From assembly GCF_037078405.1 (NCBI RefSeq), contig NZ_JAYMGZ010000004.1:1-64000 (forward strand): a stretch of DNA of 64,000 bases, given 5' to 3'. Both the position numbers and the translations under genes were made by a program. Position 1 is the first letter of the stretch. Each line of letters begins with the position of its first letter. Below are positions 1 through 64,000 of this stretch, in pieces. Under the pieces are notes generated by a model that was given only the letters and a program-made list of their open reading frames with translations, did no database searches and was not told the DNA's origin. The stretch comes from Haloarcula sp. DT43. GTDB lineage: Archaea > Halobacteriota > Halobacteria > Halobacteriales > Haloarculaceae.

Positions 1-288
1 GACCAGCCCGCGCCGCCGACGGCCCAGGCCGCCTGGCAAGCCGCCGAAGTCGCCGGCGAGAACCTGGCTCGCGCGGTGCGCGGCCAGCCGCTGAAGACGT
101 GGACGCACAAGGACAAGGGAACGGTCGTATCCGTCGGAGAGAAAGCGGTCGCCCACGACGTGATGAACGTGCCCATCGAAACCTTCGGCGGCCTGCCGGC
201 GAAGCTGCTGAAGAAAGCCATCGCCGCCCGGTGGATTAACGACGTGACCGGGGTGGGTCGGGCCGCGAAGGCCTGGCCCGACATGTGA
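1..288 (+). CDS. ndh: Type II NADH dehydrogenase, C-terminal part (partial)
   Basis: The frame is open from base 1, so the start lies outside the window; 95 residues are visible. They contain the helix-rich end typical of NAD(P)/FAD-dependent NADH dehydrogenase (NDH-II): PTAQAAWQ, then an NLARAVRG segment, KDKGTVVSVGEKAVAHD, and a C-terminal membrane-docking helix. This enzyme family passes electrons from NADH to menaquinone at the inner face of the membrane without pumping protons. A run of five T follows the stop at 296-300. It converges with the uridine phosphorylase gene. The family is fairly sure; the electron acceptor is inferred. Confidence 0.8.
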   Translation, partial: DQPAPPTAQAAWQAAEVAGENLARAVRGQPLKTWTHKDKGTVVSVGEKAVAHDVMNVPIETFGGLPAKLLKKAIAARWINDVTGVGRAAKAWPDM

Positions 289-357
289 GACCACCTTTTT
301 CAGCGTCGGGGTCGCGCTGACCGCGCCACCCACTCCTCGAAACACGTGGGCGAAAAA

Positions 358-404
358 GGCGCAAATCGCTCCGCGATTCGCCTGAAACCGCGCCGGAAGC
401 GCGG
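358..404. terminator. Two hairpins between convergent genes
   Basis: A perfect stem CCGCGC/GCGCGG with a five-base loop lies at 388-404. A second stem AATCGC/GCGATT with a three-base loop lies at 364-378, extended by GGC/GCC at 358-360 and 380-382. They sit between the convergent ndh and udp genes and could act as a two-way termination or mRNA 3'-end structure. The T-run at 296-300 is the more typical archaeal termination signal for ndh. Confidence 0.4.
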
Positions 405-496
405 TATGCTGGTTTTACCGCACCGCGACTGTACAGCCACCGCACTCCTTCTACGACCGCAAAGCGGCCGCTCGCGGCTAGCAGCTGTAGAGAACC

Positions 497-1321
497 CTAG
501 CGTTCGATAGACAGACCGGCGTGCCAGCCGTCGGCGTCGGCTTCTTCGACAGCGGCGTCCATCTCTGCCAGGTACGAGACGGCGAGGCTGGCGCACTTGG
601 CCGCCTTGCGCTCGCCTTCGGTGCGGAACTCGCCGGTGACGCGGTTCGCGTACACCGTACAGACAGCGCCGGCCCGCAGGCCGTACAGGTTCGCCAGCGT
701 GAGAATCGTCGCGGCCTCCATCTCGAAGTTGAGGACGCCGGCCTCCTGTAGCGCCGCGATGCGCTCGTCGCTGCCGCTGGCCTCGAAGCCCTCGAAGCCG
801 GGGCGTGACTGCCCGGCGTAGAAACTGTCCGTCGAACAGGTGACCCCGAGGTGGTAGTCGTAGCCCAGTTCCTCGGCGGCGGCGACGAGCGCCGAGACGA
901 CGCGGTGGTCGGCGCTGGCGGGGTAGTCCTCGCGGACGTACTCCTTGCTGGTCCCCTCCTGTCGTACCGCGCCGGTCGTGATGACGAGGTCGCCGATGCT
1001 GGCGTCCTCCTGGATGGCACCACAGGAGCCGACCCGGATGAACGAGTCCGCGCCGACCCGGGCCAGTTCTTCGAGCGCGATAGCGGCCGACGGGCCGCCG
1101 ATGCCCGTCGAGGTGACGGAGATTGGCGTCCCCTCGTGGGTGCCCGTCGCCGTGCGGTACTCGCGGTGTTCGGCGACGACCTCGTGGTCGTCCCAGTAGT
1201 CGACGACCTTCTCGATGCGCTCGGGGTTGCCCGGGAGCAGGACGCTGTCGGCCACGTCCGTCTCGCTCACTTCGAGGTGGTACTGGACGTCGTCGTTCGG
1301 GTCCTCGCTGTCGCCCGTCAT
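497..1321 (-). CDS. udp: Uridine phosphorylase
   Basis: This 274-residue protein of the PNP/UDP phosphorylase family cleaves uridine with phosphate to uracil and ribose 1-phosphate. Family marks are LLPGNPERI near the N-terminus, GSCGAIQ, and the substrate/phosphate segment FEMEAATILTLANLYG with GAVCTVYANR. The start chosen is MTGDSEDP, because its ATG overlaps the stop of the upstream cytidine deaminase gene (ATGA at 1318-1321), which implies translational coupling. It is the last gene of a three-gene salvage operon, so the uridine made by the deaminase is its direct substrate. The family is sure; nucleoside preference rests on context. Confidence 0.88.
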   Translation of the reverse strand: MTGDSEDPNDDVQYHLEVSETDVADSVLLPGNPERIEKVVDYWDDHEVVAEHREYRTATGTHEGTPISVTSTGIGGPSAAIALEELARVGADSFIRVGSCGAIQEDASIGDLVITTGAVRQEGTSKEYVREDYPASADHRVVSALVAAAEELGYDYHLGVTCSTDSFYAGQSRPGFEGFEASGSDERIAALQEAGVLNFEMEAATILTLANLYGLRAGAVCTVYANRVTGEFRTEGERKAAKCASLAVSYLAEMDAAVEEADADGWHAGLSIER

Positions 1322-1704
1322 TTGTCGAGGTGGTCGCTGGTGATTGTCGAGGGCAGGAGCTCTCCGAGTTCGTACACCGTCGGCTCGTCGCCGTCGGTGA
1401 TGACTTCGAACGACTCGTCGCAGAATTCGCTGAACGTCTGGCGGCACATCCCACAGGGGGTGACGCCGTCGCGCTTGCCCGAGGTGACCGCGACGCGCTC
1501 GAAGGACCGGTGCCCGTCGCTGACCGCCGCGCCGATGGCGACTTCTTCGGCGTGCAGGCTGTTGCTGTAGTTGGCGTTCTCGATGTTACAGCCGGTGTAG
1601 ACGCTGCCGTCGCTCGTTTCCAGCGCCGCGCCGACGGTGTACTCCGAGTAGGGCACGTACGCCTCGTCGATGGCATCTCTCGCCGCCGCAAGGAGGTCTT
1701 CCAT
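1318..1704 (-). CDS. cdd: Cytidine deaminase
   Basis: A 128-residue cytidine deaminase that converts cytidine and deoxycytidine to uridine and deoxyuridine. The zinc site is visible as HAE (His51, Glu53) in SNSLHAEEVAIG and as PCGMCRQ (Cys84, Cys87). CNIENANYSN forms the nucleoside-binding loop. The length matches the short tetrameric class, yet the first zinc ligand is His, as in the long dimeric E. coli-type enzymes, rather than the usual Cys. It lies 40 bases after the phosphohexomutase-family gene and overlaps udp by four bases, so one mRNA is likely. Confidence 0.92.
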   Translation of the reverse strand: MEDLLAAARDAIDEAYVPYSEYTVGAALETSDGSVYTGCNIENANYSNSLHAEEVAIGAAVSDGHRSFERVAVTSGKRDGVTPCGMCRQTFSEFCDESFEVITDGDEPTVYELGELLPSTITSDHLDK

Positions 1705-1744
1705 GCACTGGGCGTCGGCGGGCCGCGTAGAAATTCTGTCGGTC

Positions 1745-3112
1745 TCAGGCGTCGGCGGCGGTGACGGCCGCGACGGCGTCCCGGACCGCCTGCGTCGTCG
1801 TCTCGACCAGCGCGTCGATGTCGTCGCTCTCGGCGTACACCCGGACGTACGGCTCGGTGCCGCTCGGGCGCACGAGCGTCCACGACCCGTCGGAAAAGGC
1901 GAGGCGGACCCCGTACTCGGTCGAGACGTCGGCCTCGGGGAACGTCTCCGGCAGGCTGGCTTCGAGTCGGGCCATCGTCTCCGCCTTGGCGTCGTCCGGG
2001 CACTCGACGCTCACTTTCTCGTAGGGCCGCTCGGAGACGACGGCCCGCCTGTCGGCGACGCGCTCCGCGGCGAACAGGCGCGTCAGGACGGCCGCGCTGG
2101 CCACGCCGTCTATCCAGCCACCGAACGCGGTGTGGATGTGCTTCCAGGGTTCCGCGGCGAAGACGACTTCAGTCTCGTCGGTGGCGGCCGCGCGAACGTC
2201 GGCGATGCCCACGTGGAGCGAGCCGAGGTGGATGCGCTCGACGCGGCCGCCGGCGGCCTCGACCCGCTCGTCGATGCGGCCCGAGGCGTTGGGCGTCGTC
2301 ACGACGACGGGGTCGGCGACGTCCGCTGCCCGCGTGTAGTGCTCGGCGAGCACCGCGAGTATCGTGTCCTCGTGAATCACGTCGCCGTCGCTGTCGACGA
2401 CGACGATGCGGTCGGCGTCGCCGTCGTGGCCGAACCCGAAGTCCGCGTCCGTGTCGGCGACGAATCTCCGGAAGTCCGACAGCGTCTCCGGCGTCGGCTT
2501 GCTCTCGCGGCCGGGGAAGGTGCCGTCGACGTTCGCCTCCGTCGCCAGCACGTCGGCCCCCAGTTCGCGGAGGACCTGCGGCGTCGCCACGCTTGCCATC
2601 CCGTTCCCGCAGTCGACGGCGACCGTCAGTTCGGCGGGGTCGCCCCCGAGCGACTCGGCGTAATCAGCGATGGCGGCGCGGTAGTCGTCGAGGTAGTCGA
2701 CCGACTCCGTCTCGCCCCAGTCGCGCCAGGCCGCCGGCGTTGTGCCGCCCTCGATGCGGTCCTCGATGCGCGTCTCGTCGTCGTCGTCGTACTCGGTGCC
2801 GTCGGCGAACACCTTGATGCCGTTGTCCGTCGGCGGGTTGTGGCTCGCGGTAATCATCACGCCGTGGCGGCCCTGCGAGGCGTAGGCCAGCGTCGGCGTC
2901 GGGACGCGGCCGATTCTGACGACGCGCGCGCCGGCGCTTTGCAGGCCGGCGGCCATCGCATTGGCGAGCGCCGGGGACGTCACCCGGCCGTCGTACCCCA
3001 GCACGAACGTCTCGCCGTCCCGACCGGTGGCCTGTCCGACCCGCAACGCGAGGTCCGGCGTCACCTTCGATACGACATCGCCGCGGATTCCCGCCGTCCC
3101 GAACAGTTCCAT
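1745..3112 (-). CDS. Phosphohexomutase-family enzyme, probably a phosphopentomutase
   Basis: This 455-residue alpha-D-phosphohexomutase opens with MELFGTAGIRG. It has the phosphoserine loop TASHNP (Ser90), the metal loop DGDADR (230-235), and the C-terminal phosphate-binding loop RPSGTEPYVRVY. Annotation pipelines usually call it phosphoglucosamine or phosphomannomutase. Because it leads an operon with cytidine deaminase and uridine phosphorylase, converting ribose 1-phosphate to ribose 5-phosphate is the most sensible role. An archaeal phosphopentomutase of this family is known from Thermococcus. A TATA box lies about 26 bases upstream of the ATG. Substrate is inferred. Confidence 0.8.
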   Translation of the reverse strand: MELFGTAGIRGDVVSKVTPDLALRVGQATGRDGETFVLGYDGRVTSPALANAMAAGLQSAGARVVRIGRVPTPTLAYASQGRHGVMITASHNPPTDNGIKVFADGTEYDDDDETRIEDRIEGGTTPAAWRDWGETESVDYLDDYRAAIADYAESLGGDPAELTVAVDCGNGMASVATPQVLRELGADVLATEANVDGTFPGRESKPTPETLSDFRRFVADTDADFGFGHDGDADRIVVVDSDGDVIHEDTILAVLAEHYTRAADVADPVVVTTPNASGRIDERVEAAGGRVERIHLGSLHVGIADVRAAATDETEVVFAAEPWKHIHTAFGGWIDGVASAAVLTRLFAAERVADRRAVVSERPYEKVSVECPDDAKAETMARLEASLPETFPEADVSTEYGVRLAFSDGSWTLVRPSGTEPYVRVYAESDDIDALVETTTQAVRDAVAAVTAADA

Positions 3113-3134
3113 ACCGGCGATGCGGAAGCCGACC

Positions 3135-3142
3135 GTATAATT
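3135..3142 (-). promoter_or_regulatory. TATA box of the nucleoside-salvage operon
   Basis: The minus strand reads AATTATAC centred about 26 bases before the ATG at 3112, consistent with a leaderless transcript. Confidence 0.6.
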
Positions 3143-3245
3143 CTCTCGTTCGCACGCCAGTTCAGGGTCGCCGTGCGGACGGCGGTCGAGCGTTGCGGTC
3201 CCAGTCGGAACCGACGGGCGGCAAAGAAGCTCCGAAGAAGACAGC

Positions 3246-3968
3246 TTACAGTAGTTCGTCGAAGTCGTAGCCGTTGATGTCGACGCCCTCGTTCGTGACG
3301 TCGGCGAGGTAGATACCGTTGCCGGACCCGGTGTCGCGTTCGGCGGCGGCCTTGATGGAGGCGGCGGCGACCTCCTTGGCCTCCTCGTTGGTCATGTCCG
3401 CCTCGTAGCGGTCTTCGAGGGTCCCGTAGGCGACGGTCAGGCCGGAGCCGGTCACGGTGTAGTCGTCCTTCATGACGCCGCCGGCCGGGTCGATAGAGTA
3501 GACGTGGTGGCCGTCGTCGTCGACCCCGCCGAGGATGGGGTTGATGGCGAAGAAGGGGCCGCCGCGGGCGAAGTTACCCGCCAGCGTCGAGAGCCCCTGC
3601 ATCGTGATGTCCTCGCCGCGGCGGGCCTCGTAGAGGTTGACCTCGGCGCGGAGCGTCCGGATGAACGACTGCGCGCCGCCGACGCTGCCGACGAGGGTCA
3701 GCGCCGCGGTGGGGTGAATCTGCTCGACCTTCTGGACGTTCTTGTTCGAGACGAAGCGCCCGCCCAGCGACGCGCGCATGTCCGTGGCGATGACGACGCC
3801 CTCGGACGTGCTGATGCCGATGGTGGTCGTCCCGGTCTTGTTCACCTTCTCCGAATCCTGTGCGGACTGGTCGGGGAGGGACCCGACCTCGGGCGCGTAC
3901 GGGTCGCTCTGGAACTCGTCGGCAGTCTGGGGTCCAGAAAGGTCCGGCCCCGGAGTCATATCTCGCAT
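3246..3968 (-). CDS. psmB: 20S proteasome beta subunit
   Basis: A 240-residue beta-type proteasome subunit. Autocatalytic cleavage in KTG/TTTIG would remove 46 residues and leave Thr47 as the catalytic nucleophile. The downstream segments TDMRASLGGRF and KNVQKVEQI carry the conserved Asp and Lys of the active site, and the SGSG/GSGLTVAYG region is typical. It builds the inner beta rings of the cytoplasmic 20S core. The first ATG is preferred to the ATG three codons later because a TATA box sits 29 bases before it. No proteasome alpha gene is in the window, as is common in archaea. Confidence 0.95.
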   Translation of the reverse strand: MRDMTPGPDLSGPQTADEFQSDPYAPEVGSLPDQSAQDSEKVNKTGTTTIGISTSEGVVIATDMRASLGGRFVSNKNVQKVEQIHPTAALTLVGSVGGAQSFIRTLRAEVNLYEARRGEDITMQGLSTLAGNFARGGPFFAINPILGGVDDDGHHVYSIDPAGGVMKDDYTVTGSGLTVAYGTLEDRYEADMTNEEAKEVAAASIKAAAERDTGSGNGIYLADVTNEGVDINGYDFDELL

Positions 3969-3993
3969 TACCGTCCGATACCAGTCGGGCGCT

Positions 3994-4000
3994 GATAAAA
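3994..4000 (-). promoter_or_regulatory. TATA box of psmB
   Basis: The minus strand reads TTTTATC about 29 bases before the psmB ATG at 3968. This supports the upstream start codon and a leaderless mRNA. Confidence 0.6.
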
Positions 4001-4062
4001 CCTCTTTTCCTGGTGAGTCTGACCGCCACCACCGCAGTCGGTCGCCGGTCGGCCGGGCCGGC

Positions 4063-4233
4063 CTACGCGCTCGCCTGGTCGTAGGCCTCGTTGAGCCCCG
4101 ACACGGCCCGGTCTATCGGCAGTCGGAGACCGAGCCGCTCCGTGACCATCGCCACCGGGAGCAGTACGATGCCCAGCAGCAGGGTGAGTTGGTACAGTGC
4201 GAACAGCGTTGCGGTGTACAGTCGGGCTACCAT
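4063..4233 (-). CDS. Small conserved membrane protein (56 aa)
   Basis: A 56-residue frame starts MVARLYTATLFALYQ and ends NEAYDQASA. One hydrophobic helix (about residues 5-29) is followed by a basic/acidic tail TERLGLRLPIDRAV. Codon use is haloarchaeal and a TATA-like TATATAAT lies at 4263-4270, about 33 bases upstream. It sits between psmB and the UPF0212 gene. Function is unknown to me. The promoter and the balanced transmembrane-plus-tail composition argue that it is real. Confidence 0.6.
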   Translation of the reverse strand: MVARLYTATLFALYQLTLLLGIVLLPVAMVTERLGLRLPIDRAVSGLNEAYDQASA

Positions 4234-4262
4234 CTTCCTCGGTCGATTCAGAGGGGTTCTAG

Positions 4263-4270
4263 TATATAAT
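4263..4270 (-). promoter_or_regulatory. TATA box of the 56-aa membrane protein gene
   Basis: An AT-rich ATTATATA (minus strand) lies about 33 bases before the ATG at 4233. The region from 4271 to 4506 holds no gene I can support. Confidence 0.5.
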
Positions 4271-4506
4271 TCTTGCCGCCCGGTTCCAGTCGGTTGTTAT
4301 CGATTGTGAAGAATAATCCGGCCGCTGTCTTGCGGTTTGTCGAATGCCCCGAGAGAACCGGCCCAGTTCCGGACGACACCCCGATTTGACGTAACAGGGG
4401 CGTGCGTCAGGCGGTTGGTTCGCATAAGTTATGGAGATAGTAAGGGTGACGTGCGCACCGGTGGCGAATCAAAACTAACGAATAGTCGGGCCCCGAGATG
4501 TAGCAT

Positions 4507-4878
4507 ATGAACTACCTCGTGGCGATGGAAGCAGCCTGGCTGGTTCGTGACGTAGACGACATCGACGACGCCATCGGTGTCGCAGTGAGCGAAGCGGGGA
4601 AGCGACTCAACGAGGCGGAGATGGACTACGTCGAGGTTGAGGTCGGCGCGACCGGCTGTCCGGCCTGTGGCGAACCGTTCGACTCGGCGTTCATCGCCGC
4701 CGACACGGCGCTGGTCGGGCTGGTGCTCGAGATGGACGTGTTCAACGCCGAGTCCCCCGAGCACGCGCAGCGAATCGCCAAGAGCGAAATCGGCGGCGCG
4801 CTCCGGGACGTCCCGCTGAAGGTCGTCGAGGTATTCGAGACCGAAGCCGACGAAGACGAGGCCGGCGCGGAAGCGTAA
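4507..4878 (+). CDS. UPF0212 (DUF555) family protein
   Basis: A 123-residue protein that matches the archaeal UPF0212/DUF555 family over its length: [16 protein letters not shown] at the start, [21 protein letters not shown] with a CxxC pair, and [18 protein letters not shown] near the end. The CxxC suggests metal binding or a redox pair, but the family has no established function. The last ten residues form an acidic tail typical of halophiles. The gene stands alone between psmB and the XRE-CBS regulator. Confidence 0.88.
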
Positions 4879-4920
4879 CCCGTTCTCCAGCTGTCCCGCG
4901 GGACCCCGGTAGCCGTGGGC

Positions 4921-4928
4921 TTTTTATA
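4921..4928 (+). promoter_or_regulatory. TATA box of the XRE-CBS regulator gene
   Basis: TTTTTATA lies about 25 bases before the ATG at 4951 and fixes that start against an in-frame ATG upstream, which lies within the promoter. Confidence 0.6.
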
Positions 4929-4950
4929 TTACCGAGGGTTATTAACAGGC

Positions 4951-5493
4951 ATGGACTTACCGACGCCGCAGGACCTGCGGGAGCGCCGCAACGAACTCGG
5001 ACTGACCCAGAGCGAACTGGCGGAACGGGCCGACGTCTCCCAGCCCCTCATCGCCCGCATCGAGGGCGGTGACGTGGACCCGCGGCTGTCGACGCTGCGC
5101 CGCATCGTGACTGCGCTCGAGGAGGCCGAAGGCGGCATCGTCAAGGCCCGCGACCTGATGAACTCCCCCGTCGTCGGCGTCGCGCCCGACGACTCCGTCC
5201 ACCAGACGAAGGACCTGATGGACGAGAAGGGGTACTCGCAGGTCCCCGTCATCCGGGACGGGGCCCCGCAGGGACTCATCGGCAACTCCGACATCCGGCA
5301 GCGACCCGAGGAGAACGTCGGCGACCTCCCGGTGGCGGAAGTGATGAACGAGTCTATCGCGACCGTCGAACCCGACGCTCCCATCGACGAAGTCGACGCG
5401 TACCTGAACCACAACGCCGCCGTGATGGTCGTCGAGGGCGGGGAAACTATCGGTGTCATAACGGAAGCGGACATCGCGCGTACGGTCAGCTAA
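4951..5493 (+). CDS. XRE-type HTH regulator with paired CBS domains
   Basis: A 180-residue protein. Residues 5-58 form a lambda-repressor-like HTH (LRERRNELGLTQSELAERADVS, then QPLIARIEGG). Residues 65-180 form two CBS motifs (KARDLMNSPVVGV and VAEVMNESIATVEP), which usually bind adenine nucleotides. This architecture is common in archaea and is taken to sense nucleotide or energy state and control transcription. The start MDLPTPQ is chosen because the TATA box lies 25 bases before it. Targets are unknown; purM lies close by on the other strand. Confidence 0.88.
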   Translation: MDLPTPQDLRERRNELGLTQSELAERADVSQPLIARIEGGDVDPRLSTLRRIVTALEEAEGGIVKARDLMNSPVVGVAPDDSVHQTKDLMDEKGYSQVPVIRDGAPQGLIGNSDIRQRPEENVGDLPVAEVMNESIATVEPDAPIDEVDAYLNHNAAVMVVEGGETIGVITEADIARTVS

Positions 5494-5554
5494 CTCCAAT
5501 TCTCAGAAACGCAAACGCCGATAGTGGCCCCGTACTCCCCGTAGGAGTGGCTTA

Positions 5555-5570
5555 ACACCGAAAACGGTGT
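5555..5570. promoter_or_regulatory. Inverted repeat before the 48-aa protein gene
   Basis: ACACCG-AAAA-CGGTGT is a perfect six-base inverted repeat. It lies directly upstream of the TATA-like GTATATG at 5577-5583 and about 43 bases before the ATG at 5613. A weaker repeat ACTCC/GGAGT lies at 5534-5548. The position suits an operator. Confidence 0.45.
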
Positions 5571-5612
5571 CAGGGGTATATGTTCGTTCTCACTAACGAG
5601 AGATGTAGCGAC

Positions 5613-5759
5613 ATGCCCAATCCCAGCGACCCACTGTACGCCGAACTCGAAAAGGCCCTCGAAAACGCCGAGACCGAAGCGGCCAGATACCACATCCGAC
5701 AGGCGCTCCAGATACGCATCGCGGAGGAGACCGCCGGCAAAGACATCCTCTCGGCCTGA
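5613..5759 (+). CDS. Small helical protein (48 aa), unknown function
   Basis: A 48-residue frame reads MPNPSDPLYAELEKALENAE and continues TEAARYHIRQALQ to AGKDILSA. It is predicted all-helical and amphipathic, with no cysteines. A TATA-like element at 5577-5583 and the inverted repeat at 5555-5570 precede it. Haloarchaeal codon use and a clear start and stop suggest a true small gene. It converges with purM, whose stop is 14 bases away. I do not recognise a function. Confidence 0.6.
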   Translation: MPNPSDPLYAELEKALENAETEAARYHIRQALQIRIAEETAGKDILSA

Positions 5760-5772
5760 TTCGCCCGGCGTC

Positions 5773-6774
5773 TCACTCGGCGAGTTCGAGCCCGCGGACC
5801 GCGACCGTCTCGTCCCCGTCAGTCACTTCCCCGATGACGCGTGCGTCCTCGCTGGCGTCGACGATTGCGTCGGCGTCGGCCTCGGGTACCGCGGCGACGA
5901 AGCCGGTCCCCATGTTGAACGTCCGGTGCATCTCCTCGTCGGTCACCTCGCCCTCTTCTTGGACGAACTCGAAGACGGGCTGGGCCTCGAAGGGGTCCGT
6001 AATCTCGTACCGGTAGTCCCCCATCCGCGTGAGGTTCGTCCAGCCACCGCCGGTGACGTGAGCGGCCGCGTGGGTTTCGCTGGCCCGGAGCGGCTCCAGC
6101 ACCTCGCTGTAGATGCGGGTCGGCTCCAGCAGTTCCTCGGCGATTGTCCGGTCCGGGTTCGGCGGGAACGGGTCGGAGTACTCGTGGTCGCGCGTGACCG
6201 CCTCGCGCGCCAGCGTAAGCCCGTTCGAATGGATGCCCGACGAGGGCCAGCCGACGATGGCGTCGCCGGGCTCGGCCTCGCCGGGGAAAACGGCGTCTTT
6301 CGGGGCCAGTCCGGCGCAGGTCCCGGCGATGTCAAGCCCCTTGATGACGTCCGGCATCACAGCGGTCTCGCCGCCGACCAGCGCCACGCCGGCCCGCTCG
6401 GCCCCCGTTCGGAGCCCCGCGCCGATGTCCTCGCTCGTCTCCTCGTCCGGCGTCTCGACCGCGAGGTAGTCGACGAACGCCACCGGCTCGACGCCGGCCG
6501 CGATGAGGTCGTTGGCGTTCATCGCGATGCAGTCGATGCCGATGGTCGAGTAGTCGTCGATGGCCTCGGCGACGAGGAGCTTGGTCCCGACGCCGTCGGT
6601 GGCCAGCGCGAGGTACTGCTCCCCGATGTCGACCAGCCCGGCGTAGTCGCCCTCGAACTCGCCGGCCGCGCCGATGAGCGCCTTCGTCGCCGCCTCGCTG
6701 GCGTCGATGTCCACGCCGGTCTCCGCGTAGGTCAGTCCCTCCTCGCCGTCGTCCGCGGACTCGCTGTCGGTCAT
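5773..6774 (-). CDS. purM: Phosphoribosylformylglycinamidine cyclo-ligase (AIR synthase)
   Basis: A 333-residue PurM that closes FGAM to aminoimidazole ribotide with ATP in purine synthesis. Recognisable segments are LTYAETGVDIDA, LATDGVGTKL (ATP-binding), GIDCIAMNANDL, LVGGETAVMP, SSGIHSNGLTLAR, HVTGGGWTNL and NMGTGF. The start MTDSESADD is preferred over an in-frame ATG nine codons upstream because alignment with the family begins just after it. The gene stands alone; the other pur genes are elsewhere. Confidence 0.93.
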   Translation of the reverse strand: MTDSESADDGEEGLTYAETGVDIDASEAATKALIGAAGEFEGDYAGLVDIGEQYLALATDGVGTKLLVAEAIDDYSTIGIDCIAMNANDLIAAGVEPVAFVDYLAVETPDEETSEDIGAGLRTGAERAGVALVGGETAVMPDVIKGLDIAGTCAGLAPKDAVFPGEAEPGDAIVGWPSSGIHSNGLTLAREAVTRDHEYSDPFPPNPDRTIAEELLEPTRIYSEVLEPLRASETHAAAHVTGGGWTNLTRMGDYRYEITDPFEAQPVFEFVQEEGEVTDEEMHRTFNMGTGFVAAVPEADADAIVDASEDARVIGEVTDGDETVAVRGLELAE

Positions 6775-6828
6775 ACCCGAGAGCGCGCGTGGCGCGGGCA
6801 AAAGAGCGTCGTTCCGGCGGAGCCTGTC

Positions 6829-7503
6829 TCAGAGGACGAACAGCGCACCAATCCCGAGGAGAATCGACGGCACCGCCACAGCGAGGAACACGGGGGTGCT
6901 CCACTGTCGCACCGTTCGGCCGTCCAGCGGGCCGAAGGGAAGCATGTTGAAGCCGGCAAGCAGGAGATTTATTTGCAGCCCCATCTGCGCGACTTCCCAG
7001 AGGAACCCGCCCGTGCCCGACAGGAGCGACGCGACGAACGGGACGAGGAAGACGACGGCGAGCGCGAGGTTCGTCACCGGACCGGCGACGGCGATGAGGC
7101 CGTGTTGTTTGGCCGTCAGGCGGCCGCGGTGGACGACTGCGCCCGGTGCGGCGAACAGGAAGCCGACGAGACCGCCCAGGACCGCGAACCCGAGCATCCG
7201 GTAGTCGGCCTTGAACGCGGCTATCTGGCCGAAGCGGACGGCGACGACCTTGTGGGCCAGCTCGTGCAACAGGAAGCCGACGCCGACAGTCAGCAGGCTG
7301 ACCGCGAACGTGCTGGCGATTTCGGCCCCCGAGAGGCCGCCGAACTGGCCGAAGACGATGCGGCGGAACTGCCGTTCGAGGAAGAAGGTAAACGCCAGTC
7401 CGAGCGCGAGCCAGGCGACGAGGAGGTCCCGGAGTTCCCGCCCGCTGAAGCTGAGGCCACCGATGGTCCGGTCTGAAGTCGTTCGCTGTCGTCGACCAGC
7501 CAT
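6829..7503 (-). CDS. Site-2 protease family (M50) membrane metalloprotease
   Basis: A 224-residue membrane protein with about six hydrophobic helices. HELAH at residues 80-84 supplies two zinc ligands and the catalytic Glu. NMLPFGPLDG near residue 190 supplies the third ligand, as in the NPxDG motif of M50 proteases. Such enzymes cut transmembrane substrates within the membrane. Its ATG overlaps the stop of the TraB-family gene (TGATG at 7501-7505), so the two proteins are probably made together. No PDZ domain is present. Substrate is unknown. Confidence 0.88.
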   Translation of the reverse strand: MAGRRQRTTSDRTIGGLSFSGRELRDLLVAWLALGLAFTFFLERQFRRIVFGQFGGLSGAEIASTFAVSLLTVGVGFLLHELAHKVVAVRFGQIAAFKADYRMLGFAVLGGLVGFLFAAPGAVVHRGRLTAKQHGLIAVAGPVTNLALAVVFLVPFVASLLSGTGGFLWEVAQMGLQINLLLAGFNMLPFGPLDGRTVRQWSTPVFLAVAVPSILLGIGALFVL

Positions 7504-9035
7504 CAGAGCACCCCCACGAGTATCCGCGTCCCCTCGCGGACGCCCTGCCAGAGCAGGCGCGAGACGCCCTGCATCCCGCCGATGTCGGAGGAGATGTACG
7601 GAATCAGGACCGGGAAGACGACGTACGACGCGATTGCGCTACCGACGTTCGTCAGTGCGACGACGAGAATCAGCCGGAACAGCGGCACCGCACGCATCCG
7701 GCTGACGAGGTCCATAATCGGCGACTCCTGGTCGTTGAGTATCTCGTTGAGCGTCGCGATGTCGCTGATGTTGACGGAGATGTATCGGAGTTCGACGTAG
7801 CCGGCGAACCAGCCGGCCGCGAGCAGCGGGAACAGGCTCGTCAGCCAGCCGAACGCGCCGGCGGCGGCCGCACTCGACCAATGTGCGCCGGCCACTTTCG
7901 CCAGCCCGCCGGCCAGCACGGCGTTGACGGCGACCAGCGCGACGAAAAGCTCCAGGAGCACCGCCTGGCTCGCGCCGCCGAGGATGAGCAGGCCGAAGAA
8001 CGCGAGGAAGACGACGCCGAAACCGTAGCCGACGAGCTTGTACAGCGAGACGCGACGGCCGCCCTCGGTGCCGACGAGCGACTCCATCGGGGGGAGCGTC
8101 TCCGGGTTGTCGAGATACTGCTCGACGCCCTCGCGGTGGCCGGCCCCGACGACGGCGAGGACGTGGTAGCCGGCCTCCCGGAGGGCGACGAGCCGGTGGG
8201 CGATGAACGCGTCCCGCTCGTCGATGAGCGCCTCCGCGCCGCCGGGGGAGAACTGGCGGAACTCCTCCATCATCGCGCTGACCACGTCGGTGTCCGTGAG
8301 CGTCTCCATGTCGAACTCCTCGACGTCGGCCTCGCCTCGGAACCGGGTCAACAGCGCGGCGATAGGGACGCCGATACCCGCCGCGACGACACAGACGAGC
8401 AACAGCGTGTCGAGCAGTCCCTCGACCGTCCCGGCGAGACCGCCCGGAAGCACCCCCGCGAGGGTCCCGCCCGGGACGATGAACGGACCGCCGAAGGCCC
8501 CGGCGACGACGGCGACCATCCCGCCGAAGACAGCGCCGACGGTCAGCCCGACGGTCAGCGGCGGCCCCATCTCGGCCGCGAGACTGCCGACGAGCTTGAG
8601 CTTCTCGACGGCGGTCAGCCGGGCCCAGAACCGCTGGACGGTCGTCTGGATGTCCCGGTCGACGAGCGCGACGCCCAGGCCCAGCCGCTCTGCGGTGTCG
8701 ATGCCGGCCTTCATGTCCGCGCCGGGCTCGATGTCGAAGCGGTCGCCCAGCCGTGTCTGGATGTACGACAGCATCCAGTAGGCGAGAAACTGGAAGACGG
8801 TGTTCCCGCGCAGGAGGTCGCTCGCGTCGAGGTCGTCGGGCGTCTCGCCCTTCATCTGACGGTACCGGCCCTCGTCGAGTTCCACGGCGACGATGTCGGG
8901 CTCGGATTCTTCGATGGCTGATTCCACTTCCCTGACGCTGTGTTCGGAAACGTGGGCGGTTCCGACGACGTCGACGCGCCCCGCCCCTGACGGTTCCGGG
9001 AACTCGTCCGCCGCCGACTCCGCGTGTTCGGTCAT
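7503..9035 (-). CDS. TraB/PrgY family membrane protein
   Basis: A 510-residue protein with the TraB/PrgY (GumN-related) domain at residues 18-300. VDVVGTAHVS (25-30 GTAHVS) and AVELDEGR carry the conserved His and Glu proposed for proteolysis or metal binding, and VLAVVGAGHREGV carries the second GxxH motif. The C-terminal 200 residues form several membrane helices. In bacteria PrgY counters a peptide pheromone; the archaeal role is unknown. The start MTEHAES is chosen because upstream residues do not look haloarchaeal. It is coupled to the M50 protease gene. Confidence 0.88.
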   Translation of the reverse strand: MTEHAESAADEFPEPSGAGRVDVVGTAHVSEHSVREVESAIEESEPDIVAVELDEGRYRQMKGETPDDLDASDLLRGNTVFQFLAYWMLSYIQTRLGDRFDIEPGADMKAGIDTAERLGLGVALVDRDIQTTVQRFWARLTAVEKLKLVGSLAAEMGPPLTVGLTVGAVFGGMVAVVAGAFGGPFIVPGGTLAGVLPGGLAGTVEGLLDTLLLVCVVAAGIGVPIAALLTRFRGEADVEEFDMETLTDTDVVSAMMEEFRQFSPGGAEALIDERDAFIAHRLVALREAGYHVLAVVGAGHREGVEQYLDNPETLPPMESLVGTEGGRRVSLYKLVGYGFGVVFLAFFGLLILGGASQAVLLELFVALVAVNAVLAGGLAKVAGAHWSSAAAAGAFGWLTSLFPLLAAGWFAGYVELRYISVNISDIATLNEILNDQESPIMDLVSRMRAVPLFRLILVVALTNVGSAIASYVVFPVLIPYISSDIGGMQGVSRLLWQGVREGTRILVGVL

Positions 9036-9282
9036 CACCCGCGTTACACATTCGCTTCCTTTACCCTTGTCGGGTCCGCCTGGCCGCCTCGAATCGCCGG
9101 GCGAAATCATGTTCGCACCATTGAATGTTTCTCTCGAACCGCGAAGCTATTACCGACTCTCGTGTTAATACAGCCACAGATGGTGTGGTAACTACGGGAC
9201 GGTACCGCCATCCGCTGAAACACGGATACCCACCCGATTCAAAAGACTGATATGTATGGGGACAAACTGTATCGGGTATACG

Positions 9283-9558
9283 ATGTATGACCTGACTGGA
9301 TTCCAGCGGGACTTGCTGTACGTCATCGCCGGGCTCGACGAGCCCCACGGGTTAGCTATCAAGGAAGAACTCGAGGACTACTACGAGAGCGAGGTCAACC
9401 ACGGCCGCCTGTATCCGAACCTTGACACGCTCGTCGAGAAGGCCCTCATCGAGAAGGGCGAGCGCGACCGCCGGACGAACTTCTACACCCTGACCAAGCG
9501 CGGCCAGCGCGAACTCGACGCCCGGAAAGAGTGGGAAGCGCAGTACGTCTCCGCGTAG
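9283..9558 (+). CDS. PadR-family winged-helix regulator
   Basis: A 91-residue DNA-binding protein. LTGFQRDLLYVIAGLDEPHG is followed by the recognition region NHGRLYPNLDTLVEKALIEKG and the wing RRTNFYTLTKRGQRELD, which is the PadR pattern. There is no long C-terminal effector domain. The start MYDLTGF is chosen by family length. A TATA-like TGATATGT lies near 9248-9255. The neighbours (TraB gene divergent, thioesterase downstream) do not reveal a target. The region from 9036 to 9282 holds only promoter sequence. Confidence 0.88.
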   Translation: MYDLTGFQRDLLYVIAGLDEPHGLAIKEELEDYYESEVNHGRLYPNLDTLVEKALIEKGERDRRTNFYTLTKRGQRELDARKEWEAQYVSA

Positions 9559-9630
9559 TCGCCGTCTTACACGATACGTTTTTGCGGCCCGTTCGACAGA
9601 CTCAACCGAGGCCCCGGCCAATCTCGCGCC

Positions 9631-10074
9631 ATGCCGACGGTACTGGATACCTACATCGAGAACCGCTGGATGGTCCAGCCCAACCACTCGAACCACCTGG
9701 GCTCGACACACGGGGGCAACGTCCTGAAGTGGATGGACGAACTCGGAGCGATGTCGGCGATGCGCTTCGCCGGCGAGACCTGCGTCACCGCCCGGATGGA
9801 CCAGGTCAACTTCAAGCGCCCCATCCCCGTCGGCGACACGGCACTCGTCGAGGCGTTCGTCTACGACACCGGCGACACGAGCGTCAAGGTACGGCTCCGG
9901 GCCGCCCGGGAGAACCCCAGAACCGGCGAGGCCGAGTCGACGACGGAGTCGTACTCGGTGTACGTCGCCGTCGACGAGGACCGGAACCCGACCACCGTCC
10001 CCGACGTGAGCGCGGCGACCGACCGCGGCGAGCGACTGCGACAGCGCGCCCTCGAGGGCGAAGCGAAGCGCTGA
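9631..10074 (+). CDS. Acyl-CoA thioesterase (hotdog fold)
   Basis: A 147-residue protein of the acyl-CoA hydrolase (YciA/BACH-like) hotdog family. PNHSNHLGSTHGGNVLKWMDELGA holds the conserved N-H-x-G-x-x-x-G-G-x-x-L and Asp of the active site. ARMDQVNFKRPIPVGDTALVEA and TTESYSVYVAVD follow in the expected order. It hydrolyses acyl-CoA thioesters in the cytoplasm. It could supply or recycle CoA for lipid or branched-chain acid metabolism. The exact acyl chain is unknown. Confidence 0.88.
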   Translation: MPTVLDTYIENRWMVQPNHSNHLGSTHGGNVLKWMDELGAMSAMRFAGETCVTARMDQVNFKRPIPVGDTALVEAFVYDTGDTSVKVRLRAARENPRTGEAESTTESYSVYVAVDEDRNPTTVPDVSAATDRGERLRQRALEGEAKR

Positions 10075-10075
10075 G

Positions 10076-10082
10076 CTTTATT
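10076..10082 (+). promoter_or_regulatory. TATA box of the 151-aa protein gene
   Basis: CTTTATT lies 27 bases before the ATG at 10106, just after the thioesterase stop codon, so the next gene has its own leaderless promoter. Confidence 0.55.
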
Positions 10083-10105
10083 CGGCTCCCCCACGTACGG
10101 CGACT

Positions 10106-10561
10106 ATGACACTCGATGTCGAGACGCCGGAGCGGCCGGAGCTTTCCACCGGCGTCGCCGCCGACGAGTACGACGACGCGGACGTGCAGGGCGACGAGTA
10201 CCGGCGCGCCGAACTCGCCGAGGCCCTCGACGACGGGGCCTGGGCGGAGGCCTTCGAGGAGTGGGCCGCCGACGCGTCACTCGACGCCGACCAGTGGGCA
10301 ATCGTCACCGACCTGGCACTCCTCGAGGAGTTCGACTTCTTCTGGGACTCCTTCGCCGGCCGCGTGGGCTATCACGCCCCCGGGCTGCCTGAAGACTGGC
10401 GCGAGCGGAACATCCACCCGGACATCGATTCCTGGGGCACGGTCTCCGGTATCAACGCCGGGCTGACCGAGTTCGGACAGGTCGTCTGCGAGGTGCTGGC
10501 CGAGGAGTACCTCGACTGGGAGGCTGAGGAAGTCGGCGCGGACGACCTCCCGGACTTCTGA
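10106..10561 (+). CDS. Conserved haloarchaeal protein, unknown function
   Basis: A 151-residue soluble, strongly acidic protein. It has an N-terminal acidic linker and then a helical body with aromatic-rich segments: DLALLEEFDFFWDSFAGRV, LPEDWRERNIHPDIDSW, GLTEFGQVVCEVLAEEYLDW. No catalytic motif is evident. It looks like a conserved haloarchaeal family without an assigned role. It has its own promoter and stands between a thioesterase and an HEWD protein gene. Confidence 0.75.
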   Translation: MTLDVETPERPELSTGVAADEYDDADVQGDEYRRAELAEALDDGAWAEAFEEWAADASLDADQWAIVTDLALLEEFDFFWDSFAGRVGYHAPGLPEDWRERNIHPDIDSWGTVSGINAGLTEFGQVVCEVLAEEYLDWEAEEVGADDLPDF

Positions 10562-10664
10562 GCGCCGCGGCGCTCGCGCTACCGTGGCCGCTGGCGGGCG
10601 GTCCGGGCCCGCCGTCCCGTCAGGGACCGGCAGCCTGATAACGACCCACGCGCTTGCACCAGAT

Positions 10665-10844
10665 ATGGCTGAAATCGTCACCCCACGCGAACGCGAGTGC
10701 GAGCGGTGTGGGCGGGTCGACGAGTGGGACCCGGAGCGACACAGTTGGCGTATCGTCACCGACGACGGCACCAAGCGGTCCGGGGACCCGCACTGTCTCC
10801 ACGAGTGGGACATCAACGGCACGTTCAATCCGCTGGCCGAGTAA
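10665..10844 (+). CDS. HEWD family small zinc-ribbon protein
   Basis: A 59-residue protein with ECERCGRVDEW (CxxC), HSWRIVTDDG and the name-giving tail CLHEWDINGTFNPL. The two N-terminal cysteines plus the later Cys and His could form a zinc site. The start MAEIVTPRE is preferred because a TATA-like GATAACG lies about 26 bases upstream. It belongs to the haloarchaeal HEWD family, which has no known function. Confidence 0.8.
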   Translation: MAEIVTPRERECERCGRVDEWDPERHSWRIVTDDGTKRSGDPHCLHEWDINGTFNPLAE

Positions 10845-10954
10845 ACGCCCTCACTTCTCCCGCAGGATACGCCGGTAGAACGTAGGCCGTCGACGACCGG
10901 GTAACACTGGCTCCGACGACGCGTGCAAATCAGTTCGACCGACTGGGCTGACCG

Positions 10955-13756
10955 TTACGTGCCCGCGTCGGCCGTGTCCGCGGCCATCGGGGCGCGGGAC
11001 TCGCCGCCCTGCTGTAGCGATATCGGTTCGAGTTCGACGGTCGCGGCGTCGTCGTCCTCGCCGATGACCTGCCCCTCGGTGACGTCGGTCGTGCCGGTGA
11101 ACCCGGTCCGGTTCCCGTTCGCGGTTCCGACCGCGGTGAACTGGTACTGGGTCTCGGCGCGGACGCTCACGTTCGTGTACCCTTCATCGGTCCCCCACTC
11201 GTCGTAGCCGGTCGTCGAGTAGGGCACGGTCATCTCGAAGTTCCCGTTCTGGTCGGTCCGGGTCCGCTGACGGTAGATGAACGTCTCGTTCGTCGCGGGG
11301 TTGTACATCCGCACGGCGGCCCGCACCGTCGTGTTGGCCGGCCCGCTCCCGTCCACCGTCGCACCGGGGACGCGCTCGAAAATCTTCGTCCAGGCAGAGT
11401 GCTGGTACTGCGGACTGTTCGGGAACGCCTCGGTTTCGCTGGAGCCGACGAGGCGGTAGTGCTCCATCGCCGGCACCCGCTCGCTCGGCGCGTCGCCGTA
11501 GCCGCCGAGTTGCGAGGTCGCGTCCTGTTCGACGTACTGACGGGCCTGTTCGAGCGACTGGAACTGGCGGATTACCTGGCCCTGCTGTTGGCCCTCCGGC
11601 TCCTGTTCGTTGGTCGGCGCGCCGCGGTACTGCACGCCCTGGCTCGTCTGTTTGTTCTCCCAGTCGATGACAATCGGCTGGGGCTCGGCGGCGCTCCCGT
11701 GGAAGCGGTACAGGCGGGCGACCGTGGTCTCGTAGTAGGCCTGCCGCTGGAACGTCACCTGCTGGAGCCCACCCTGGGACTGGATATACAGCCGACTGTA
11801 GTAATCACTGGTCTGGGCTCCGTCGACGAACGCCGGCGGGGCGAAGAACTTCCCGCCGATGTTGCCGTTGGTCTCGGCCATCATCCAGTCGACGGCGACG
11901 TAGCGCGTCTTCGCGTCGTCCTCGTCCGTGCTGTCGAGGATATTGTTCGCCCGTGTCTCGTTCTGTGCGATGAGGAACGGCGCGGCCGTGTCAGTCCCCT
12001 GCTGGAACGGGTTCGCATTCGGGACCCGCTCGGCCCTGGTGGTAATCCAGTGCCCGTAGTCCCACCACGACAGGACGCCGTACTGCCCTTCCTGGTAGTC
12101 GAAGTCGTCCTGCTTCTGATAGGTGCCGTAGTAGTCGAGCGTCGCCTCACCACCGGAGCCGTACGCTCCCTCGGCGGGCGTGTTCCCTTCCATCCACTGC
12201 AGGCTCTCGTCCCAAGCCTGGATACTTTGATCGGGGCCGGTGGAGCCCGCCTCGACCGGCGACGCACCGAAGGCAAACAGCGGGACCACGATGACGAGAA
12301 TGACTGTGAGGACGGTCAGGACCTGATAGTACTCGATGCCGTCGTCGGCGCTGAGGTCGAACCAGACGATGAAGCGACTGACGAGCATCCCCGACAGCAC
12401 CGCAATCGGCGCGACGAGGTAGTACGCGAACCGCCGCTGGGTGAACGTGGCCAGCAGGATGAACAGCGCCCAGACGACGACCAGTAGCTCCTCTGCGGGC
12501 GCGTCGTCCGAAAGGAACTGCTTCCCGAGCAGGACGAGGCCGCCGATGCCCGCGACGATGACGGCGAACCCGTGGCGGTCGAACAGGACGCCGGCGTTCC
12601 GGAGCGGCGAGGCCTCGCCGACGGTGCCGGCCGTCTCGCTGATGCTGAACCCGACGACCCGCATGACGTTTCGGCTGAAGAACTCCCACAGGCTCGGGGT
12701 CAGCACGGCCATCAGCACGGCCCCGAAAGCGAGGATTCCGAACACGGTCGCGGGGTAGACGTACCGGCCGTACTCGCGTTGCTCCATGAACCGGGCCAGC
12801 CACGCCATGAACACGCAGCCGAAGGCGACTGCCAGCGCGAGCCCGGGCTGTAGCAGCGATTGTGACGTTGCGGTAATGTCTATGACGCTAACCCGCGACG
12901 CACTTAGCACGGCCGCCGACGTCATCGTTATCGCGCCCGCGATGGCCGTGTGTTCCGGGCTACTGTCGTGGACGTACTCGAGACACAGCCGGACGAGGAA
13001 GAAGACGCCGAGGATACCGAGCAGGAGCACGCCGGGCGGCCAGACCCACAGATACAGCGCAATCGCCACGCCGCCGAGCACGGACCAGCTGATGGTGTCC
13101 CGCAGCGCGTTGACGTCCCGCTCCAGGAACTGCTCGTAGACCGGCTTGTCCCGCGCGGCGACGCTGACCGCCACCATGACGCCGAGGACCCCGAGGACCT
13201 GGAAGAGCGCCTCGGCGACGTGGTGGTCGGAGAACCCGACGAGACTGCGCTGCAAGAGCGACCCCGTCGAGAACGCGAGCACGGTGACCGCGGTCACGCC
13301 GCCGATGCGGCCGCCGAGTCGCCGTCCGATGAGGTACGTCGGGACCGCGACGAGCGTCCCGAACACGGCCGGCGCGAGCAGGACCGTCATAGCGACCGTC
13401 TGGTCGCTGGGCGACCCCAGCCCGACAATCAGCGCCGCGGTCGCGATTAGCTGGTCGAACAGCGTCCCGAACTGGCCGTTGCTGGTGCCGTAGGGGAAGG
13501 CCGTCCACGGGTCAAACGGCATCGTCGAGGGCCAGTTCTGCACGACGTACTGCGTCGAGCGGTAGTGATACCAGGCGTCGTTGCCGCTGAAAAGCACCTC
13601 GCCGTCGACGATGAAGTTCTGCCAGCTCCGGACGCGATTCCACAGCATGAACCCGAGCAGTACCAGGAGGACCGGAATGTGGTACCAGCGCTCGGCCCAC
13701 TCCAGGGCGGACTCGAGTTCGGGGTTGTCGTCAAGATAGCCCCGTGATTGACTCAT
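10955..13756 (-). CDS. aglB: Dolichyl-phosphooligosaccharide-protein glycotransferase AglB
   Basis: A 933-residue oligosaccharyltransferase (STT3/AglB). Residues 1-480 are multi-pass membrane helices containing GNDAWYHYRS and SFSDHH-like catalytic loops (SLVGFSDHHVAE). The lumen-type domain carries WWDYG at about 564-568, which recognises the Thr/Ser of the N-x-S/T sequon. The long acidic C-terminal domain is typical of haloarchaea. It transfers the lipid-linked glycan to Asn of S-layer and other surface proteins outside the cell. The start MSQSRGYL lies 29 bases from a TATA box. It is divergent from an AglG-like gene. Confidence 0.95.
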   Translation of the reverse strand: MSQSRGYLDDNPELESALEWAERWYHIPVLLVLLGFMLWNRVRSWQNFIVDGEVLFSGNDAWYHYRSTQYVVQNWPSTMPFDPWTAFPYGTSNGQFGTLFDQLIATAALIVGLGSPSDQTVAMTVLLAPAVFGTLVAVPTYLIGRRLGGRIGGVTAVTVLAFSTGSLLQRSLVGFSDHHVAEALFQVLGVLGVMVAVSVAARDKPVYEQFLERDVNALRDTISWSVLGGVAIALYLWVWPPGVLLLGILGVFFLVRLCLEYVHDSSPEHTAIAGAITMTSAAVLSASRVSVIDITATSQSLLQPGLALAVAFGCVFMAWLARFMEQREYGRYVYPATVFGILAFGAVLMAVLTPSLWEFFSRNVMRVVGFSISETAGTVGEASPLRNAGVLFDRHGFAVIVAGIGGLVLLGKQFLSDDAPAEELLVVVWALFILLATFTQRRFAYYLVAPIAVLSGMLVSRFIVWFDLSADDGIEYYQVLTVLTVILVIVVPLFAFGASPVEAGSTGPDQSIQAWDESLQWMEGNTPAEGAYGSGGEATLDYYGTYQKQDDFDYQEGQYGVLSWWDYGHWITTRAERVPNANPFQQGTDTAAPFLIAQNETRANNILDSTDEDDAKTRYVAVDWMMAETNGNIGGKFFAPPAFVDGAQTSDYYSRLYIQSQGGLQQVTFQRQAYYETTVARLYRFHGSAAEPQPIVIDWENKQTSQGVQYRGAPTNEQEPEGQQQGQVIRQFQSLEQARQYVEQDATSQLGGYGDAPSERVPAMEHYRLVGSSETEAFPNSPQYQHSAWTKIFERVPGATVDGSGPANTTVRAAVRMYNPATNETFIYRQRTRTDQNGNFEMTVPYSTTGYDEWGTDEGYTNVSVRAETQYQFTAVGTANGNRTGFTGTTDVTEGQVIGEDDDAATVELEPISLQQGGESRAPMAADTADAGT

Positions 13757-13781
13757 TGCACGGAAAAACTGCCAAGGCGCG

Positions 13782-13789
13782 CATAAGCC
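13782..13789 (-). promoter_or_regulatory. TATA-like element of aglB
   Basis: The minus strand reads GGCTTATG about 29 bases before the aglB ATG at 13756, so a leaderless start at MSQSRGYL fits. Confidence 0.5.
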
Positions 13790-13852
13790 TTTTGACCTCT
13801 GTGCGGGCGGAGGATGGAAACGCCTAACAGCACCGGTTCCACACCTCCGACC

Positions 13853-14788
13853 ATGCGAGTCTCGGTCGTGCTCTGTACGCACACGATGGAGCGGTACGGC
13901 GACTGTCGGGCGGCGGCCGAGAGCGTCCTAGCCCAGACCTACGACGACGTGGAACTCGTGTTGGTCTCGGACGGCGACCGGGACGTGTACGAACAGTACG
14001 AGTCCGAGTTCGGCGACCGGGACGACGTCCTGACCCACTGTAACGACGAGAACGTCGGCCTGCTGGAGAGTCGGAACAACGGGGCCGAAGTCGCCACCGG
14101 CGACGTCGTCGCTTTCATCGACGACGACGCTGTCGCCGACGAGGCGTGGGTCGCGGCGTTAGTCGATGCCTACGAGCGGCACGACGCGCTCGCGGTCGGC
14201 GGCCGGATGACGCCGGCGTGGGTCGCCGGCAAACCGGCGTTCCTCCCCGAGGAGTTCTACTGGCTCATCGGCGTCACCCACCGCGGGTTCGGCCCGAACG
14301 GCGACCCCGACGAACCCGGCGTGGTGCGCAACACCTTCGGCTCGAACATCTCCTTCGACCGGGACGTGTTCCTGGACCTGGGCGGCTTCGAGGACGATAT
14401 CGGCGGCCGACAGGGCGAGAAGAACCTCCAGGGCGGCGAGACGGAACTCTGCGCGCGCCTGCGAACCGAGTACGACGAAGGGGTGTACTACACGCCCGAC
14501 GCCCTGGTCGCGCACAAGATATTCGACTACCGGACCGACCCCGGGTGGCTCGTGGACCGCGCGTTCTGGCAGGGCTACTCCAAGCGCGGGATGGAGGTGT
14601 TCGTTCCGGAGTCGACCGGCGCGGAGTCGGACTTCCTCGGGGACCTCTTGTTCCGGTTCGCGCCGTCGCGTCTCCGAAATCTCGTCGAATCCCCGTCGCT
14701 CGGGGCCGTCCTGCAACTGTGCTTCCTGTTTCTGCTCACCGGTAGCGTCGGCGTCGGCTACCTCTACGGGATGTACGTCTGGCGATAG
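13853..14788 (+). CDS. aglG: AglG-like glycosyltransferase family 2
   Basis: A 311-residue GT2 enzyme that begins MRVSVVLCTHTMERYGDC, close to the start of Haloferax AglG. FIDDDAV (Asp90-92) is the metal/nucleotide-sugar site. NTFGSNISFDRDVFLDLGGF and GGETELCARL mark the acceptor half. A C-terminal membrane helix (about 287-308) anchors it. AglG adds a hexuronic acid to dolichol-phosphate-linked sugar. The start is chosen by AglG alignment over an in-frame ATG 13 codons upstream. It is divergent from aglB with 96 bases between. The sugar used here is inferred. Confidence 0.82.
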   Translation: MRVSVVLCTHTMERYGDCRAAAESVLAQTYDDVELVLVSDGDRDVYEQYESEFGDRDDVLTHCNDENVGLLESRNNGAEVATGDVVAFIDDDAVADEAWVAALVDAYERHDALAVGGRMTPAWVAGKPAFLPEEFYWLIGVTHRGFGPNGDPDEPGVVRNTFGSNISFDRDVFLDLGGFEDDIGGRQGEKNLQGGETELCARLRTEYDEGVYYTPDALVAHKIFDYRTDPGWLVDRAFWQGYSKRGMEVFVPESTGAESDFLGDLLFRFAPSRLRNLVESPSLGAVLQLCFLFLLTGSVGVGYLYGMYVWR

Positions 14789-14816
14789 GTCCGGCCGGTG
14801 TCGCGTCCCGCCGGAC

Positions 14817-16268
14817 TCAGTTCAGTACCGAGTCCAGTACCTCGGTGGCCTCGCCGAACGTCAGGACGCCGGAGACGTGGCTGCCGAGCGCGTAGACGCC
14901 GAGGCCCACGAGCGGGAGCACGCTCAGGTCGACGAACCACGGCCCGTACGGTTCCAGTGCGAGCAACAGCAGGGTCGTGCCGATGCCGAGAGCGAGCACT
15001 CGGGCCGCCGGGAACCCGGTGAGCGGCCTGAGACCGACGTTGCGCGCCGCCACCACGTGGGTAACCGCCATGAGCCCGTACGCGGTCGAGGTACCGATGG
15101 CCGCGCCGACGATGCCGATTCGCGGTATCAGGACCACGTTCAAGACGACGTTCACCACCACCGACACGCCGGTCGCGAACAGTAACTGCCGCAGGTGTCC
15201 GCCGGCCTGTAACACCGGCCAGATGACCCGTGCGATAGCGAACCCGAGCACGCCCGGCAGGAGCACCTGTAACGGTCGGACGCTCGCCTCGTACGGCGCG
15301 CCGAAGTACACGGTGAGGAACTGCTCGCCCAGGACGAACACGCCGGCGACGAGCAGTACGGTGAGGACGACGACGTACCGGAGGAGCCGCGACAGCAGCG
15401 ACGTGAGACGGTCTATCCGCCCGTCCGCCCAGAGGTCCGCCGTCGACTGAATCATCACCATCTCCATCGCAACCGAGACGACCCACATGAACTCAGAGAC
15501 CTGCAGTGCCGCCCGATAGTGGCCGGTCGTCGCCGCGTCCCAGAAGTGGCTGACCAGCAGGATGTCGACCTTGTACATGCTGGTCAGGAGGAGCGTGAGC
15601 ACCATCGACTGGGCCCCGAACCGAACGAGCGGCCGCGTGTAGGTCCGGAGAGCCAGGCCACGTATCGAGGGGAGTACGGCGGCCTCACGGAAGGCCAGCG
15701 CCGTCGAGAGGAGCCCGGTGAGCAAAAACCCGGTCGCGAACCCGGCGAAGACTCCCGGCACGCCGTACCCGGCCCCGGCGAGCGCGAGCCCCACGACGGC
15801 GAGGATGACCGACCGGGCCGGGACGAGCGGCTCGGCGAGTTCCTCCCGCTTGTAGGCGTGGAGCACGCCGCGTCCGAAGTAGTACAACTGCTCCCCGACG
15901 ACCGCACCGAGCATCAGGTACAGCGCCGTCTGGAGCGTCCCGTCGGTAACCCAGCTGATGAGCCCGGCCAGCGCCGGAATCCCGACGAGGAGGCTCCCGA
16001 TGTGGAGTGCGAACGACGTGGTGACGACGCTCGCTCGCTCCTCGCCGTTCTCCCGCGAGGCGTAGGTCTTGGTCGCCTCGAACAGCCCGAGGTTCAGTAT
16101 CTTCCGGCTCGGGAGGAAAATCGCCATCACGAGCGCGTACGTCCCGAACCCGTCTTCGCCGACGGTACGGACCAGCAACGGGATGAAGACGGCGAAGGTC
16201 AGGAGCCGGCCGAGGTCGCCGGTGAACACCGAGAGGTAGCCTTTCAGGATGCTTTCGTCATCGGCCAT
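14817..16268 (-). CDS. Oligosaccharide flippase (Wzx/MATE-like), AglR-type
   Basis: A polytopic protein of about 483 residues with 12-14 hydrophobic helices, of the polysaccharide biosynthesis/Wzx type. Segments such as LLVRTVGEDGFGTYALVMAIF, LNLGLFEATKTYAS and VVNVVLNVVLIPRIGIVGAAIGT are typical. It likely flips the lipid-linked glycan across the membrane for AglB. The ATG overlaps the stop of the sulfatase-like gene upstream (TGATG), so they are co-translated. A second flippase lies at 22895-24295, so the island has two. Confidence 0.88.
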   Translation of the reverse strand: MADDESILKGYLSVFTGDLGRLLTFAVFIPLLVRTVGEDGFGTYALVMAIFLPSRKILNLGLFEATKTYASRENGEERASVVTTSFALHIGSLLVGIPALAGLISWVTDGTLQTALYLMLGAVVGEQLYYFGRGVLHAYKREELAEPLVPARSVILAVVGLALAGAGYGVPGVFAGFATGFLLTGLLSTALAFREAAVLPSIRGLALRTYTRPLVRFGAQSMVLTLLLTSMYKVDILLVSHFWDAATTGHYRAALQVSEFMWVVSVAMEMVMIQSTADLWADGRIDRLTSLLSRLLRYVVVLTVLLVAGVFVLGEQFLTVYFGAPYEASVRPLQVLLPGVLGFAIARVIWPVLQAGGHLRQLLFATGVSVVVNVVLNVVLIPRIGIVGAAIGTSTAYGLMAVTHVVAARNVGLRPLTGFPAARVLALGIGTTLLLLALEPYGPWFVDLSVLPLVGLGVYALGSHVSGVLTFGEATEVLDSVLN

Positions 16269-17371
16269 CACTCGACGTAACCGAGGTCGCGCATCTGTTG
16301 CTTGAGGTCCTCGTCGACGTTATCGCGCTCGACGGCGACCGTCTCGCCGTTCCGCACCATCGACACGTCGGCGTCGCGGCTCACGATTTTCGTCTCGAAG
16401 TCCTGCCACGCGACGGTCGTCGTTCCGTGCCACGGGGCGATGGTGAGCGTCTGGTCCCGGGGCGTCTCGCGGACGTCTTTCCCGTGCCACGCCGACGGAA
16501 TCTCGCCGCCGACTTCGCCCAGCAGCGACGGGGCGATGTCGAGAACGCTGAGCGGTTCACACAGCGAGAGGTCGTTCGTCGCCACGGGCACGGTGGTCAG
16601 CGCGTCGACTACCCGTCGCCGCTGTGGCTGGTGGAAGTAGTGCCCGTCCTCGCCGAACTCGTCGCCGTGGTCCGAACTGAACACCACGAGCGGGTCCGAC
16701 GAGTCCACCGAGTCGACGAGGCGCTCTATCTCGGCGTCCGCCCGGGAGAGCGTCTGGCGGTACTTCCGCGTAATCGTCTCCTTCTCGTCCGCACTGAGCT
16801 TCTCGGGGGCGAACAGCGCCTTCCGGTCTATCTCCTTGGGCACGGCGTCGTCACCGAGGCCGTACGGGCGGTGCGTGCCCATCAGGTGGAGCCACATGAA
16901 CCGCGGCCCCGACTCGTCGTTGAACGCCGCGATGGCGTTGTCGATGAGTTCGTCGTCGGGGAGCCGGTTCGATAGCTTCGCGTGGGGCGGCCGGAAGCGG
17001 TGGTAGACCTTCCGGATGAGGTCGAACTGGGAGGCGAACTGTCTGAGCGGGTTCCCGCGGTTGCCCGCCTCGCAGTAGTTCTCGTAGACGTCGAACCCGG
17101 CGTCGAACCCGAACCGCGGGTCGGTGTGGGGAGACGAGGAGAGGCCAATTGTCGTGTACCCGGTCCGGGAGAACGCTTCTGCGACCGTCGGGGACATCGC
17201 GCGGGACTCGATAGCCCCCTGATAGGAGGCGGTCAGAATACTGGCGAGGCTCGGCCGCGTGTAGTGGGCCCCGGTCACGCCCCGGTGGTTCGAGAACGTA
17301 GAGACGAACTCCATCGCGTCCAGGAAATCGTGACGGACGGAGTCCGCAGTAACGAAGATGACATCCCTCAT
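16268..17371 (-). CDS. Sulfatase-superfamily protein with Thr nucleophile
   Basis: A 367-residue alkaline-phosphatase-superfamily protein. The N-terminal metal segment is IFVTADSVRHDF, the nucleophile segment is HYTRPSLASILT (Thr38), and the second metal segment is FSSDHGDEFGE. True sulfatases need a Cys or Ser that becomes formylglycine. Here the residue in that place is Thr, as in phosphoglycerol or phosphoethanolamine transferases. It may add or remove phosphate- or sulfate-linked groups on glycans. It ends MRDLGYVE, a tail shared with three neighbours. It overlaps the flippase start. Confidence 0.75.
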   Translation of the reverse strand: MRDVIFVTADSVRHDFLDAMEFVSTFSNHRGVTGAHYTRPSLASILTASYQGAIESRAMSPTVAEAFSRTGYTTIGLSSSPHTDPRFGFDAGFDVYENYCEAGNRGNPLRQFASQFDLIRKVYHRFRPPHAKLSNRLPDDELIDNAIAAFNDESGPRFMWLHLMGTHRPYGLGDDAVPKEIDRKALFAPEKLSADEKETITRKYRQTLSRADAEIERLVDSVDSSDPLVVFSSDHGDEFGEDGHYFHQPQRRRVVDALTTVPVATNDLSLCEPLSVLDIAPSLLGEVGGEIPSAWHGKDVRETPRDQTLTIAPWHGTTTVAWQDFETKIVSRDADVSMVRNGETVAVERDNVDEDLKQQMRDLGYVE

Positions 17372-17410
17372 TGCTACCAGCACCGATTGAGAAACACTTG
17401 AGTCCTGCGG

Positions 17411-18706
17411 TCAGTCCACGTAGCCGAGGTCTTTCAGCATCTCCTGAGTGTCGGCGTCGACGTCCTGGTCGCTGATGTCGCTTCCGGCGCTGTCCCACGC
17501 CTGGAGCTTCTCGCGGAGGTCGTCGTACGGTGTCCCGTCGGTCGCGCCGGCGGCGACGAGGTCGTTCGTCTCGTCAGGGTCCGCCGAGAGGTCGTACAGT
17601 TCGTGGTCGGTCCCCTCACGAATGAGCTTCCACCCCGGCGTGCGGAGGCCGATAGACTCGGCGAACTCCGGATAGGCGGTCAGGAACGCGTCGCGGTCGC
17701 CCGGCGGCGTGCCGTCGTCGTTCACACGGAGGCTCCGCCCTTCGAACGCGTCCGGGACGTCGACGCCCAGCAGGTCACACACCGTGGGCGCGATGTCGAT
17801 TGTCCGGACCTGGTCGGAGACGGTCTCCGCGTCGATGTCGGGATGGTGGAACGCGAGCGGGACGTGCAGTTCCTCGTCGTAGAGCTGGCGGCCGTGGCCC
17901 GTGTAGCCGTGGTCGTCCAGCGCTTCCCCGTGGTCGGCCGTGAGAATCACCAGCGTCTCCTCGCGGCGGTTTCGCGCTTCGAGTTCGTCGAGCAACTGCT
18001 CGACGTACCCGTCGACGAGCTTCATCGCGGCCGTGTACTCGTCGTGTGTGTCGAGGTCGCCACGGTCGTAGTTCCGCGGCTCGTGCATGTCGAAGTAGTG
18101 GACCCAGCCGAAGAACGGGCCGTCGACGCGGTCGAGCTGGTCGACGGCGTCCTGTGTCACGCTCTTTGCCGTTCGGCAGTGCAGTCTGATGAGGCCCGTC
18201 TGTCGCAGGAGTGACTTGAGGTTCCACTGCTCCGTCCCGATGTCCTTCACCGCGCCGAACACCGTGTTGAACGTCTTCGTGTCGTATATCCGGCTCAGAA
18301 TCGGGTACAGCGTATCGTAGGAGCCGCCGCCGTCACAGTACTCGTCGAACCCCCGTCCCAGTCCCGAGTGCTCGTCGCTGAGGTGGTCGACGCTGACGAC
18401 GCCGAACGTGTCGTGCCCCGCGTCCTGTACCGACTCCGCGAGCACGGGGACAGACTCGTCGAGCCCCCAGCCGTTCTCCTGGACGCCGTGAGTGTGAGGG
18501 TACGAGGCGGTCATGAACGACGTGAGGCTCGGGTCGGTCGTGTTTGCCACGGTGAACGCCTGGTCGAAGTACAACCCCTCCGTCGCCAGCCGTTCGAGCG
18601 TCGGAACGATGCCCTCCGAGATGCCCCGCTGGAGCCAGTCTTCGCGGAGACAGTCGATGCTGACGAGCAGTACGTTCTCGATGGCGTGTGAGTCGAAATC
18701 TTGCAT
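17411..18706 (-). CDS. Sulfatase-superfamily protein with Thr nucleophile
   Basis: A 431-residue alkaline-phosphatase-superfamily protein. VLLVSIDCLREDW supplies the first metal ligands. FTVANTTDPSLTSFMTASYP places Thr57 in the nucleophile position, and VILTADHGEALDDHGYTGHG supplies the later metal and His residues. LYDLSADPDETNDL is a common sulfatase C-terminal motif. It ends LKDLGYVD. It lies two bases after the GT2 gene and 39 bases before the next sulfatase-like gene, so one transcript is likely. Hydrolase or transferase activity on glycans is possible; true sulfatase activity is unlikely without Cys or Ser. Confidence 0.78.
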   Translation of the reverse strand: MQDFDSHAIENVLLVSIDCLREDWLQRGISEGIVPTLERLATEGLYFDQAFTVANTTDPSLTSFMTASYPHTHGVQENGWGLDESVPVLAESVQDAGHDTFGVVSVDHLSDEHSGLGRGFDEYCDGGGSYDTLYPILSRIYDTKTFNTVFGAVKDIGTEQWNLKSLLRQTGLIRLHCRTAKSVTQDAVDQLDRVDGPFFGWVHYFDMHEPRNYDRGDLDTHDEYTAAMKLVDGYVEQLLDELEARNRREETLVILTADHGEALDDHGYTGHGRQLYDEELHVPLAFHHPDIDAETVSDQVRTIDIAPTVCDLLGVDVPDAFEGRSLRVNDDGTPPGDRDAFLTAYPEFAESIGLRTPGWKLIREGTDHELYDLSADPDETNDLVAAGATDGTPYDDLREKLQAWDSAGSDISDQDVDADTQEMLKDLGYVD

Positions 18707-18708
18707 TG

Positions 18709-19713
18709 TCAGTCCTCACCGATGACGGCGTTGACGCGGTACGGTCGCTCGTCCCGGTACTGCTGTTTCACTATCATCTCCGCGAGGAACCCGAACATCA
18801 CCAGCTGGACGCCGAACAGGACCAGCGCGACGGTCAGGATGAGCCGCGGGACGTGCGGTGCCAGCGACTGTCCGAAGGCGTACTTGAGAAACACCATGTG
18901 TGACCCGATGAGGCCACCGGCCGTCATCAGGACGAGCCCGATACCGCCGAAGAAATGCGACGGCCGGGTCGAAAACCGGTTCCAGAAGACGTGAAACAGG
19001 AGGTCGACGAACCCCTTGACCAGCCGCTTCATCCCGTACTTCGTCTCGCCGGCGGTCCGCGGTCGGTGGTCGACGGGCAGTTCCGTTATCCTGTACCCCC
19101 GCTTGTGTAGCTTCGCCGGGATGTACCGGTGGCCCTCCCCGTAGAGGTCTATCTCCTTGAGTCCGGTGGCCCGGTAGGCGGTCAGCGTACACCCGAAGTC
19201 GTGGATGTCCGGTCCGGTGAGCTTCGCCAGCCGCGTCTGTATCGCCGACGGAATCGTCTTCGAGAGCGGGTCGTCCCGGTCGCGCCGCCAGCCGCTGACA
19301 CAGTCGTAGCCCTCCTCCAGTTTCGTGAGGAGCTTCGGAATGTCCGCCGGGTTGTTCTGCCGGTCGGCGTCCATCGTCACGATGTACTCCCCCGTGGCGT
19401 AGTCGATGCCGGCGGCCAGGGCGGCGCTCTGCCCGAAGTTGCGCCGGAGCAAGACCCCGGTCACCTCGTCGCGGTCCGTCGCTAACTGCCGTATCGTCTC
19501 GGCCGTCCCGTCCGTGCTCCCGTCGTCGACCACCACTACCTCGTAGGGTCCGTACGTCGTATTGTCACGGAACGTGGACTGTATTTCGTCTATCAGCGGC
19601 TCCAGGTTCTCGGACTCGTTGTAGGCAGGAAGCACGATAGACGTCTGGACGTCACTGTCGGTGTCTCTCGCTGCTACGACCGACCCATCCGGCATGCTCC
19701 CTGTCTTTGCCAT
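18709..19713 (-). CDS. Dolichol-phosphate hexosyltransferase-like GT2
   Basis: A 334-residue GT2 enzyme of the DPM1/GtrB type. SIVLPAYNESENLEPLIDE is followed by VVVVDDGSTDGT, MDADRQNNP (Asp115-x-Asp117) and FGCTLTAYRATGLKEI, with two C-terminal membrane helices (about 245-320). Such enzymes load a sugar from a nucleotide sugar onto dolichol phosphate on the cytoplasmic face. It is the first gene of a four-gene minus-strand run (GT2, two sulfatase-like genes, flippase). The sugar cannot be told from sequence. Confidence 0.87.
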   Translation of the reverse strand: MAKTGSMPDGSVVAARDTDSDVQTSIVLPAYNESENLEPLIDEIQSTFRDNTTYGPYEVVVVDDGSTDGTAETIRQLATDRDEVTGVLLRRNFGQSAALAAGIDYATGEYIVTMDADRQNNPADIPKLLTKLEEGYDCVSGWRRDRDDPLSKTIPSAIQTRLAKLTGPDIHDFGCTLTAYRATGLKEIDLYGEGHRYIPAKLHKRGYRITELPVDHRPRTAGETKYGMKRLVKGFVDLLFHVFWNRFSTRPSHFFGGIGLVLMTAGGLIGSHMVFLKYAFGQSLAPHVPRLILTVALVLFGVQLVMFGFLAEMIVKQQYRDERPYRVNAVIGED

Positions 19714-19914
19714 GCTGAGGCTCTGTATGTGCTACAAGATGCGCATTTATTAACAGTTGCCATTTGCTACGTGTCACGACCGTCCCGAAGTCACCAATAT
19801 CAGCATCTTCAGGCTCTTAGAGTGCGGTCTGGGCTGGCACGAGTAGCGGGGACAGGCGCGGGAGAACGTGACTCCGTAGCCGCAATCTGGCTACCGTCTC
19901 CCGGAACCGCACAG

Positions 19915-19922
19915 ACTATAAC
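19915..19922 (+). promoter_or_regulatory. TATA box of the GT-C transferase gene
   Basis: ACTATAAC lies about 28 bases before the ATG at 19946. It favours that ATG over an in-frame GTG at 19928. Confidence 0.55.
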
Positions 19923-19945
19923 AGTCAGTGGTCAAGCACGATGAA

Positions 19946-21643
19946 ATGCCCTCTAGGCTGTGGAACAGAGTTCGCGAGTCGGTCCGGCGCGAGCCGTTCG
20001 TGCCGTTCATCGCGCTCGCTGCGTTCCTGCTGATGGTCTTTGGAACCTGGCGGCTCCGCCCGCACCTGACCTTTCCCGACGAGACCGGCGCTATCGAACT
20101 GGCGCTCAGGATGGGATACGAACAGAACCCCTTCATCGACAACTTCCGGAAGGGCGGGAACCTCCACCTCTACCTGCTCGCGCTCTCGTTCGTCCCGGTG
20201 ACGCTGTACTGGCTCACGACTGGGCAGTTCGGCGACATCATCTCCGGCGCGGCCAGCGTTGGTAGCTCACCGAGCTGGGGCGTGTCCCCGGACCTCCTCC
20301 GGGCGTTCTACGACGTGTTACTGGCCGGCCGGCTGGTCTCCGTCGTGTTCGGTGCCGGCACTGTCGTCGTCGTCTACTACCTCGGGCGTGAACTCCTGGA
20401 CCGCCGCGCCGGCGTCCTCGCGTCGGTGTTCCTCACGACGACCGTCGGGTACGTCCTCACGGCCCACTACGCGACCGAGGACGTCCCGATGACGTTTTTC
20501 TTGATGCTCGGATTTCTGCTCACAGTCCGTGCGTTTCACTCTCGAGATACTAGGACGCTGCTGGCCGCCGCGCTGGTCGCCGGCCTGGCCGCGTCGACGA
20601 AGGCGACCGCCGGGCTCCTCGTCGCCCCTCTCGCGCTCGTCATCATCGAGCGCCACTGGGGTGAGTCGGGATCGGTCGTCGAGTTCGTCACGACGGCCTG
20701 GAAATACCCGGCGCTAACGATACTCGGATACGTCACGACGACGCCATCGATATTCGTCCACCCGGGCTCGTGGGCCAACGAGATATCCCGATACGTCGTT
20801 CGGAGCACGAGCGACGTCTCGTACAGCTGGTCGGACCCCGGATGGCTCATCCAGTTCGCACACCTCGCCGAAGGCCAGGGCATCGCGTTGTTCCTGTTCG
20901 CGATGCTGTCCGTGCTGCTCGTCGTCGTCTTCCTCATCCGGGGGACCCTCGACAACGCGGTCTGGCTGTTGCTCCTCTATGCCGTCCCGTACTTCTCGGT
21001 CATCATCCAGGGGAACATGACGCAGTTCCCGCGGGTGATGCCGCTGTTCCCGATTCTCGCGGTTCTCGCCGGCGTCGCCGGGGCCGAGTTAACGCGGTCT
21101 AGGCGGTCGGTTCGGATGGCCGGCACCGGACTGCTCACGCTGGTCGTCGTCTTCTCCGGCGTCCACACCGTCGCCGGCGTCGCCGACGTCAGTCAGTCAC
21201 GGCAGGAGGCGACGGCGTGGACCCACGCCAATCTGGACGGTTCCGACACCGTCGACGTGTACTCCCAGCGCGTCTACCTCCCGGAATTCCCCGAGGAACC
21301 CACGGTGAACCGGTACGTCATCCACTCGTCGTTCCCCCGCGAGAACTGGCAGCCCGGGCTCGAACGACTGGACTGTAACGCGCCCGACTACGTCGTCCTC
21401 TCCAGTTACCACTACTTCCGGTTCTTCAAGGACCCGTCAGTGTACCCCAGCGTGACCGAGCGCATGTCGGCGCTGTTTGCCGAAGAGGACTACGAAATCG
21501 TCCGGACGTTCGGGCCGCCGGTCGACACCGAACTCAGCGCCGAGCGGAAGTTCAGGGACAGCGCCGGCTTCGCCTCGTTCCCCGAGGACGGGAACCCGAC
21601 TATCGTTGTGCTGAAGCGGATAGACGATGAACCGACCTGCTGA
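19946..21643 (+). CDS. GT-C membrane glycosyltransferase (PMT/ArnT-like)
   Basis: A 565-residue protein with about 10 membrane helices. The first external loop carries FPDETGAIE (Asp45-Glu46), the acidic pair expected for the catalytic Asp of GT-C enzymes, and ATEDVPMTFFLM is the second conserved segment. The C-terminal 150 residues are soluble and external. GT-C enzymes use dolichol-phosphate sugars outside the membrane, so it may add the last sugar of the glycan after flipping. It is divergent from the GT2 gene. Sugar and acceptor are unknown. Confidence 0.8.
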   Translation: MPSRLWNRVRESVRREPFVPFIALAAFLLMVFGTWRLRPHLTFPDETGAIELALRMGYEQNPFIDNFRKGGNLHLYLLALSFVPVTLYWLTTGQFGDIISGAASVGSSPSWGVSPDLLRAFYDVLLAGRLVSVVFGAGTVVVVYYLGRELLDRRAGVLASVFLTTTVGYVLTAHYATEDVPMTFFLMLGFLLTVRAFHSRDTRTLLAAALVAGLAASTKATAGLLVAPLALVIIERHWGESGSVVEFVTTAWKYPALTILGYVTTTPSIFVHPGSWANEISRYVVRSTSDVSYSWSDPGWLIQFAHLAEGQGIALFLFAMLSVLLVVVFLIRGTLDNAVWLLLLYAVPYFSVIIQGNMTQFPRVMPLFPILAVLAGVAGAELTRSRRSVRMAGTGLLTLVVVFSGVHTVAGVADVSQSRQEATAWTHANLDGSDTVDVYSQRVYLPEFPEEPTVNRYVIHSSFPRENWQPGLERLDCNAPDYVVLSSYHYFRFFKDPSVYPSVTERMSALFAEEDYEIVRTFGPPVDTELSAERKFRDSAGFASFPEDGNPTIVVLKRIDDEPTC

Positions 21644-21745
21644 TGACAAGCGCATGGACTCCACTGCTGGCGCGCCCCCGCCGTACACAGGGCCGGGACG
21701 TGACGGTGAGGTGCGCGACCGTGACGACGAGCGGGGCCGGAAACC

Positions 21746-22891
21746 GTGAGTGAGGACTCGCTCCCGAGCGTCTGCGTCGTGACCCACCCGCTGGCCGCCG
21801 CCGGCGAGAACGCGACCCGGAGCCTGCTCGACATCCTGTCGGCCGTGACGACCGTCTCGCTCGTGACGGCGGACCTGCCCGCGGACTCTGAGATACGCGA
21901 CCGGCACGAACTCGTCGAACTCACCCGGAAGGGCGCGGGCGAGTCGGTCGTCACCGCCGCCGTCCGGTTCCTGCTGAACCAGCTCCGGATGTGCCGGGTT
22001 ATCGCGGACCGAGACGAGGACGTGGTGCTGTTCTTCGGCGCGACGTCGTACCTGCTCCCCATCGTCGCGGCTCGCCTGCTTGGGAAGACCGTCCTCGTCG
22101 AACCGCGCGGGGACGTGCCGCTGACGCTCCGACTGAACTGGGAGCAGCGGCTGCCGGACCGGGTGGCCGCCGGGCTCGCCGGCGCGGTGCGTGCGCTGGA
22201 ACGGGCCGGATTCGCCGCTGCCCACGGCGTCGTCACTTACACGCCGGGGATGGCCCGCCAACTGGCGCTACATCCGGAAGCGCCGACGGTGTATCCGACC
22301 GGCGCGCGCTACGTGCGGACAGACGAGTTCCGCGTCCGGCGACCCTACGCCGACCGGGACCGCGTCGTCGGGTTCCTCGGCCGACTCGACGAGGAGAAAG
22401 GCGTCCGCGAACTCGCATCCGTCGCCGCCGACCTGCCTGAGGACGTCACCTTCCGGTTCATCGGCGACGGCGACCTCAGGGACTGGCTGGAGGCCGAACT
22501 CGCGGCGGACATCGAACGTGGCACGGTCGAACTCACCGGCTGGGTTGACCACGACGACGTGCCCGAGCAACTGAACGACCTTTCGCTGCTCGTGTTGCCG
22601 TCACAGCCGACTGAAGGGCTGCCGACGACGATTCTGGAGGCCCTGGCCTGCGGGACCCCGGTACTGGCCTCGCCGGTCTCGGGCGTCCCCGATGTTGTCC
22701 GCGAGGGGAAAACCGGCTTCCTGCTCGACTCGCGGCGGCCGGCGGCCCTCCGGGAGACGGTGCTCGACATTCTGGACCGGGACGACCTGGACAGCATCAG
22801 CGAGAACGGCCGCGACCTGATAGCGACCGAGTACAGTTTCGAGGCGGCCTGCGAACGGTACCGGTCGATACTGGCCGCGTGTCGTCGGTAG
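21746..22891 (+). CDS. Glycosyltransferase family 4
   Basis: A 381-residue GT-B fold enzyme. The N-terminal half is the acceptor domain (VCVVTHPLAAAGENATRSLLD). The donor domain starts near DRVVGFLGRLDEEKGVREL and holds FRFIGDGDL, LTGWVDHDDV and LVLPSQPTEGLPTTILEALACGTPV, the last with the conserved E-x7-E. The start is GTG at 21746, for no ATG fits the family alignment. It likely adds a sugar to the lipid-linked glycan on the cytoplasmic side. It converges with the second flippase gene. Confidence 0.86.
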   Translation: MSEDSLPSVCVVTHPLAAAGENATRSLLDILSAVTTVSLVTADLPADSEIRDRHELVELTRKGAGESVVTAAVRFLLNQLRMCRVIADRDEDVVLFFGATSYLLPIVAARLLGKTVLVEPRGDVPLTLRLNWEQRLPDRVAAGLAGAVRALERAGFAAAHGVVTYTPGMARQLALHPEAPTVYPTGARYVRTDEFRVRRPYADRDRVVGFLGRLDEEKGVRELASVAADLPEDVTFRFIGDGDLRDWLEAELAADIERGTVELTGWVDHDDVPEQLNDLSLLVLPSQPTEGLPTTILEALACGTPVLASPVSGVPDVVREGKTGFLLDSRRPAALRETVLDILDRDDLDSISENGRDLIATEYSFEAACERYRSILAACRR

Positions 22892-22894
22892 GCG

Positions 22895-24295
22895 CTACAC
22901 CATCTGTAACACGCGCTCCCTGATTTCGTGGTCCGTCGCCATGCCGAGGCCGTAGGCGACGACGCCGAGCGCGATGAGGCCGCCGAGCGTCACGAGCGTC
23001 GACGGCGGCAGGACGGTCGCCGCCGCGTACACGACTGCCCCCATCGCCAGCGCCGTCACTGTCTGCCTGCCGAGGGCCCGCCAGTTCGCCGTCACGGTGA
23101 TGAACCGCCGGAGGTACACGACCTGGACGACGAGCGCGATGCCGACTGTCGTTATCGTCGCCGCCGCGGCCCCGACCGACCCGAGTTCCGGGACGAGCAA
23201 CAGATTGAGAACGACGTTCGCGACGAGGGTCAGCGCGGCCGTCCGGAACACGAGGTTCGGCTTTCCGATACCCGTGAGCGTCCGCTGAATCAGGATTCTC
23301 GGGGCCTGCAGGAGCTTTTCCGCCATCAGGAGGACGAGAATCAGCCCGCCCGTGTCGAAGCCGTAGACGAGTTCCATGAACGGTTCGGCGAGTATCGCCA
23401 CACCGACCACGGCCGGAATGACGAGCAGGAGGCCGTACGTGAACCCCTCGCTGAGCGCCGTCTCGATACGGCCGTACTCGTCGCGCGACGCCCACTCGCT
23501 GATTGAGGGGAACACCGCCCGGCTCAGCGCCTGGCTCGCCATGACCGCGACGACACTAACCTTCCATGACGCCTCGTACACCGCGACGGCGGTCTTCGAA
23601 GCGAAGTACGCCAGCACCAGCGTGTCGGCCCAGTTGTACGCCAGCGAACTTACGCTGTTGAACGACGTGAACTTCGAGAACCCCCAGAGGTCCCTGACGG
23701 TGTCCATCGTCGGCCAGACGATGTCGCTCGACAGCGAGACGTAGAACACGACGAACTTGAACAGGATGCCGACGAGGACGCCGTACAGGAGCGCGAAGAT
23801 CTCGTAGCCGACCGCGATGAGAGCGACGCTCGTCGCCACCCTGACCGCCTCCCCGAACAGTTCGATGACCGAAGCCCGCGCGACCGCTCCCTCGCCGCGG
23901 AGGGCCGCGCCGATGAGCCAGCGGCCGGTACTGGAGACGATGAGGACGACGAGCAGCGGGACGATTGCGACGCCGATGTAGGCGGTGACCCAGTCCTGGA
24001 ACAGGAAGAGCAGGGCCGCGACGATGCATATCGGCACGAGCGTTATCAGATAGCCGGCAGTCAGGTACGCGCCCCGGCGTTCCTGTCCGGCCTCACTCAT
24101 CCGCTTCTCGATGCCCGTATCGACACCCAACCGGGTCGCCGTCTCGACGACGCTCATCACGGCGTCGAACGTGAAGAAAATCCCGAGCACCGTCCCGCCG
24201 AGCGTCTGCGCGAAGTATGCGGTGCCGACGAACCCCAGGAGACTCAGGAGGAGGTTCGAGGCGTAAATGGTGACGCTCGCCCGGTCGATGTCCAT
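22895..24295 (-). CDS. Second oligosaccharide flippase (Wzx-like)
   Basis: A 466-residue polytopic protein with about 14 hydrophobic helices. It starts MDIDRASVTIYASNLLLSL, followed by GFVGTAYFAQTLGGTVLGIFF and, near the end, VANVVLNLLLVPELGSVGAA, the Wzx repeat pattern. The start is set by a TATA-like CATAATAA about 27 bases upstream (24319-24330). It differs clearly in sequence from the flippase at 14817-16268. Two flippases could serve two lipid-linked glycans. It is divergent from the GT4 gene at 24409. Confidence 0.86.
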   Translation of the reverse strand: MDIDRASVTIYASNLLLSLLGFVGTAYFAQTLGGTVLGIFFTFDAVMSVVETATRLGVDTGIEKRMSEAGQERRGAYLTAGYLITLVPICIVAALLFLFQDWVTAYIGVAIVPLLVVLIVSSTGRWLIGAALRGEGAVARASVIELFGEAVRVATSVALIAVGYEIFALLYGVLVGILFKFVVFYVSLSSDIVWPTMDTVRDLWGFSKFTSFNSVSSLAYNWADTLVLAYFASKTAVAVYEASWKVSVVAVMASQALSRAVFPSISEWASRDEYGRIETALSEGFTYGLLLVIPAVVGVAILAEPFMELVYGFDTGGLILVLLMAEKLLQAPRILIQRTLTGIGKPNLVFRTAALTLVANVVLNLLLVPELGSVGAAAATITTVGIALVVQVVYLRRFITVTANWRALGRQTVTALAMGAVVYAAATVLPPSTLVTLGGLIALGVVAYGLGMATDHEIRERVLQMV

Positions 24296-24379
24296 CGTGT
24301 GCGCCCTGTTTTCCTGTCGGGTTATTATGTTCTCCGTCTCGTCCCTATCCGCTGGACGGGTTAGCGACAGACGCAACGG

Positions 24380-24385
24380 TTTTAT
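24380..24385 (+). promoter_or_regulatory. TATA box of the second GT4 gene
   Basis: TTTTAT lies about 26 bases before the ATG at 24409, giving a leaderless transcript. Confidence 0.55.
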
Positions 24386-24408
24386 CCGCGACTACTCCAT
24401 CACCACCC

Positions 24409-25590
24409 ATGCCGCGGGTTCTCGTCGGGCCGACCAAAGCGGATATGCACAACGACGAATACGGGAAGAGCTACAACCTCCTGAACAACCTCCATGACGA
24501 CCGCTTCACCGTCGATACGTACACGCGGACGGTTTCGGACCCGCTTGCCCCGGACAACGTCACCGTACACCCGCTGGGCGGCTCGAACAGGGTCTCCTTT
24601 TACGCGAAACTATATCGGACGCTCCTGCGGGAGCTGCGCCACGGACCCGTGGACATCTACCACCACATGAACCTCAGTTATCGGTGGTTCAATCCGCTCC
24701 TGGTCTCGGGCCTGCAGGGCGACGTCCCCGTCGTCGTCGGGCCCTGCCAGGCGGGCCACGCGATTATGGCCGAGGAGTTCAATCGAATGGTCTCCTCCTG
24801 GGTCGGAACAGACCTGCCGCGACCGCTCACCGACCCGCTCCATGCGGCTGTCGACGCGACGCGGGACGCCATCCTGGACCCGCCCCGGATGGACCTGTTC
24901 GAGCGGACGCTCGACGCCGCGGACCGGGTCGTCGTCGTCCACGAGGAGGGCCGGGAGGTGTACAGCGAGTTCGTCGACGAGTCGAAGCTTCGAACTATTC
25001 CGCTGGGCGTCGACCCGGACTTCTTCGAGTACAGCGAACCCGCCGACACGAAGGAACTGGTCGCCATCGGGAGCCTCCGGGAACGGAAGGGGTACGACGT
25101 CCTCTTCGAGGCACTGGACAGAATCAGACGGGAACACCCCGACGTCCACCTCAACGTCTTCGGTGACGGGCCGCTCGAAGAAGAACTGCGCGCGCAGGTC
25201 GAACGGCTCGACCTCTCGGAGAACGTCACCTTTCACGGCTACGTCGAGCAGTCCATCGTCCGGGACCATCTGTCGCGGGCGCGCGCCTTCGTCCACCCGT
25301 CCCGGTCCGAGAGCTTCTCCCTCGTCCGTCTGGAAGCGATGTCGACGGGCTGTCCGGTCGTCGTCACCGACATCTCCGGGGCGCGCGAGATGGTCCGTGA
25401 GGGAGAGGAGGGGTTCGTCGTCCCGAGAGAGTCACCCGAGCCAATCGCGGACGCCGTCACCACGCTGCTCTCCGATTACGAACTCACGAAGCGGATATCG
25501 AGACAGGCGCGGGCCCGCGTCGAGGAGAAGTACGACTGGCGGAAGATAGCCGGGGAGTACCTCGACGTGTACCGGTCGCTAGCCGGGTGA
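24409..25590 (+). CDS. Glycosyltransferase family 4
   Basis: A 393-residue GT-B enzyme. Residues 1-190 are the acceptor domain (VDIYHHMNLSYRWFNPLL is unusual and aromatic). The donor domain has LVAIGSLRERKGYDVLFEAL, LNVFGDGPLEEELR, VTFHGYVEQSIVRDHL and ARAFVHPSRSESFSLVRLEAMSTGCPVVVTD, in which Glu pairs fit the E-x7-E motif. It probably builds the lipid-linked glycan in the cytoplasm. It is followed by the phosphodiesterase-like gene 56 bases later, which has its own promoter-like element. Confidence 0.87.
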   Translation: MPRVLVGPTKADMHNDEYGKSYNLLNNLHDDRFTVDTYTRTVSDPLAPDNVTVHPLGGSNRVSFYAKLYRTLLRELRHGPVDIYHHMNLSYRWFNPLLVSGLQGDVPVVVGPCQAGHAIMAEEFNRMVSSWVGTDLPRPLTDPLHAAVDATRDAILDPPRMDLFERTLDAADRVVVVHEEGREVYSEFVDESKLRTIPLGVDPDFFEYSEPADTKELVAIGSLRERKGYDVLFEALDRIRREHPDVHLNVFGDGPLEEELRAQVERLDLSENVTFHGYVEQSIVRDHLSRARAFVHPSRSESFSLVRLEAMSTGCPVVVTDISGAREMVREGEEGFVVPRESPEPIADAVTTLLSDYELTKRISRQARARVEEKYDWRKIAGEYLDVYRSLAG

Positions 25591-25646
25591 GCGTACCGCG
25601 TGCATCGAAAGGCCTTAAGCCATCGACTGAGACGTTCGGGGTAGAT

Positions 25647-26624
25647 ATGGTCCTCGTAGTGCTGGGTATCGATGCACTCGACCCCGAACTAGTCGATTCG
25701 ACGGCGCATCCGAACCTGACCCTCGCCGACCACCACGCTATCGAGACGATACGGAGCGTCGAGGGCGGCCCCAGCACGCACGAACTCTGGCCGACGATAA
25801 TCACCGGCCTGACGCCGCCGGAGCACGGCATCACGCTCGAGGACGGCGTCGCCTGGGAGAATCCCGTCCTCCGGTTCGGCAGCGCCGCCGCGGACTACCT
25901 CCTTCCGTCGGGGCTCCAGACGCGTCTCGGCGCGTGGCTCCTGAACAACACCGAACAGGACGCGTTCCGGATTCCGGCGACCTACTACGAGGAGCACGGG
26001 CTGACGACGGTCTTCGACGGCCGCGAAGCGGCTCCCATCGGCATCCCGAACTACGTGGTCGACCCCGACTCCGAGGACCGCGAGCACAGCCTCCGGCGGA
26101 ACCTCGGGGACCTCTTCGAGCGGGACCTCGAAGCGAAGGGCGGCCACTCCTCGACGGACCCGGCGCTGTTCTACGAACAGTGCCTGGAGATGTCGATGGT
26201 CCGCCTCGCCCGCGCACGCCGGGCGCTCAGGGGCGGCCGACACGAACTGGTGTTCGCCTACACGAGCGGGCTCGACCTCATCGGCCACGTCGCCTACGAA
26301 CAGCCCTCGCTGCAGGACCGCGCCTACGAGGAACTCGACGAGTTCGTCGGCGAGGTCCGGGACGACCTCGGCGACGACGACGAACTGCTGCTGGTCAGCG
26401 ACCACGGTCTGCAGGACGGCGTTCACACCGACGAGGCGATGGTCGCTGGGACCGACGCCGACATGGTCGACGCCATCGAGAGCGTCGTCGACGTCCGGGC
26501 GGCCATCGAGGCCGAACTCGACGAGAACGACCACACGTCGACGCCGCAGGTCACGGCGACCGAGGACGGCGACCGCTCGGGCGAGGAAGTCAAGGAACAC
26601 CTCGAAGACCTCGGGTACATGTAG
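25647..26624 (+). CDS. Type I phosphodiesterase/nucleotide pyrophosphatase family protein
   Basis: A 325-residue alkaline-phosphatase-superfamily protein of the NPP type. VLGIDALDPEL gives the first metal Asp; GPSTHELWPTIITGLTPPEHG places Thr44 as nucleophile. FAYTSGLDLIGHVAYEQ and LLVSDHGLQDGVH give later metal ligands. NPP enzymes cleave phosphodiester bonds, so glycan or lipid phosphodiesters are candidate substrates. It ends LEDLGYM like its three relatives here. TATA-like CTTAAG at 25614-25619 supports the start MVLVVLG. Two bases separate its stop from the next ATG. Confidence 0.78.
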   Translation: MVLVVLGIDALDPELVDSTAHPNLTLADHHAIETIRSVEGGPSTHELWPTIITGLTPPEHGITLEDGVAWENPVLRFGSAAADYLLPSGLQTRLGAWLLNNTEQDAFRIPATYYEEHGLTTVFDGREAAPIGIPNYVVDPDSEDREHSLRRNLGDLFERDLEAKGGHSSTDPALFYEQCLEMSMVRLARARRALRGGRHELVFAYTSGLDLIGHVAYEQPSLQDRAYEELDEFVGEVRDDLGDDDELLLVSDHGLQDGVHTDEAMVAGTDADMVDAIESVVDVRAAIEAELDENDHTSTPQVTATEDGDRSGEEVKEHLEDLGYM

Positions 26625-26626
26625 CC

Positions 26627-28081
26627 ATGTCGGCCGACCCGAACGTCCTCCTAGTCGTCCTCGACAGCGCCCGTGCACGGAACTGCAGCGCATACGGCCA
26701 CGTCAACGAGACGACGCCGTTCCTCGAATCGTTCGCCGCCGAGCGCGCGACGCTGTACGAACAGGCACGGGCCCCCGGTGCCCGGAGCGTCACGAGCCAC
26801 GCGAGCATCTTCTCCGGTCTGCACGTCGAAGAACACGGCGTCGTCTCGGCGGGCCACCGGCTCGACCCCTCGGCGTCGATATTCTCGCAGTTGCGCGAGG
26901 ACGGCTACGGCACGGGCGTGTTCACCGAGAACGACTGGCTGACGGCGGTCGACGTGGGCCTGCGCGACGGGTTCGACGAAATCGTCGGCGCGCGGAACGT
27001 CCCGTTCCCGGAGGCCGTCAATCCACACGAGTTCGTCTCCAACGAGGGGCGGGGCCAGTACGCGGAGTTCGTCAGACTCGCGCTGACCGACGACGCGCCG
27101 CTCCGGTCGCTGGCCAACGGCGTGGCGACGAAGCTCCAGTCGGACTACAAGCGGTTCCTCCCGGACAGCGTCAGGGCCTCGACGCCGGCGGACGTCTACG
27201 TCGACGCGCTGCTGGACTGGAGCGACCGCCAGGACGGCCCGTGGGCGGCCTGCCTCAATCTGATGGACCCCCACATCCCCTACGAGCCGCTGCCGGAGTA
27301 CGACGAGTGGGGCGGGTCGAGAGCGGCCGCCCTCCAGTCGTCCTTCGAGGACCAGAAGTGGGAGTTCAACGGCGGCCACCGACCCTGGTGGCAGAAGAAG
27401 GCGGTCGAGTCGCTGTACGACGGCGGGATTCGCCAGGCCGACGCGGAACTCGAACGGCTCGTCGCGGCGCTCGAACGGCGCGGCGAACTTGACGACACGC
27501 TGGTCGTCGTCACGAGCGACCACGGCGAGGGCTTCGGCGAACCGAGCGACGTTCGCCCGGGCGTCCGAGTGGCCGAACACGGCGTGGCGATTCACGACAG
27601 CGTGCTCCACGTCCCACTCATCGTCCGCTATCCGGGCCAGACCGAGGCCCGGCGCGTCGACCGCCCCGCGTCGCTAGTGGAGTTCCCGCGGGTCGTGAAC
27701 CGCGTTCGGGAGGGCGAACACCCGTCTGCGGGCTTCTGTCCCGACGGCCCCGTCCTCGCTACCGCGGTGGGGCTCGACGAGCCGCTCCAGGAGCGGGCGG
27801 GCGCGTACGTCGACGACCTCTCCCCGTGGACGGCCATCTCCCGGGCGGTGTTCGAGAACGACGACGAGGGAGTTCGCAAGCACTGCACCAACCGCGACCG
27901 CGCGGCGACGGTGGTCAGCCGCGACGCCCAGGTCTCGTACAAGGTGTCCGACGACGGCGCGGAGCGCGTCGACCGCGCGTTCGAGTCCATCGAGGACCGC
28001 GGCGTCAAGACGGCCGGCGAGGACTTCGACGACCTCGACGACGGGACCTACCAGCGGCTGGAAGACCTCGGCTACGTCTGA
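26627..28081 (+). CDS. Sulfatase family protein with Ser nucleophile
   Basis: A 484-residue sulfatase-family protein. NVLLVVLDSARARNCSAYGH is the metal-binding start, GARSVTSHASIFSGLH places Ser54 in the nucleophile position, and VVVTSDHGEGFGE is the later metal motif, followed by GVAIHDSVLHVPLIVRYPG. A Ser in this place is compatible with formylglycine formation, though the strict SxPxR context is absent (VTSHAS). It ends LEDLGYV. It follows the phosphodiesterase-like gene by two bases and overlaps the TrmB-type gene at their 3' ends by ten bases. Confidence 0.8.
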   Translation: MSADPNVLLVVLDSARARNCSAYGHVNETTPFLESFAAERATLYEQARAPGARSVTSHASIFSGLHVEEHGVVSAGHRLDPSASIFSQLREDGYGTGVFTENDWLTAVDVGLRDGFDEIVGARNVPFPEAVNPHEFVSNEGRGQYAEFVRLALTDDAPLRSLANGVATKLQSDYKRFLPDSVRASTPADVYVDALLDWSDRQDGPWAACLNLMDPHIPYEPLPEYDEWGGSRAAALQSSFEDQKWEFNGGHRPWWQKKAVESLYDGGIRQADAELERLVAALERRGELDDTLVVVTSDHGEGFGEPSDVRPGVRVAEHGVAIHDSVLHVPLIVRYPGQTEARRVDRPASLVEFPRVVNRVREGEHPSAGFCPDGPVLATAVGLDEPLQERAGAYVDDLSPWTAISRAVFENDDEGVRKHCTNRDRAATVVSRDAQVSYKVSDDGAERVDRAFESIEDRGVKTAGEDFDDLDDGTYQRLEDLGYV

Positions 28082-28920
28082 GTCGGCGACGCGACGCTCT
28101 CGTACTCCCAGATTAAGTCGAAGTACCGCTTCATGCCGGCGACGAACGAGCCGTTGTCCGTAATCGCGGCCTGGCGCATGTGGTTGGGCACGTCCGGCTC
28201 CTCGACCAGCAGGATTGCCTCGCCGCTGTCGTAGTCCATGCTCGGGTCGACGAGCGTGCCGCGCCACGGGAGCTTCTCCGTGCTGAACCGCAGGTCGACG
28301 GCGGCGTAGTCGTCGCGCAGTCGGTCGACGATATCGGCCTGGACGGCAGCCTTCTCCGCCGGGAGCCGGTCGGGGTGCAAGAACAGGACGCTGACCTCGA
28401 CTCCACGGTCCAGCGTCTCGGCCAGGGCCCGCTCGACGCTGTCGAGGTAGGCGAAGCTATTGGTGATGACCCGGAGGGTCTCGTCGGCGTCGTCGTACAG
28501 CCGTCTGGTCTCCCGTTCACTTGGCTCGCCCACGTCGACCACGTGGAACAGTTCGGCCGTCGGCGAGATGTCCTCGCTCGCCCGCTCGAACCGCGGTCCG
28601 TACTCGGCGAGGAAGGCGTCCCGGTGGGACTCGACGTCGGCGGCGAACGATTCGTAGGACTGCCGGTGGTTCTCGACGGCCCGGTCGAGGATTTCCTCGG
28701 GGGATTTGGGCTGGTACTCCTTGGGGCGGCCGGGGACCACTTTGATGAAGCCGCGGTCGGATAGCGACTCCAGCACCCCGTAGACGCGGGCCTTCGGGAT
28801 GCCGCTGGCCTCCGCGAGGTTGGGGGCCGTCGTTCGACCGAGCGAGAGCAACTGTTCCAGCGCCGTCGCCTCGTATTCGGTCAGGCCGACCAGGTCGAAC
28901 ACGTCCGCTGGGTCGCTCAT
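28072..28920 (-). CDS. TrmB-family sugar-sensing transcription regulator
   Basis: A 282-residue protein. Residues 8-75 are the TrmB winged helix (FDLVGLTEYEATALEQLLSL, SGIPKARVYGVLESLSDRGF, GRPKEYQP), followed by a short coiled linker. The C-terminal half is a PLD-like effector domain (LRVITNSFAYLDSV, GVEVSVLFLHPDRLP). TrmB proteins control sugar uptake and metabolism; its place in the glycosylation island suggests control of sugar supply for glycans. A TATA-like TTTTAC lies at 28945-28950, 28 bases upstream, and a palindrome is at 28988-29003. Confidence 0.86.
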   Translation of the reverse strand: MSDPADVFDLVGLTEYEATALEQLLSLGRTTAPNLAEASGIPKARVYGVLESLSDRGFIKVVPGRPKEYQPKSPEEILDRAVENHRQSYESFAADVESHRDAFLAEYGPRFERASEDISPTAELFHVVDVGEPSERETRRLYDDADETLRVITNSFAYLDSVERALAETLDRGVEVSVLFLHPDRLPAEKAAVQADIVDRLRDDYAAVDLRFSTEKLPWRGTLVDPSMDYDSGEAILLVEEPDVPNHMRQAAITDNGSFVAGMKRYFDLIWEYESVASPTQT

Positions 28921-28987
28921 ACACGACCATGTGCGGCAGGGACCGTAAAAGGCGTCGCCCGCCGTCCAAACCTATTAGTGGGTGGCG

Positions 28988-29003
28988 GCGAGTAGTTACT
29001 CGC
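28988..29003. promoter_or_regulatory. Palindrome between the TrmB-type gene and the 37-aa gene
   Basis: GCGAGTA-GT-TACTCGC is a perfect seven-base inverted repeat. It lies just after the TATA-like CCTATTAG (28971-28978) and before the GTG start at 29007, thus over the likely transcription start, and 68 bases upstream of the TrmB-type ATG. The halves contain GAGTA and TACT, the elements reported in haloarchaeal TrmB sites, but in inverted order and spacing. Confidence 0.45.
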
Positions 29004-29006
29004 AGA

Positions 29007-29120
29007 GTGAGTAACACAACTGACCCGGCCCGGACCGAGGAGGACCACCTGGCAGATATCGACGACGGCTGTGGCTGTGCGGAGGTCTGGGAGCACATGA
29101 GCGAGCAGCGGGACGACTGA
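29007..29120 (+). CDS. Small CxC protein (37 aa)
   Basis: A 37-residue acidic frame starts at GTG and reads MSNTTDPARTEEDHLADI, then DDGCGCAEVWEHMSEQRDD. The CGC pair and the conserved-looking AEVWEHMSE tail suggest a tiny metal-binding or adaptor protein. TATA-like CCTATTAG lies about 32 bases upstream. It sits 46 bases before aglJ, which has its own TATA. I recognise no function. The alternative is that this is part of the aglJ 5' region. Confidence 0.5.
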   Translation: MSNTTDPARTEEDHLADIDDGCGCAEVWEHMSEQRDD

Positions 29121-29132
29121 CGGCAGACCCGC

Positions 29133-29140
29133 ATTTATTT
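29133..29140 (+). promoter_or_regulatory. TATA box of aglJ
   Basis: ATTTATTT lies about 30 bases before the ATG at 29167 and favours that ATG over one six codons upstream. Confidence 0.55.
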
Positions 29141-29166
29141 GCCTCCCCGTGGCCGACGTTGGGACG

Positions 29167-30189
29167 ATGGCCGACCGAGACGACGTCTGTATACTGTTGC
29201 CGACATTCAACGAGGCCGAGACCATCGAGTCGGTCGTGTCCGGGTTCCGCGAGCAGGGGTTCGACAACGTCCTCGTCGTCGACGGCGGGTCGACCGACGG
29301 GACGCGGGACATCGCCGAAGCGGCCGGCGCGCGGGTCGTCGAGCAGTCCGGCTCGGGGAAGGGACAGGCCGTCAGAGAGGCCGTCACCCGCCACGTCGAG
29401 CAGCCCTATGTCCTGATGGCCGACGGCGACGCGACCTACCGTCCCGACGAGGCCGACCGGCTGCTCGAACCGCTGCTGTCCGGTCAGGCCGCCCACGTCA
29501 TCGGCAACCGGTTTGCGAACATGCAGCCCGGCGCGATGACGAAACTCAATCAGATAGGCAACCGCGTCATCAACAGCGCCTTCGGGACGATTCACGGCCG
29601 GGACCTCACCGACATCCTCTCGGGGTATCGCGCGTTCACGCGCCAGTCCTTCCAGCGGAGTTCGCTGACGGCCTCGGGCTTCGGCATCGAGACGGAGATG
29701 GCCGTCGAGTGTGTCAAACACAACATCTCGACGGCGGTGGTGCCGATAACCTACCAGCCCCGCCCCGACGAGTCCGACACGAACCTCCGGCCGTTCCGGG
29801 ACGGCGCGACCATCATCCTGACGCTGTACCAGATGGCGAAGACCAACAACCCGCTGTTTTACTTCGGCAGCGTCGGCCTCGGAAGCACCGTGGTCGGCTT
29901 CCTGCTCGGGGCGTACGTCGCTTACGACTGGGTCGTCAACAGCATTTCACACGAGGTCATCGCCGTCATCGGCTCGTTCGCTATCCTGCTGGGGATTCAG
30001 CTGCTCATGTTCGGCGTCCTGTCGGACATGCTCGTGGCGGTGAACCGCGAGCAGACGCGCCGGCTGGAAGACATCGCTGTCCAGCTCAGCCGGGAGAGTC
30101 ACGCCGCGTCGACGGACGTGTTCGAGGACCAGCGGGGCGACGACGCGGAGGCGGACGCGGTGGTGTCGCCACACCAGCCTGACGAGTAG
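29167..30189 (+). CDS. aglJ: Dolichol-phosphate glycosyltransferase AglJ
   Basis: A 340-residue GT2 enzyme. VCILLPTFNEAETIESVVSGF, VLVVDGGSTDGTRDIA, EQSGSGKGQAVREAV and ADGDATYRPDEADRL (Asp86-x-Asp88) match Haloferax AglJ. The middle NRFANMQPGAMTKLNQIGNRVIN and ILSGYRAFTRQSF are typical of the family, and two C-terminal membrane helices (about 230-285) are followed by an acidic tail. AglJ adds the first hexose of the N-glycan to dolichol phosphate. It closes the glycosylation island about 16 kb from aglB. Confidence 0.9.
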   Translation: MADRDDVCILLPTFNEAETIESVVSGFREQGFDNVLVVDGGSTDGTRDIAEAAGARVVEQSGSGKGQAVREAVTRHVEQPYVLMADGDATYRPDEADRLLEPLLSGQAAHVIGNRFANMQPGAMTKLNQIGNRVINSAFGTIHGRDLTDILSGYRAFTRQSFQRSSLTASGFGIETEMAVECVKHNISTAVVPITYQPRPDESDTNLRPFRDGATIILTLYQMAKTNNPLFYFGSVGLGSTVVGFLLGAYVAYDWVVNSISHEVIAVIGSFAILLGIQLLMFGVLSDMLVAVNREQTRRLEDIAVQLSRESHAASTDVFEDQRGDDAEADAVVSPHQPDE

Positions 30190-30190
30190 C

Positions 30191-30517
30191 TCAGAACGGG
30201 ACCAGCGCGCGCAGCTGGGAGAGAATGCTGTTTCTGGTGGCCTCTCGCTTCTGTTCGAATATCGGGTGGAGGTCGTTGAGCAGTTCCTGCTCGTTGTCGA
30301 ACTGTGTCGCGTTCGTCTCTTCGAGCGCCTCGGCGACGGTCATCGAATGGCCCGACGCGTCGAACGGGACCGTGATGTGGCCGGCGGCGTCGCGGACCTC
30401 CGCCGCGGTCGCGGGATACGCTATCTCCACGTCGGTCAGACGGGCGTCGAGAGCAGCGATACCGAACTCAATGACGTCTGGCTCGTCGCTGTTGTCGGCT
30501 GGTGGCCGTACTCCCAT
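30191..30517 (-). CDS. Conserved haloarchaeal protein, possibly DUF5789-like
   Basis: A 108-residue acidic protein. The pattern VIEFGIAALDARLTDVEIAYP, ATAAEVRDAAGHITVPF and SMTVAEALEETNATQFDNEQEL recalls the haloarchaeal DUF5789 group, which has a small alpha/beta fold with an HTH-like region. No catalytic residues stand out. It converges with aglJ (one base between stops) and is on its own transcript. The family call is from memory of the pattern and is tentative. Confidence 0.65.
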   Translation of the reverse strand: MGVRPPADNSDEPDVIEFGIAALDARLTDVEIAYPATAAEVRDAAGHITVPFDASGHSMTVAEALEETNATQFDNEQELLNDLHPIFEQKREATRNSILSQLRALVPF

Positions 30518-30563
30518 TGATAGAGCGATGGGGCCGGGGGATAGAAAAGTCTGTGTTGTCAGG

Positions 30564-30914
30564 TCATCCCTGGCAGCCGGCCAGCCACTCCTCGGCCCAG
30601 TCCTCGATTTCGTCGAACACCGGACAGAGGGATTCGCCCTTCGGCGTGAGCTGGTAGTACGTGGCGACGGGGGCGTCCTCCTCCAGTCGCCGGTCGACGA
30701 AGCCCATCTCCTGGAGGTCGTCGAGGACCCGCGAGAGGGTGCGCGAACTGGCGTCGGTGGCGCGTTTGAGTTCGTTGAACCGCTGTTCGCCGTTCTGGAG
30801 CTCGTGGAGCACGACCAGCCGCCAGCGCGACCCTATCTGTTCCAGCGACTCGATGACGGCACAGGGCCCGCTCTCCTCTTCCTCGTCCGCCGCGGTGAAG
30901 ACTTCAGATGACAT
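30564..30914 (-). CDS. HxlR-family winged-helix regulator
   Basis: A 116-residue HxlR protein. SGPCAVIESLEQIGSRWRLVVLHEL holds the conserved N-terminal Cys18 and the HxlR core. RFNELKRATDASSRTLSRVLDDLQEMGF is the recognition region, and YYQLTPKGESLCPVFDEIEDW is the wing and dimer helix. It is divergent from a leader ORF and doxX, the usual arrangement for HxlR regulators that sense redox or electrophile stress. The start MSSEVFT is chosen because upstream residues are not acidic. An inverted repeat at 30957-30972 is a likely operator. Confidence 0.88.
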   Translation of the reverse strand: MSSEVFTAADEEEESGPCAVIESLEQIGSRWRLVVLHELQNGEQRFNELKRATDASSRTLSRVLDDLQEMGFVDRRLEEDAPVATYYQLTPKGESLCPVFDEIEDWAEEWLAGCQG

Positions 30915-30948
30915 CGGTGCTATCTGGTATCCTCCTTGTCCGGGAACG

Positions 30949-30956
30949 TACATATA
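30949..30956 (+). promoter_or_regulatory. TATA box of the leader ORF and doxX
   Basis: TACATATA lies about 30 bases before the ATG of the leader ORF at 30983, which places the mRNA 5' end at or just before that ATG. Confidence 0.5.
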
Positions 30957-30972
30957 GGTTCGGATACGAACC
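30957..30972. promoter_or_regulatory. Operator-like inverted repeat of the hxlR-doxX pair
   Basis: GGTTCG-GATA-CGAACC is a perfect six-base inverted repeat directly after the TATA box of the rightward unit and upstream of the hxlR start. A repressor bound there would block the transcription start. Confidence 0.5.
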
Positions 30973-30982
30973 AAGTAACGTA

Positions 30983-31051
30983 ATGAAACCACAATACGTC
31001 GTTTCACAGCACCGCACCGCAACCGCCGACGCCACGGAGGTGAGCGCCTGA
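30983..31051 (+). CDS. 22-aa leader peptide coupled to doxX
   Basis: A 22-codon frame starts ATG AAA CCA, reads MKPQYVVSQHRTATADATEV and ends in TGA that overlaps the doxX ATG (TGATG at 31049-31053). The TATA box at 30949-30956 puts this ATG at the mRNA 5' end, so ribosomes would translate it first. GGAGGTGA at 31036-31043 near its end is a full Shine-Dalgarno for doxX. It may serve translation of doxX rather than make a working peptide. Confidence 0.45.
   Translation: MKPQYVVSQHRTATADATEVSA
31036..31043 (+). promoter_or_regulatory. Shine-Dalgarno of doxX
   Basis: GGAGGTGA lies seven bases before the doxX ATG at 31051. It matches the complement of the 16S rRNA 3' end, which is rare at haloarchaeal starts. 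Confidence 0.6.
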
Positions 31052-31470
31052 TGGCGTTCGAGACCGCGGGCGCGGCCGAACTGTTCCTCCTCGCCCGCCT
31101 GCTGTTCGGCGGCGTCCTCGCGTTCATGGGCCTGAACCACTTCAGCAGCGCCGAGCAGTTGGCCCCCTACGCCGAGGCCAAGGGGCTACCGGCACCTGCG
31201 GCGTCCGTCTACGCGAGCGGCGGCCTGCTCGTCGTCAGCGGCGTCGCCGTCGTCCTCGGTGCCTTCCCCGTCCTCGCGGCGGGCGCGCTCGCGACCTTCC
31301 TCCTCGTCTCCGCGGTGACGATGCACGACTTCTGGGCGGTCCCCGAGGACCAGGTGCAGGACGAGATGACGGGGTTCCTCAAGAACGTCGCCCTCGCGGG
31401 CGGCGCGCTGGCGCTGCTTGCCGCGGCCGGCACGGCCTGGCCTTACAGCGTCGGTCTGACCCTGTTCTGA
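31051..31470 (+). CDS. DoxX family membrane protein
   Basis: A 139-residue protein with four membrane helices of the DoxX/DoxD family. FLLARLLFGGVLAFMGLNHF opens the domain, with LAPYAEAKGLPAP and LLVVSGVAVVLGAFP after it and TMHDFWAVPEDQVQDEMTGFLKNVALAGG in the third loop. DoxX relatives take part in thiol or quinone redox stress responses. Control by the divergent HxlR regulator supports this. The leader ORF and Shine-Dalgarno fix the start. Confidence 0.88.
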   Translation: MAFETAGAAELFLLARLLFGGVLAFMGLNHFSSAEQLAPYAEAKGLPAPAASVYASGGLLVVSGVAVVLGAFPVLAAGALATFLLVSAVTMHDFWAVPEDQVQDEMTGFLKNVALAGGALALLAAAGTAWPYSVGLTLF

Positions 31471-31520
31471 CCTCCGGTCGCCGTCATCCATAAGCCGCCC
31501 CGTACCCGAACTGTGCGTGA

Positions 31521-33170
31521 ATGATACAGTCGCTGCCGACGCCGGCCGCACCCGGCTGGCTCCCGTGGCAGGAAGCGGTCGTCCTCGCCGTGGTCCTCGG
31601 CGTCCTCCTCGCGGTCCGACGCCTGGCCGACGCCCGACCGGGGACCAGCGCCCGGGCGCGGCTCTTCCTCGGCGTCCCGTGGGGAACGCTGCTGACGATG
31701 GCCGCCGTCACGGCGGTGTACCTGTTCCTGCAGGGCGCGTGGTGGCACCCGCGAAACCCGCTCGTGACGCCCTTCCGGACGTGGTCGTACTTCTACCCGT
31801 TCGGGATGCTCACCGGGGCGTTCACCCACGGTAGCCAGGGCCACCTCACGGGGAACCTCATGGGAACGCTGGTGTACGGAACGGTCGCGGAGTACGTCTG
31901 GGGCCACTACCCTCGGGAGCGCGGCGTGCAGACGTTCACGTCGCTCCGAACGAACCCTCTGGCCCGGATTCTGGCCGTCCCCGCCGCCATGTTCGCCGTC
32001 GGCGTGTTCTCCGCAGTGTTCGCCATCGGGCCGGTCGTGGGTTTTTCCGGCGTGGTGTTCGCCCTCGCCGGGTTCGCGCTCGTGACGCGGCCGACGCTGT
32101 TTCTCGGCGCGTTGCTCGGCTCCCGGGTGCTCGACCTCCTCTATTCGGCGCTTCGCTACCCGGTGTCGACGGCGTCGGGGCAGACCCGGTTCGTGACGCC
32201 GTGGTGGTCCAACGTCGCCATCCAGGGCCACGCTATCGGCATCCTGGCTGGCGTCGTCGTCGCCCTCGCGCTCCTGTGGCACCGGGACGAGCGCCCCGAC
32301 ACGCTCCGGGTGTTCTTTGCGACGCTCGTGTTCGCCGTCGCACAGGGGCTGTGGGCGGTGTACCTCCCGCTCGGCGGCGGCCGGTTCCGGCTGTTTCGCT
32401 GGGCTGGGACGGCGCTCGTGTTCGTCCTGGCGCTGGTCGTCGCGGCGGCTACCGTCGGCTCCGACCGTCGGTTCCGGCCGACCTTCGACCGGCGGCCGGC
32501 CTCGCTCGCGGTGCTGGTCCTGCTGGTCGTCCTCGCCGCGCTGAGTCTCGCCGCCGTCCCGACCAACGTCGTCGACATCCGGGCGGACCAGCTCCCCGAG
32601 GACGGCATCGAGGTCAGGGACTACGTGGTAACCTACGATGAGGACGTACCCAACGCGTACTTCGAGGGAATCTGGATGCCCACACGGGGGGTGACGAGCG
32701 TCAACGCGAGCGGCGTCATCGTCGCCAGCGCGGACCGAGATGTCTGGATAGTCGCCGTCCAACCGGGCCAACTGGCCGTCGACGGCGAGGAACGGGTCAC
32801 GGTCGGCGGGCCGACCTGGCGCGAGTCGGTGTACGCGACCCGGACGGACTGGGCAGTTGTCGGCAACACCAGCGTCTACCGAGTCCAGCTCAGACGCCAG
32901 GACAGCCGGGCCCGGACGGCCTACACCTCGGCACCGTCGACGGCGGACCTGACACTCGACGGCCGGAACGTGACGCTGGCGGCCCGCGAAAACGGGTTCG
33001 ACGTGGTCGTCACCCGGGGCAACGAGACGGTCGGGCAAGCGCCGCTACCGGCGAACATGACGCAGACGCGAATCGGCGGCCTGACCGTCAAGCGGAACCG
33101 GACCCGGCTGTACGCGGGGACCGGCGACACCCGCGTCAAGGTCGCGCAGCGCCGCCAGACTGACCGCTAG
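31521..33170 (+). CDS. Rhomboid family intramembrane serine protease with external domain
   Basis: A 549-residue protein. The rhomboid core spans residues 50-255: HLTGN (His108, Asn112), GFSG with catalytic Ser176, and GHAIG with His237, preceded by WWHPRNPLVTPFRTWSYFYP. Two or three more membrane helices lie at about 260-350. A soluble tail of about 200 residues (350-549) carries several N-x-S/T sequons and ends in a basic patch. The family cuts transmembrane helices. The large C-terminal domain is longer than in common rhomboids and may be external and glycosylated. Confidence 0.87.
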   Translation: MIQSLPTPAAPGWLPWQEAVVLAVVLGVLLAVRRLADARPGTSARARLFLGVPWGTLLTMAAVTAVYLFLQGAWWHPRNPLVTPFRTWSYFYPFGMLTGAFTHGSQGHLTGNLMGTLVYGTVAEYVWGHYPRERGVQTFTSLRTNPLARILAVPAAMFAVGVFSAVFAIGPVVGFSGVVFALAGFALVTRPTLFLGALLGSRVLDLLYSALRYPVSTASGQTRFVTPWWSNVAIQGHAIGILAGVVVALALLWHRDERPDTLRVFFATLVFAVAQGLWAVYLPLGGGRFRLFRWAGTALVFVLALVVAAATVGSDRRFRPTFDRRPASLAVLVLLVVLAALSLAAVPTNVVDIRADQLPEDGIEVRDYVVTYDEDVPNAYFEGIWMPTRGVTSVNASGVIVASADRDVWIVAVQPGQLAVDGEERVTVGGPTWRESVYATRTDWAVVGNTSVYRVQLRRQDSRARTAYTSAPSTADLTLDGRNVTLAARENGFDVVVTRGNETVGQAPLPANMTQTRIGGLTVKRNRTRLYAGTGDTRVKVAQRRQTDR

Positions 33171-33793
33171 GTCCAGTCGATGCGGTACACTTCCGCCGTG
33201 ATGGCCCGGCGGTCCGACTCGTGGAAGTCGAACTGCCGCGGCAGGTCGAACTCCGTCTCGAAGGCGTGGGTCACCTCGCCGCCGTTGTCGGCGGCGAACG
33301 ACTCCACGAACGACCGGCTCCCCTCGTTGTGAATCGAGTAGGAGACGCCCGCGATGGCCGCGGCGGTTTCGAGGAACCGGCGGTCGGCGTGTTCGTTGTC
33401 CGACTGCGCGCCGAACGGTGGATTCATGACGACGGTGGTTTCGCCGACGGGGGGACACAGCGGGGCCGCCGTCGCGTCCGCCCGGACCCACGAGACCGAC
33501 GTGGTCGACCCGACCTTCCGCTCGTTAGCCCGCGCCGTCGACAGCGGCGCGGGGTCGATGTCCAGCCCGACGACCCGGGCCGGCGACCGCAGCGCCGCAC
33601 CCAGCGCCAGCATGCCGGTGCCACAGCCGAGGTCGACGACCGTCCGCCCCTGGATGTCGTCCTGGAGGTCCGCGGTGTGGACGAGATGCGCCGCCAGGTC
33701 CGGCGGTGTCCGGTACTGTTCGAGACTGGCCCGTGGGTTGTCGAACCCGGCGACGACGGCGAGCTGCTGGGCGAGCGCACTCTTTGTCGGCAT
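33167..33793 (-). CDS. METTL5-like N6-adenine RNA methyltransferase
   Basis: A 208-residue class I methyltransferase. TVVDLGCGTGMLALGAAL (SAM loop, 52-69), VGLDIDPAPL (acidic residue after beta 2) and VMNPPFGAQSD (NPPF at 123-126, amino-group methylation) are clear. The N-terminal LEQYRTPPDLAAHLVH is the METTL5/PrmC-like substrate part. The archaeal and eukaryotic METTL5 group methylates an adenine of small-subunit rRNA. The start MPTKSALAQ fits the family length better than an upstream ATG. It converges with the rhomboid gene, their stops overlapping by four bases. Confidence 0.85.
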   Translation of the reverse strand: MPTKSALAQQLAVVAGFDNPRASLEQYRTPPDLAAHLVHTADLQDDIQGRTVVDLGCGTGMLALGAALRSPARVVGLDIDPAPLSTARANERKVGSTTSVSWVRADATAAPLCPPVGETTVVMNPPFGAQSDNEHADRRFLETAAAIAGVSYSIHNEGSRSFVESFAADNGGEVTHAFETEFDLPRQFDFHESDRRAITAEVYRIDWT

Positions 33794-33843
33794 TGCCGGA
33801 GATACGCCCAATTCATTCAAAAACGTTTGGAAATGCCCAGTAG

Positions 33844-35403
33844 TTATGACACCTGGAGTTGGACGTAGAAGGCGGCTCCGCCGAGGTCGCTGTCTTCGAC
33901 CCAGATGTCGCCGCCGTAGCTGTCGACCATCACCGACACGAAGTAGAGTCCGAACCCGGTCCCCTGCGACTGGCTCCCGTACTCGCCCTTCTCGAAGACG
34001 GCTTCGCGCTCGGCGGGCGGTATCCCGGGGCCGTCGTCGGCGACGCGCAGGCGCACCACCGACCCGTCGAGTTCCGTCGTCAGTTCGATTGTCGGGGCCG
34101 GACCGCCGTGTTCGACGGCGTTTGTCAGGATGTTGCCGACCACGTCGTCGAGGAGGTCGTCGGCCACGACGTCGACCCCCCGGTGAACGTCAGTTTCGAC
34201 CGACCCGTTCTCGTCCATCGAGGCTGCCCTGTCCGCCGCTCGCTCGACGACCGGAGCCAGTTCAACTGACGCCGCGTCGGTCAGCCCGTCCTCCGACATC
34301 GTGCTCAGGACGCTCCGGACCTTCCGTGTGAGGTCGACGATGTCCCGGCTCCAGTCCAGAATCGTCTCGGCGTAGGTGGCCCGTGTCCCCTCCAGCGAGT
34401 CCGCGAGCGTCTCCGCGCGGGCCTCGATGACGTTCATCCCGTTGAGGATGTCGTGTCTGAGAACGCTGTTGAAAAACTCCATCTGCTCTTCGCGGCGCTT
34501 GCGGTCCGTTATGTCCGTTCCCTCGACGACGAGCTTCCGGACGGTGCCCTCGGCCGAGACCGGCCTGGCCACGACGGCGGTCGAGATACGCTGGCCGTCG
34601 GCCCCGACGTGTTCCGCCTCGAACCGGACTATCTCACCCCCGGCGGCCCGCTCGACCGCGTCCCGACAGCGGTCCGCGACGGCTTCGTCGTGGGTCCACC
34701 AGGGCGTCTCCCAGAACGGGTCCCCGAAGACCGTTTCCGCCTCGGCGTCGATGAACTCCAGCGCGGTCTCGTTGGCCCTGACGAGGGTCCCGTCCGCGTC
34801 GAGGATACCGATGAACGTCTCCGGAGAGTTGAACGTCGCTTCGAGCAGGCGCTGGCTCCGGTCGCGCGTCCTGACGGTCTGCTCGCGCTCTATCTCTGCC
34901 TCCACCCACCGCGTCAGGTGTTCGAACAGCGTCCGCTGCCAGTCGGTGAGGTCCGCAATCGCCTCGCGGTCGTTGACGAAACACAGCGTCCCGTACTCCG
35001 AGCCGTCGGCCTGCAGCGTCGTCCCGACGTACGCCTCCAGCCCGAACCGCTCGTAGGCGGGGTCTGTCGGCATCGACTCGCTCGCGTCGGCGACGACGTA
35101 GATACCGGCCTCTTCGAGCGTGTGTCTGCAGTACGTCTCCGAAAGCGGTGTCCTGTCCCCCGGCACAATCGCCGCCGACAGACCGCTGCTGGCGACGACT
35201 TCGTGTTCGCCGCCGGAGATGACTGCGATGTGCCCGTTCGGAAACCCCAGGTGCTCCCGACCGACGGCCAGGACCGGTTCGACCCGCTCCCGAAACGACG
35301 ACCCGCCGGCGGCCATCGCTGCAGTCAGGTCCTGCATGGCCGCGAGGTATCGGTCGCGCTCCGCCGAATCGCCGTCTTCGACGTCCTCCGGCCGGTCGTC
35401 CAT
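33844..35403 (-). CDS. GAF-PAS sensor histidine kinase
   Basis: A 519-residue kinase: GAF domain (about 25-175, with GTLCFVNDREAIADL), PAS domain (185-300, with FIGILDADGTLVRANE and a PAC-like EGTDITDRKRR), a haloarchaeal dimerisation/H box (FFNSVLRHDILNGMNVI, His317) and HATPase (NILTNAVEHGG, VADDGPGIPP, GTGFGLYFV). No membrane helix is present, so it is cytoplasmic. Its last 20 codons are nearly identical in DNA to those of the kinase gene downstream of it in the window. The ligand is unknown. Confidence 0.88.
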   Translation of the reverse strand: MDDRPEDVEDGDSAERDRYLAAMQDLTAAMAAGGSSFRERVEPVLAVGREHLGFPNGHIAVISGGEHEVVASSGLSAAIVPGDRTPLSETYCRHTLEEAGIYVVADASESMPTDPAYERFGLEAYVGTTLQADGSEYGTLCFVNDREAIADLTDWQRTLFEHLTRWVEAEIEREQTVRTRDRSQRLLEATFNSPETFIGILDADGTLVRANETALEFIDAEAETVFGDPFWETPWWTHDEAVADRCRDAVERAAGGEIVRFEAEHVGADGQRISTAVVARPVSAEGTVRKLVVEGTDITDRKRREEQMEFFNSVLRHDILNGMNVIEARAETLADSLEGTRATYAETILDWSRDIVDLTRKVRSVLSTMSEDGLTDAASVELAPVVERAADRAASMDENGSVETDVHRGVDVVADDLLDDVVGNILTNAVEHGGPAPTIELTTELDGSVVRLRVADDGPGIPPAEREAVFEKGEYGSQSQGTGFGLYFVSVMVDSYGGDIWVEDSDLGGAAFYVQLQVS

Positions 35404-35491
35404 ATCGACGAGTCTCCCTCGGTGGAATTGAATATTCGCCTCCGGTTCTCAGGAGTTGAAACGCCGTCGGCCGGCGCGAAAGCACCGGCGG

Positions 35492-36565
35492 CTACAGCGA
35501 CGCGTGCGGGAGTTCGACGTAGAAGGCGGCTCCGCCGAGGTCGCTGTCCTCGACCCAGATGTCGCCGCCGTAGCTCCGCACCATCGTGTCCACGAAGTAG
35601 AGACCGAAGCCGGTGCCGCCGGACTCGGAGCCCTTCTCGCCGCGCTCGAAGATGCGGCGGGCCTCGCTGTCCGGGACGCCGTCGCCGTCGTCGGCGATAC
35701 AGACCGTCACGACGCCGTCCTCGACCGCCGTCGTCACGTCGATGGTCACGTCCGGGCCGCCGTGTTCGACCGCGTTGAGAAAGAGGTTCCCGAACACGTC
35801 GTCGAGCAGTTCGTCCGCGATGACTGTGACCGAGTGTGGTTCGACGGTGACGGTACACTCGTCGCTGACCGACTGTGCGCGCTCCGCCGCGGCGGCGAGG
35901 ACGGTCTGTAGCTCCCGGTGTTCGTGGTCCCGCCCACCCTCGTCCGTGACCGTCTCCAGCACCGACCGGACCTTCTCGGTGAGGTCGATGAGGTCGTCGC
36001 TCCACTGGACGATGGTCGATGCGTACTCCCGCTCCTTGCTTTCGAGCTCGCTTTCGAGGAGTTCGCCCCGGGCCCGGATGACGTTCATCCCGTTGAGGAT
36101 GTCGTGTTGCAGGATGCTGTTGAAGAAGTCCATCTGGTCAGTCTGGCGCTGGATGGCGCGTTGCTGGCGGCTCCTGACGACCGCGTACCGGAGCGCCCGG
36201 ACGAGCCGATCGCCGTCCAGGTCCGCCTTCGGCAGGTAGTCCTGTGCCCCGCGGTTGATGGCTTCGATGGCCATCTCCTGGTTCTGCATCCCGGTGAGCA
36301 CGATAATCGGCGCAGCGTCGACCATCTCGGTCGCCCGGTCGAGCGTCGCAAGCCCCGTCGACTCGGGCAGACCGAGGTCCAGCAACACCACGTCGTACGT
36401 CGCCCCGGACCGCTCGGCGACGGGGGCCAGCGACTCGACGTGGGACACGGTCACGTCGTCGACGAAGTGCGCCACGGCCGGCGATTTCAGGTGGTGGTCG
36501 ACGAGGCGGGCGTCCCCGGGGTTGTCCTCGACCAGGAGCACGTCGAGATGAACCGTCTCCGGCAT
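35492..36565 (-). CDS. Receiver-histidine kinase hybrid
   Basis: A 357-residue protein with an N-terminal receiver domain (residues 6-130, phosphoacceptor Asp63 in VVLLDLGLPES, and Thr/Lys switch residues in VLTGMQNQ and YLPKADL). It is followed directly by the H box FFNSILQHDILNGMNVI (His154) and an HATPase domain (NLFLNAVEHGG, IADDGDGVPD, GTGFGLYFV). The receiver-first order implies that phosphorylation by another kinase tunes its own kinase activity. It starts two bases after the stop of the lone receiver gene, so the two are co-transcribed. Confidence 0.88.
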   Translation of the reverse strand: MPETVHLDVLLVEDNPGDARLVDHHLKSPAVAHFVDDVTVSHVESLAPVAERSGATYDVVLLDLGLPESTGLATLDRATEMVDAAPIIVLTGMQNQEMAIEAINRGAQDYLPKADLDGDRLVRALRYAVVRSRQQRAIQRQTDQMDFFNSILQHDILNGMNVIRARGELLESELESKEREYASTIVQWSDDLIDLTEKVRSVLETVTDEGGRDHEHRELQTVLAAAAERAQSVSDECTVTVEPHSVTVIADELLDDVFGNLFLNAVEHGGPDVTIDVTTAVEDGVVTVCIADDGDGVPDSEARRIFERGEKGSESGGTGFGLYFVDTMVRSYGGDIWVEDSDLGGAAFYVELPHASL

Positions 36566-36567
36566 CG

Positions 36568-37014
36568 TTACTTCGGCGGCCGCTTGACGACCGTCAGGAA
36601 GAACTCCTCGACGCTGCTCACGACGTCGACGAACCCGTCGAAGTCCACCGGTTTCGTCAGGTAGGCGTTCGCGTGGAGATTGTACGACTCGACGATGTCT
36701 TCCTCGGCCTCGGAGCTGGTCAACACGACGACCGGAATCCGCCGGAGCGACTCGTCGGTTTTCATCTCTTCGAGGACATCCTGGCCCCCTTTTCGGGGCA
36801 TGTTGAGGTCGAGCAACAGCAGGTCCGGGCGGCTCGCGTCCGCGTACTCGCCCTCCTGCCGGAGGAACTTCAGCGCCTCGACGCCGTCGTTGACCACGTG
36901 GAGGTTGTTCAGCACCTTCCCCTTCTCCAGGGCCTTCTCGGTCAGTTTGACGTCCCCGGGGTTGTCCTCGGCCAGCAGAATCTCGACCGGCCGGCCCTCC
37001 GCGGACTCAGTCAT
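36568..37014 (-). CDS. Single-domain response regulator (Rcp1-like)
   Basis: A 148-residue lone receiver domain. [18 protein letters not shown] gives the acidic pocket, [23 protein letters not shown] the phosphoacceptor Asp69, [13 protein letters not shown] the Thr switch, and [12 protein letters not shown] the Lys. There is no output domain, so it passes phosphate to or modulates the kinases beside it. It overlaps the PAS-GAF kinase gene upstream by eight bases and lies two bases before the hybrid kinase, forming one operon of three signalling genes. Confidence 0.9.
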
Positions 37015-38938
37015 CGCTCGTCACCTCCGCCACCGCGGGCAAGGTGAACTTGAACGTCGCCCCCTCGTCGGACGGCTCGACCCAGATGCGCCCGCCGTGA
37101 CGCAGGACGATTCGCTGGCAGACCGCCAGGCCGATGCCGGTGCCCGCCGTGTCGTGTGCGCCGGTCCGGTGGAAGATGTCGAACACGTCCTCGCGGTCCG
37201 TCGCCGGAATCCCCGGCCCGTTGTCCGAGACGGTGAACACGACGTCGTCCTCGTCCCGCTCCGCGCGAACCTCGATGCGGGGGTCGATGCCGGCTTCCGC
37301 GGCGTACTGGATGGCGTTTTCCAGGAGGTTCTGGAACACCTGCCCGACCTGGTCCGGGTCGGCCTCGACGGGCGGCAGCGTCCCGGCGGTGACGGTGGCG
37401 TTTGCCTCCTCGATTCGCATCTGCAGGGAATCGAGCGTCCGGTCGAGCACCGCGCCGGGGGCCGTCTCCTCGAAGTCGCTGGCGGTCGTCTCGACCCGCG
37501 AGTACCGGAGCAAGGCGTTGACCATGTCCTGCATCCGGTGGGCACCGTCGACGGCGAAGGCCATGTACTCGGCGGCCTCCTCGTCTAGGTCGTCGCCGTA
37601 CTCGCTGTCCAGCAGGTCGACGTAGCTCGATACCATCCGGAGCGGTTCCTGCAGGTCGTGGGAGGCGATGTAGGCGAACTGCTGGAGCGCCTCGTTTGAC
37701 CGCTCCAGTTCTGCCTGCTTCGCTTTGAGCCGCGTCTCCCGCTCGATACGCTCCAGCGCGGCGGCCGCCGTGCCCGCGAGAATCTCTAGCAGGAACCGCT
37801 CGTCGGTGTCGAACGACGACACTGTCTCCGAGCCGATACACAGCAGCCCCCGGTCGTCGAGCGGGAGGCACAGGAGCGTCCGCATCGGCAGCTCCGGTGC
37901 CGAGGGGTTCGACAGCTCCTGATAGTCCTCGATGACGGTCGGCTCGCCCCCGTGGAAGATATCGTTCTCGGCGCTCTCGGGCCCCATCGCCGGGAGGTCC
38001 GCGGGCGCATCCACGCCGGCGAAGTCGGTCGCCGCTGCCGTCGCGCCGATTGGGTAGAGCGTGTCGTCCTCGTCGTCGTAGGTCCACATCGCGGCGAGTG
38101 GCTGGTCGACGATGCGCTGTGCGATGTGGACGACCGTGTCCGCGGCCGCGGTCTCCGCGCGGCTGTACAGTAGCTCGTTCGTCGCCTCGCTGAGCGCCTC
38201 GACGCGCTCCTCGCGCCGTTTGAGGTCGGTGATGTCCCTGGCGACGCTGACGACCTGCACGAGCCGGCCGCGGTCGTCGAACACCGGCCGATACCACGTC
38301 TCGAAGACGAGGTCGCCGACCGCCTGTGTCACGCGGACCTCCTCGCCGCCGAGGGCTCGCTCGACGGCGTCGATGATGTCCGGGTACTCGCTGTAGGCCT
38401 CGAACACCGACGCCCCTTCGAGTTCGCCGGGCGCTAATTCGAGGCTTTCCAGCCCCTTGCCGGCCGAGTAGGTGAACACGCCGTCCGGGTCGAGCGTGAA
38501 CACGACCACGGGGAGGTTCTCCACGAGGGTCCGGAGCTGTTCGCCCTGCTCGACGTGTTTCTGTTCCCGCTCGCGGATGTCGGTCACGTCGTGGATAAAG
38601 GCCACGACGCGCGTCTCGTCGCCGAGGGTCGCCCGTTCGAGCGTCACTTCGACCAACTGGTCCGTGCCGCCGGGGCCCTCGGTCGTCCACTCGACCTCGG
38701 CCGACCCCGATTCGGCCGCCTCCGTTATCAGTGCGTTCGCGTCCGCGGTGGAGAACCCCGGAGGACTGAACTCGCCGACATGCATCCCGACGATATCCTC
38801 CGGCGCGCACCCGAGCAGTTCGCCCGCGGCCCGGTTGGCGCGGACGACCGTCCCGGTGTCGGCGTCGTGGACCATAATCGGGTCCGGATTCGCCTCGAAA
38901 ACGTCCCGATAGATGACCCCGTCCTCAGTAGAAGCCAT
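37007..38938 (-). CDS. PAS-PAS-GAF sensor histidine kinase
   Basis: A 643-residue cytoplasmic kinase: PAS 1 (about 8-125, [17 protein letters not shown]), PAS 2 (135-240, [16 protein letters not shown]), GAF (245-400, with [16 protein letters not shown]), HisKA ([19 protein letters not shown], His427) and HATPase ([34 protein letters not shown]). This architecture resembles phytochrome-type and bacteriophytochrome partners of Rcp1-like regulators, but no chromophore Cys can be assigned. It heads the three-gene operon with the lone receiver and the hybrid kinase. Confidence 0.9.
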
Positions 38939-38999
38939 ACGGGGTTTCGACTGCCGGAGTACAAGACTGTACTCCCGCTGTTCTCAGCAGTGAGAACGG

Positions 39000-40046
39000 C
39001 TACCAGGTGCCGTGGAAGGTGTCGAACTCCAGGGAGTCGAGGGGCTTCTCGCCGATGGCGATTTCGTACTCGCCGGGCGTGAGCATCGGCTTCTTGAACT
39101 GCGGGCCGTCGTCGGTCGTGATGCGCGGACAGCCGGTGTTGACGTAGGCGTCCATCCCGAAGTTCGTCAGGCGGTCCGGGGTCACTTCGTCCATCGTGAT
39201 GAGGTAGGCGTTGTCGTTGTTCTCGACGATTTCCTGGGCCGTGTCCCAGCGGCCCTGCCCGATTTTGGTACAGAAGATGACGCCCCAGGACTCGGCGTCC
39301 ATCGCGCGGTGGACCGCGCCGTAGCGCTGTTTCATGAACTTCTCCGTGTCCGCGACGGTGACGACGTTGTTGACCGGGTCCGCGATGACGACGTGTTTCT
39401 CGGGGTGTTCCATCGCCAGCCCGAGCGGGTGGAACTTCCCGCCGCCGACGTACAGCATCTGGTCGGCGTCCACGTCGGCGCTGGCGTAGTTACAGCCCAG
39501 CACCTGCCCTTCGTGGGTCAGCCGCTCGTCGCCGCGGCGCGTGTGGACCGTGTAGCCCCGGTCTTCGAGCCACTCGCGCATCTCGCCGAACTTGTTCATG
39601 TGCTGGGCCGTCGTCACCAGCCCCACGTCGGGGTCCTCGGCCGGGTCCGCGAGCTGTTCCTCGCGGGCCTGCTCCATGATGGGGAAGACGTCGACGTTCG
39701 AGAACAGCGGCACGTAGATAATCTTGTCCGACTCCTTCATCGGGGAGTGCCCGAAGTGGACGAACACGTCCGTCCGGCGCATCATGTACGTGTCGAGGTC
39801 GCAGGCCCCGTAACAGGGCTGGCCCGAGAGCAGGACGGTCACGTCATCGGGCAGTTCCTCCCGCAGGTCGTCGGCCACGGACGGGCCGCGGCGTTTCAGC
39901 CCTTCGGGGAACTGCAGTCCGACCTTCTCGGCGTCCCGTTCCTCGACGGCCTCGACGATGCGGTCGAGTTCGTAGTCCCACTCGCGGTCGTGTTTGAGCG
40001 ACAGCCCGGTGTTCCGGAGGTCGCCCTCGGTCCGCTCTTGACTCAT
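39000..40046 (-). CDS. dph2: Diphthamide synthase subunit Dph2
   Basis: A 348-residue Dph1/Dph2-family protein that makes the 3-amino-3-carboxypropyl radical from SAM and attaches it to a His of elongation factor 2, the first step of diphthamide synthesis. Cysteines fitting the unusual radical-SAM 4Fe-4S site are in SGQPCYGACDLD (Cys78, Cys82), VLGCNYAS (Cys185) and NTGCPRI (Cys306). Archaea use one gene where eukaryotes use two. The gene is monocistronic here. Confidence 0.93.
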   Translation of the reverse strand: MSQERTEGDLRNTGLSLKHDREWDYELDRIVEAVEERDAEKVGLQFPEGLKRRGPSVADDLREELPDDVTVLLSGQPCYGACDLDTYMMRRTDVFVHFGHSPMKESDKIIYVPLFSNVDVFPIMEQAREEQLADPAEDPDVGLVTTAQHMNKFGEMREWLEDRGYTVHTRRGDERLTHEGQVLGCNYASADVDADQMLYVGGGKFHPLGLAMEHPEKHVVIADPVNNVVTVADTEKFMKQRYGAVHRAMDAESWGVIFCTKIGQGRWDTAQEIVENNDNAYLITMDEVTPDRLTNFGMDAYVNTGCPRITTDDGPQFKKPMLTPGEYEIAIGEKPLDSLEFDTFHGTW

Positions 40047-40230
40047 TGCACCGTTGTATCCGTTCGAGCGGCATAACCCCCGTGTTTCGTCGAGCGACCC
40101 GAACGCCCGAACCGAGCCCGCTTCGTCACAGTTCGCTGCTTCCGGTGGCGACTCGCCCGCCGTCGCCCGGCCCGTATCGGCACAGCGGTCGCTCGCGGCT
40201 GCGTACGGCGATACCGAGAGACGCGGCCGG

Positions 40231-40764
40231 TTAGAGCCGCGACGCCACTATAGGCACGGCGGTCCCGAGCGTCACGACGATGGTCACGAACACGACCCAC
40301 TGGACCAGCACCGAGCGGCTGTCGGTCGCGTCCGTCCAGGCGCTCGACGACCGCTGGATACCGACCGCCAGTGCCACCGCCACCGCGACGAAAGACAGGG
40401 GAATGCCAACCAACAGCGGTACGGGACCGACGCTGGCGCGTATCAAGCCCAGTTCACGGACCGGGATGAACAGAAGCAGGAAGACGACGCCGTAGCCGAC
40501 CCCGAAGACCGCCGACAGGAGGAGGTACCGGAGTCGGAAGGCGACGCGCCACGGCGGCGTCCGGTCGTCGGGCGCGCCTCCGGACGCGAGGAGCAGGAAC
40601 CGGCGCACGTCCGGCAGGACGTACAGGAGCGGCACCGAGAGCACCGACCCGACGACGCCCATCGTGGCGGCTATGCCGAACAGGATTCCGAACGACAGCA
40701 CTGCCAGTATGAGGAGATAGAGGAAGACGGCGAGTATGGCGGCGATACCGTCGAGCAGTTGCAT
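40231..40764 (-). CDS. Four-helix membrane protein, unknown function
   Basis: A 177-residue hydrophobic protein with four likely membrane helices at about 5-30, 33-52, 83-103 and 115-137, and a fifth at about 155-175. The loop between helices carries LPDVRRFLLLASGGAPDDRTPPW. No motif is recognised. Codon use is haloarchaeal. It is divergent from the YlbF-family gene with 118 bases between. The 184 bases to dph2 hold no gene. Confidence 0.65.
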   Translation of the reverse strand: MQLLDGIAAILAVFLYLLILAVLSFGILFGIAATMGVVGSVLSVPLLYVLPDVRRFLLLASGGAPDDRTPPWRVAFRLRYLLLSAVFGVGYGVVFLLLFIPVRELGLIRASVGPVPLLVGIPLSFVAVAVALAVGIQRSSSAWTDATDSRSVLVQWVVFVTIVVTLGTAVPIVASRL

Positions 40765-40882
40765 AGCCTGTCAACTCCGCGAGGGGACTTGAAGCAATGG
40801 GACTGTCGAGTCCCCGGTCTCACCGGTCCGTCGCACACCGGTTTCGGCAGGCCTATACCGCCCGAGTCCATAGCCTGGCGTG

Positions 40883-41281
40883 ATGAGCATCGAGACTGAT
40901 ACCGCCGCTGATATCGACGGTGACCACGTCGAGGCGCTCGCCACGGAGTTCGGCGAAGCGATAGCCGAACTGCCGGTGTACCAGCGATTCAAGGAGACCA
41001 AGGACGCCGTCGAGAACCACGACGAGGCCCAGGCGGCCATCAAGGAGTTCGAGCAGATACGCGAGGAGTTCATGCTCGCCCGCCAGACCGGCAACGCCTC
41101 CCAGGAGGACCTCCGGAAGGTCCAGCAAAAGCAGGAGGAGCTCCACGACATCCCCGTGATGAGCGACTACCTGGAGGCTCAGAACGAACTCGAACTTCGT
41201 CTGCAGGAACTCAACGAAATCGTCTCCGAGGAACTGGCCGTCGACTTCGGCCAGAAGGCCGGCGGCTGCTGCGAGGACTGA
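40883..41281 (+). CDS. YlbF/YmcA family protein
   Basis: A 132-residue helical protein of the YlbF family (EFGEAIAELPVYQRFKETKDAV, HDEAQAAIKEFEQIREEFM, VMSDYLEAQNELELRLQELNEIV). The tail GQKAGGCCED has a CC pair. In Bacillus the family forms the Y-complex with an Fe-S cofactor that affects RNase Y; archaea lack RNase Y, so the role is unknown. The ATG is chosen over an adjacent GTG one codon earlier. Confidence 0.85.
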   Translation: MSIETDTAADIDGDHVEALATEFGEAIAELPVYQRFKETKDAVENHDEAQAAIKEFEQIREEFMLARQTGNASQEDLRKVQQKQEELHDIPVMSDYLEAQNELELRLQELNEIVSEELAVDFGQKAGGCCED

Positions 41282-41358
41282 GCCGTTTTCCGGAGTATCG
41301 CCGGTCGAACGCGCCGGCCCCGACGGTAGTTACCGCCCGGGAGGGACCCGTCGGGTCG

Positions 41359-41808
41359 TCACTCCTCGACTTCGGTCTTTACCACGACCGACGGCCGCTC
41401 GGTCAGCCTGAGCACTTTGTCCGTGATGCTGCCAAGGAGGCTCCGGTACTCCGCCGGCCGGCGCTTGGTCCCGAGGACGAGCACGTCGGCGTCGACCTCG
41501 TCGGCGGCGTCGATGATGGATTCGGCCGGCCGCCCGTGTTTCAGGGTCGTCGTCACCTCGACGCCGGCCGCCTCCGCGTCGGCCCGTATCCGGGCCAGCG
41601 TCTCCTGTCCCGTCTCTTCGAGGCCGTGTTCCGGCCCCTCCGACTCGTCGACGTACTCGTCGCCGCTGTAGGCCGTGTACACGTCTTCGTCGACGACGTA
41701 CACCACGTGGAGGGTCGCGTCGTGGTCTCCTGCGAGGGTAATCGCGTGGGACTCGGCGTTGGTCGATGCCGCTGTGCCGTCGGACGCAAGGAGGATGCTG
41801 TCGTACAT
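41359..41808 (-). CDS. Universal stress protein, UspA family
   Basis: A 149-residue UspA-fold protein. ILLASDGTAASTNAESHAI is the first nucleotide contact, TTLKHGRPAESIIDAADEVDADVLVLGTKRR is the core, and GSITDKVLRLTERPSVVV gives the G(S/T) ATP-binding pattern. It is likely ATP-binding and cytoplasmic. Between residues 40 and 65 is an acidic, Tyr-rich insert (YTAYSGDEYVDESEGPEHG). It is divergent from an MBL-fold hydrolase gene. Confidence 0.9.
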   Translation of the reverse strand: MYDSILLASDGTAASTNAESHAITLAGDHDATLHVVYVVDEDVYTAYSGDEYVDESEGPEHGLEETGQETLARIRADAEAAGVEVTTTLKHGRPAESIIDAADEVDADVLVLGTKRRPAEYRSLLGSITDKVLRLTERPSVVVKTEVEE

Positions 41809-41940
41809 ACAGGTGACGTTTCACACAGCTAGGAAATAAACTGAGGCCCCGGTTCTCAGACGCCGAGAGTCGGCCGGCGTCTCACACTGCCGACCGGCGT
41901 CTTCGAAACACCTTAGCGACCGGGCGTAGCATCTCCGGAC

Positions 41941-42774
41941 ATGACAGTCGAATCCGACTGGGCGGACTGGCTCCTCCGCGACGTGGAGTCGGCGACCCCC
42001 GACGGACTGGCGCTGTGGTACCTGGGTTGTAACGGCTTCGTGTTGAAATCGAGCGGCGGCACGACCGTCTTCGTCGACCCGTATCTCGGCATCGGCGACC
42101 CACCACGGACCGTGCGGATGGTGCCGGTGCCGTTCAACCCCGAGGACGTCACCGAGTGCGACGCGGTCCTGGGCACCCACGAACACACGGACCACGTCCA
42201 CGGGCCGTCCCAGGCCCCGATTCTCGCCGGGACGGGCGCGGACTACTACACGACCGACAGCGGCCACGACGTCGTCCGGGAGGAGGCGTGGCTGGAGAAC
42301 TACGCCGTCACCGACGACCAGCTCCACGAGGTCTCGGAGGGGGACACGCTCGACATCGGCGACCTGACGGTCCACGTCGAGCCGGCCAACGACCCCGACG
42401 CCGACCACCCCGTGTCGTACGTGTTCGAGCACGACTCGGGCACGTTCTTCCACGGCGGCGACGCCCGCCCCGGCGAGTTCGAATCCGTCGGGGAACGGTA
42501 CGACATCGACGTCGGCGTCCTCGCGTTCGGGACGGTCGGGAACATCGACGACAAGGAGACCGGCGAGCCCGTGCGGACGAAGTGGTACAACGACGAGAAC
42601 ATGATAATCGAGGCCGCCAACGAACTGCAACTGGACACGCTCGTCCCGACCCACTGGGACATGTGGAAGGGGATGACGACCGAGCCGACCGTGTTGCACA
42701 ACCACGCCAGCAGTTTCGACTATCCGTCGACGCTCTCAATCGTTGAAATCGGCGACCGATTCGACCTGGCCTGA
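41941..42774 (+). CDS. MBL-fold metallohydrolase (UlaG-like)
   Basis: A 277-residue metallo-beta-lactamase-fold protein. The metal motif is GTHEHTDHVHG (His80, His82, Asp84, His85), with HGGDARPGEF as a later metal ligand region and PTHWDMWKG close to the C-terminus. Its pattern is nearest to UlaG-type L-ascorbate 6-phosphate lactonase relatives, which act as lactonases or phosphodiesterases on small molecules. The 130 bases before it are a promoter region shared with uspA. Substrate is unknown. Confidence 0.85.
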   Translation: MTVESDWADWLLRDVESATPDGLALWYLGCNGFVLKSSGGTTVFVDPYLGIGDPPRTVRMVPVPFNPEDVTECDAVLGTHEHTDHVHGPSQAPILAGTGADYYTTDSGHDVVREEAWLENYAVTDDQLHEVSEGDTLDIGDLTVHVEPANDPDADHPVSYVFEHDSGTFFHGGDARPGEFESVGERYDIDVGVLAFGTVGNIDDKETGEPVRTKWYNDENMIIEAANELQLDTLVPTHWDMWKGMTTEPTVLHNHASSFDYPSTLSIVEIGDRFDLA

Positions 42775-42915
42775 GAGCGGTCCGCGACCGCCACGCAGGC
42801 GAACCCGCCGCCATGCCCGGTTTACGACCTGTCCGCATTACTGAGCTATTTCCCGCTCAGTTATATTAACCGGCGTCGGGAAGAAAAAAGACGTAAATGT
42901 TGGTCGGGTACGTAC

Positions 42916-42924
42916 CTTTAATAC
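42916..42924 (+). promoter_or_regulatory. TATA box of the coiled-coil protein gene
   Basis: CTTTAATAC lies about 27 bases before the ATG at 42947. The stretch 42775-42946 is otherwise AT-rich with a second TATA-like TTATATTAA near 42860 and no gene. Confidence 0.6.
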
Positions 42925-42946
42925 TATTGCTGAAACCATACTGACC

Positions 42947-44032
42947 ATGAGCAATTCTCAAGCCTACGACCAAGTCACTGTCAGTTCGGACGGCGTGACG
43001 GTGACAAAGCGGTTCGAAGCGGACGAGTTCCCCGTGCCCGCGATTGCGTTCAACCTCACGTCACGCCGGTCCGCTCCGGTGACGGTCCGGCTGGTCGACA
43101 CTGTCCCGGAGGACGTGGCCGTCGAGGACCTGGGCTTTCACCCGGAGTACGGCAGCGAGTACTGGGACATCAACGAGGACCGCATCGCCTTCGAGAAGGA
43201 ACTGGAGCCGGAGGCCGACTACACGACCGTCTACGGCATCCGTGCGACGGGCACCGACGACGTCGAGAAGTTCCTGACAGAGCCCGACATCGAGAGCGTC
43301 GAGCCCCCGCTGGACGAGGACGAGGAGGACCTCGTCGGGGGCGGCGACGACGCCGTCCGGGACGTCATCGCCGGTGACGCCGACAGCGTGCCCGGCCTCG
43401 AAGACGAGGACGAGGAGGACATCGAGACGCTCGACCTCTCGGACCCGAACAACGCCGACTCGGGCGTCGAGGCCCCGGCCGAGAGCAACGCCGCACCGGC
43501 CGACTCCGAGGTCCAGTCCGGGGCCGTCGTCGCCACGATGGCACAGGAAATCCGCGACCAGAACGTCGCCCCGGAGGACGTGAAACTGCTCAAGCGCGCG
43601 CTCGACGCCGTCTCCGAGGACGGCAGCGACACCGGCGGCGTCAACGACGCCCGGATTCAGCGCATCCAGAGCGACATCGCCGACCTCCGCGCCTACACCG
43701 ACGCCCTCGAAGAATTCCTCGAAGAGAACGGGACCGGCGAGGACATGATTCGGGAGTTCGGCGAGCGCCTCGACTCGTTCGAGGAGACACTGGCCGGGTT
43801 CGAGGACGAGGTCGAGTCGGCGACGAGTACGGCCACCGACGCCTCGGAGCAGGTCGAGGAACTCTCCGAGGAGGTCGAGAGCGTCGAGACACGCCTCGAC
43901 GACCTCGAAGACGACATCGAAGCCGTCCGCGAGGGCGAACTCGCCGACCGGCTCGAAGAAACCGAGTCAGAGATAGAGGACCTCCAGGAGTGGCGCGAGC
44001 AGCTGTCGTCGGTCATCGGCGGCGGCGATTAA
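42947..44032 (+). CDS. Acidic coiled-coil protein, unknown function
   Basis: A 361-residue protein in three parts. Residues 1-110 are a beta-rich domain (VTVSSDGVTVTKRFEADEF, VTVRLVDTVPEDVAVEDLGF, YTTVYGIRATG). Residues 110-190 are a strongly acidic linker. Residues 215-355 are a heptad-rich coiled coil (IRQ-type repeats ending VETRLDDLEDDIEAV). No membrane segment is seen. It resembles conserved haloarchaeal coiled-coil proteins without known role. It precedes the HisG-like gene by 39 bases and may share its transcript. Confidence 0.75.
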   Translation: MSNSQAYDQVTVSSDGVTVTKRFEADEFPVPAIAFNLTSRRSAPVTVRLVDTVPEDVAVEDLGFHPEYGSEYWDINEDRIAFEKELEPEADYTTVYGIRATGTDDVEKFLTEPDIESVEPPLDEDEEDLVGGGDDAVRDVIAGDADSVPGLEDEDEEDIETLDLSDPNNADSGVEAPAESNAAPADSEVQSGAVVATMAQEIRDQNVAPEDVKLLKRALDAVSEDGSDTGGVNDARIQRIQSDIADLRAYTDALEEFLEENGTGEDMIREFGERLDSFEETLAGFEDEVESATSTATDASEQVEELSEEVESVETRLDDLEDDIEAVREGELADRLEETESEIEDLQEWREQLSSVIGGGD

Positions 44033-44071
44033 CCGAACTCGTTTTACCGGTCCCCCGTCTGTGCCTGCATA

Positions 44072-44968
44072 ATGACGACGACGAGAGTGGCCGTGCCGCG
44101 CAAGGGCCGGCCCCTCGAAGCAGTGCTTGAGCGACTCGCCGGGCCCACGGGAACCGCCGACCTGGCCGACGAGATAATCTCGACGCTCCGCTACGAGAAG
44201 GCCGTCACCAAGGGCAAACAGGACGCGGTCGCGGACGTGTACCACCGCATCAGCGACTACTCCTCGCTCGATGAGCCGTACAAGCCGGAGTACACGCTGT
44301 TGCGCGACGACCGCGACGGGATGCCGCGGCGCATCGTCTTCGACAGCGTCACCGTCCCGACCGACCACGGCGACGTGCAACTGGTCGGCCGCGAGGAGCC
44401 GTTTCGCGCCCTGCGGACCCACGAGTTCGCGCTCGGGTTCGACAGCGCCGACCTCGTCCTCGAGGAGGTCGTCCAGCTCCGCGACGACCCGCTGACCGCC
44501 ATCGACGAAATCAACGACCGCATCGACCCGCTCGACACCGACGTTCGCGTGGTGACCGGGCTGGGGGATACGGTGTACCACACGCTGCTTGCGACGCCGG
44601 AGGTGCTCGACACCCAGGACCGGCCTCTCGACCGGACCTTCGTCACCAACTACCAGGGCGACCTCTGTATCTCGCCCCGCTACGAGCGGCTCGTCGAGGC
44701 CGTCCTCGGGACGAGCGCGCTCGACGGGGTTTCATTCACGTACCCCACCGAGGAAAGCGAGGAGGAAGCGGGCATCGCGGCGACCGGTCTCGGCGTCTAC
44801 CTCACCGTCACGGGGTCGACGGCCCGCGACCACGGCCTCGAACTCGGCGAGCAGCTGTTCCCCAGCGAGACCGTCCTCCTCGAAAACGCCCACGAACGGA
44901 CCGAGACGACGAAACGGGTCGCCGGGCTGTTCGAGGACCCGGACGCGACGGCGCTGCAGTCGGTCTGA
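44072..44968 (+). CDS. HisG-like phosphoribosyltransferase paralogue, function unknown
   Basis: A 298-residue protein that follows the ATP phosphoribosyltransferase (HisG) order: MTTTRVAVPRKGRPLEAVLERL at the start, FRALRTHEFALGFDSADLVLEEV like the LRPRDI..ADLGITGxD stretch, and GVYLTVTGSTARDHGLEL like the PRPP-loop VSTGxTLRxNGL with the TGxT kept. The regulatory ACT-like domain is missing. Divergence is high, so histidine synthesis is unlikely. It lies 39 bases after the coiled-coil gene and converges with nosY. Confidence 0.6.
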   Translation: MTTTRVAVPRKGRPLEAVLERLAGPTGTADLADEIISTLRYEKAVTKGKQDAVADVYHRISDYSSLDEPYKPEYTLLRDDRDGMPRRIVFDSVTVPTDHGDVQLVGREEPFRALRTHEFALGFDSADLVLEEVVQLRDDPLTAIDEINDRIDPLDTDVRVVTGLGDTVYHTLLATPEVLDTQDRPLDRTFVTNYQGDLCISPRYERLVEAVLGTSALDGVSFTYPTEESEEEAGIAATGLGVYLTVTGSTARDHGLELGEQLFPSETVLLENAHERTETTKRVAGLFEDPDATALQSV

Positions 44969-44975
44969 CGGCGGT

Positions 44976-45896
44976 TCAGAGCCGCCGCCGCCCGATGAGC
45001 TTCGCGGCGACGCCGACGGGCACGACGACCCACGCCGCGAGCGCCGCGGCGACCGCCGGCGCGGTCAGTCCGGCCTGTGCCAGCACGCCGCCGAAGCCGC
45101 CGGCGACCACGTCCACCTGCGTGAGCGCGAGCACGCGGAAGCAGTCGACGGGGTTGAGCAGTATCGCCGCGGCGACTGCGCCAGAGCCGAGGTCAAAGCC
45201 CGCGACGGCACCCAGCGCCACCAAGTCGTGCAACAGCGCGACCCACAGCCAGATGGCAAGCGCGGCTCCGAGCGCGTGGGTCTTCGTCCGCGCGACCGTC
45301 GAGACCAGCACCGCCACGCCCAGCATCGCACAGGCGGTCAGCACCGCCGCGAGGGCGACGGTCGCGTAGGGACCGACGCTGCCGATACCGAGGTAGCGGA
45401 CGGTCAACAGCGCGCCGGGGACGAAGCCGAGCAACATCGCGCCGGCCAGCACTGCCGCCCGCCCGACGGCGGTGCCGACGACCACACGGCCTTTGGTCAC
45501 CGGGAGCGCGAGCAGGAGTTCCAGCGACCCGCGCTCGTCGGCCCCGACCACGGCGTCGTAGCCGACCGCCAGCGCGGTCAGGGGGACGAGGTAGACGCCC
45601 AGTTCCGCGATGGTCGCCACGACCGCGTCGAAGCGGCCCGGGCCGACCGCGCTCGCACCGAACTGGACGACGGCAGTGGTGAAGAGGCCGAAAAGCAGCG
45701 CGACGCCGAGCGCCCACCGGCTCCGGACCGCCAACCGGTACTCCCGGCGAGCGAGGGTGAACAGGCTGCTGTCGGCGAGGCCCGCGAGCGCCGACTCGCT
45801 GCGCTCGGTTCCGCCGTCGTGCAACCGGGTGGCCGGGGTCTCGGCCGAGACGCCGCCGTCGGGGGCCGGGTCCGTCGGGGAACCGTCCTCGCTCAC
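44976..45896 (-). CDS. nosY: Nitrous oxide reductase maturation ABC permease NosY
   Basis: A 306-residue membrane protein with six helices after an N-terminal acidic tail. TLARREYRLAVRSRWALGVALLFGLF, LVGADERGSLELLLALPVTKGRVVVGT and the helix pairs after it are typical of ABC-2/NosY permeases. With NosF and NosD it forms the transporter that supplies sulfur for the CuZ site of NosZ. The start is GTG, overlapping the nosF stop (GTGA), so the two are coupled. Confidence 0.88.
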   Translation of the reverse strand: MSEDGSPTDPAPDGGVSAETPATRLHDGGTERSESALAGLADSSLFTLARREYRLAVRSRWALGVALLFGLFTTAVVQFGASAVGPGRFDAVVATIAELGVYLVPLTALAVGYDAVVGADERGSLELLLALPVTKGRVVVGTAVGRAAVLAGAMLLGFVPGALLTVRYLGIGSVGPYATVALAAVLTACAMLGVAVLVSTVARTKTHALGAALAIWLWVALLHDLVALGAVAGFDLGSGAVAAAILLNPVDCFRVLALTQVDVVAGGFGGVLAQAGLTAPAVAAALAAWVVVPVGVAAKLIGRRRL

Positions 45897-46888
45897 GCCG
45901 GCTCACCTCCCGCGTCCTCGGTGGCTGCAGTCGCCGTACTGTCGGCACCGGTGCGGTCGTCGCCGTCAGCCGCCCCGACGGCCTCGTGGAACGCGGCCTC
46001 CAGCCCGGGCTCGCGGACCTCGAAGCGGTCGATGTCGCAGGTCCCGCCGACGGCGGTGAGCAGGTCGTAGGCGTCGGCCGGCGCGGCCGTGGCCGTCACG
46101 TCGGTTCCCGCGCGAGCGACGCTCGTCGCGGAACCGTGGTCTCGGAGCAGGGCCGCCGCGTCCACTGCCGTCGACTCGGAGGCGAGCGACAGCGACAGCG
46201 TCACTTCGTCGGCGGCGGCGCGGCGGAGTTCCTCGACGGGTCCCGCCGCCGCCACCCGTCCGTCGGCGACGACGACCGCCTCCTCGCAGAGTCGCTGTAT
46301 CTCCCCGAGCGCGTGCGAGGAGAAGACGATGGTCACGTCCGTCTCGGTCGCCAGGGCCTCGACGACCCCGTGGAACGCCCGGATGCCGTCGGGGTCGAGA
46401 CCGGCGGTCGGCTCGTCAAGGACGAGCACGGCCGGCTCGCCGACCAGCGCCGTGCCGAGCCCGAGCCGGCGGTTCATCCCGTTGGAGTAGCCGCCCACGC
46501 GCCGGTCCGCCGCGTCCGCGAGCCCGACGGTGTGCAGGATGCGCTCGACGTGGCGGGCCCGGTCTTCGCGGGGAACCGAGCGCATCCGAGCGTGGAAACG
46601 GAGTATCTCGCGGCCAGTGAGGCTCGGCGGGAAGCCGGCGTGTTCCGGCAGGTAGCGCACCCGCTCGCGGACGGCGGTCTCGTCGGTCGGGTCCGTACCG
46701 GCGACGGAGACGTTGCCCTCGTCGGGCCGGTTCAGCCCGGCGAGCAGCTTGAACAGCGTCGTCTTGCCGGCCCCGTTCGTGCCGAACACGCCGAGGGTCG
46801 TCCCCCGTTCGACCGCGAGGGTCAGCCCGTCGAGCGCCTGCACGTCGCCGTAGGCTTTCGATACGTCGTCGACCTCAATCACGTTCAT
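45893..46888 (-). CDS. nosF: Nitrous oxide reductase maturation ABC ATPase NosF
   Basis: A 331-residue ABC ATPase: Walker A GTNGAGKTT (36-44), signature VGGYSNGM, Walker B AVLVLDEPTAGLDPDG and the switch FSSHALGEI. The C-terminal 100 residues are the ABC-2 partner-binding part. It powers NosY-NosD during assembly of NosZ. A Shine-Dalgarno GGAGG lies about eight bases before the ATG, and the gene overlaps the end of nosD by 14 bases. Confidence 0.9.
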   Translation of the reverse strand: MNVIEVDDVSKAYGDVQALDGLTLAVERGTTLGVFGTNGAGKTTLFKLLAGLNRPDEGNVSVAGTDPTDETAVRERVRYLPEHAGFPPSLTGREILRFHARMRSVPREDRARHVERILHTVGLADAADRRVGGYSNGMNRRLGLGTALVGEPAVLVLDEPTAGLDPDGIRAFHGVVEALATETDVTIVFSSHALGEIQRLCEEAVVVADGRVAAAGPVEELRRAAADEVTLSLSLASESTAVDAAALLRDHGSATSVARAGTDVTATAAPADAYDLLTAVGGTCDIDRFEVREPGLEAAFHEAVGAADGDDRTGADSTATAATEDAGGEPA

Positions 46889-48257
46889 AGTAGTTCCTCC
46901 AGTCCTCGTGGGGCGGTTCGGTGAGCGGGCGGGCGTCGACCACGCCGGGCGACCGGACGACCGGGACGGACGACTCGGCCAGCCGGACGGCGTCGAACGC
47001 CGGGCTGCTGGCGAACACCCGCGCCGCGGGCTGCTCGGCGGTCAGTTGCTGGACCGTCCCGGCCGGCTTGTAGCGCGTGTCGCCGACGCCGTCGTCGTCG
47101 ACGTCGGTCGGGTTCGCTCGCGACCAGTAGTTGCCGACGCTCTCGTTCCAGTGGACCTGGTCGTTCATCACCGCGAGCACCGGCCGGTCGTTCCGAACGA
47201 AGCTGTTGTTGTACACCGTCTCCTCGGTGCTGCCGGCGGAGATGTGGACGCCGACGTCGTTACCGGCGACGAGGTTGCCGACGATACGGTTGCTGACGGA
47301 GTTGTAGACGAACAGCCCGTTGCCGTTGCCGACGAGATGGTTCCCGCGGATGTCCGTGTCGTCGATGCTCTTGACGAGGATGCCGTGGCCGGACTGGCCC
47401 GTGTTGTTCACCGCGACGTTGTCGGCGACGACGAGGTGCTTCGACACCATCAGCGCGTAGCCGGCGTCGTTGTCGAAGGCCGTGTTGTTCCGCAGGGCGC
47501 AGTCGTCGGAGTACATGTAGTGGACGCCGTAGCGGAGGTCCCACATCGCGTTGCCGCTGGTGACCACGTCCTTGGCCCAGTTGTAGTAGATGCCGTCCCG
47601 GACCGCCGTGATGTCGTTGTTCCGCACGACGCTGTCCTCGGTCTTCCATATCTGGATGCCGTTGCCGCGGTCGGTCAGGCGGGCGATGTCCGCCCGGCCG
47701 ACGACGGTGTTGTTCACAATGTGGGCGTCGTTGACGCCGTTCAGCCAGACGCCGAAGGTCATGTCCGTGACGCGGCTGTCGCGGACGGTGACGCGACTGG
47801 CGTTCACGTAGACCGCGGCGTCGTTCTCGGCGGTGCTGTACCCGCTGTTGCGGACCCAGAGGCCGGCGACGGTGACGCCCGGCGCGTCGACGGTGAGCAC
47901 GTCGCCCTCGCCGTCGCCGTGCAGCAGCGCCGTTCCGGGCCCGCTCCCGGCCAGCGTGAGGTTCGCCGTGTCGACGGCGACGGTCTCGTCGAAGCGGCCG
48001 TCGAGCCGGACAGTGTCACCTGGGTCGGCGGCGTCGACCGCCGCCTGTGCGCTGTCGTAGGTCTCGCCGTCGACCGTCGCGGTGCCGTCGGCCGTCGGGG
48101 CGCTGAACGACCCGGTGTCGGGGACGTCGGGGTCGAAGGCGAGGTCGTCGCGGGTGCTGTCGGCGCTGGCGACTCCGACGGCGACGACCGACAGCACGAG
48201 CAGTGCCGCGGTGCCGACGGCGAACGCGCGCTCGAAATCGTGGGACAGTGGACTCAT
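46875..48257 (-). CDS. nosD: Copper-site assembly protein NosD
   Basis: A 460-residue secreted parallel beta-helix protein. A signal peptide (AVGTAALLVLSVVAVGVASA) opens it; then the tandem CASH repeats run from about residue 120 (NVAVNNTGQSGHGILVKS, NGLFVYNSVSNRIVGN). NosD works outside the membrane with NosFY to build the CuZ cluster of NosZ. Several N-x-S/T sequons are present. It overlaps the upstream membrane-protein stop by four bases (ATGA). Confidence 0.9.
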   Translation of the reverse strand: MSPLSHDFERAFAVGTAALLVLSVVAVGVASADSTRDDLAFDPDVPDTGSFSAPTADGTATVDGETYDSAQAAVDAADPGDTVRLDGRFDETVAVDTANLTLAGSGPGTALLHGDGEGDVLTVDAPGVTVAGLWVRNSGYSTAENDAAVYVNASRVTVRDSRVTDMTFGVWLNGVNDAHIVNNTVVGRADIARLTDRGNGIQIWKTEDSVVRNNDITAVRDGIYYNWAKDVVTSGNAMWDLRYGVHYMYSDDCALRNNTAFDNDAGYALMVSKHLVVADNVAVNNTGQSGHGILVKSIDDTDIRGNHLVGNGNGLFVYNSVSNRIVGNLVAGNDVGVHISAGSTEETVYNNSFVRNDRPVLAVMNDQVHWNESVGNYWSRANPTDVDDDGVGDTRYKPAGTVQQLTAEQPAARVFASSPAFDAVRLAESSVPVVRSPGVVDARPLTEPPHEDWRNYYERD

Positions 48258-49036
48258 GAGTGGTCGGTCTCCGGTGCGGTAGTCGTCGGGCGGTGCGGGG
48301 CGTCGTCCTCGTCGTCGCCGTCGCGGCCGCGGCGGTCACGAACGGCCTCGGGAAGGCCGCCCAGTCCGTCCCGTAGCCGCGCCGGGAGGTCGCCGAAGGT
48401 CACGGACTGGTGGCGGTAGTAGTACGCGACCGCGAGCAGTCCGACGGCCGTGGCGGCCATGTACGCGCCGGCGGCGAACCGCGAGACGCTGGTGATGTTG
48501 GCGACCTGGTAGCGGCCCCACAGCGGCGGCGTGAAGCCGGTGACGCCCATCACGGGCGCGTCGGGGTCGAGCGTGTGACCGGCCTGCCAGAGCCGGAACT
48601 GGATGTCGGCGAGCATGACGGTGAACACGAGCACCGTCCCGGCGAACTGGTAGGTCAGGCCGCGCTTGAGCTTCTCGGCGGTGGGCGCGACGGCGACGAA
48701 CACCGACAGCAGCGAGACGGCGACGAAGGCCAGCGGCCCCAGCGACCACTCGGGCACGTCGATGGCCCGCGCCTCCACCGGGTAGTTCGGTTCGAGGAAC
48801 ACCGGGTCCGGGAAGTAGAACCCGATGTAGTGGTTCAGCCGGGCCATCTCGGTGTAGTCTCCGGTCAGCCGCGGGTAGGCGTACAGATTGACGTGCAGCG
48901 TCGTGCTGGGGTACTGGACGGCGTCGACGCTGATGTGCCACATCGGGAACGCCAGCGCCGCGACGAACAGCGCCGCCGCTAGCACGGGGAGGCCCCGCCT
49001 GACCTCGCGGAAGTCGTCGAGGGTGGGTCGTTCCAT
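48254..49036 (-). CDS. Nos-cluster membrane protein, unknown role
   Basis: A 260-residue protein with about five helices at 15-35, 95-115, 125-145, 180-200 (and a weaker one), and an acidic tail of about 50 residues. FPMWHISVDAVQYPSTTLHVNLYAYP and TGDYTEMARLNHYIGFYFPDP suggest an external loop with several Tyr and His. It sits between nosZ and nosD, so it probably helps NosZ assembly or electron delivery. A Shine-Dalgarno GGAGGTG at 49044-49050 supports the start. Confidence 0.7.
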   Translation of the reverse strand: MERPTLDDFREVRRGLPVLAAALFVAALAFPMWHISVDAVQYPSTTLHVNLYAYPRLTGDYTEMARLNHYIGFYFPDPVFLEPNYPVEARAIDVPEWSLGPLAFVAVSLLSVFVAVAPTAEKLKRGLTYQFAGTVLVFTVMLADIQFRLWQAGHTLDPDAPVMGVTGFTPPLWGRYQVANITSVSRFAAGAYMAATAVGLLAVAYYYRHQSVTFGDLPARLRDGLGGLPEAVRDRRGRDGDDEDDAPHRPTTTAPETDHS

Positions 49037-49065
49037 GACTGGACACCTCCGGAAGGGTGGCGCGG

Positions 49066-51045
49066 CTAGTCCTCCGCCGGTTCGACTATCATCCGGCTGC
49101 GCATCTCCAGGTGCAGGGCGCTACAGAAGTACGTACAGTATATCCAGTACACGCCGGGGTCGTCGGCCGTGAACGTGACCTCGCGGGTGTCCTGGGGTGC
49201 CACGGCGTAGTTGATGTCGTGTTCGGGGATGGCGACGCCGTGGATGATGTCCTGCACGCCCTCGATGTTGGTCGTCGACAGCCTGACCTCGTCGCCCGCC
49301 TGGACCGTGAAGTCCGGCAGGCCGTACTCCGAGCGCTTGGTCGTCATCTTGACGTGGACGCTGTTCTCGCCCGTGCGCTCGACGCCGGAGTCCTCCTCGG
49401 TGATGTAGGTCTGCTCGTAGTCGCTCTTGTCGTAGACCTTCTTGGCGTCTATCTTGTCCTTGTGGGCGAAGACGCAGTCGTGTGGCTCGGGGTAGGCCGG
49501 GTGGTCCGCGACCAGTTCCATCGACTCCTCGCCCTGCCCGATGTGGATGAGCTGGTCGTTGTCGGGCATGATGGGACCGACCGGGAGGAACCGGTCTTTC
49601 GAGAGCTTGTTGAGGCTGACCAGCCACTCGCCGTCCGGGTCGGTCGTCATCGCCTCCAGCGCCTGGATGTGCCCGGGGTTGTAGTGGACGTCCTGCTTCT
49701 CGATGATCGGGTCTTCGGACCCTTCTTCGGCCTCGACGGCCGCCTGGATGTCCCACTTGACGGCCTGGGAGTCGATGAACAGCGACGTGTAGGCGTGGCC
49801 GTTCCCGTCGAAGGTGGTGTGCAGCGGTCCGAGCCCGACGCGCGGCCGCCCGGCGACGACCTCCTCGGGGTCGGAGGAGTCGGCCAGCGCCTCCAGGTCC
49901 AGCATCGTCACCGTCGGGGAGAGCTTCCCGGCGATGAAGGCGTAGTCGCCGTTCGGACCGACCTCGACGCAGTGGGGGCTCTTCGGCGTCGGGATGTACT
50001 TCACGACCGGGCGGTCGCCCTGATTGAGCGAACTGCTCTGGGTGCCGTCGACGACGGGGACGCCGTTGACCTCCTCGTAGTTGCCGTTCTCGACGGCCTG
50101 CTCGATGGCCGGGATGTCGAAGGCCTTGACGTTGTCCCGGTCGTCGCGGGTCATCCCCTGGATGTCGGTGGCCTCCTCGCTGTTGTAACAGGAGGCGATG
50201 GCCCACCGGCCTTCCTTGCCCGTGTCGACGATGTCGAGGTTCCCGTCGACCGTGACCTGCCACTGCGTCTCCATCGACTCGGGGTCGACGGCGACGAACA
50301 GCGACGTGTAGTTGTCGGGGTTCGCCACGTCGCCCCCGTCGTTGGGCAGGGGCGCGCGGAACTCGCCGTTGCCGAGCACGTACTTCGTGTCGGGCGAGAG
50401 GACACAGCAGCCGTGGATGGCCTGCATGTTCGGCACGTCCGTGATGGCGTCCGTCTCGAAGTACGTGAGGTTCACGCGGGCGATGCGGCCGTTCGCCTTG
50501 TCGTTGACGTACAGGTACTCGCCGTCGTAGTCGCCGTCCGTCTCCGAGAGGTTCGGGTGGTGGTTGTCACCCCAGGAGTAGCCGCCGCCCTCTTCGAGCA
50601 TCTCCTGTGTACCGTCGGTGAAGCCATAGCCCGTCGCACAGTCGGTGTTGAACACCGGAATACGCGTCAGTTCCCGCATCGACGGGATGCCGACGACCCG
50701 CAGTTCGCCGGAGTGGCCGCCCGACCAGAAGCCGTAGTACTCGTCGTGTTCGCCCGGCTCGACCGTGTGGCTCGCGCCGCCGCTCGACGGCGTCGACTGG
50801 CTGGCGGCGCTGCCGTCGCCGCCGGTCAGCCCCGAACAGCCGGCCACCGACCCCATCGCACCGGCGGCCACGCCGGCTTTCATGAAGTCACGGCGGCCCA
50901 GCGAGAGGCCGGGCAGGCCGAGCGAGAGGTCGTCGTCCTCGGCCGCCTCCTCCGGGGCCTCGACCTCCGCGAGCACGGAATCGAGCGTTTCTTCGTACTC
51001 TTCGAGTACTTCGTTCGGGTCGCGTGGGGTTTCGTTCTCGCTCAT
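49066..51045 (-). CDS. nosZ: Nitrous oxide reductase NosZ (Tat-lipoprotein type)
   Basis: A 659-residue N2O reductase that reduces N2O to N2 as the last step of denitrification. It has a Tat signal GRRDFMKAG (Arg51-Arg52), preceded by an unusual acidic N-terminal extension of 49 residues and followed by a lipobox SVAGC (Cys70). The propeller part carries HSGELRVVGIPSMREL, GDNHHPNLSET and IHGCC among the CuZ His-rich segments. The CuA site is CTYFCSALHLEM (Cys637, Cys641, His645, Met648). Its stop precedes the membrane protein by 29 bases. Confidence 0.93.
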   Translation of the reverse strand: MSENETPRDPNEVLEEYEETLDSVLAEVEAPEEAAEDDDLSLGLPGLSLGRRDFMKAGVAAGAMGSVAGCSGLTGGDGSAASQSTPSSGGASHTVEPGEHDEYYGFWSGGHSGELRVVGIPSMRELTRIPVFNTDCATGYGFTDGTQEMLEEGGGYSWGDNHHPNLSETDGDYDGEYLYVNDKANGRIARVNLTYFETDAITDVPNMQAIHGCCVLSPDTKYVLGNGEFRAPLPNDGGDVANPDNYTSLFVAVDPESMETQWQVTVDGNLDIVDTGKEGRWAIASCYNSEEATDIQGMTRDDRDNVKAFDIPAIEQAVENGNYEEVNGVPVVDGTQSSSLNQGDRPVVKYIPTPKSPHCVEVGPNGDYAFIAGKLSPTVTMLDLEALADSSDPEEVVAGRPRVGLGPLHTTFDGNGHAYTSLFIDSQAVKWDIQAAVEAEEGSEDPIIEKQDVHYNPGHIQALEAMTTDPDGEWLVSLNKLSKDRFLPVGPIMPDNDQLIHIGQGEESMELVADHPAYPEPHDCVFAHKDKIDAKKVYDKSDYEQTYITEEDSGVERTGENSVHVKMTTKRSEYGLPDFTVQAGDEVRLSTTNIEGVQDIIHGVAIPEHDINYAVAPQDTREVTFTADDPGVYWIYCTYFCSALHLEMRSRMIVEPAED

Positions 51046-51046
51046 G

Positions 51047-51559
51047 TCAGACCACCTTTATCTGGCCGACCATCCCGTTCATCTCGTGGGGGATGCAGTA
51101 GTACTCGTAGGTGCCCGTCGTCTCCAGCGTGACCTCGTAGCTCTCGCCTTCCGGGATGTTTCCCTCTGTGCCGTTGCTGTAGCCGTCTTTCGCGGCCTGC
51201 TGGGAGTCGAACCCGCCGGACGCGAAGTACGTCGCGCCGTCGGGAATCCTGTCCTCGTAGGCCGTCACTGTGTGGCCGATGCTGCCGACGTTCTCGAACG
51301 TGACCGTCGTGCCCGCCTCGACCTGGATTTTCTTCGGCTCGTAGGCCAGTTCGTCCGTCATCTCGACGGTGCTCGTCTGGGTCCACTCGGACCCGCCGCC
51401 ACCGCCGCTCGTTTCGGTGTCGCCGCCGTCTGACCCGTCGCTGCCGCCGCCCGAGTCGCCGTCACCGCTACTTTCTGACCCGCCGCTCGACGAACAGCCG
51501 GCCAGGGCGACGCCGGCCGCGACGCCCAGGCCACGTACGAATGTTCTACGCGTTTCCAT
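51047..51559 (-). CDS. Halocyanin (electron donor to NosZ)
   Basis: A 170-residue Tat lipoprotein: RRTFVRG signal, lipobox ALAGC with Cys22, a Ser/Gly/Asp-rich linker (23-60), then a type-1 copper domain with His96 (GSIGHTV), Cys155, His158 and Met163 (YCIPHEMNGM). Blue-copper proteins of this kind carry electrons on the outer membrane face, here very likely to NosZ, whose ATG is one base beyond its stop. It heads the nos operon. Confidence 0.92.
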   Translation of the reverse strand: METRRTFVRGLGVAAGVALAGCSSSGGSESSGDGDSGGGSDGSDGGDTETSGGGGGSEWTQTSTVEMTDELAYEPKKIQVEAGTTVTFENVGSIGHTVTAYEDRIPDGATYFASGGFDSQQAAKDGYSNGTEGNIPEGESYEVTLETTGTYEYYCIPHEMNGMVGQIKVV

Positions 51560-51593
51560 GATAGCTCACGGCTGCAACTCGAAGACCTACCTG

Positions 51594-51600
51594 TATATAT
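51594..51600 (-). promoter_or_regulatory. TATA box of the nos operon
   Basis: ATATATA (minus strand) lies about 38 bases before the halocyanin ATG, giving a short leader that holds no clear Shine-Dalgarno. The stretch to 51770 holds no gene. Confidence 0.55.
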
Positions 51601-51770
51601 GGGGAACCGTGCTCTCATTCCGCAGGAAGCGGGGCGAATATGTTCGTCGCGACAGTGAACGGTGTTGTCCGATGTCACCTGTCACAGAACGCACCAGGCA
51701 TGTCGTCGTCCTCTGACTGCCCCGGTCGGCCGGTCGGACAGTTCCCGTGCGGAGCCGGTGTGGACCGCCG

Positions 51771-52493
51771 TCAACTGTCGACTGATTCCTGGAACCGTGC
51801 GAGGCTGGTCAACACCGGGTACGTCCAGAGTTGCTCCTCGTACATGTACGCGCAGAACTCGTGTGTCTCGAACCGGTGGACGCTGGAGTGGAGCTGTTCC
51901 TGGCGGTCCTCCAGGAGCGCCCCGACGTCGTTCCGGAACGTCTCGCGGTACCACTCGGGCACGACGGTGCTATCGAGCGCATCGAGTATCCCCTGGAGGC
52001 TGCTTCGGTGCTCCCGCATAGCCTCCTGTTCCAGCCGCACAGCGCGGTCAAGCGCGGCCCGTTCGTCGACAGCCTGTTCGGCCGCAGCGACCAGCGACTG
52101 CTTCAGCGGGGGCGAAAACCGCACGTTCGTCTCGGGGTGAAACAGCGCCGCGTAGTCCGGCCCGAACTCGATGGCGACGTTCTCGACCAGCGACTCGTCG
52201 TAGACGGACTCGTAGTGGTCGACAGCGAGGACCGTGTCCGCGTAGGCGTCACGTAGTCTCTCGACGGGGTCGGAGGCGGACTGCTGGCGCGCGCCGACGG
52301 GGGAGGAGGGCTGTTCGGCGGGGTCGACGGCACGCAACCGCTCGAGGAACTCTTCGAGACCGTCCTGCTCGGCCGTCAACTCCGTGTGTTCCACGTCGAG
52401 CACGGAGAGCGCCGTCTCTATCGGCTCCAGGATGTGGTCTCGCCATGTATGCAGGAACCACTGCGTGCCGTCCTGCGCAGGCGTCGTTGACAT
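51771..52493 (-). CDS. DUF7260-like haloarchaeal protein
   Basis: A 240-residue soluble helical protein. It begins MSTTPAQDGTQWFLHTWRDH and contains ENVAIEFGPDYAALFHPETNV, VRFSPPLKQSLVAAAEQAVDERAALDRAV and RETFRNDVGALLEDRQEQL. It resembles the haloarchaeal DUF7260 family from memory; function is unknown. It lies upstream of the nos operon in the same direction, but its promoter is separate. The TATA box (52518-52523) is inside an inverted repeat. Confidence 0.7.
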   Translation of the reverse strand: MSTTPAQDGTQWFLHTWRDHILEPIETALSVLDVEHTELTAEQDGLEEFLERLRAVDPAEQPSSPVGARQQSASDPVERLRDAYADTVLAVDHYESVYDESLVENVAIEFGPDYAALFHPETNVRFSPPLKQSLVAAAEQAVDERAALDRAVRLEQEAMREHRSSLQGILDALDSTVVPEWYRETFRNDVGALLEDRQEQLHSSVHRFETHEFCAYMYEEQLWTYPVLTSLARFQESVDS

Positions 52494-52826
52494 GCTACCG
52501 TATCGTTCGGTAACAACAATAAGTGTTTTAGTTACCGGTCAACACCGCTTTGTTCCGAAAGGGTGTTTATATACGCCGCCGCTCCGGACAGTACCGGTCC
52601 CGGTCCCCGTCGTGGGGTTCCACCCCGGCTGTGGGCCGTTGGACGCCACGAGAACCGAGGTCACGGCATCGGTACACTGTGACGAAGAATGGTCGGTACT
52701 GGCAGGAAGTGGACCGATAGTGGCGTTGCCTCCGGGCCCCGTTGTACCCCCAACTAGTAACGAGGCTGAACATCAAGGCACTAACGACTGAGCCGTCAAT
52801 CACCGCAGCAAGCGTCGCCGCCACGG
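52494..52826. other. Promoter region and non-coding stretch
   Basis: It contains the promoter of the DUF7260-like gene (52508-52537) and a plus-strand TATA-like TTTATATA near 52565-52572 that leads to no good frame. The rest, to the PiT remnant, shows nothing else I can support as a gene. Confidence 0.5.
52508..52537 (-). promoter_or_regulatory. Inverted repeat around the TATA box of the DUF7260-like gene
   Basis: CGGTAAC and GTTACCG form a perfect seven-base inverted repeat 16 bases apart. The minus-strand TATA box CTTATT (52518-52523) lies inside it, about 27 bases before the ATG at 52493. A regulator bound to both arms would cover the TATA box. Confidence 0.5.
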
Positions 52827-53123
52827 ATGTCCTCGGGCATCGTAATTGTCGTCGTCGCGCTCGTCACCTCGTTGTTCATGGCGTTTACCGTCGGGGCGAA
52901 CAGCAACTCCGCCCCCATCGCGCCGGCCGTCGGCGCGAACGCCATCTCGACCCTCAAAGGGGCGCTGTTGGTCGGTCTCGTCGCCGGCTCGTCCGAGTCG
53001 AACGGCGTCTCTCCCAGGGAGACCGGCTACACGGTCGGAGCGTGGATTGTCTCTATGGTCGGTGGTGCCGCGGTCAGCTTCGCGCTGTATCACGCGCTCG
53101 CCGCGGTTCCGGAGCTGGGGTAA
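52827..53123 (+). pseudogene. Remnant of a PiT-family phosphate transporter
   Basis: A 98-residue frame starts with the hallmark of PiT phosphate permeases: LVTSLFMAFTVGANSNSAPIAPAVGANAISTL. The usual protein has more than 300 residues. After about residue 55 the frame joins VSPRETGYTVGAWIVSMVGG and a last helix ending ALAAVPELG, which looks like the C-terminus of the same protein. The middle has therefore been deleted in frame. No TATA box is seen upstream. It is probably non-functional. Confidence 0.65.
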
Positions 53124-53414
53124 TCAGGTATTGGTGAGCGTGACGAGGTCTGTCACGGCCGCGCTCTCTTTCATCTCGGACCACGTCTCGAACTCGGTCG
53201 TCGCCGCCACGAATTCGTCGCGGTCCTCGGCGGAGAGGCGCTGGATGCCACCGGGGGAATCACGCTCGCACGGGCCGGCTCGACAGAACTCGTCGACCGA
53301 CTCGAACTCGGTGTGGCGCCGGACGAACGAGTCCGAGAAGAACGTGTCGGCGTCGTACGAGTTGCGAATCTCCGGTGTGGCAGCCCGTTCAATCGCCGCC
53401 GAGAGACGGGGCAA
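53124..53414 (-). CDS. Small conserved haloarchaeal protein
   Basis: A 96-residue acidic frame with a TTG start: MPRLSAAIERAATPEIRNSYDA, then FVRRHTEFESVDEFCRAGP, IQRLSAEDRDEFVAATTEFETWSEMKE. The FVAATTEFETWSEM segment is the most conserved-looking. No ATG is available, and an in-frame stop lies three codons upstream of the TTG. It is next to the PiT remnant (stops adjacent) and near the recombinase genes. Function is unknown. Confidence 0.6.
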   Translation of the reverse strand: MPRLSAAIERAATPEIRNSYDADTFFSDSFVRRHTEFESVDEFCRAGPCERDSPGGIQRLSAEDRDEFVAATTEFETWSEMKESAAVTDLVTLTNT

Positions 53415-53539
53415 ATGGGGTCATGCGCCTTGACCCGGAGGTCAAGAACCATAACTGGTCATTCGTCCGCCGCCCCGTAAATCTGGTGTGCGCCCCTCGC
53501 GCCATGGGCGAACACACGGGACCAGCACGCCCTATTTTG

Positions 53540-53551
53540 TATAGCGCTATA
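53540..53551. repeat. 12-base palindrome TATAGCGCTATA
   Basis: A perfect palindrome in the 202-base spacer between the small protein gene and the recombinase 3' end, preceded by TTTTG. It closely resembles elements at 56283-56296 and 62332-62343. Confidence 0.5.
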
Positions 53552-53616
53552 GCGTTTACGAGTGTGTTGCAGACCGTCACGAACGCTGACAGGAACACCG
53601 AGAACCCACCGTACCC

Positions 53617-54654
53617 TCACAGCAGTGAGTAGATTTCGGCTTCGTACACGTCTCTGATGCGGGTGCCCCATTCGTGAGTGTACGTATCGATGACGTCCTG
53701 TGCCACGTCGCCTCTGAGATACTTGACGACGCCGCGGTCTCCGGTACGGTCTCGGAGGTGCGTCGTGAAGAAGTGCCGGAAGTAGTGTGGAGTGACGTTC
53801 TCTTCGGCACCTCCGCCGTCGGTGTACCACCCGAACTCGCGGGCGTGTGACTCGACGATGTGATGGACCATGTTCGGGGTGAGACGCACCCCCCAGCTGT
53901 CGCTCGTGGACACGAACAGCGGTTCCGCAGCCGACTGCGTATCCGGGCGAATCGCGAGCCAGCGCCGCAGCACGGACGCCAGTTCCGTGTCGACGGGGAC
54001 CGTCGTCTCGCGCTTGCGCTTGTTCGACGCCGTCCGCCGTTCACCGTTGCTTTTCTCGCCGCGGGTCGGTTCCGTCGCGACGAACAGCGAATCCGGACGC
54101 CCTTCGAGTCCCGCTCGAACCGAGACATCCGGTCTGGGGCCGGGCGTGTCGAGGTTGAGGTCCCGGACGTCGAGGTTACACAGTTCGCCGGCCCGCATGC
54201 CGGTTTTCAGCAGTGTCACGACGACAGCCCGCTCGAGGGGGTGGGAGACACGGTCGACGAACGAACGCATCGACGGGAGGTCTATCTCCCGGCGGGTCGG
54301 GTCGGTGTTGATGGACTCGTCCATCTCCTCTACGACCAGCGCCATCGGATTCGATTCGAAGACTCCCACTTGCGTCATGTACGCGAAAAACCGGTGGAGG
54401 TAGGAGGCGTAGGTCGCGACGGTACTCTCCTCGACGGTACCACGGAGATTGTGGACATATGCCATGCAGTCGCGATGTGACGCCTCCCGGACGGGAACCG
54501 GCTGGCGACCGTCGGTCAGGTAGGACTCGAAGTCCCGGAGCACCCGCTCGTAGGACGCCCGGGTCCGGTCGCTCTTCCCGTGGTACGTGATGTCGTCGAG
54601 GAAGTACCCGACGGGGTCCGAGTCGGCGTCGGGCGCAGTCGCATCCGTGCTCAT
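53617..54654 (-). CDS. Tyrosine recombinase/integrase (XerC/D-like)
   Basis: A 345-residue tyrosine recombinase. The N-terminal SAM-like domain spans about 15-110 (SDRTRASYERVLRDFESYL). The catalytic domain has Arg154 (GMRAGELCN), HYFRH with His290 and Arg293, and the nucleophile Tyr325 (DTYTHEW). The usual His/Trp before the Tyr is an Asp in LRGDVAQD. Its ATG overlaps the DUF5805 stop (ATGA), so the pair is co-translated. It may act on a mobile element or in chromosome resolution; attachment sites are not proven. Confidence 0.9.
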   Translation of the reverse strand: MSTDATAPDADSDPVGYFLDDITYHGKSDRTRASYERVLRDFESYLTDGRQPVPVREASHRDCMAYVHNLRGTVEESTVATYASYLHRFFAYMTQVGVFESNPMALVVEEMDESINTDPTRREIDLPSMRSFVDRVSHPLERAVVVTLLKTGMRAGELCNLDVRDLNLDTPGPRPDVSVRAGLEGRPDSLFVATEPTRGEKSNGERRTASNKRKRETTVPVDTELASVLRRWLAIRPDTQSAAEPLFVSTSDSWGVRLTPNMVHHIVESHAREFGWYTDGGGAEENVTPHYFRHFFTTHLRDRTGDRGVVKYLRGDVAQDVIDTYTHEWGTRIRDVYEAEIYSLL

Positions 54655-55061
54655 TCGTCCTGAACGTACCCCCCGTGTCGCCCGCTGTACTGGACTTCGT
54701 TTTCGGACTGCAGTTCCTGCAGTGTCTCTTCGAGACGTTCCTTGATGTCGTCGGTCAGTTCCGCGAGGAGGTCGTCCCACTCGTAGTAGTCGCCGTCAGA
54801 GAGGATGTCGCGCACCCGGTCTTTCAGAGCGTCACCCCCAGGGGTAGCGTCCGGAGAACGGGGTTCCTCGGCCTCGCTCTCTTCGGAGTCCGAACCGTCA
54901 TTCTCGACCGCCGGTTCGAACCCGCGCCGGCCCGCCTGGACCATCGTTCGGACGAACTCGCTTTGGCTCATGTCCAGTTCCTCGGCGTGAGTCTGCCACT
55001 GGTCCTTCTGGTAGGCCGGGATGTACGTCCGGACCGTCGCTCGCTCGCTGTCACTGGCCAT
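54651..55061 (-). CDS. DUF5805 family protein
   Basis: A 136-residue protein. Residues 10-46 (VRTYIPAYQKDQWQTHAEEL, then DMSQSEFVRTMVQAG) form a ribbon-helix-helix-like domain, with an acidic linker, and residues 80-136 form a winged-helix-like part (YYEWDDLLAELTDDIKERLEETLQELQ, GRHGGYVQ). It resembles DUF5805 proteins beside haloarchaeal integrases and may be a DNA-bending or directionality partner of the recombinase. An AT-rich stretch lies upstream. Confidence 0.85.
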   Translation of the reverse strand: MASDSERATVRTYIPAYQKDQWQTHAEELDMSQSEFVRTMVQAGRRGFEPAVENDGSDSEESEAEEPRSPDATPGGDALKDRVRDILSDGDYYEWDDLLAELTDDIKERLEETLQELQSENEVQYSGRHGGYVQDE

Positions 55062-56036
55062 ATCACCCCCTCGAATCCCTGGAACTTCAATGTAGTCCCA
55101 AGCTCGCTGATAAACACACTTATTTGTGCGTATAGTACCCTATTTGCCACCCTTTCACCCCCTAACTGAACATTCGCTGACTGCTTTGGCGAGAGTGGGC
55201 TCACACTCACAAATAAAATATGGTCTCAGGCACTGCGTTTGGACATCCGAATCTGATGATTGACTATCACGACGCAGACGAATATGACCCTTGAGGCAGT
55301 CGGTCGGAAGAGGCTCATTCGTCATTGTGTCAGCGCGGAATCCACCGGGTCGACAATCTGTACAATACCGTCGACGCACCGGGTCAACCAGAGTGTGAAT
55401 GCCTGCCTGACCCCGGTGGTAGTCTCTTTTTGCACGGCAACTGGGCGCTACTGGTCTCACAGGCACTCTGAAATACCCACGGCACTCCCGACAGCTCCGG
55501 CGTGGTCCCAGAATCCAATATTCTGTGTCAACATCACACAGTCTGTCTCTGCTGCTCCGCCAATCCGGTTCGCTATAGTGATGGTATCCGGACGATTGAT
55601 GAAGTCCCCGGGACATTCCGTATCCCCGATTTACGCCTCGGCACGGATTGATGCTCCGGACGAAAGACGCCGCATTCTCATCGGCTTCAGAATGAGACTT
55701 CGACTCAAGTATCGCCGGCACGTATCGGAGACGTTCCGGGAAGTACTGCTACAGCCATCGGCGGTGAGGCCACGAGAGCACTCAGAACTACCCGTGCTGA
55801 CCTGTCGGTCGGCCCTGGTCGAGCGGGTGAGAGTTGTTGAGGCGGGCCGACAATGTCGCACGGATGGCACGCTCTAGTACCCGACTCGTCACGAGTCCAG
55901 TCTAGCTCGCGTCGAGCGGTGTGACTATCGGGCGTCGACCTGTGGCCGGTGGCTCGAAACCCGGCCGCATTAGCGTGTCCAGGTCAAAGGCAGTGTATGC
56001 GCTCCCGACGCCACACATCTCGGGCGGGTGGGTTCG
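55062..56036. other. Lower-GC, nearly gene-free stretch
   Basis: About 975 bases of lower GC with many stop codons in all frames and no gene of haloarchaeal composition. It contains the promoter of the DUF5805 gene near its left end and, on the minus strand at 55457-55629, a 57-codon frame without a start codon (IANRIGGAAETDCVMLTQNI is part of it) that could be a gene remnant. A GGCCGG/CCGGCC inverted repeat lies at 55944-55966. This suggests decayed or foreign DNA. Confidence 0.45.
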
Positions 56037-56159
56037 ATGGCTAACGACGCCCTCGTTCTCCTGTTTATGATTGCGATTGTACTGGTGGTCATGAGTGTCT
56101 GCCTCGTCGGTGGCTTCTATCTGGTCAAGTACCTCGCCGACTACACGTTCAATTCGTAG
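56037..56159 (+). CDS. Small single-helix membrane protein (40 aa)
   Basis: A 40-residue frame reads MANDALVLLFMIAIVLVVMS then VCLVGGFYLVKYLADYTFNS. One hydrophobic helix spans about residues 5-30, with a short polar end. It stands out from the decayed DNA around it by clean composition. No partner is adjacent and no TATA box is clear. It may be a small regulatory or accessory membrane protein, or a remnant. Confidence 0.5.
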   Translation: MANDALVLLFMIAIVLVVMSVCLVGGFYLVKYLADYTFNS

Positions 56160-56282
56160 CGGGCTTCTGCAGGTCACCGGCCGTCCGACGCAGCAGGTAC
56201 AACAGTGCTCCTCACGTCGATATCTGATTACCGATAGTAATCTCCGGCTGATGACGAATGATTCGCTCGGAACGTATAAATT

Positions 56283-56296
56283 GTATAGTGCTATAC
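56283..56296. repeat. Palindrome GTATAGTGCTATAC
   Basis: GTATAG-TG-CTATAC is a perfect inverted repeat preceded by TT. It matches the element at 53540-53551 in 12 of 14 bases when aligned as TTGTATAGYGCTATA. It lies about 155 bases before the Lrp-like gene. Confidence 0.5.
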
Positions 56297-56451
56297 CAAA
56301 GGTGGGGCGTAGAAGCGCAGAACTCGTACCCGAAAGGGTACAACTCGCGAGAAACCGACGCAATCACGCCGTATTTGACGACCTCGCAGAACGGTCAACT
56401 GCCGGTATCTAATTCCTGAATCTTAACATCGGTACCCGGATAGAGGTGTGT

Positions 56452-56979
56452 ATGGCAAACGATACGCCGGCATACGATTTCAAAGAGAGGGACGTCTACA
56501 TCCTCCGAGAGCTTGCGAAAAACTCCAGTATCTCTTCCCGTGACCTCGCCGAAATCCTCGAAGACGAGTACGGCATCGATGTCTCGTACGTCACTGTCAA
56601 CGAGTCCATCCGCAACATGCGTGAGGCGGGTGTGTTCCGGGAAGCAATCGTTCCAAACGAGGAGTACTTCATATTCGAACTGTTCGAATTCAAGTTCAAC
56701 CCCGAGTACTTCGCGGACACGTGGCGCAACACGATGGAGAAAATCCGCGACGACGAACACACGCTCATGTACTTCCTGTCGGACGGCGAGTACCAGTGGA
56801 AGTCTATCATGCTCTTTCCGACGCGTGAACACGGCGAGCGCTGGCTCCACGAGTTCTACAAGAACCACGGCAAGACGGTGCTGAACGTCCGCACGAGTGT
56901 GATGACGAACGTCCTTGAGTTCGGTGCCAGCCCGGACCTCTTCGATTACCTCGACGGCGAAGACGACTACCAGTTCTAA
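56452..56979 (+). CDS. Lrp/AsnC-like winged-helix regulator
   Basis: A 176-residue regulator. The N-terminal HTH (VYILRELAKNSSISSRDLAEIL, then GIDVSYVTVNESIRNMREAGVF) is Lrp/AsnC-like; the C-terminal part (FFEFKFNPEYFADTWRNTMEKI-like, then DDEHTLMYFLSDGEYQWKSIM and VMTNVLEFGASPDLFDYL) is an alpha/beta sensor unlike the classical RAM domain. It is followed by, and convergent with, the acyl-CoA degradation operon and may control it. The start MANDTPAYD has a TATA-like CTTAAC about 30 bases upstream. Confidence 0.8.
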   Translation: MANDTPAYDFKERDVYILRELAKNSSISSRDLAEILEDEYGIDVSYVTVNESIRNMREAGVFREAIVPNEEYFIFELFEFKFNPEYFADTWRNTMEKIRDDEHTLMYFLSDGEYQWKSIMLFPTREHGERWLHEFYKNHGKTVLNVRTSVMTNVLEFGASPDLFDYLDGEDDYQF

Positions 56980-57003
56980 CTCTGCGGCGCTCGCGTCGCC
57001 GCC

Positions 57004-58644
57004 CTACTCCTCGATAGGCAGCGACCCGTACTCCGCCTCGAAGCGTTCGGCGAGTCGCTTCTTGTTGTACTTCCCAGTGGTTGTCTTGGGCACCTGGTCG
57101 ATGAACTCGAAGCGGTCCGGGAGCCACCATTTCGGGAACTCCGCGAGCAGGTAGTCCCGGAGGTCCTCGGCGGTCACGGCGTCGGCTGCGACGACGTACG
57201 CAACTGGGCGCTCTTGCCACTTGTCGTGGGGCACGCCGATGACGGTGGCTTCCTCGACCCCATCGTGACCGACGAGGGCGTTCTCCAGTTCGATGCTTGA
57301 AATCCACTCGCCGCCGCTCTTGATGGCGTCGTCGAGGCGGTCGACCACGTCGAGATTGCCGTACTCGTCGACGGTGGCGATGTCGCCGCTCCGGAACCAC
57401 CCGTCCTGCGTGAACGACGTTCGCGTCGCGTCCGGGCGCTGGTAGTACTCGCCGGCAAGCCACGGGGCCCGTGCCTGCACTTCGCCGGGCGTCTCGCCGT
57501 CGTGGGGCACCGGCTCCCCGCTCTCGTCGCGGAGTCGAACCTGGACGCCCGGCGCGGGGATGCCCGCTTTCATCCGGAGACGGTCCCGTTCCGCTTCGGG
57601 CAGTTCCCGCATCTCCGTCGTCATCAGTGTGTTCGCGAGGTGGGGCGAGGCCTCAGTCATCCCGTAGCCCTGACTGATGGGTGCGTCGTAGACCTCGTCG
57701 AACTTCCGGATGAGCGACGCCGGGGGGGAACTCCCGCCGATGAGCACGTCCTGAAGCGAGTCCAGCGCGTCCGGACCGAGATAGTCGGCGTCCTCGATGA
57801 GGCGGTCGACCTCCATCCAGACGGTCGGGACCGCGGCCGCGACGGTAACCGCCTCCTCGGTTATCAGGGGGAGGAGTTCGTCCGGGTCGGTCCGCTGGCC
57901 CGGGAGCACGATTTTCGCGCCGGTAAACGTCGTCGTGTACGGGAGCCCCCAGCCGTTGACGTGGAACATCGGCACCACCGGCATCACGGTGTCGGTCTCG
58001 CTGACGCCGAACACGTCGACGTGGCTGTGCATCAGCGTGTGCAGGAACTGGCCCCGGTGGGTGTACTGGACGCCCTTCGGCAGCCCGGTGGTGCCGGACG
58101 TGTAACAGAGCGCGCTCTCAGTGTCCTCGTCGATGGCGGGCCAGTCGTAGTCGGTGTCGTAGCCGTCGATGAACGACTCGTAGTCGGTGACCGACTCCAG
58201 CGACGTGTCCGGGACGTCGGTGTGGCCGCCGAGAACCACGTACTGCTCGACGCTGTCGAGGTCGTCCGCGACGGGTTCGAGGACGTCGACGAACTGCGGG
58301 TCGACGAACATCAGCCGGTCCTGGGCCTCCTCGATTATCTCGACGAGGTGGTGTTCCGGCAGCCGGTGGTTCACCATGTGGATGCTGCGCGCGCTGCAGG
58401 AGGGGCCGAAGTAGAGCTCGAAGTGACGGTAGTGGTTGACCGCCATCACGCCCGAGCGGTCGCCGTCCGCCATCCCGTAGTCGTCCAGCGCGTGCGCGAG
58501 CTGACTGATGCGCTCGTAGGCGTCGCCGTACGTGTAGCGGTGTGTGCTGCCGTCCGGGAGCGCGGTGACTATCTCCTTGTGGTCGAAGAGGTCGCGGGCC
58601 CGCTCCAGGAGCTTCGTTATCGTGAGGTCGTATTCCATTGTCAT
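57004..58644 (-). CDS. Acyl-CoA synthetase (AMP-forming)
   Basis: A 546-residue ANL-family ligase. The ATP loop CYTSGTTGLPKGVQ, the segment PMFHVNGWGLP, QGYGMTEASP and WFRSGDIATVDEYGNLDVVDRLDD are followed by the late Lys in KTTTGKYNKKRL. It activates a fatty or similar acid to its CoA ester at the cost of ATP to AMP. It is the last gene of the operon, and its ATG overlaps the DUF35 stop (ATGA). Chain length cannot be told. Confidence 0.9.
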   Translation of the reverse strand: MTMEYDLTITKLLERARDLFDHKEIVTALPDGSTHRYTYGDAYERISQLAHALDDYGMADGDRSGVMAVNHYRHFELYFGPSCSARSIHMVNHRLPEHHLVEIIEEAQDRLMFVDPQFVDVLEPVADDLDSVEQYVVLGGHTDVPDTSLESVTDYESFIDGYDTDYDWPAIDEDTESALCYTSGTTGLPKGVQYTHRGQFLHTLMHSHVDVFGVSETDTVMPVVPMFHVNGWGLPYTTTFTGAKIVLPGQRTDPDELLPLITEEAVTVAAAVPTVWMEVDRLIEDADYLGPDALDSLQDVLIGGSSPPASLIRKFDEVYDAPISQGYGMTEASPHLANTLMTTEMRELPEAERDRLRMKAGIPAPGVQVRLRDESGEPVPHDGETPGEVQARAPWLAGEYYQRPDATRTSFTQDGWFRSGDIATVDEYGNLDVVDRLDDAIKSGGEWISSIELENALVGHDGVEEATVIGVPHDKWQERPVAYVVAADAVTAEDLRDYLLAEFPKWWLPDRFEFIDQVPKTTTGKYNKKRLAERFEAEYGSLPIEE

Positions 58645-59150
58645 GCTGTATCATCCCGTGGCACGAATCGATAAAACACCCTGTCCCGGTCAGTCGGACC
58701 GTCGATGTCCACGACCTGCAGCGTCACGGGATCGCCGATGGCGAGGTCGTCGTAGCCGACGCCGTCGATGTGGGCCGACAGCTGGATGTCGACGCCGTCC
58801 AGGTCGACGACGCCCGTGACGAACGGCGTGTCCATCCCGACCGGGCCGCCGCCCCTGACGGCGGCGAACGCGAACAGCGTGCCGTCGTGGGGCAGCGAGA
58901 CGTACTCGAGGTCGTCGCTCGTACACTCCGGACAGACGACCCGTGGCGGGAAGTGGCGCTCACCGCAGTCCCGACACGCCGTCGTGGACAGCGACCCGTC
59001 GCTGAGGCGGTCGTAGAACTCGTGAATCCGCGTGTGGTCGGCATCCTGCAGCTCGTAGAAGTCGAGCAGACGCGGCATCTCGATTGTCTCCGGCACCGAG
59101 ACAGTCGTCCGCGGCGGTTCGTCGTCGGGGTGGTTGGTGTGGTCGGTCAT
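58641..59150 (-). CDS. Zn-ribbon/OB-fold (DUF35) partner of thiolase
   Basis: A 169-residue DUF35 protein. A zinc ribbon (CRDCGERHFPPRVVCPEC, two CxxC pairs) is followed by an OB-fold (SLPHDGTLFAFAAVR, TPFVTGVVDLDGVDIQLSAHI). Such proteins bind archaeal thiolases and channel acetyl-CoA products. It overlaps both the thiolase gene before it (59147-59150) and the ligase after it, a tightly packed unit. Confidence 0.88.
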   Translation of the reverse strand: MTDHTNHPDDEPPRTTVSVPETIEMPRLLDFYELQDADHTRIHEFYDRLSDGSLSTTACRDCGERHFPPRVVCPECTSDDLEYVSLPHDGTLFAFAAVRGGGPVGMDTPFVTGVVDLDGVDIQLSAHIDGVGYDDLAIGDPVTLQVVDIDGPTDRDRVFYRFVPRDDTA

Positions 59151-60340
59151 TGTGGGTCCCTCGCGAGCGTCATCACGCTGTGGACGCTACCGCTGCCGCT
59201 GAGATTGTGGATGAGGCCGGTCTCCGGGCTGTCCGGCACCTGTCGGGCGGACTCGACCTCGCCGGTGAACTGCTTGTACACCTCAAGCGCTTGCGAGACG
59301 CCGGTCGCACCCAGCGGGTGCCCACAGCCCAGGAGCCCGCCGCGGGGGTTGACGGCGATGTCGCCGTCGAGTTCGCTGCGCCCGTCCTCGATGAACTGGC
59401 CGCCCTCGCCTTTCTCCACCCAGCCGAGGTCCTCGTACTCGATAATCTCGCTGACGGAGAAGCAGTCGTGAATCTCCGCGACGTCGAGCTCCTCGACTGG
59501 GTCGTCGATACCGGCCTGGTGGTAGGCCTCCTCCGCGGCGACGGTGGCCTGGGGCCACGCGGACATCGACGGCAGGTTGTTGATGGAGTTGCTCGCCATG
59601 CAGGACTGGCCGCTCCCCGTGACGTACGCCGCGGTGTCCGTGAGTTCGCGGGCCTTCGACTCGCTGACGAGTAGCAGGCCGGCGGCGCCGTCCGTGATAC
59701 CGCTGCAGTCAAGCAGGCATAGCGGGGGCGCGACCGGATAGGAGTCCAGCACGTCGTCGACGCTGACCTCCTGCTGGAACTGCGCGTAGGGGTTGTTCGC
59801 GGCGTGGCGTTTGTTCTTGACGCTCACCTTCGCGAGCTGTTCGCGGGTGGTGCCGTACTCGTGCATGTGGCGCTGGGCGAACATCGAGAAGAAGGACGGC
59901 GCGTTCAGGCCGTTGACGCCGTCGAACTCGCGGTCGAGCACGTTCGTCATGCCCGACTGGGTCTCCGCCATGTAGTCGTCGCCGAGGTTCATCTTCTCGA
60001 CGCCGAGCACGAGCGCCACGTCTAGCTGACCGCTGGCGATGGCGAGCCACGCGTACCGGAGCGCCGCCTGCCCGCTCGCACACGCCAGTTCAGTGCGTGA
60101 TATCATCTTCGTGACGTCGATGCCGAGCAGCTCCGCGGCCAGCGGGGCGACGTGGCTCTGGAAGGCGAATCGCTCGGGCTGTACCGCGCCGACGAACAGC
60201 CCTTCGACGTCGTCCGGCCCGAGGCCGTCCACGTCGTCGAAGGCGGCCTTTCCGGCCTCCTGTGCGAGGTCCTTCCACGTCGCTTCACGTTTCCCCCAGT
60301 CGGCGTGGCCGCCGCCGACGATTGCAGCGCTCCGTGTCAT
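59147..60340 (-). CDS. Thiolase (acetyl-CoA C-acyltransferase, SCP2-like)
   Basis: A 397-residue thiolase-superfamily enzyme. The catalytic Cys87 lies in TELACASGQAALRY. AEIHDCFSVSEIIEYEDLG and LLGCGHPLGATGVSQ hold the conserved His and second Cys regions of the SCP-x-like archaeal thiolases, which work with a DUF35 partner. It cleaves 3-ketoacyl-CoA to acetyl-CoA and a shortened acyl-CoA. The ATG overlaps the stop of the fusion gene (TGATG). Confidence 0.9.
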   Translation of the reverse strand: MTRSAAIVGGGHADWGKREATWKDLAQEAGKAAFDDVDGLGPDDVEGLFVGAVQPERFAFQSHVAPLAAELLGIDVTKMISRTELACASGQAALRYAWLAIASGQLDVALVLGVEKMNLGDDYMAETQSGMTNVLDREFDGVNGLNAPSFFSMFAQRHMHEYGTTREQLAKVSVKNKRHAANNPYAQFQQEVSVDDVLDSYPVAPPLCLLDCSGITDGAAGLLLVSESKARELTDTAAYVTGSGQSCMASNSINNLPSMSAWPQATVAAEEAYHQAGIDDPVEELDVAEIHDCFSVSEIIEYEDLGWVEKGEGGQFIEDGRSELDGDIAVNPRGGLLGCGHPLGATGVSQALEVYKQFTGEVESARQVPDSPETGLIHNLSGSGSVHSVMTLARDPQ

Positions 60341-62280
60341 CACTCGAACTCCGGTTCGCGGTCGTCTCTGAACGCCGTCACGCCCTCGACCATGTCGTCC
60401 GTGGTCGTGAGCAGGCCAAAGGCCTGGCTCTCCGAGTCGAGGCCCGCCTGCAGGCTGGCGTCCTGTCCGTCGTCGATGACGCGCTTTGCGACCTTCAGCG
60501 CCGTCTTCGGGCCGTTTGCGAGGTCATCGATGAACTCCTCTACCGTCTCCTCGAACTCGGACTCCGGGACGGCGCGATTGAGCAGTCCCCAGTCGGCGGC
60601 GCGCTCGGCGGAAATCTGCTCGCCGCGGAAGACGAGTTCCTTCGCGCGGCCCTCCCCGACGATGCGGGTGAGCCGCTGGGTGCCGCCGCCGCCCGGGATG
60701 AGCCCGAGGTTGATTTCCGGCGCACCCAGCGAGGAACTCTCCGTCGCGAGCCGGAGGTCACAGGCCAGCGCTATCTCGAAGCCCGCGCCCAGACAGAAGC
60801 CGTCGATGCGCGCGAGCGTCGGGCGCTCGAACTCGTCGATGGCCTGAATCGTCTCGTCGACGTCCATCAGCTCGGTGGGTTCGGAGGTCATGAAGCCGGT
60901 GATGTCCGCGCCGGAACTGAACGCCTGCCCGGCGCCCGAAAACACCACGCAGGACACCTCGTCGGTGTCGGCGTTGTCGAGGGCTTCCTTCACCTCGCCG
61001 AACATCGTCTCGGAGAACGCGTTCAGCCGCTCCGGACGGTCGAACTCGATTTCGAGGACCCCACGGTCGTCCAGCGACTTGTTGATGTACTGGTAGGGCC
61101 CATCGCCGGCGTAGTCGTGGAAGCCGCGGCCGGCGTCGACGCCTGTGTGGCCGTTCTCGACGAGTTCGACGAGGTAGTCGTCCGGCGCGAACCGTCGAGC
61201 ACCCGTCTCCTCGTAGAGCGTCTGGAGTTTGTCGAGGACGCTGTCGAGGCCGAGTTGGTCGCCAAGCCGGCAGACGCCCTCCGGAAAGCGCGCGCCCAAT
61301 CTGCTGCCGAGGTCGATGTCGTTCGGCGTCGCGACGTCGTTGCCGACGAGCCGTGCGGCCTCGTTGACCATTCGGGCCTCGATGCGCAGCCAGTCGAAAC
61401 CCTCGCCATCGCCCGGTTCGTAGTCAGGGCCGTCGGCCTCCCAGTCGTAGAACCCCTGGCCGGTCTTCTTCCCGAGGTGGTCCGCCTCGACCTTCTCGGC
61501 GATGGTCGGCGGCGAGTCGAGGTCGGTGTCCTCGCGGAAGTGGTACGCGATGTCAATGCCGGTGTAATCTGCGAGTTCGAACGGCCCCATCGGGTAGCCG
61601 CGCTGGTAGACCATCGCGGCGTCGGCTCGCTGAACCGTGGTCCCGTCGTCCGCGAGCATCCACGCTGCCTCCTCGATGAACGGCAGCATGACGTTGTTCA
61701 CGATGAACCCATGGACGTCCCGCTTGACGTCGATAGCGCGCTTGTCGAGGTCGGCGACGAACGCGTGGATGGCTTCGAGGGTCGCCTCGCTGGTCCGTTC
61801 GCCGTGGACGACCTCGACGAGGTTCATCTTCACCGGCGGATTGAAGAAGTGCGCGCCGACGACCTGTTCTGGGCGGTCGGTCGCTGCTCCGATTTCGGTG
61901 ATGCTCAGGCCGGACGTGTTCGACGCCAGGATGGCGCGCTCGGGCGCGTAGTCGTCGACTTCGGCAAACGTCTCGCGCTTCAGACTGAGGTTTTCGGGAA
62001 TCGCCTCGATGACGAGGTCCGCGTCGGAAACGGCGGCTTCGAGCTCCGTCTCGCCGGAGATGCGGGCGCGTACGTCGTCGGCTGACTCGTCGAGATTGCC
62101 TTTCTCCTCGAGCTTGCCGAGGCTCCACTCCACCTGTTCGAGGCCGTCATCGACAAGGTCGTCTTCGATGTCTCGAAGCACCACGTCGTAGCTCGCAATG
62201 GCGGCGAGTTCAGCGATACCGTGGCCCATGCTTCCCGCACCGAGCACGGCCACACTCTCTATCTCGTTCTCTCCCATCAT
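60340..62280 (-). CDS. 3-hydroxyacyl-CoA dehydrogenase/enoyl-CoA hydratase fusion
   Basis: A 646-residue bifunctional beta-oxidation enzyme. Residues 8-370 form the dehydrogenase: NAD loop VLGAGSMGHGIAE, VIEAIPENLSLK, SNTSGLSI, AHFFNPPVKMNLVEVV. Residues 385-646 form the crotonase-fold hydratase: PERLNAFSETM, FSSGADITGF, GAGFEIALACDLRLA. The order is dehydrogenase first, as in archaeal fusions (opposite to bacterial FadB). It begins the operon, right after a TATA box inside an inverted repeat. Confidence 0.92.
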   Translation of the reverse strand: MMGENEIESVAVLGAGSMGHGIAELAAIASYDVVLRDIEDDLVDDGLEQVEWSLGKLEEKGNLDESADDVRARISGETELEAAVSDADLVIEAIPENLSLKRETFAEVDDYAPERAILASNTSGLSITEIGAATDRPEQVVGAHFFNPPVKMNLVEVVHGERTSEATLEAIHAFVADLDKRAIDVKRDVHGFIVNNVMLPFIEEAAWMLADDGTTVQRADAAMVYQRGYPMGPFELADYTGIDIAYHFREDTDLDSPPTIAEKVEADHLGKKTGQGFYDWEADGPDYEPGDGEGFDWLRIEARMVNEAARLVGNDVATPNDIDLGSRLGARFPEGVCRLGDQLGLDSVLDKLQTLYEETGARRFAPDDYLVELVENGHTGVDAGRGFHDYAGDGPYQYINKSLDDRGVLEIEFDRPERLNAFSETMFGEVKEALDNADTDEVSCVVFSGAGQAFSSGADITGFMTSEPTELMDVDETIQAIDEFERPTLARIDGFCLGAGFEIALACDLRLATESSSLGAPEINLGLIPGGGGTQRLTRIVGEGRAKELVFRGEQISAERAADWGLLNRAVPESEFEETVEEFIDDLANGPKTALKVAKRVIDDGQDASLQAGLDSESQAFGLLTTTDDMVEGVTAFRDDREPEFE

Positions 62281-62286
62281 AATAAC

Positions 62287-62325
62287 ACAACGTAATCAAT
62301 ATATTTAAATTATTGGTTACGTTGT
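62287..62325 (-). promoter_or_regulatory. Promoter and operator of the acyl-CoA degradation operon
   Basis: ACAACGTAATCAAT (62287-62300) and ATTGGTTACGTTGT (62312-62325) are inverted repeats of 14 bases with one mismatch. The AT-rich centre holds the minus-strand TATA box (62302-62309), about 26 bases before the ATG at 62280. A dimeric repressor would cover the TATA box and the start. Confidence 0.65.
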
Positions 62326-62331
62326 TTTGTG

Positions 62332-62343
62332 AATAGCGCTATT
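62332..62343. repeat. 12-base palindrome AATAGCGCTATT
   Basis: A perfect palindrome just upstream of the acyl-CoA operon promoter, close in sequence to those at 53540 and 56283. The rest of the spacer to 62522 has no gene. Confidence 0.45.
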
Positions 62344-62522
62344 TGCTTAACTAAAACGAGTTCAGCGAGTCGCGTCACCGAACACGACGCCGACACGCCT
62401 GCAGACGAGTCCGGACGAATTCGTCCGCGACACGCCGTCTCAGTCAGCGTGGATACCGTCGGACTCGCTGTCCTCACGGACGCCACCCTGTTTGGGGTGG
62501 CCGGTACAGCGACGCCCGGCGC

Positions 62523-63749
62523 TCACTCTATGGGGTGCTGTAGTTCGGCGGCCTGTTCGGTTTGCGGGTAGACGAGGCGCTGCTCGCCGTCCCACCACTG
62601 TGCGCTCGCGGCCGAGAGTTGGCCCTCGACGGGCATCCCGTACTCATCGAAGCCGAAGTCACCGATGACAGTGCTGAATTCCGTCTCATCGAGCGACGCC
62701 CGCACGCTCTCGGGGTCGGGGCTCCCGGCGCTGACCAGCGCCTGCTCGGTCGTCTGTGCGAGATTGTAGCCGACGCCGACCATCACGCGCGGCGTCTCGC
62801 CGTCGTTCCGGTCAGCGTACGTGCTCAGAAACGCTTCGTTGCCGTTGCCGGTCATTCCAGATGCCCAGCCCGGGCACATTGTGACGTAGTTCCCTTGTTC
62901 GCCAAGCGCCGACCACCACGCCTGTGGGTCCGCGGCACGCACGAACTCGATGAAATCGGGCATGTAGCCGGAGTTGTTCAGTTGGTTCATGGCAGTGATA
63001 CCGTCGGGCGGCTGCGGGCACGCAACGAGCGCTTCGACTCCGGCGTTTTCGGTCTGTGAGATGAGCGTCGAGAAGTCCTCGTTGCCGGGGTTGTACGTCT
63101 CCCGCATCCCGATATCGTAGCCCGCGTCCGAGAGGGTCGAGTCCCAAGCGTTCGCCATCTCGGCACCCCAGCCGGAGTTCTCCTCCCAGATACCGACCGT
63201 CTGTGGACGCTCGCTCGCCGGGATGAGTTCGAGTATCCCCCTAGTCGCGCGCGTGACATCGCGCGTCTTCGGGAACGGCGTGTACGTCCACTCTTTGTTC
63301 CCGGAGACGAGCGGTTCTTGATAGCAGGTGGCGACCGCAAGGAACGGTAGCCCCTGGTTTTCGGCGTACGCCGACCCCGACATGACGAGTGGGCTGGAGA
63401 AACTCCCCCAGATCATGTTCACATCGTTGTTGCTGGTGAGTTGTTGGAGTTGCTGGCGGAGCGTCTGGGCGTCGCTCTCGTCGTCCCTGACGAGGAGTTC
63501 GACTTCCCGGTCGACGTTGTCGCGCTCGTTGAGCATCTCCACGCCGAGCTCGTAGCCGGCGAGCATTTCGTTGCCGACCGGGGCCAGCCGCCCGGTTTCC
63601 GGAACGGCGGCCGCGATAGTGACCGTGTCCGACCCGCTGTCACTGCTGAAGACGGTACAGCCAGCGAGGCTACTGAGACCAGTCGCACCTGTTGCACCGG
63701 CAATCTTCAGGAACGACCGCCGACCGCGTTTACTGTCAGATGTACCCAT
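62523..63749 (-). CDS. Branched-chain amino-acid type ABC substrate-binding lipoprotein
   Basis: A 408-residue periplasmic-type binding protein (Leu/Ile/Val or amide family). Tat signal RGRRSFLKIAG (Arg10-Arg11) and lipobox LAGC (Cys31) give a membrane-anchored lipoprotein. The type 1 fold is seen in VPETGRLAPVGNEMLAGYELGVE, VELLVRDDESDAQTLRQQLQQL and VGIWEENSGWGAEMANAW. Permease and ATPase genes are not in the window, so the partners are beyond it or elsewhere. The ligand may be an aromatic, amide or branched-chain compound, possibly linked to the acyl-CoA operon. Confidence 0.87.
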   Translation of the reverse strand: MGTSDSKRGRRSFLKIAGATGATGLSSLAGCTVFSSDSGSDTVTIAAAVPETGRLAPVGNEMLAGYELGVEMLNERDNVDREVELLVRDDESDAQTLRQQLQQLTSNNDVNMIWGSFSSPLVMSGSAYAENQGLPFLAVATCYQEPLVSGNKEWTYTPFPKTRDVTRATRGILELIPASERPQTVGIWEENSGWGAEMANAWDSTLSDAGYDIGMRETYNPGNEDFSTLISQTENAGVEALVACPQPPDGITAMNQLNNSGYMPDFIEFVRAADPQAWWSALGEQGNYVTMCPGWASGMTGNGNEAFLSTYADRNDGETPRVMVGVGYNLAQTTEQALVSAGSPDPESVRASLDETEFSTVIGDFGFDEYGMPVEGQLSAASAQWWDGEQRLVYPQTEQAAELQHPIE

Positions 63750-64000
63750 GCACCACACCTATACGCACATATTGTTAAGCTTTTCTATCAGTATTGAATT
63801 AGATGTGAGTTAATATTCTGCATTTGGCGTTTGTTGTTCATCTTCCGTTAGCGGGGAAGCGGCTGATGAGATTCCGCGACGAAACGGAGAGCCTGCGACG
63901 CCACGGGTGCGTCGGAGGCTGGTCCTGCTTAACATCGTAATCTGTGCCCTGGCGACCCGCATCCGGCATCACATACATGAAGGGGAAGCTCACCGGCTAA
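63750..64000. other. Non-coding end of the window
   Basis: It holds an AT-rich promoter-like part (to about 63830), the ribozyme-like fold at 63857-63930, and no frame with a plausible start and haloarchaeal composition. One plus-strand frame stays open from about 63814 to the edge without a good start codon. Confidence 0.4.
63857..63930 (+). ncRNA. Hammerhead-ribozyme-like RNA fold (candidate)
   Basis: The plus strand shows the hammerhead order. Stem I 5' arm is AAGCGG (63857-63862), then the core CTGATGA (63863-63869), an 11-base stem II segment (63870-63880, G70-C80 pair but otherwise weak), GAAA (63881-63884), a stem III with AGCCT-CGACGC paired to GCGTCG-AGGCT, and GTC ending at 63924. 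The stem I 3' arm CTGCTT (63925-63930) pairs with the 5' arm with one G-U. The A884-U923 and C885-G922 pairs are right. Stem II is poor, so activity is uncertain. Confidence 0.35.

Follow-up and report, generated by a model that had tools for sequence, protein, structure and literature searches.

Gene content of the S1 and S2 locus

We examined a window of 64,000 nucleotides (the whole stretch of DNA analysed) from Haloarcula sp. DT43, in which two neighbouring genes, S1 and S2, encode proteins with the PF00884 domain (80 bits and 131.7 bits, respectively; cut-off 25). The cluster around them comprises the following features:

10955..13882 (-): AglB oligosaccharyltransferase (TIGR04154, 918 bits)
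13814..14788 (+): AglG homolog (NF041394, 489 bits)
14817..16271 (-): FlipA, Wzx-type flippase
16268..17383 (-): S1, PF00884 protein, 371 aa as listed, Thr42 at the nucleophile position
16271..16285 (-): conserved C-terminal tail of S1, LGYVE (S1-group alignment)
16664..16672 (-): metal motif DHG of S1 (Asp238, His239; invariant columns)
17246..17266 (-): nucleophile motif HYTRPSL of S1 (translated)
17411..18706 (-): S2, PF00884 protein, 431 aa, Thr57 at the nucleophile position
17414..17428 (-): conserved C-terminal tail of S2, LGYVD (S2-group alignment)
17927..17935 (-): metal motif DHG of S2 (Asp258, His259)
18524..18541 (-): nucleophile motif TTDPSL of S2 (translated)
18709..19713 (-): GT2, ortholog of H. 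hispanica AepG, a DolP-glucuronosyltransferase (66.7% identity over 330 aa; function from PMC9943897)
19928..21643 (+): PMT-type membrane glycosyltransferase, candidate user of a flipped DolP-sugar
25934..28081 (+): S3, the third PF00884 protein here, its nucleophile position occupied by Ser (SVTSHASIFSG)
29149..30189 (+): AglJ (TIGR04182, 460 bits), at the far end of the cluster

GT2, S2, S1 and FlipA are four co-directional genes, with 2 bases between GT2 and S2 and a 4-base overlap of FlipA with the end of S1. The original prediction had placed S1 and S2 beside flippase and glycosyltransferase genes, and the gene content bears this out: both belong to a glycan/dolichol-lipid block. An invariant Met5 in the S1-group alignment suggests that S1 starts 12 bases downstream of the listed position, and the true start of S3 probably lies near 26.6 kb.

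All the domain matches of S1 and S2 were to alkaline-phosphatase (AP) superfamily models and SGSH_C, while PF00685, the PAPS-dependent sulfotransferase domain, had no match in the genome, S1 and S2 included. Neither protein has a transmembrane-like segment (all hydropathy windows below 1.6, with maxima of 1.06 and 1.04), and both are thus predicted to be cytosolic. All 9 S1-group sequences share the HYTRPSL motif unchanged, and all 6 S2-group sequences share TTDPSL; the YTRPSL core was also present in all 10 named S1-group loci, whose species may partly overlap with the other S1-group set. This conservation across both groups indicates that the Thr motifs are not due to chance. Finally, Asp14, Thr42, His171, Asp238, His239 and His251 (S1 numbering) were invariant in 34 out of 34 sequences, distant paralogs included.

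Threonine at the nucleophile position

In both proteins Thr replaces the Cys or Ser of the formylglycine position, as originally predicted. The alignments agree with this assignment: Thr57 of S2 falls on the Cys of phosphonate monoester hydrolase (4upk), and the nucleophile Cys of choline sulfatase (6fny) aligns, by eye, with the Thr of an S1-based profile. Both S1 and S2 have Leu in place of the Arg of the C/S-x-P-x-R motif. The S1-based profile also retains the Asp and Asp-His metal side and the leaving-group His of formylglycine sulfatases (by eye), but compared with choline sulfatase it has Ser at Lys102 and His at the residue taken as Lys309 (by eye). We detected no formylglycine-generating enzyme (FGE) in the genome (PF03781, E 0.001), in a search that recovered matches in 4 out of 14 control genomes.

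At E 0.001 the genome yields 14 matches to PF00884, of which 13 exceed the cut-off. Read by eye, their nucleophile position was occupied by Thr in 8, Ser in 4 and Cys in none, and was unclear in 2 (G11 and G14), so that a Thr nucleophile is not peculiar to S1 and S2. A broader sampling of haloarchaea (89 ORFs, 104 aligned stretches) gave 69 T, 8 S, 2 other, no Cys and 25 unaligned; this set was chosen by similarity and is therefore biased, and one or more of the T rows look spurious. Among 141 stretches from named archaeal and bacterial loci we counted 112 T (one of them the S1 reference itself), 5 S, 2 G, 1 C and 21 unaligned. Both wider tallies comprise similarity-picked sequences with some spurious alignments, and one of the similarity searches kept the best 80 matches. 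The single Cys row was a bystander gene with a canonical CSPTRAALLTG, which argues that the nucleophile column was read correctly.

Synteny with the AepG locus of H. hispanica

Seven out of the eight H. hispanica aepG primer strings (PMC9943897) matched a locus of the same genus, L110, with 0 mismatches and placed aepG at L110:11225-12259; among these, the GLF string (17 bases) was also exact in the window, where the other matches had 4–9 mismatches. The gene order of L110 (AglB, AglG, S1 ortholog, LPG_synthase_TM protein, aepG) fits HAH_1202 to HAH_1206 of H. hispanica, and by gene count the S1 ortholog would be HAH_1204. The L110 ortholog, two genes before aepG, shows 50% identity and carries HYTRPSL; searched against the PF00884 proteins of the DT43 genome, it matched S1 best (394 bits; next 85.5). 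Likewise, the best match of AepG among the window ORFs was GT2 (455 bits; next 63.5), and identity between the window and L110 was 81–93% for AglB, AglG, PMT, GT4a, FlipB and GT4b.

The HAH_1202–HAH_1214 cluster of H. hispanica (AepG being HAH_1206; PMC9943897) is thus an orthologous system of the same genus, sharing with the window, in order, AglB, AglG, S1 ortholog, AepG, PMT, GT4 and FlipB. The window block differs by the presence of S2 and by a Wzx-type flippase where H. hispanica has the LPG_synthase_TM protein. S2 had no H. hispanica match at E 1e-20 or better, which makes the case for its role weaker than that for S1. All 6 S2-group loci (window, L104–L108) carry an AepG-type GT2 within 10 kb of S2, and 6 out of 9 S1-group loci (window, L104, L105, L106, L108, L110) carry one within 10 kb of S1; the remaining three (L109, L111, L112) have no AepG ortholog.

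Relation to reported sulfation systems

AepG is the dolichol-phosphate glucuronosyltransferase of H. hispanica; deletion of aepG abolished DolP-HexA (m/z 1093.7) and the form reported as its sulfate, DolP-HexA-SO3 (m/z 1173.7), both of which complementation restored, and left S-layer glycans unaltered (PMC9943897). Sulfation of the exopolysaccharide (EPS) was also lower without AepG (PMC9091367). Neither main text names a sulfotransferase, a sulfatase or HAH_1204, and the sulfating enzyme is thus unnamed there.

In Halobacterium salinarum, the sulfatase-like Agl30 (VNG1056C) and Agl31 (VNG1057C), encoded near aglB, are reported uronic-acid sulfotransferases required for sulfation of IdoA and GlcA; Agl31 is soluble and Agl30 membrane-associated (PMC11980604). 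Deletion of VNG1063H, the third sulfatase-like gene of that aglB cluster, had no effect on glycan sulfation (PMC11980604), so gene place and fold do not prove activity. The main text of that paper contains none of the terms threonine, formylglycine and PAPS. S1 and S2 resemble Agl30/Agl31 as AP-superfamily proteins encoded near aglB, and their lack of transmembrane-like segments parallels the solubility of Agl31; Agl30/Agl31 serve the N-glycan, whereas the AepG block of S1 and S2 points to acidic exopolysaccharide. The cloning primers of PMC11980604 imply the C-termini HLEDLGYL (Agl30) and LEELGYT (Agl31), with the LGY tail also seen in S1 and S2. Exact or one-mismatch searches with the Agl30/31 primer patterns gave 0 matches (391 class genomes, genome_contigs and 26 genomes of one family), and, to judge from the primer fragments, Agl30 may be a member of a shorter, remote family. 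The printed mass shifts (39.98 m/z at 2+ in PMC11980604; 80.0 at 1+ in PMC9943897) do not separate SO3 from HPO3, and methylene blue is not sulfate-specific. Among the papers listed in literature searches, none, judging by titles and the beginnings of abstracts, links Thr-type sulfatases to sulfate transfer.

The LGY tail ends all 14 PF00884 proteins of the genome (one as MGY), compared with 12 out of 1030 other ORFs; a further tail search, which covers one Leu codon, recovers 3 out of these 14. The tail also occurs in 53 out of 89 bacterial relatives and on one protein resembling a ribbon-helix-helix regulator, and for both reasons was dropped as a sulfation-specific mark.

Fold and remote homology

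The best structural match of S1 was BT1596, a 2-O GAG sulfatase (5g2u; Z 29.3, rmsd 2.6, 286 aligned residues), matches within 1 Z of one another being treated as tied; YejM structures were also among the matches (6xlp; Z 25.8, rmsd 3.1, 272 aligned). S2 matched 6hr5 (Z 39.7, rmsd 2.6, 339 aligned). EptA, MCR and LtaS were absent among the 50 structural matches listed for S1 and S2, which carries no weight as a test. With S1 alone as query, the only PDB match was 4tn0 (E 5e-4), presumably of the yjdB/EptC type, and 6 out of 9 weak NCBIfam matches, all far under the cut-off, were phosphoethanolamine transferases. The S1-group profile matched EptA/MCR over about 100 residues (E 4e-8), slightly ahead of choline sulfatase (1.6e-7), whereas S2 and the wider profile matched sulfatases first.

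EptA, MCR and LtaS use a Thr nucleophile with an Asp/Glu-Thr-Asp-His metal set, and EptA/MCR have two accessory His; S1 and S2 have the corresponding residues (Asp, Thr, Asp-His and two more His). In this comparison the alignment to EptA/MCR covers the C-terminal half, the Thr was placed through the sulfatase alignments, and the set was read from the invariant columns. EptA, MCR and LtaS are anchored by an N-terminal membrane domain, work on the outer face and use phospholipid donors; S1 and S2 have no membrane-like segment. BT1596 was also named the closest structure to VNG1056C and VNG1063H (PMC11980604).

Sulfate donor

APS kinase was found in 6 out of 97 haloarchaeal genomes; neither Haloferax volcanii nor any of the 6 genomes from this genus gave a match (up to 30 candidates scored per genome, matches at E 1e-20 or better counted). 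The DT43 genome has neither a clear APS kinase nor a clear PF01747 ATP sulfurylase, and the donor is therefore missing from a sulfation account; a weak PF01583 (APS kinase) match was rejected as an FtsY-like P-loop protein. A PF00884-type gene lay within about 10 kb in only 2 out of 6 APS-kinase loci (L118, L121), and linkage to PAPS clusters was set aside as a general proof. The donor problem extends to Haloferax volcanii, where sulfatase-like proteins are reported to sulfate.

Discussion

We propose, with a probability of about 0.5, that S1 is a cytosolic transferase with a Thr nucleophile and sulfates DolP-GlcA destined for acidic exopolysaccharide, perhaps independently of PAPS; the same is proposed less firmly for S2. 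The residue for desulfation is absent and the enzyme loading DolP-GlcA is adjacent, so S1 and S2 probably attach a charged group to the sugar, with sulfate as the likeliest. The original prediction of a glycan or lipid target fits the dolichol-lipid block; because S-layer glycans were unchanged by aepG deletion, the likely product moves from the N-glycan to acidic exopolysaccharide, and the N-glycan as sole target was set aside. AepG would produce dolichol-phosphate-GlcA, S1 would add sulfate to the GlcA while lipid-bound, and S2 would probably sulfate a second position or a second sugar; FlipA may then flip the sulfated DolP-GlcA across the membrane, where the membrane glycosyltransferase would pass it into the polymer. 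Within a retained sulfatase fold, the plain Thr would attack the donor, probably other than canonical PAPS, to form sulfo-Thr bound close to a single metal (Asp, Thr, Asp, His), from which a sugar hydroxyl would accept the sulfate. Since there is no formylglycine hydrate, and hence no easy hydrolytic exit, transfer would be favoured over hydrolysis.

Phospho-group transfer, in which Thr would pass phosphoglycerol, phosphoethanolamine or phosphate to DolP-linked or polymer sugars, was part of the original prediction. The Thr nucleophile and the EptA/MCR residue set agree with it, as do the 4tn0 and NCBIfam matches of S1, the lead of EptA and MCR among the S1-group profile matches, and printed masses compatible with HPO3. 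However, the phospho-group itself is not specifically supported: the reported added mass of about 80 Da is not the 123 of PEtN or the 154 of glycerol-P, S2 and the wider profile favour sulfatases, and S1 and S2 lack the membrane segment of EptA, MCR and LtaS, which act outside on phospholipids. The closest published cases are also termed sulfate (PMC11980604, PMC9943897, PMC9091367), and we consider phospho-group transfer unlikely.

Another reading is a phosphodiesterase or phosphatase of the Thr type, acting to recycle or proof-read intermediates such as dolichol-phosphate or nucleotide-sugar forms. The lack of a membrane segment in S1 and S2 would suit this, as would the match of S2 to PF01663 (E 5e-18), since that phosphodiesterase/nucleotide pyrophosphatase family uses a Thr nucleophile; yet S1 had no PF01663 match at E 0.001, and DolP-HexA is present in H. 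hispanica despite its S1 ortholog, which leaves hydrolysis decidedly doubtful. A structural or regulatory AP-fold protein, of the kind proposed for YejM/PbgA, would accord with YejM among the S1 fold matches and with VNG1063H, but the six residues invariant in all 34 sequences make a non-catalytic role very improbable. Finally, ordinary sulfate-removing formylglycine sulfatases share the PF00884 domain and the fold (SulfAtlas S1; BT1596, choline sulfatase), but we give this reading almost no credence: S1 and S2 have Thr for Cys/Ser and Leu for Arg, the genome yielded no FGE, and Thr has never been seen to give rise to formylglycine (PMC5066984). The original claim that sulfate is not removed is supported accordingly.

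If sulfation by S1 and S2 is correct, it would represent an unusual archaeal route to sulfated surface sugars, and the S1 ortholog would be a candidate gene for the sulfated DolP-GlcA and sulfated EPS of H. hispanica. Thr in place of formylglycine offers one testable idea joining the H. hispanica product with Agl30/Agl31. More tentatively, haloarchaea might sulfate uronic acids without canonical PAPS by ping-pong Thr-type 'sulfatases', through a covalent sulfo-Thr and APS or another activated sulfate, and the Thr-type members of PF00884, which form a very large share of the family in archaea and bacteria, might include many unrecognised transferases of this kind; for this extensive class of proteins, the 'sulfatase' annotation would then imply the opposite reaction.

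Threonine at the nucleophile position

The two genes that the original prediction described as sulfatase-like, S1 (371 aa) and S2 (431 aa), are both genuine genes at the positions given (16268-17383 and 17411-18706, minus strand), and both scored well over the PF00884 cut-off. Its claim of Thr at the formylglycine position was borne out by alignment onto the formylglycine-forming Cys of solved enzymes: the Thr of S2 aligned with that Cys in SpPMH, and the Thr of an S1-based profile with that of choline sulfatase (read by eye). In the same alignments, Leu replaced the Arg of the C/S-x-P-x-R motif in both proteins. The translated residues are located as follows:

17246-17266, minus strand, HYTRPSL of S1
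18524-18541, minus strand, TTDPSL of S2

The motif was invariant in the alignments of close orthologs (9/9 S1-group and 6/6 S2-group sequences), and the YTRPSL core recurred in 10/10 S1-group loci from named organisms, whose species may partly overlap with those of the alignments.

At E 0.001, the profile search found PF00884 in 14 DT43 proteins, of which 13 also passed the family cut-off; read by eye, the nucleophile was Thr in 8, Ser in 4, unclear in 2 and Cys in none. The formylglycine-generating enzyme (FGE, PF03781) had no match in the DT43 genome or in the Haloferax volcanii control, though PF00884 does match in the latter. For named loci of archaea and bacteria, the nucleophile column of the stretches compared held T in 112 (one being the S1 reference), S in 5, G in 2 and C in 1, with 21 unaligned; the lone Cys row belonged to a bystander gene whose motif is canonical.

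Active site and fold

The AlphaFold models were good (S1, mean pLDDT 87.2 and pTM 0.87; S2, 85.3 and 0.85), and the structure search, in which rows differing by less than 1 Z count as tied, placed both proteins in the sulfatase fold. The best match was 5g2u, a 2-O GAG sulfatase, for S1 (Z 29.3, rmsd 2.6, 286 aligned) and 6hr5 for S2 (Z 39.7, rmsd 2.6, 339 aligned). We found Asp14, Thr42, His171, Asp238, His239 and His251 of S1 invariant across 34 aligned relatives, and the C-terminal invariant residues corresponded by eye to the EptA/MCR set. Compared by eye with choline sulfatase, the S1 profile has Ser for Lys102, His for the residue taken as Lys309, and Leu for the CxPxR Arg. This invariant Thr-centred set, together with the lost basic residues of sulfatases, makes chemistry through Thr plausible for S1 and S2 and hydrolysis through formylglycine implausible, as judged from sequence. 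Neither protein has a membrane-like segment (top 19-residue hydropathy, 1.06 and 1.04).

All 14 PF00884 proteins of DT43 end in an LGY tail (once MGY), at 16271-16285 in S1 and 17414-17428 in S2 (both minus strand). The tail ends 86/89 haloarchaeal and 53/89 bacterial relatives, versus 12/1030 other ORFs, and is invariant in both alignments (A1, A2) yet of low confidence in the AlphaFold models; perhaps it serves docking. Short sulfatase-like proteins with this tail, without a Pfam family match at gathering level, were found at two DT43 loci:

L212:1501-2475 (contig C3, near 226.4 kb), minus strand
L214:1501-2571 (contig C3, near 406.3 kb), minus strand

Two more of this kind lie near aglB elsewhere (L036:12463-13446 and L032:9006-9941).

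Gene block and relation to AepG

The cluster containing S1 and S2 starts with AglB (918 bits) and AglG (489 bits; model matches) and continues with FlipA, S1, S2, GT2, PMT, GT4, FlipB, GT4, S3, TrmB and AglJ. GT2, the ortholog of the Haloarcula hispanica DolP-glucuronosyltransferase AepG, runs in the same direction as S2, S1 and FlipA; GT2 and S2 are 2 bases apart and S1 overlaps FlipA by 4 bases, so these four genes likely form one operon. In the third PF00884 protein, S3 (25934-28081, plus strand), the nucleophile position is occupied by Ser; its relative in the H. hispanica cluster is 71% identical over 161 aa, where the comparison ends with the locus.

We compared eight primer strings of the H. 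hispanica aepG study (PMC9943897) with locus L110 of G084, a genome of the same genus. Seven matched with 0 mismatches and the remaining one, which makes up half of a chimeric primer, with 6; in the window one 17-base string was exact and the others had 4-9 mismatches. These matches identify L110 as either the locus of H. hispanica itself or a near-identical one. There, AglB is followed by AglG, an S1 ortholog (49.7%), an LPG_synthase_TM protein and AepG, so that by gene count the S1 ortholog would be HAH_1204. GT2 is 66.7% identical to AepG, whereas six outer genes are 81-93% identical between window and L110, which points to the S1/GT2/flippase part as a variable core within a cluster that is conserved outside it. 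The flippase slot holds a Wzx-type protein here (14817-16271) and the LPG_synthase_TM protein in H. hispanica (L110:10234-11199).

The aepG study reported unaltered S-layer glycans and a sugar destined for acidic exopolysaccharide (EPS; PMC9943897), and its companion reported lowered EPS sulfation in the mutant by methylene blue staining (PMC9091367). The main texts of both do not mention sulfotransferase, sulfatase or HAH_1204.

Distribution of S1 and S2

At E 1e-20 or better, S2 was matched in 43/116 genomes of the order and S1 in 22/116. Close orthologs were few, with 9 S1-group loci including the window (at least 47% identity) and 6 S2-group loci (about 54% or more). An AepG-type GT2 lay within 10 kb in 6/6 S2-group and 6/9 S1-group loci; at S1-group loci L109, L111 and L112 an AglJ-like GT2 adjoins S1, and a DUF2304 region was present in such GT2 proteins in all four scanned from S1-group loci (L111, L130, L131, L134). 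Named genome contigs held at least 10 S1-group loci among the best 80 matches, where identity to S1 was 74% in Salinarchaeum, 47-52% in Halosimplex, Halorientalis, Halorhabdus, Halapricum and two MAGs, and then fell to 31%.

Possible transfer of sulfate or a phospho-group

The closest precedent is the pair Agl30 and Agl31, sulfatase-like proteins encoded near aglB in Halobacterium salinarum and required for sulfation of IdoA and GlcA (PMC11980604). On expression in Hfx. volcanii the glycans were reported as sulfated, that with Agl30 being ~80 Da heavier; deleting a third gene of this type, VNG1063H, left glycan sulfation unchanged, and basal sulfation persisted without Agl30 and Agl31 (PMC11980604). 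Their C-termini, HLEDLGYL and LEELGYT as read from the cloning primers of that paper, are of the same tail kind as those of S1 and S2; its main text does not mention threonine, formylglycine, PAPS or a donor.

With TIGR00455, the model for APS kinase, hits at E 1e-20 or lower came from 6/97 haloarchaeal genomes and from 0/6 genomes of the window genus (including the H. hispanica-like G084), and the Hfx. volcanii control gave none; ATP sulfurylase (PF01747) and sulfotransferase (PF00685) were found neither in DT43 nor in Hfx. volcanii. Thus, if Agl30 and Agl31 truly sulfate in Hfx. volcanii, the donor is probably not PAPS from a standard APS kinase. DT43 encodes a CysD-like member of the PAPS-reductase family (79 bits, under the 195 cut-off) that might, speculatively, supply APS. 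Two haloarchaeal PAPS clusters, read gene by gene, have ordinary sulfotransferase-domain proteins adjoining Thr-type sulfatases, which argues against a simple scheme. The CysD-like protein and the two clusters lie at:

L219:1504-2478 (DT43 contig C4, about 126.2-127.3 kb), minus strand, CysD-like PAPS_reduct-domain protein ending in MERLRDLGYM, a tail of the Thr-type sulfatase kind
L118:6873-18244, cluster with ATP sulfurylase, APS kinase, sulfotransferase-domain protein, flippase and PF00884-type genes
L121:1570-10690, cluster of the same content

Of the three APS kinase ends read, those of L118 (ERLKNLGYL) and L120 (ERLNKLGYLDE) carry a tail of this kind, and that of L117/L122 does not.

Very likely, S1 and S2 are Thr-nucleophile enzymes of the AepG block and not formylglycine sulfatases, and most likely they are transferases. 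Thr, the Arg to Leu change and the lack of a detectable FGE uphold the earlier view that they do not remove sulfate. The phospho-group transfer it proposed instead gives way as the best reading to sulfation of DolP-GlcA by S1, to which we assign a probability of about 0.5; the claim for S2 is weaker. Sequence searches with S1 alone lean to phosphoethanolamine transferases (4tn0, E 5e-4; 6/9 weak NCBIfam matches; group profile), and those with S2 and the wider profile lean to sulfatases. Since the published data as printed do not separate sulfate from phosphate, we keep phospho-group transfer by S1 and S2 as an unlikely alternative to sulfation.

Thr itself is already known in general: the SulfAtlas paper (PMC5066984) counts it in 30/59 PF00884 seed proteins, states that formation of formylglycine from Thr was never demonstrated, and cautions that Thr-type proteins (e.g. 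TXNXE) are not to be counted as sulfatases without experiment.
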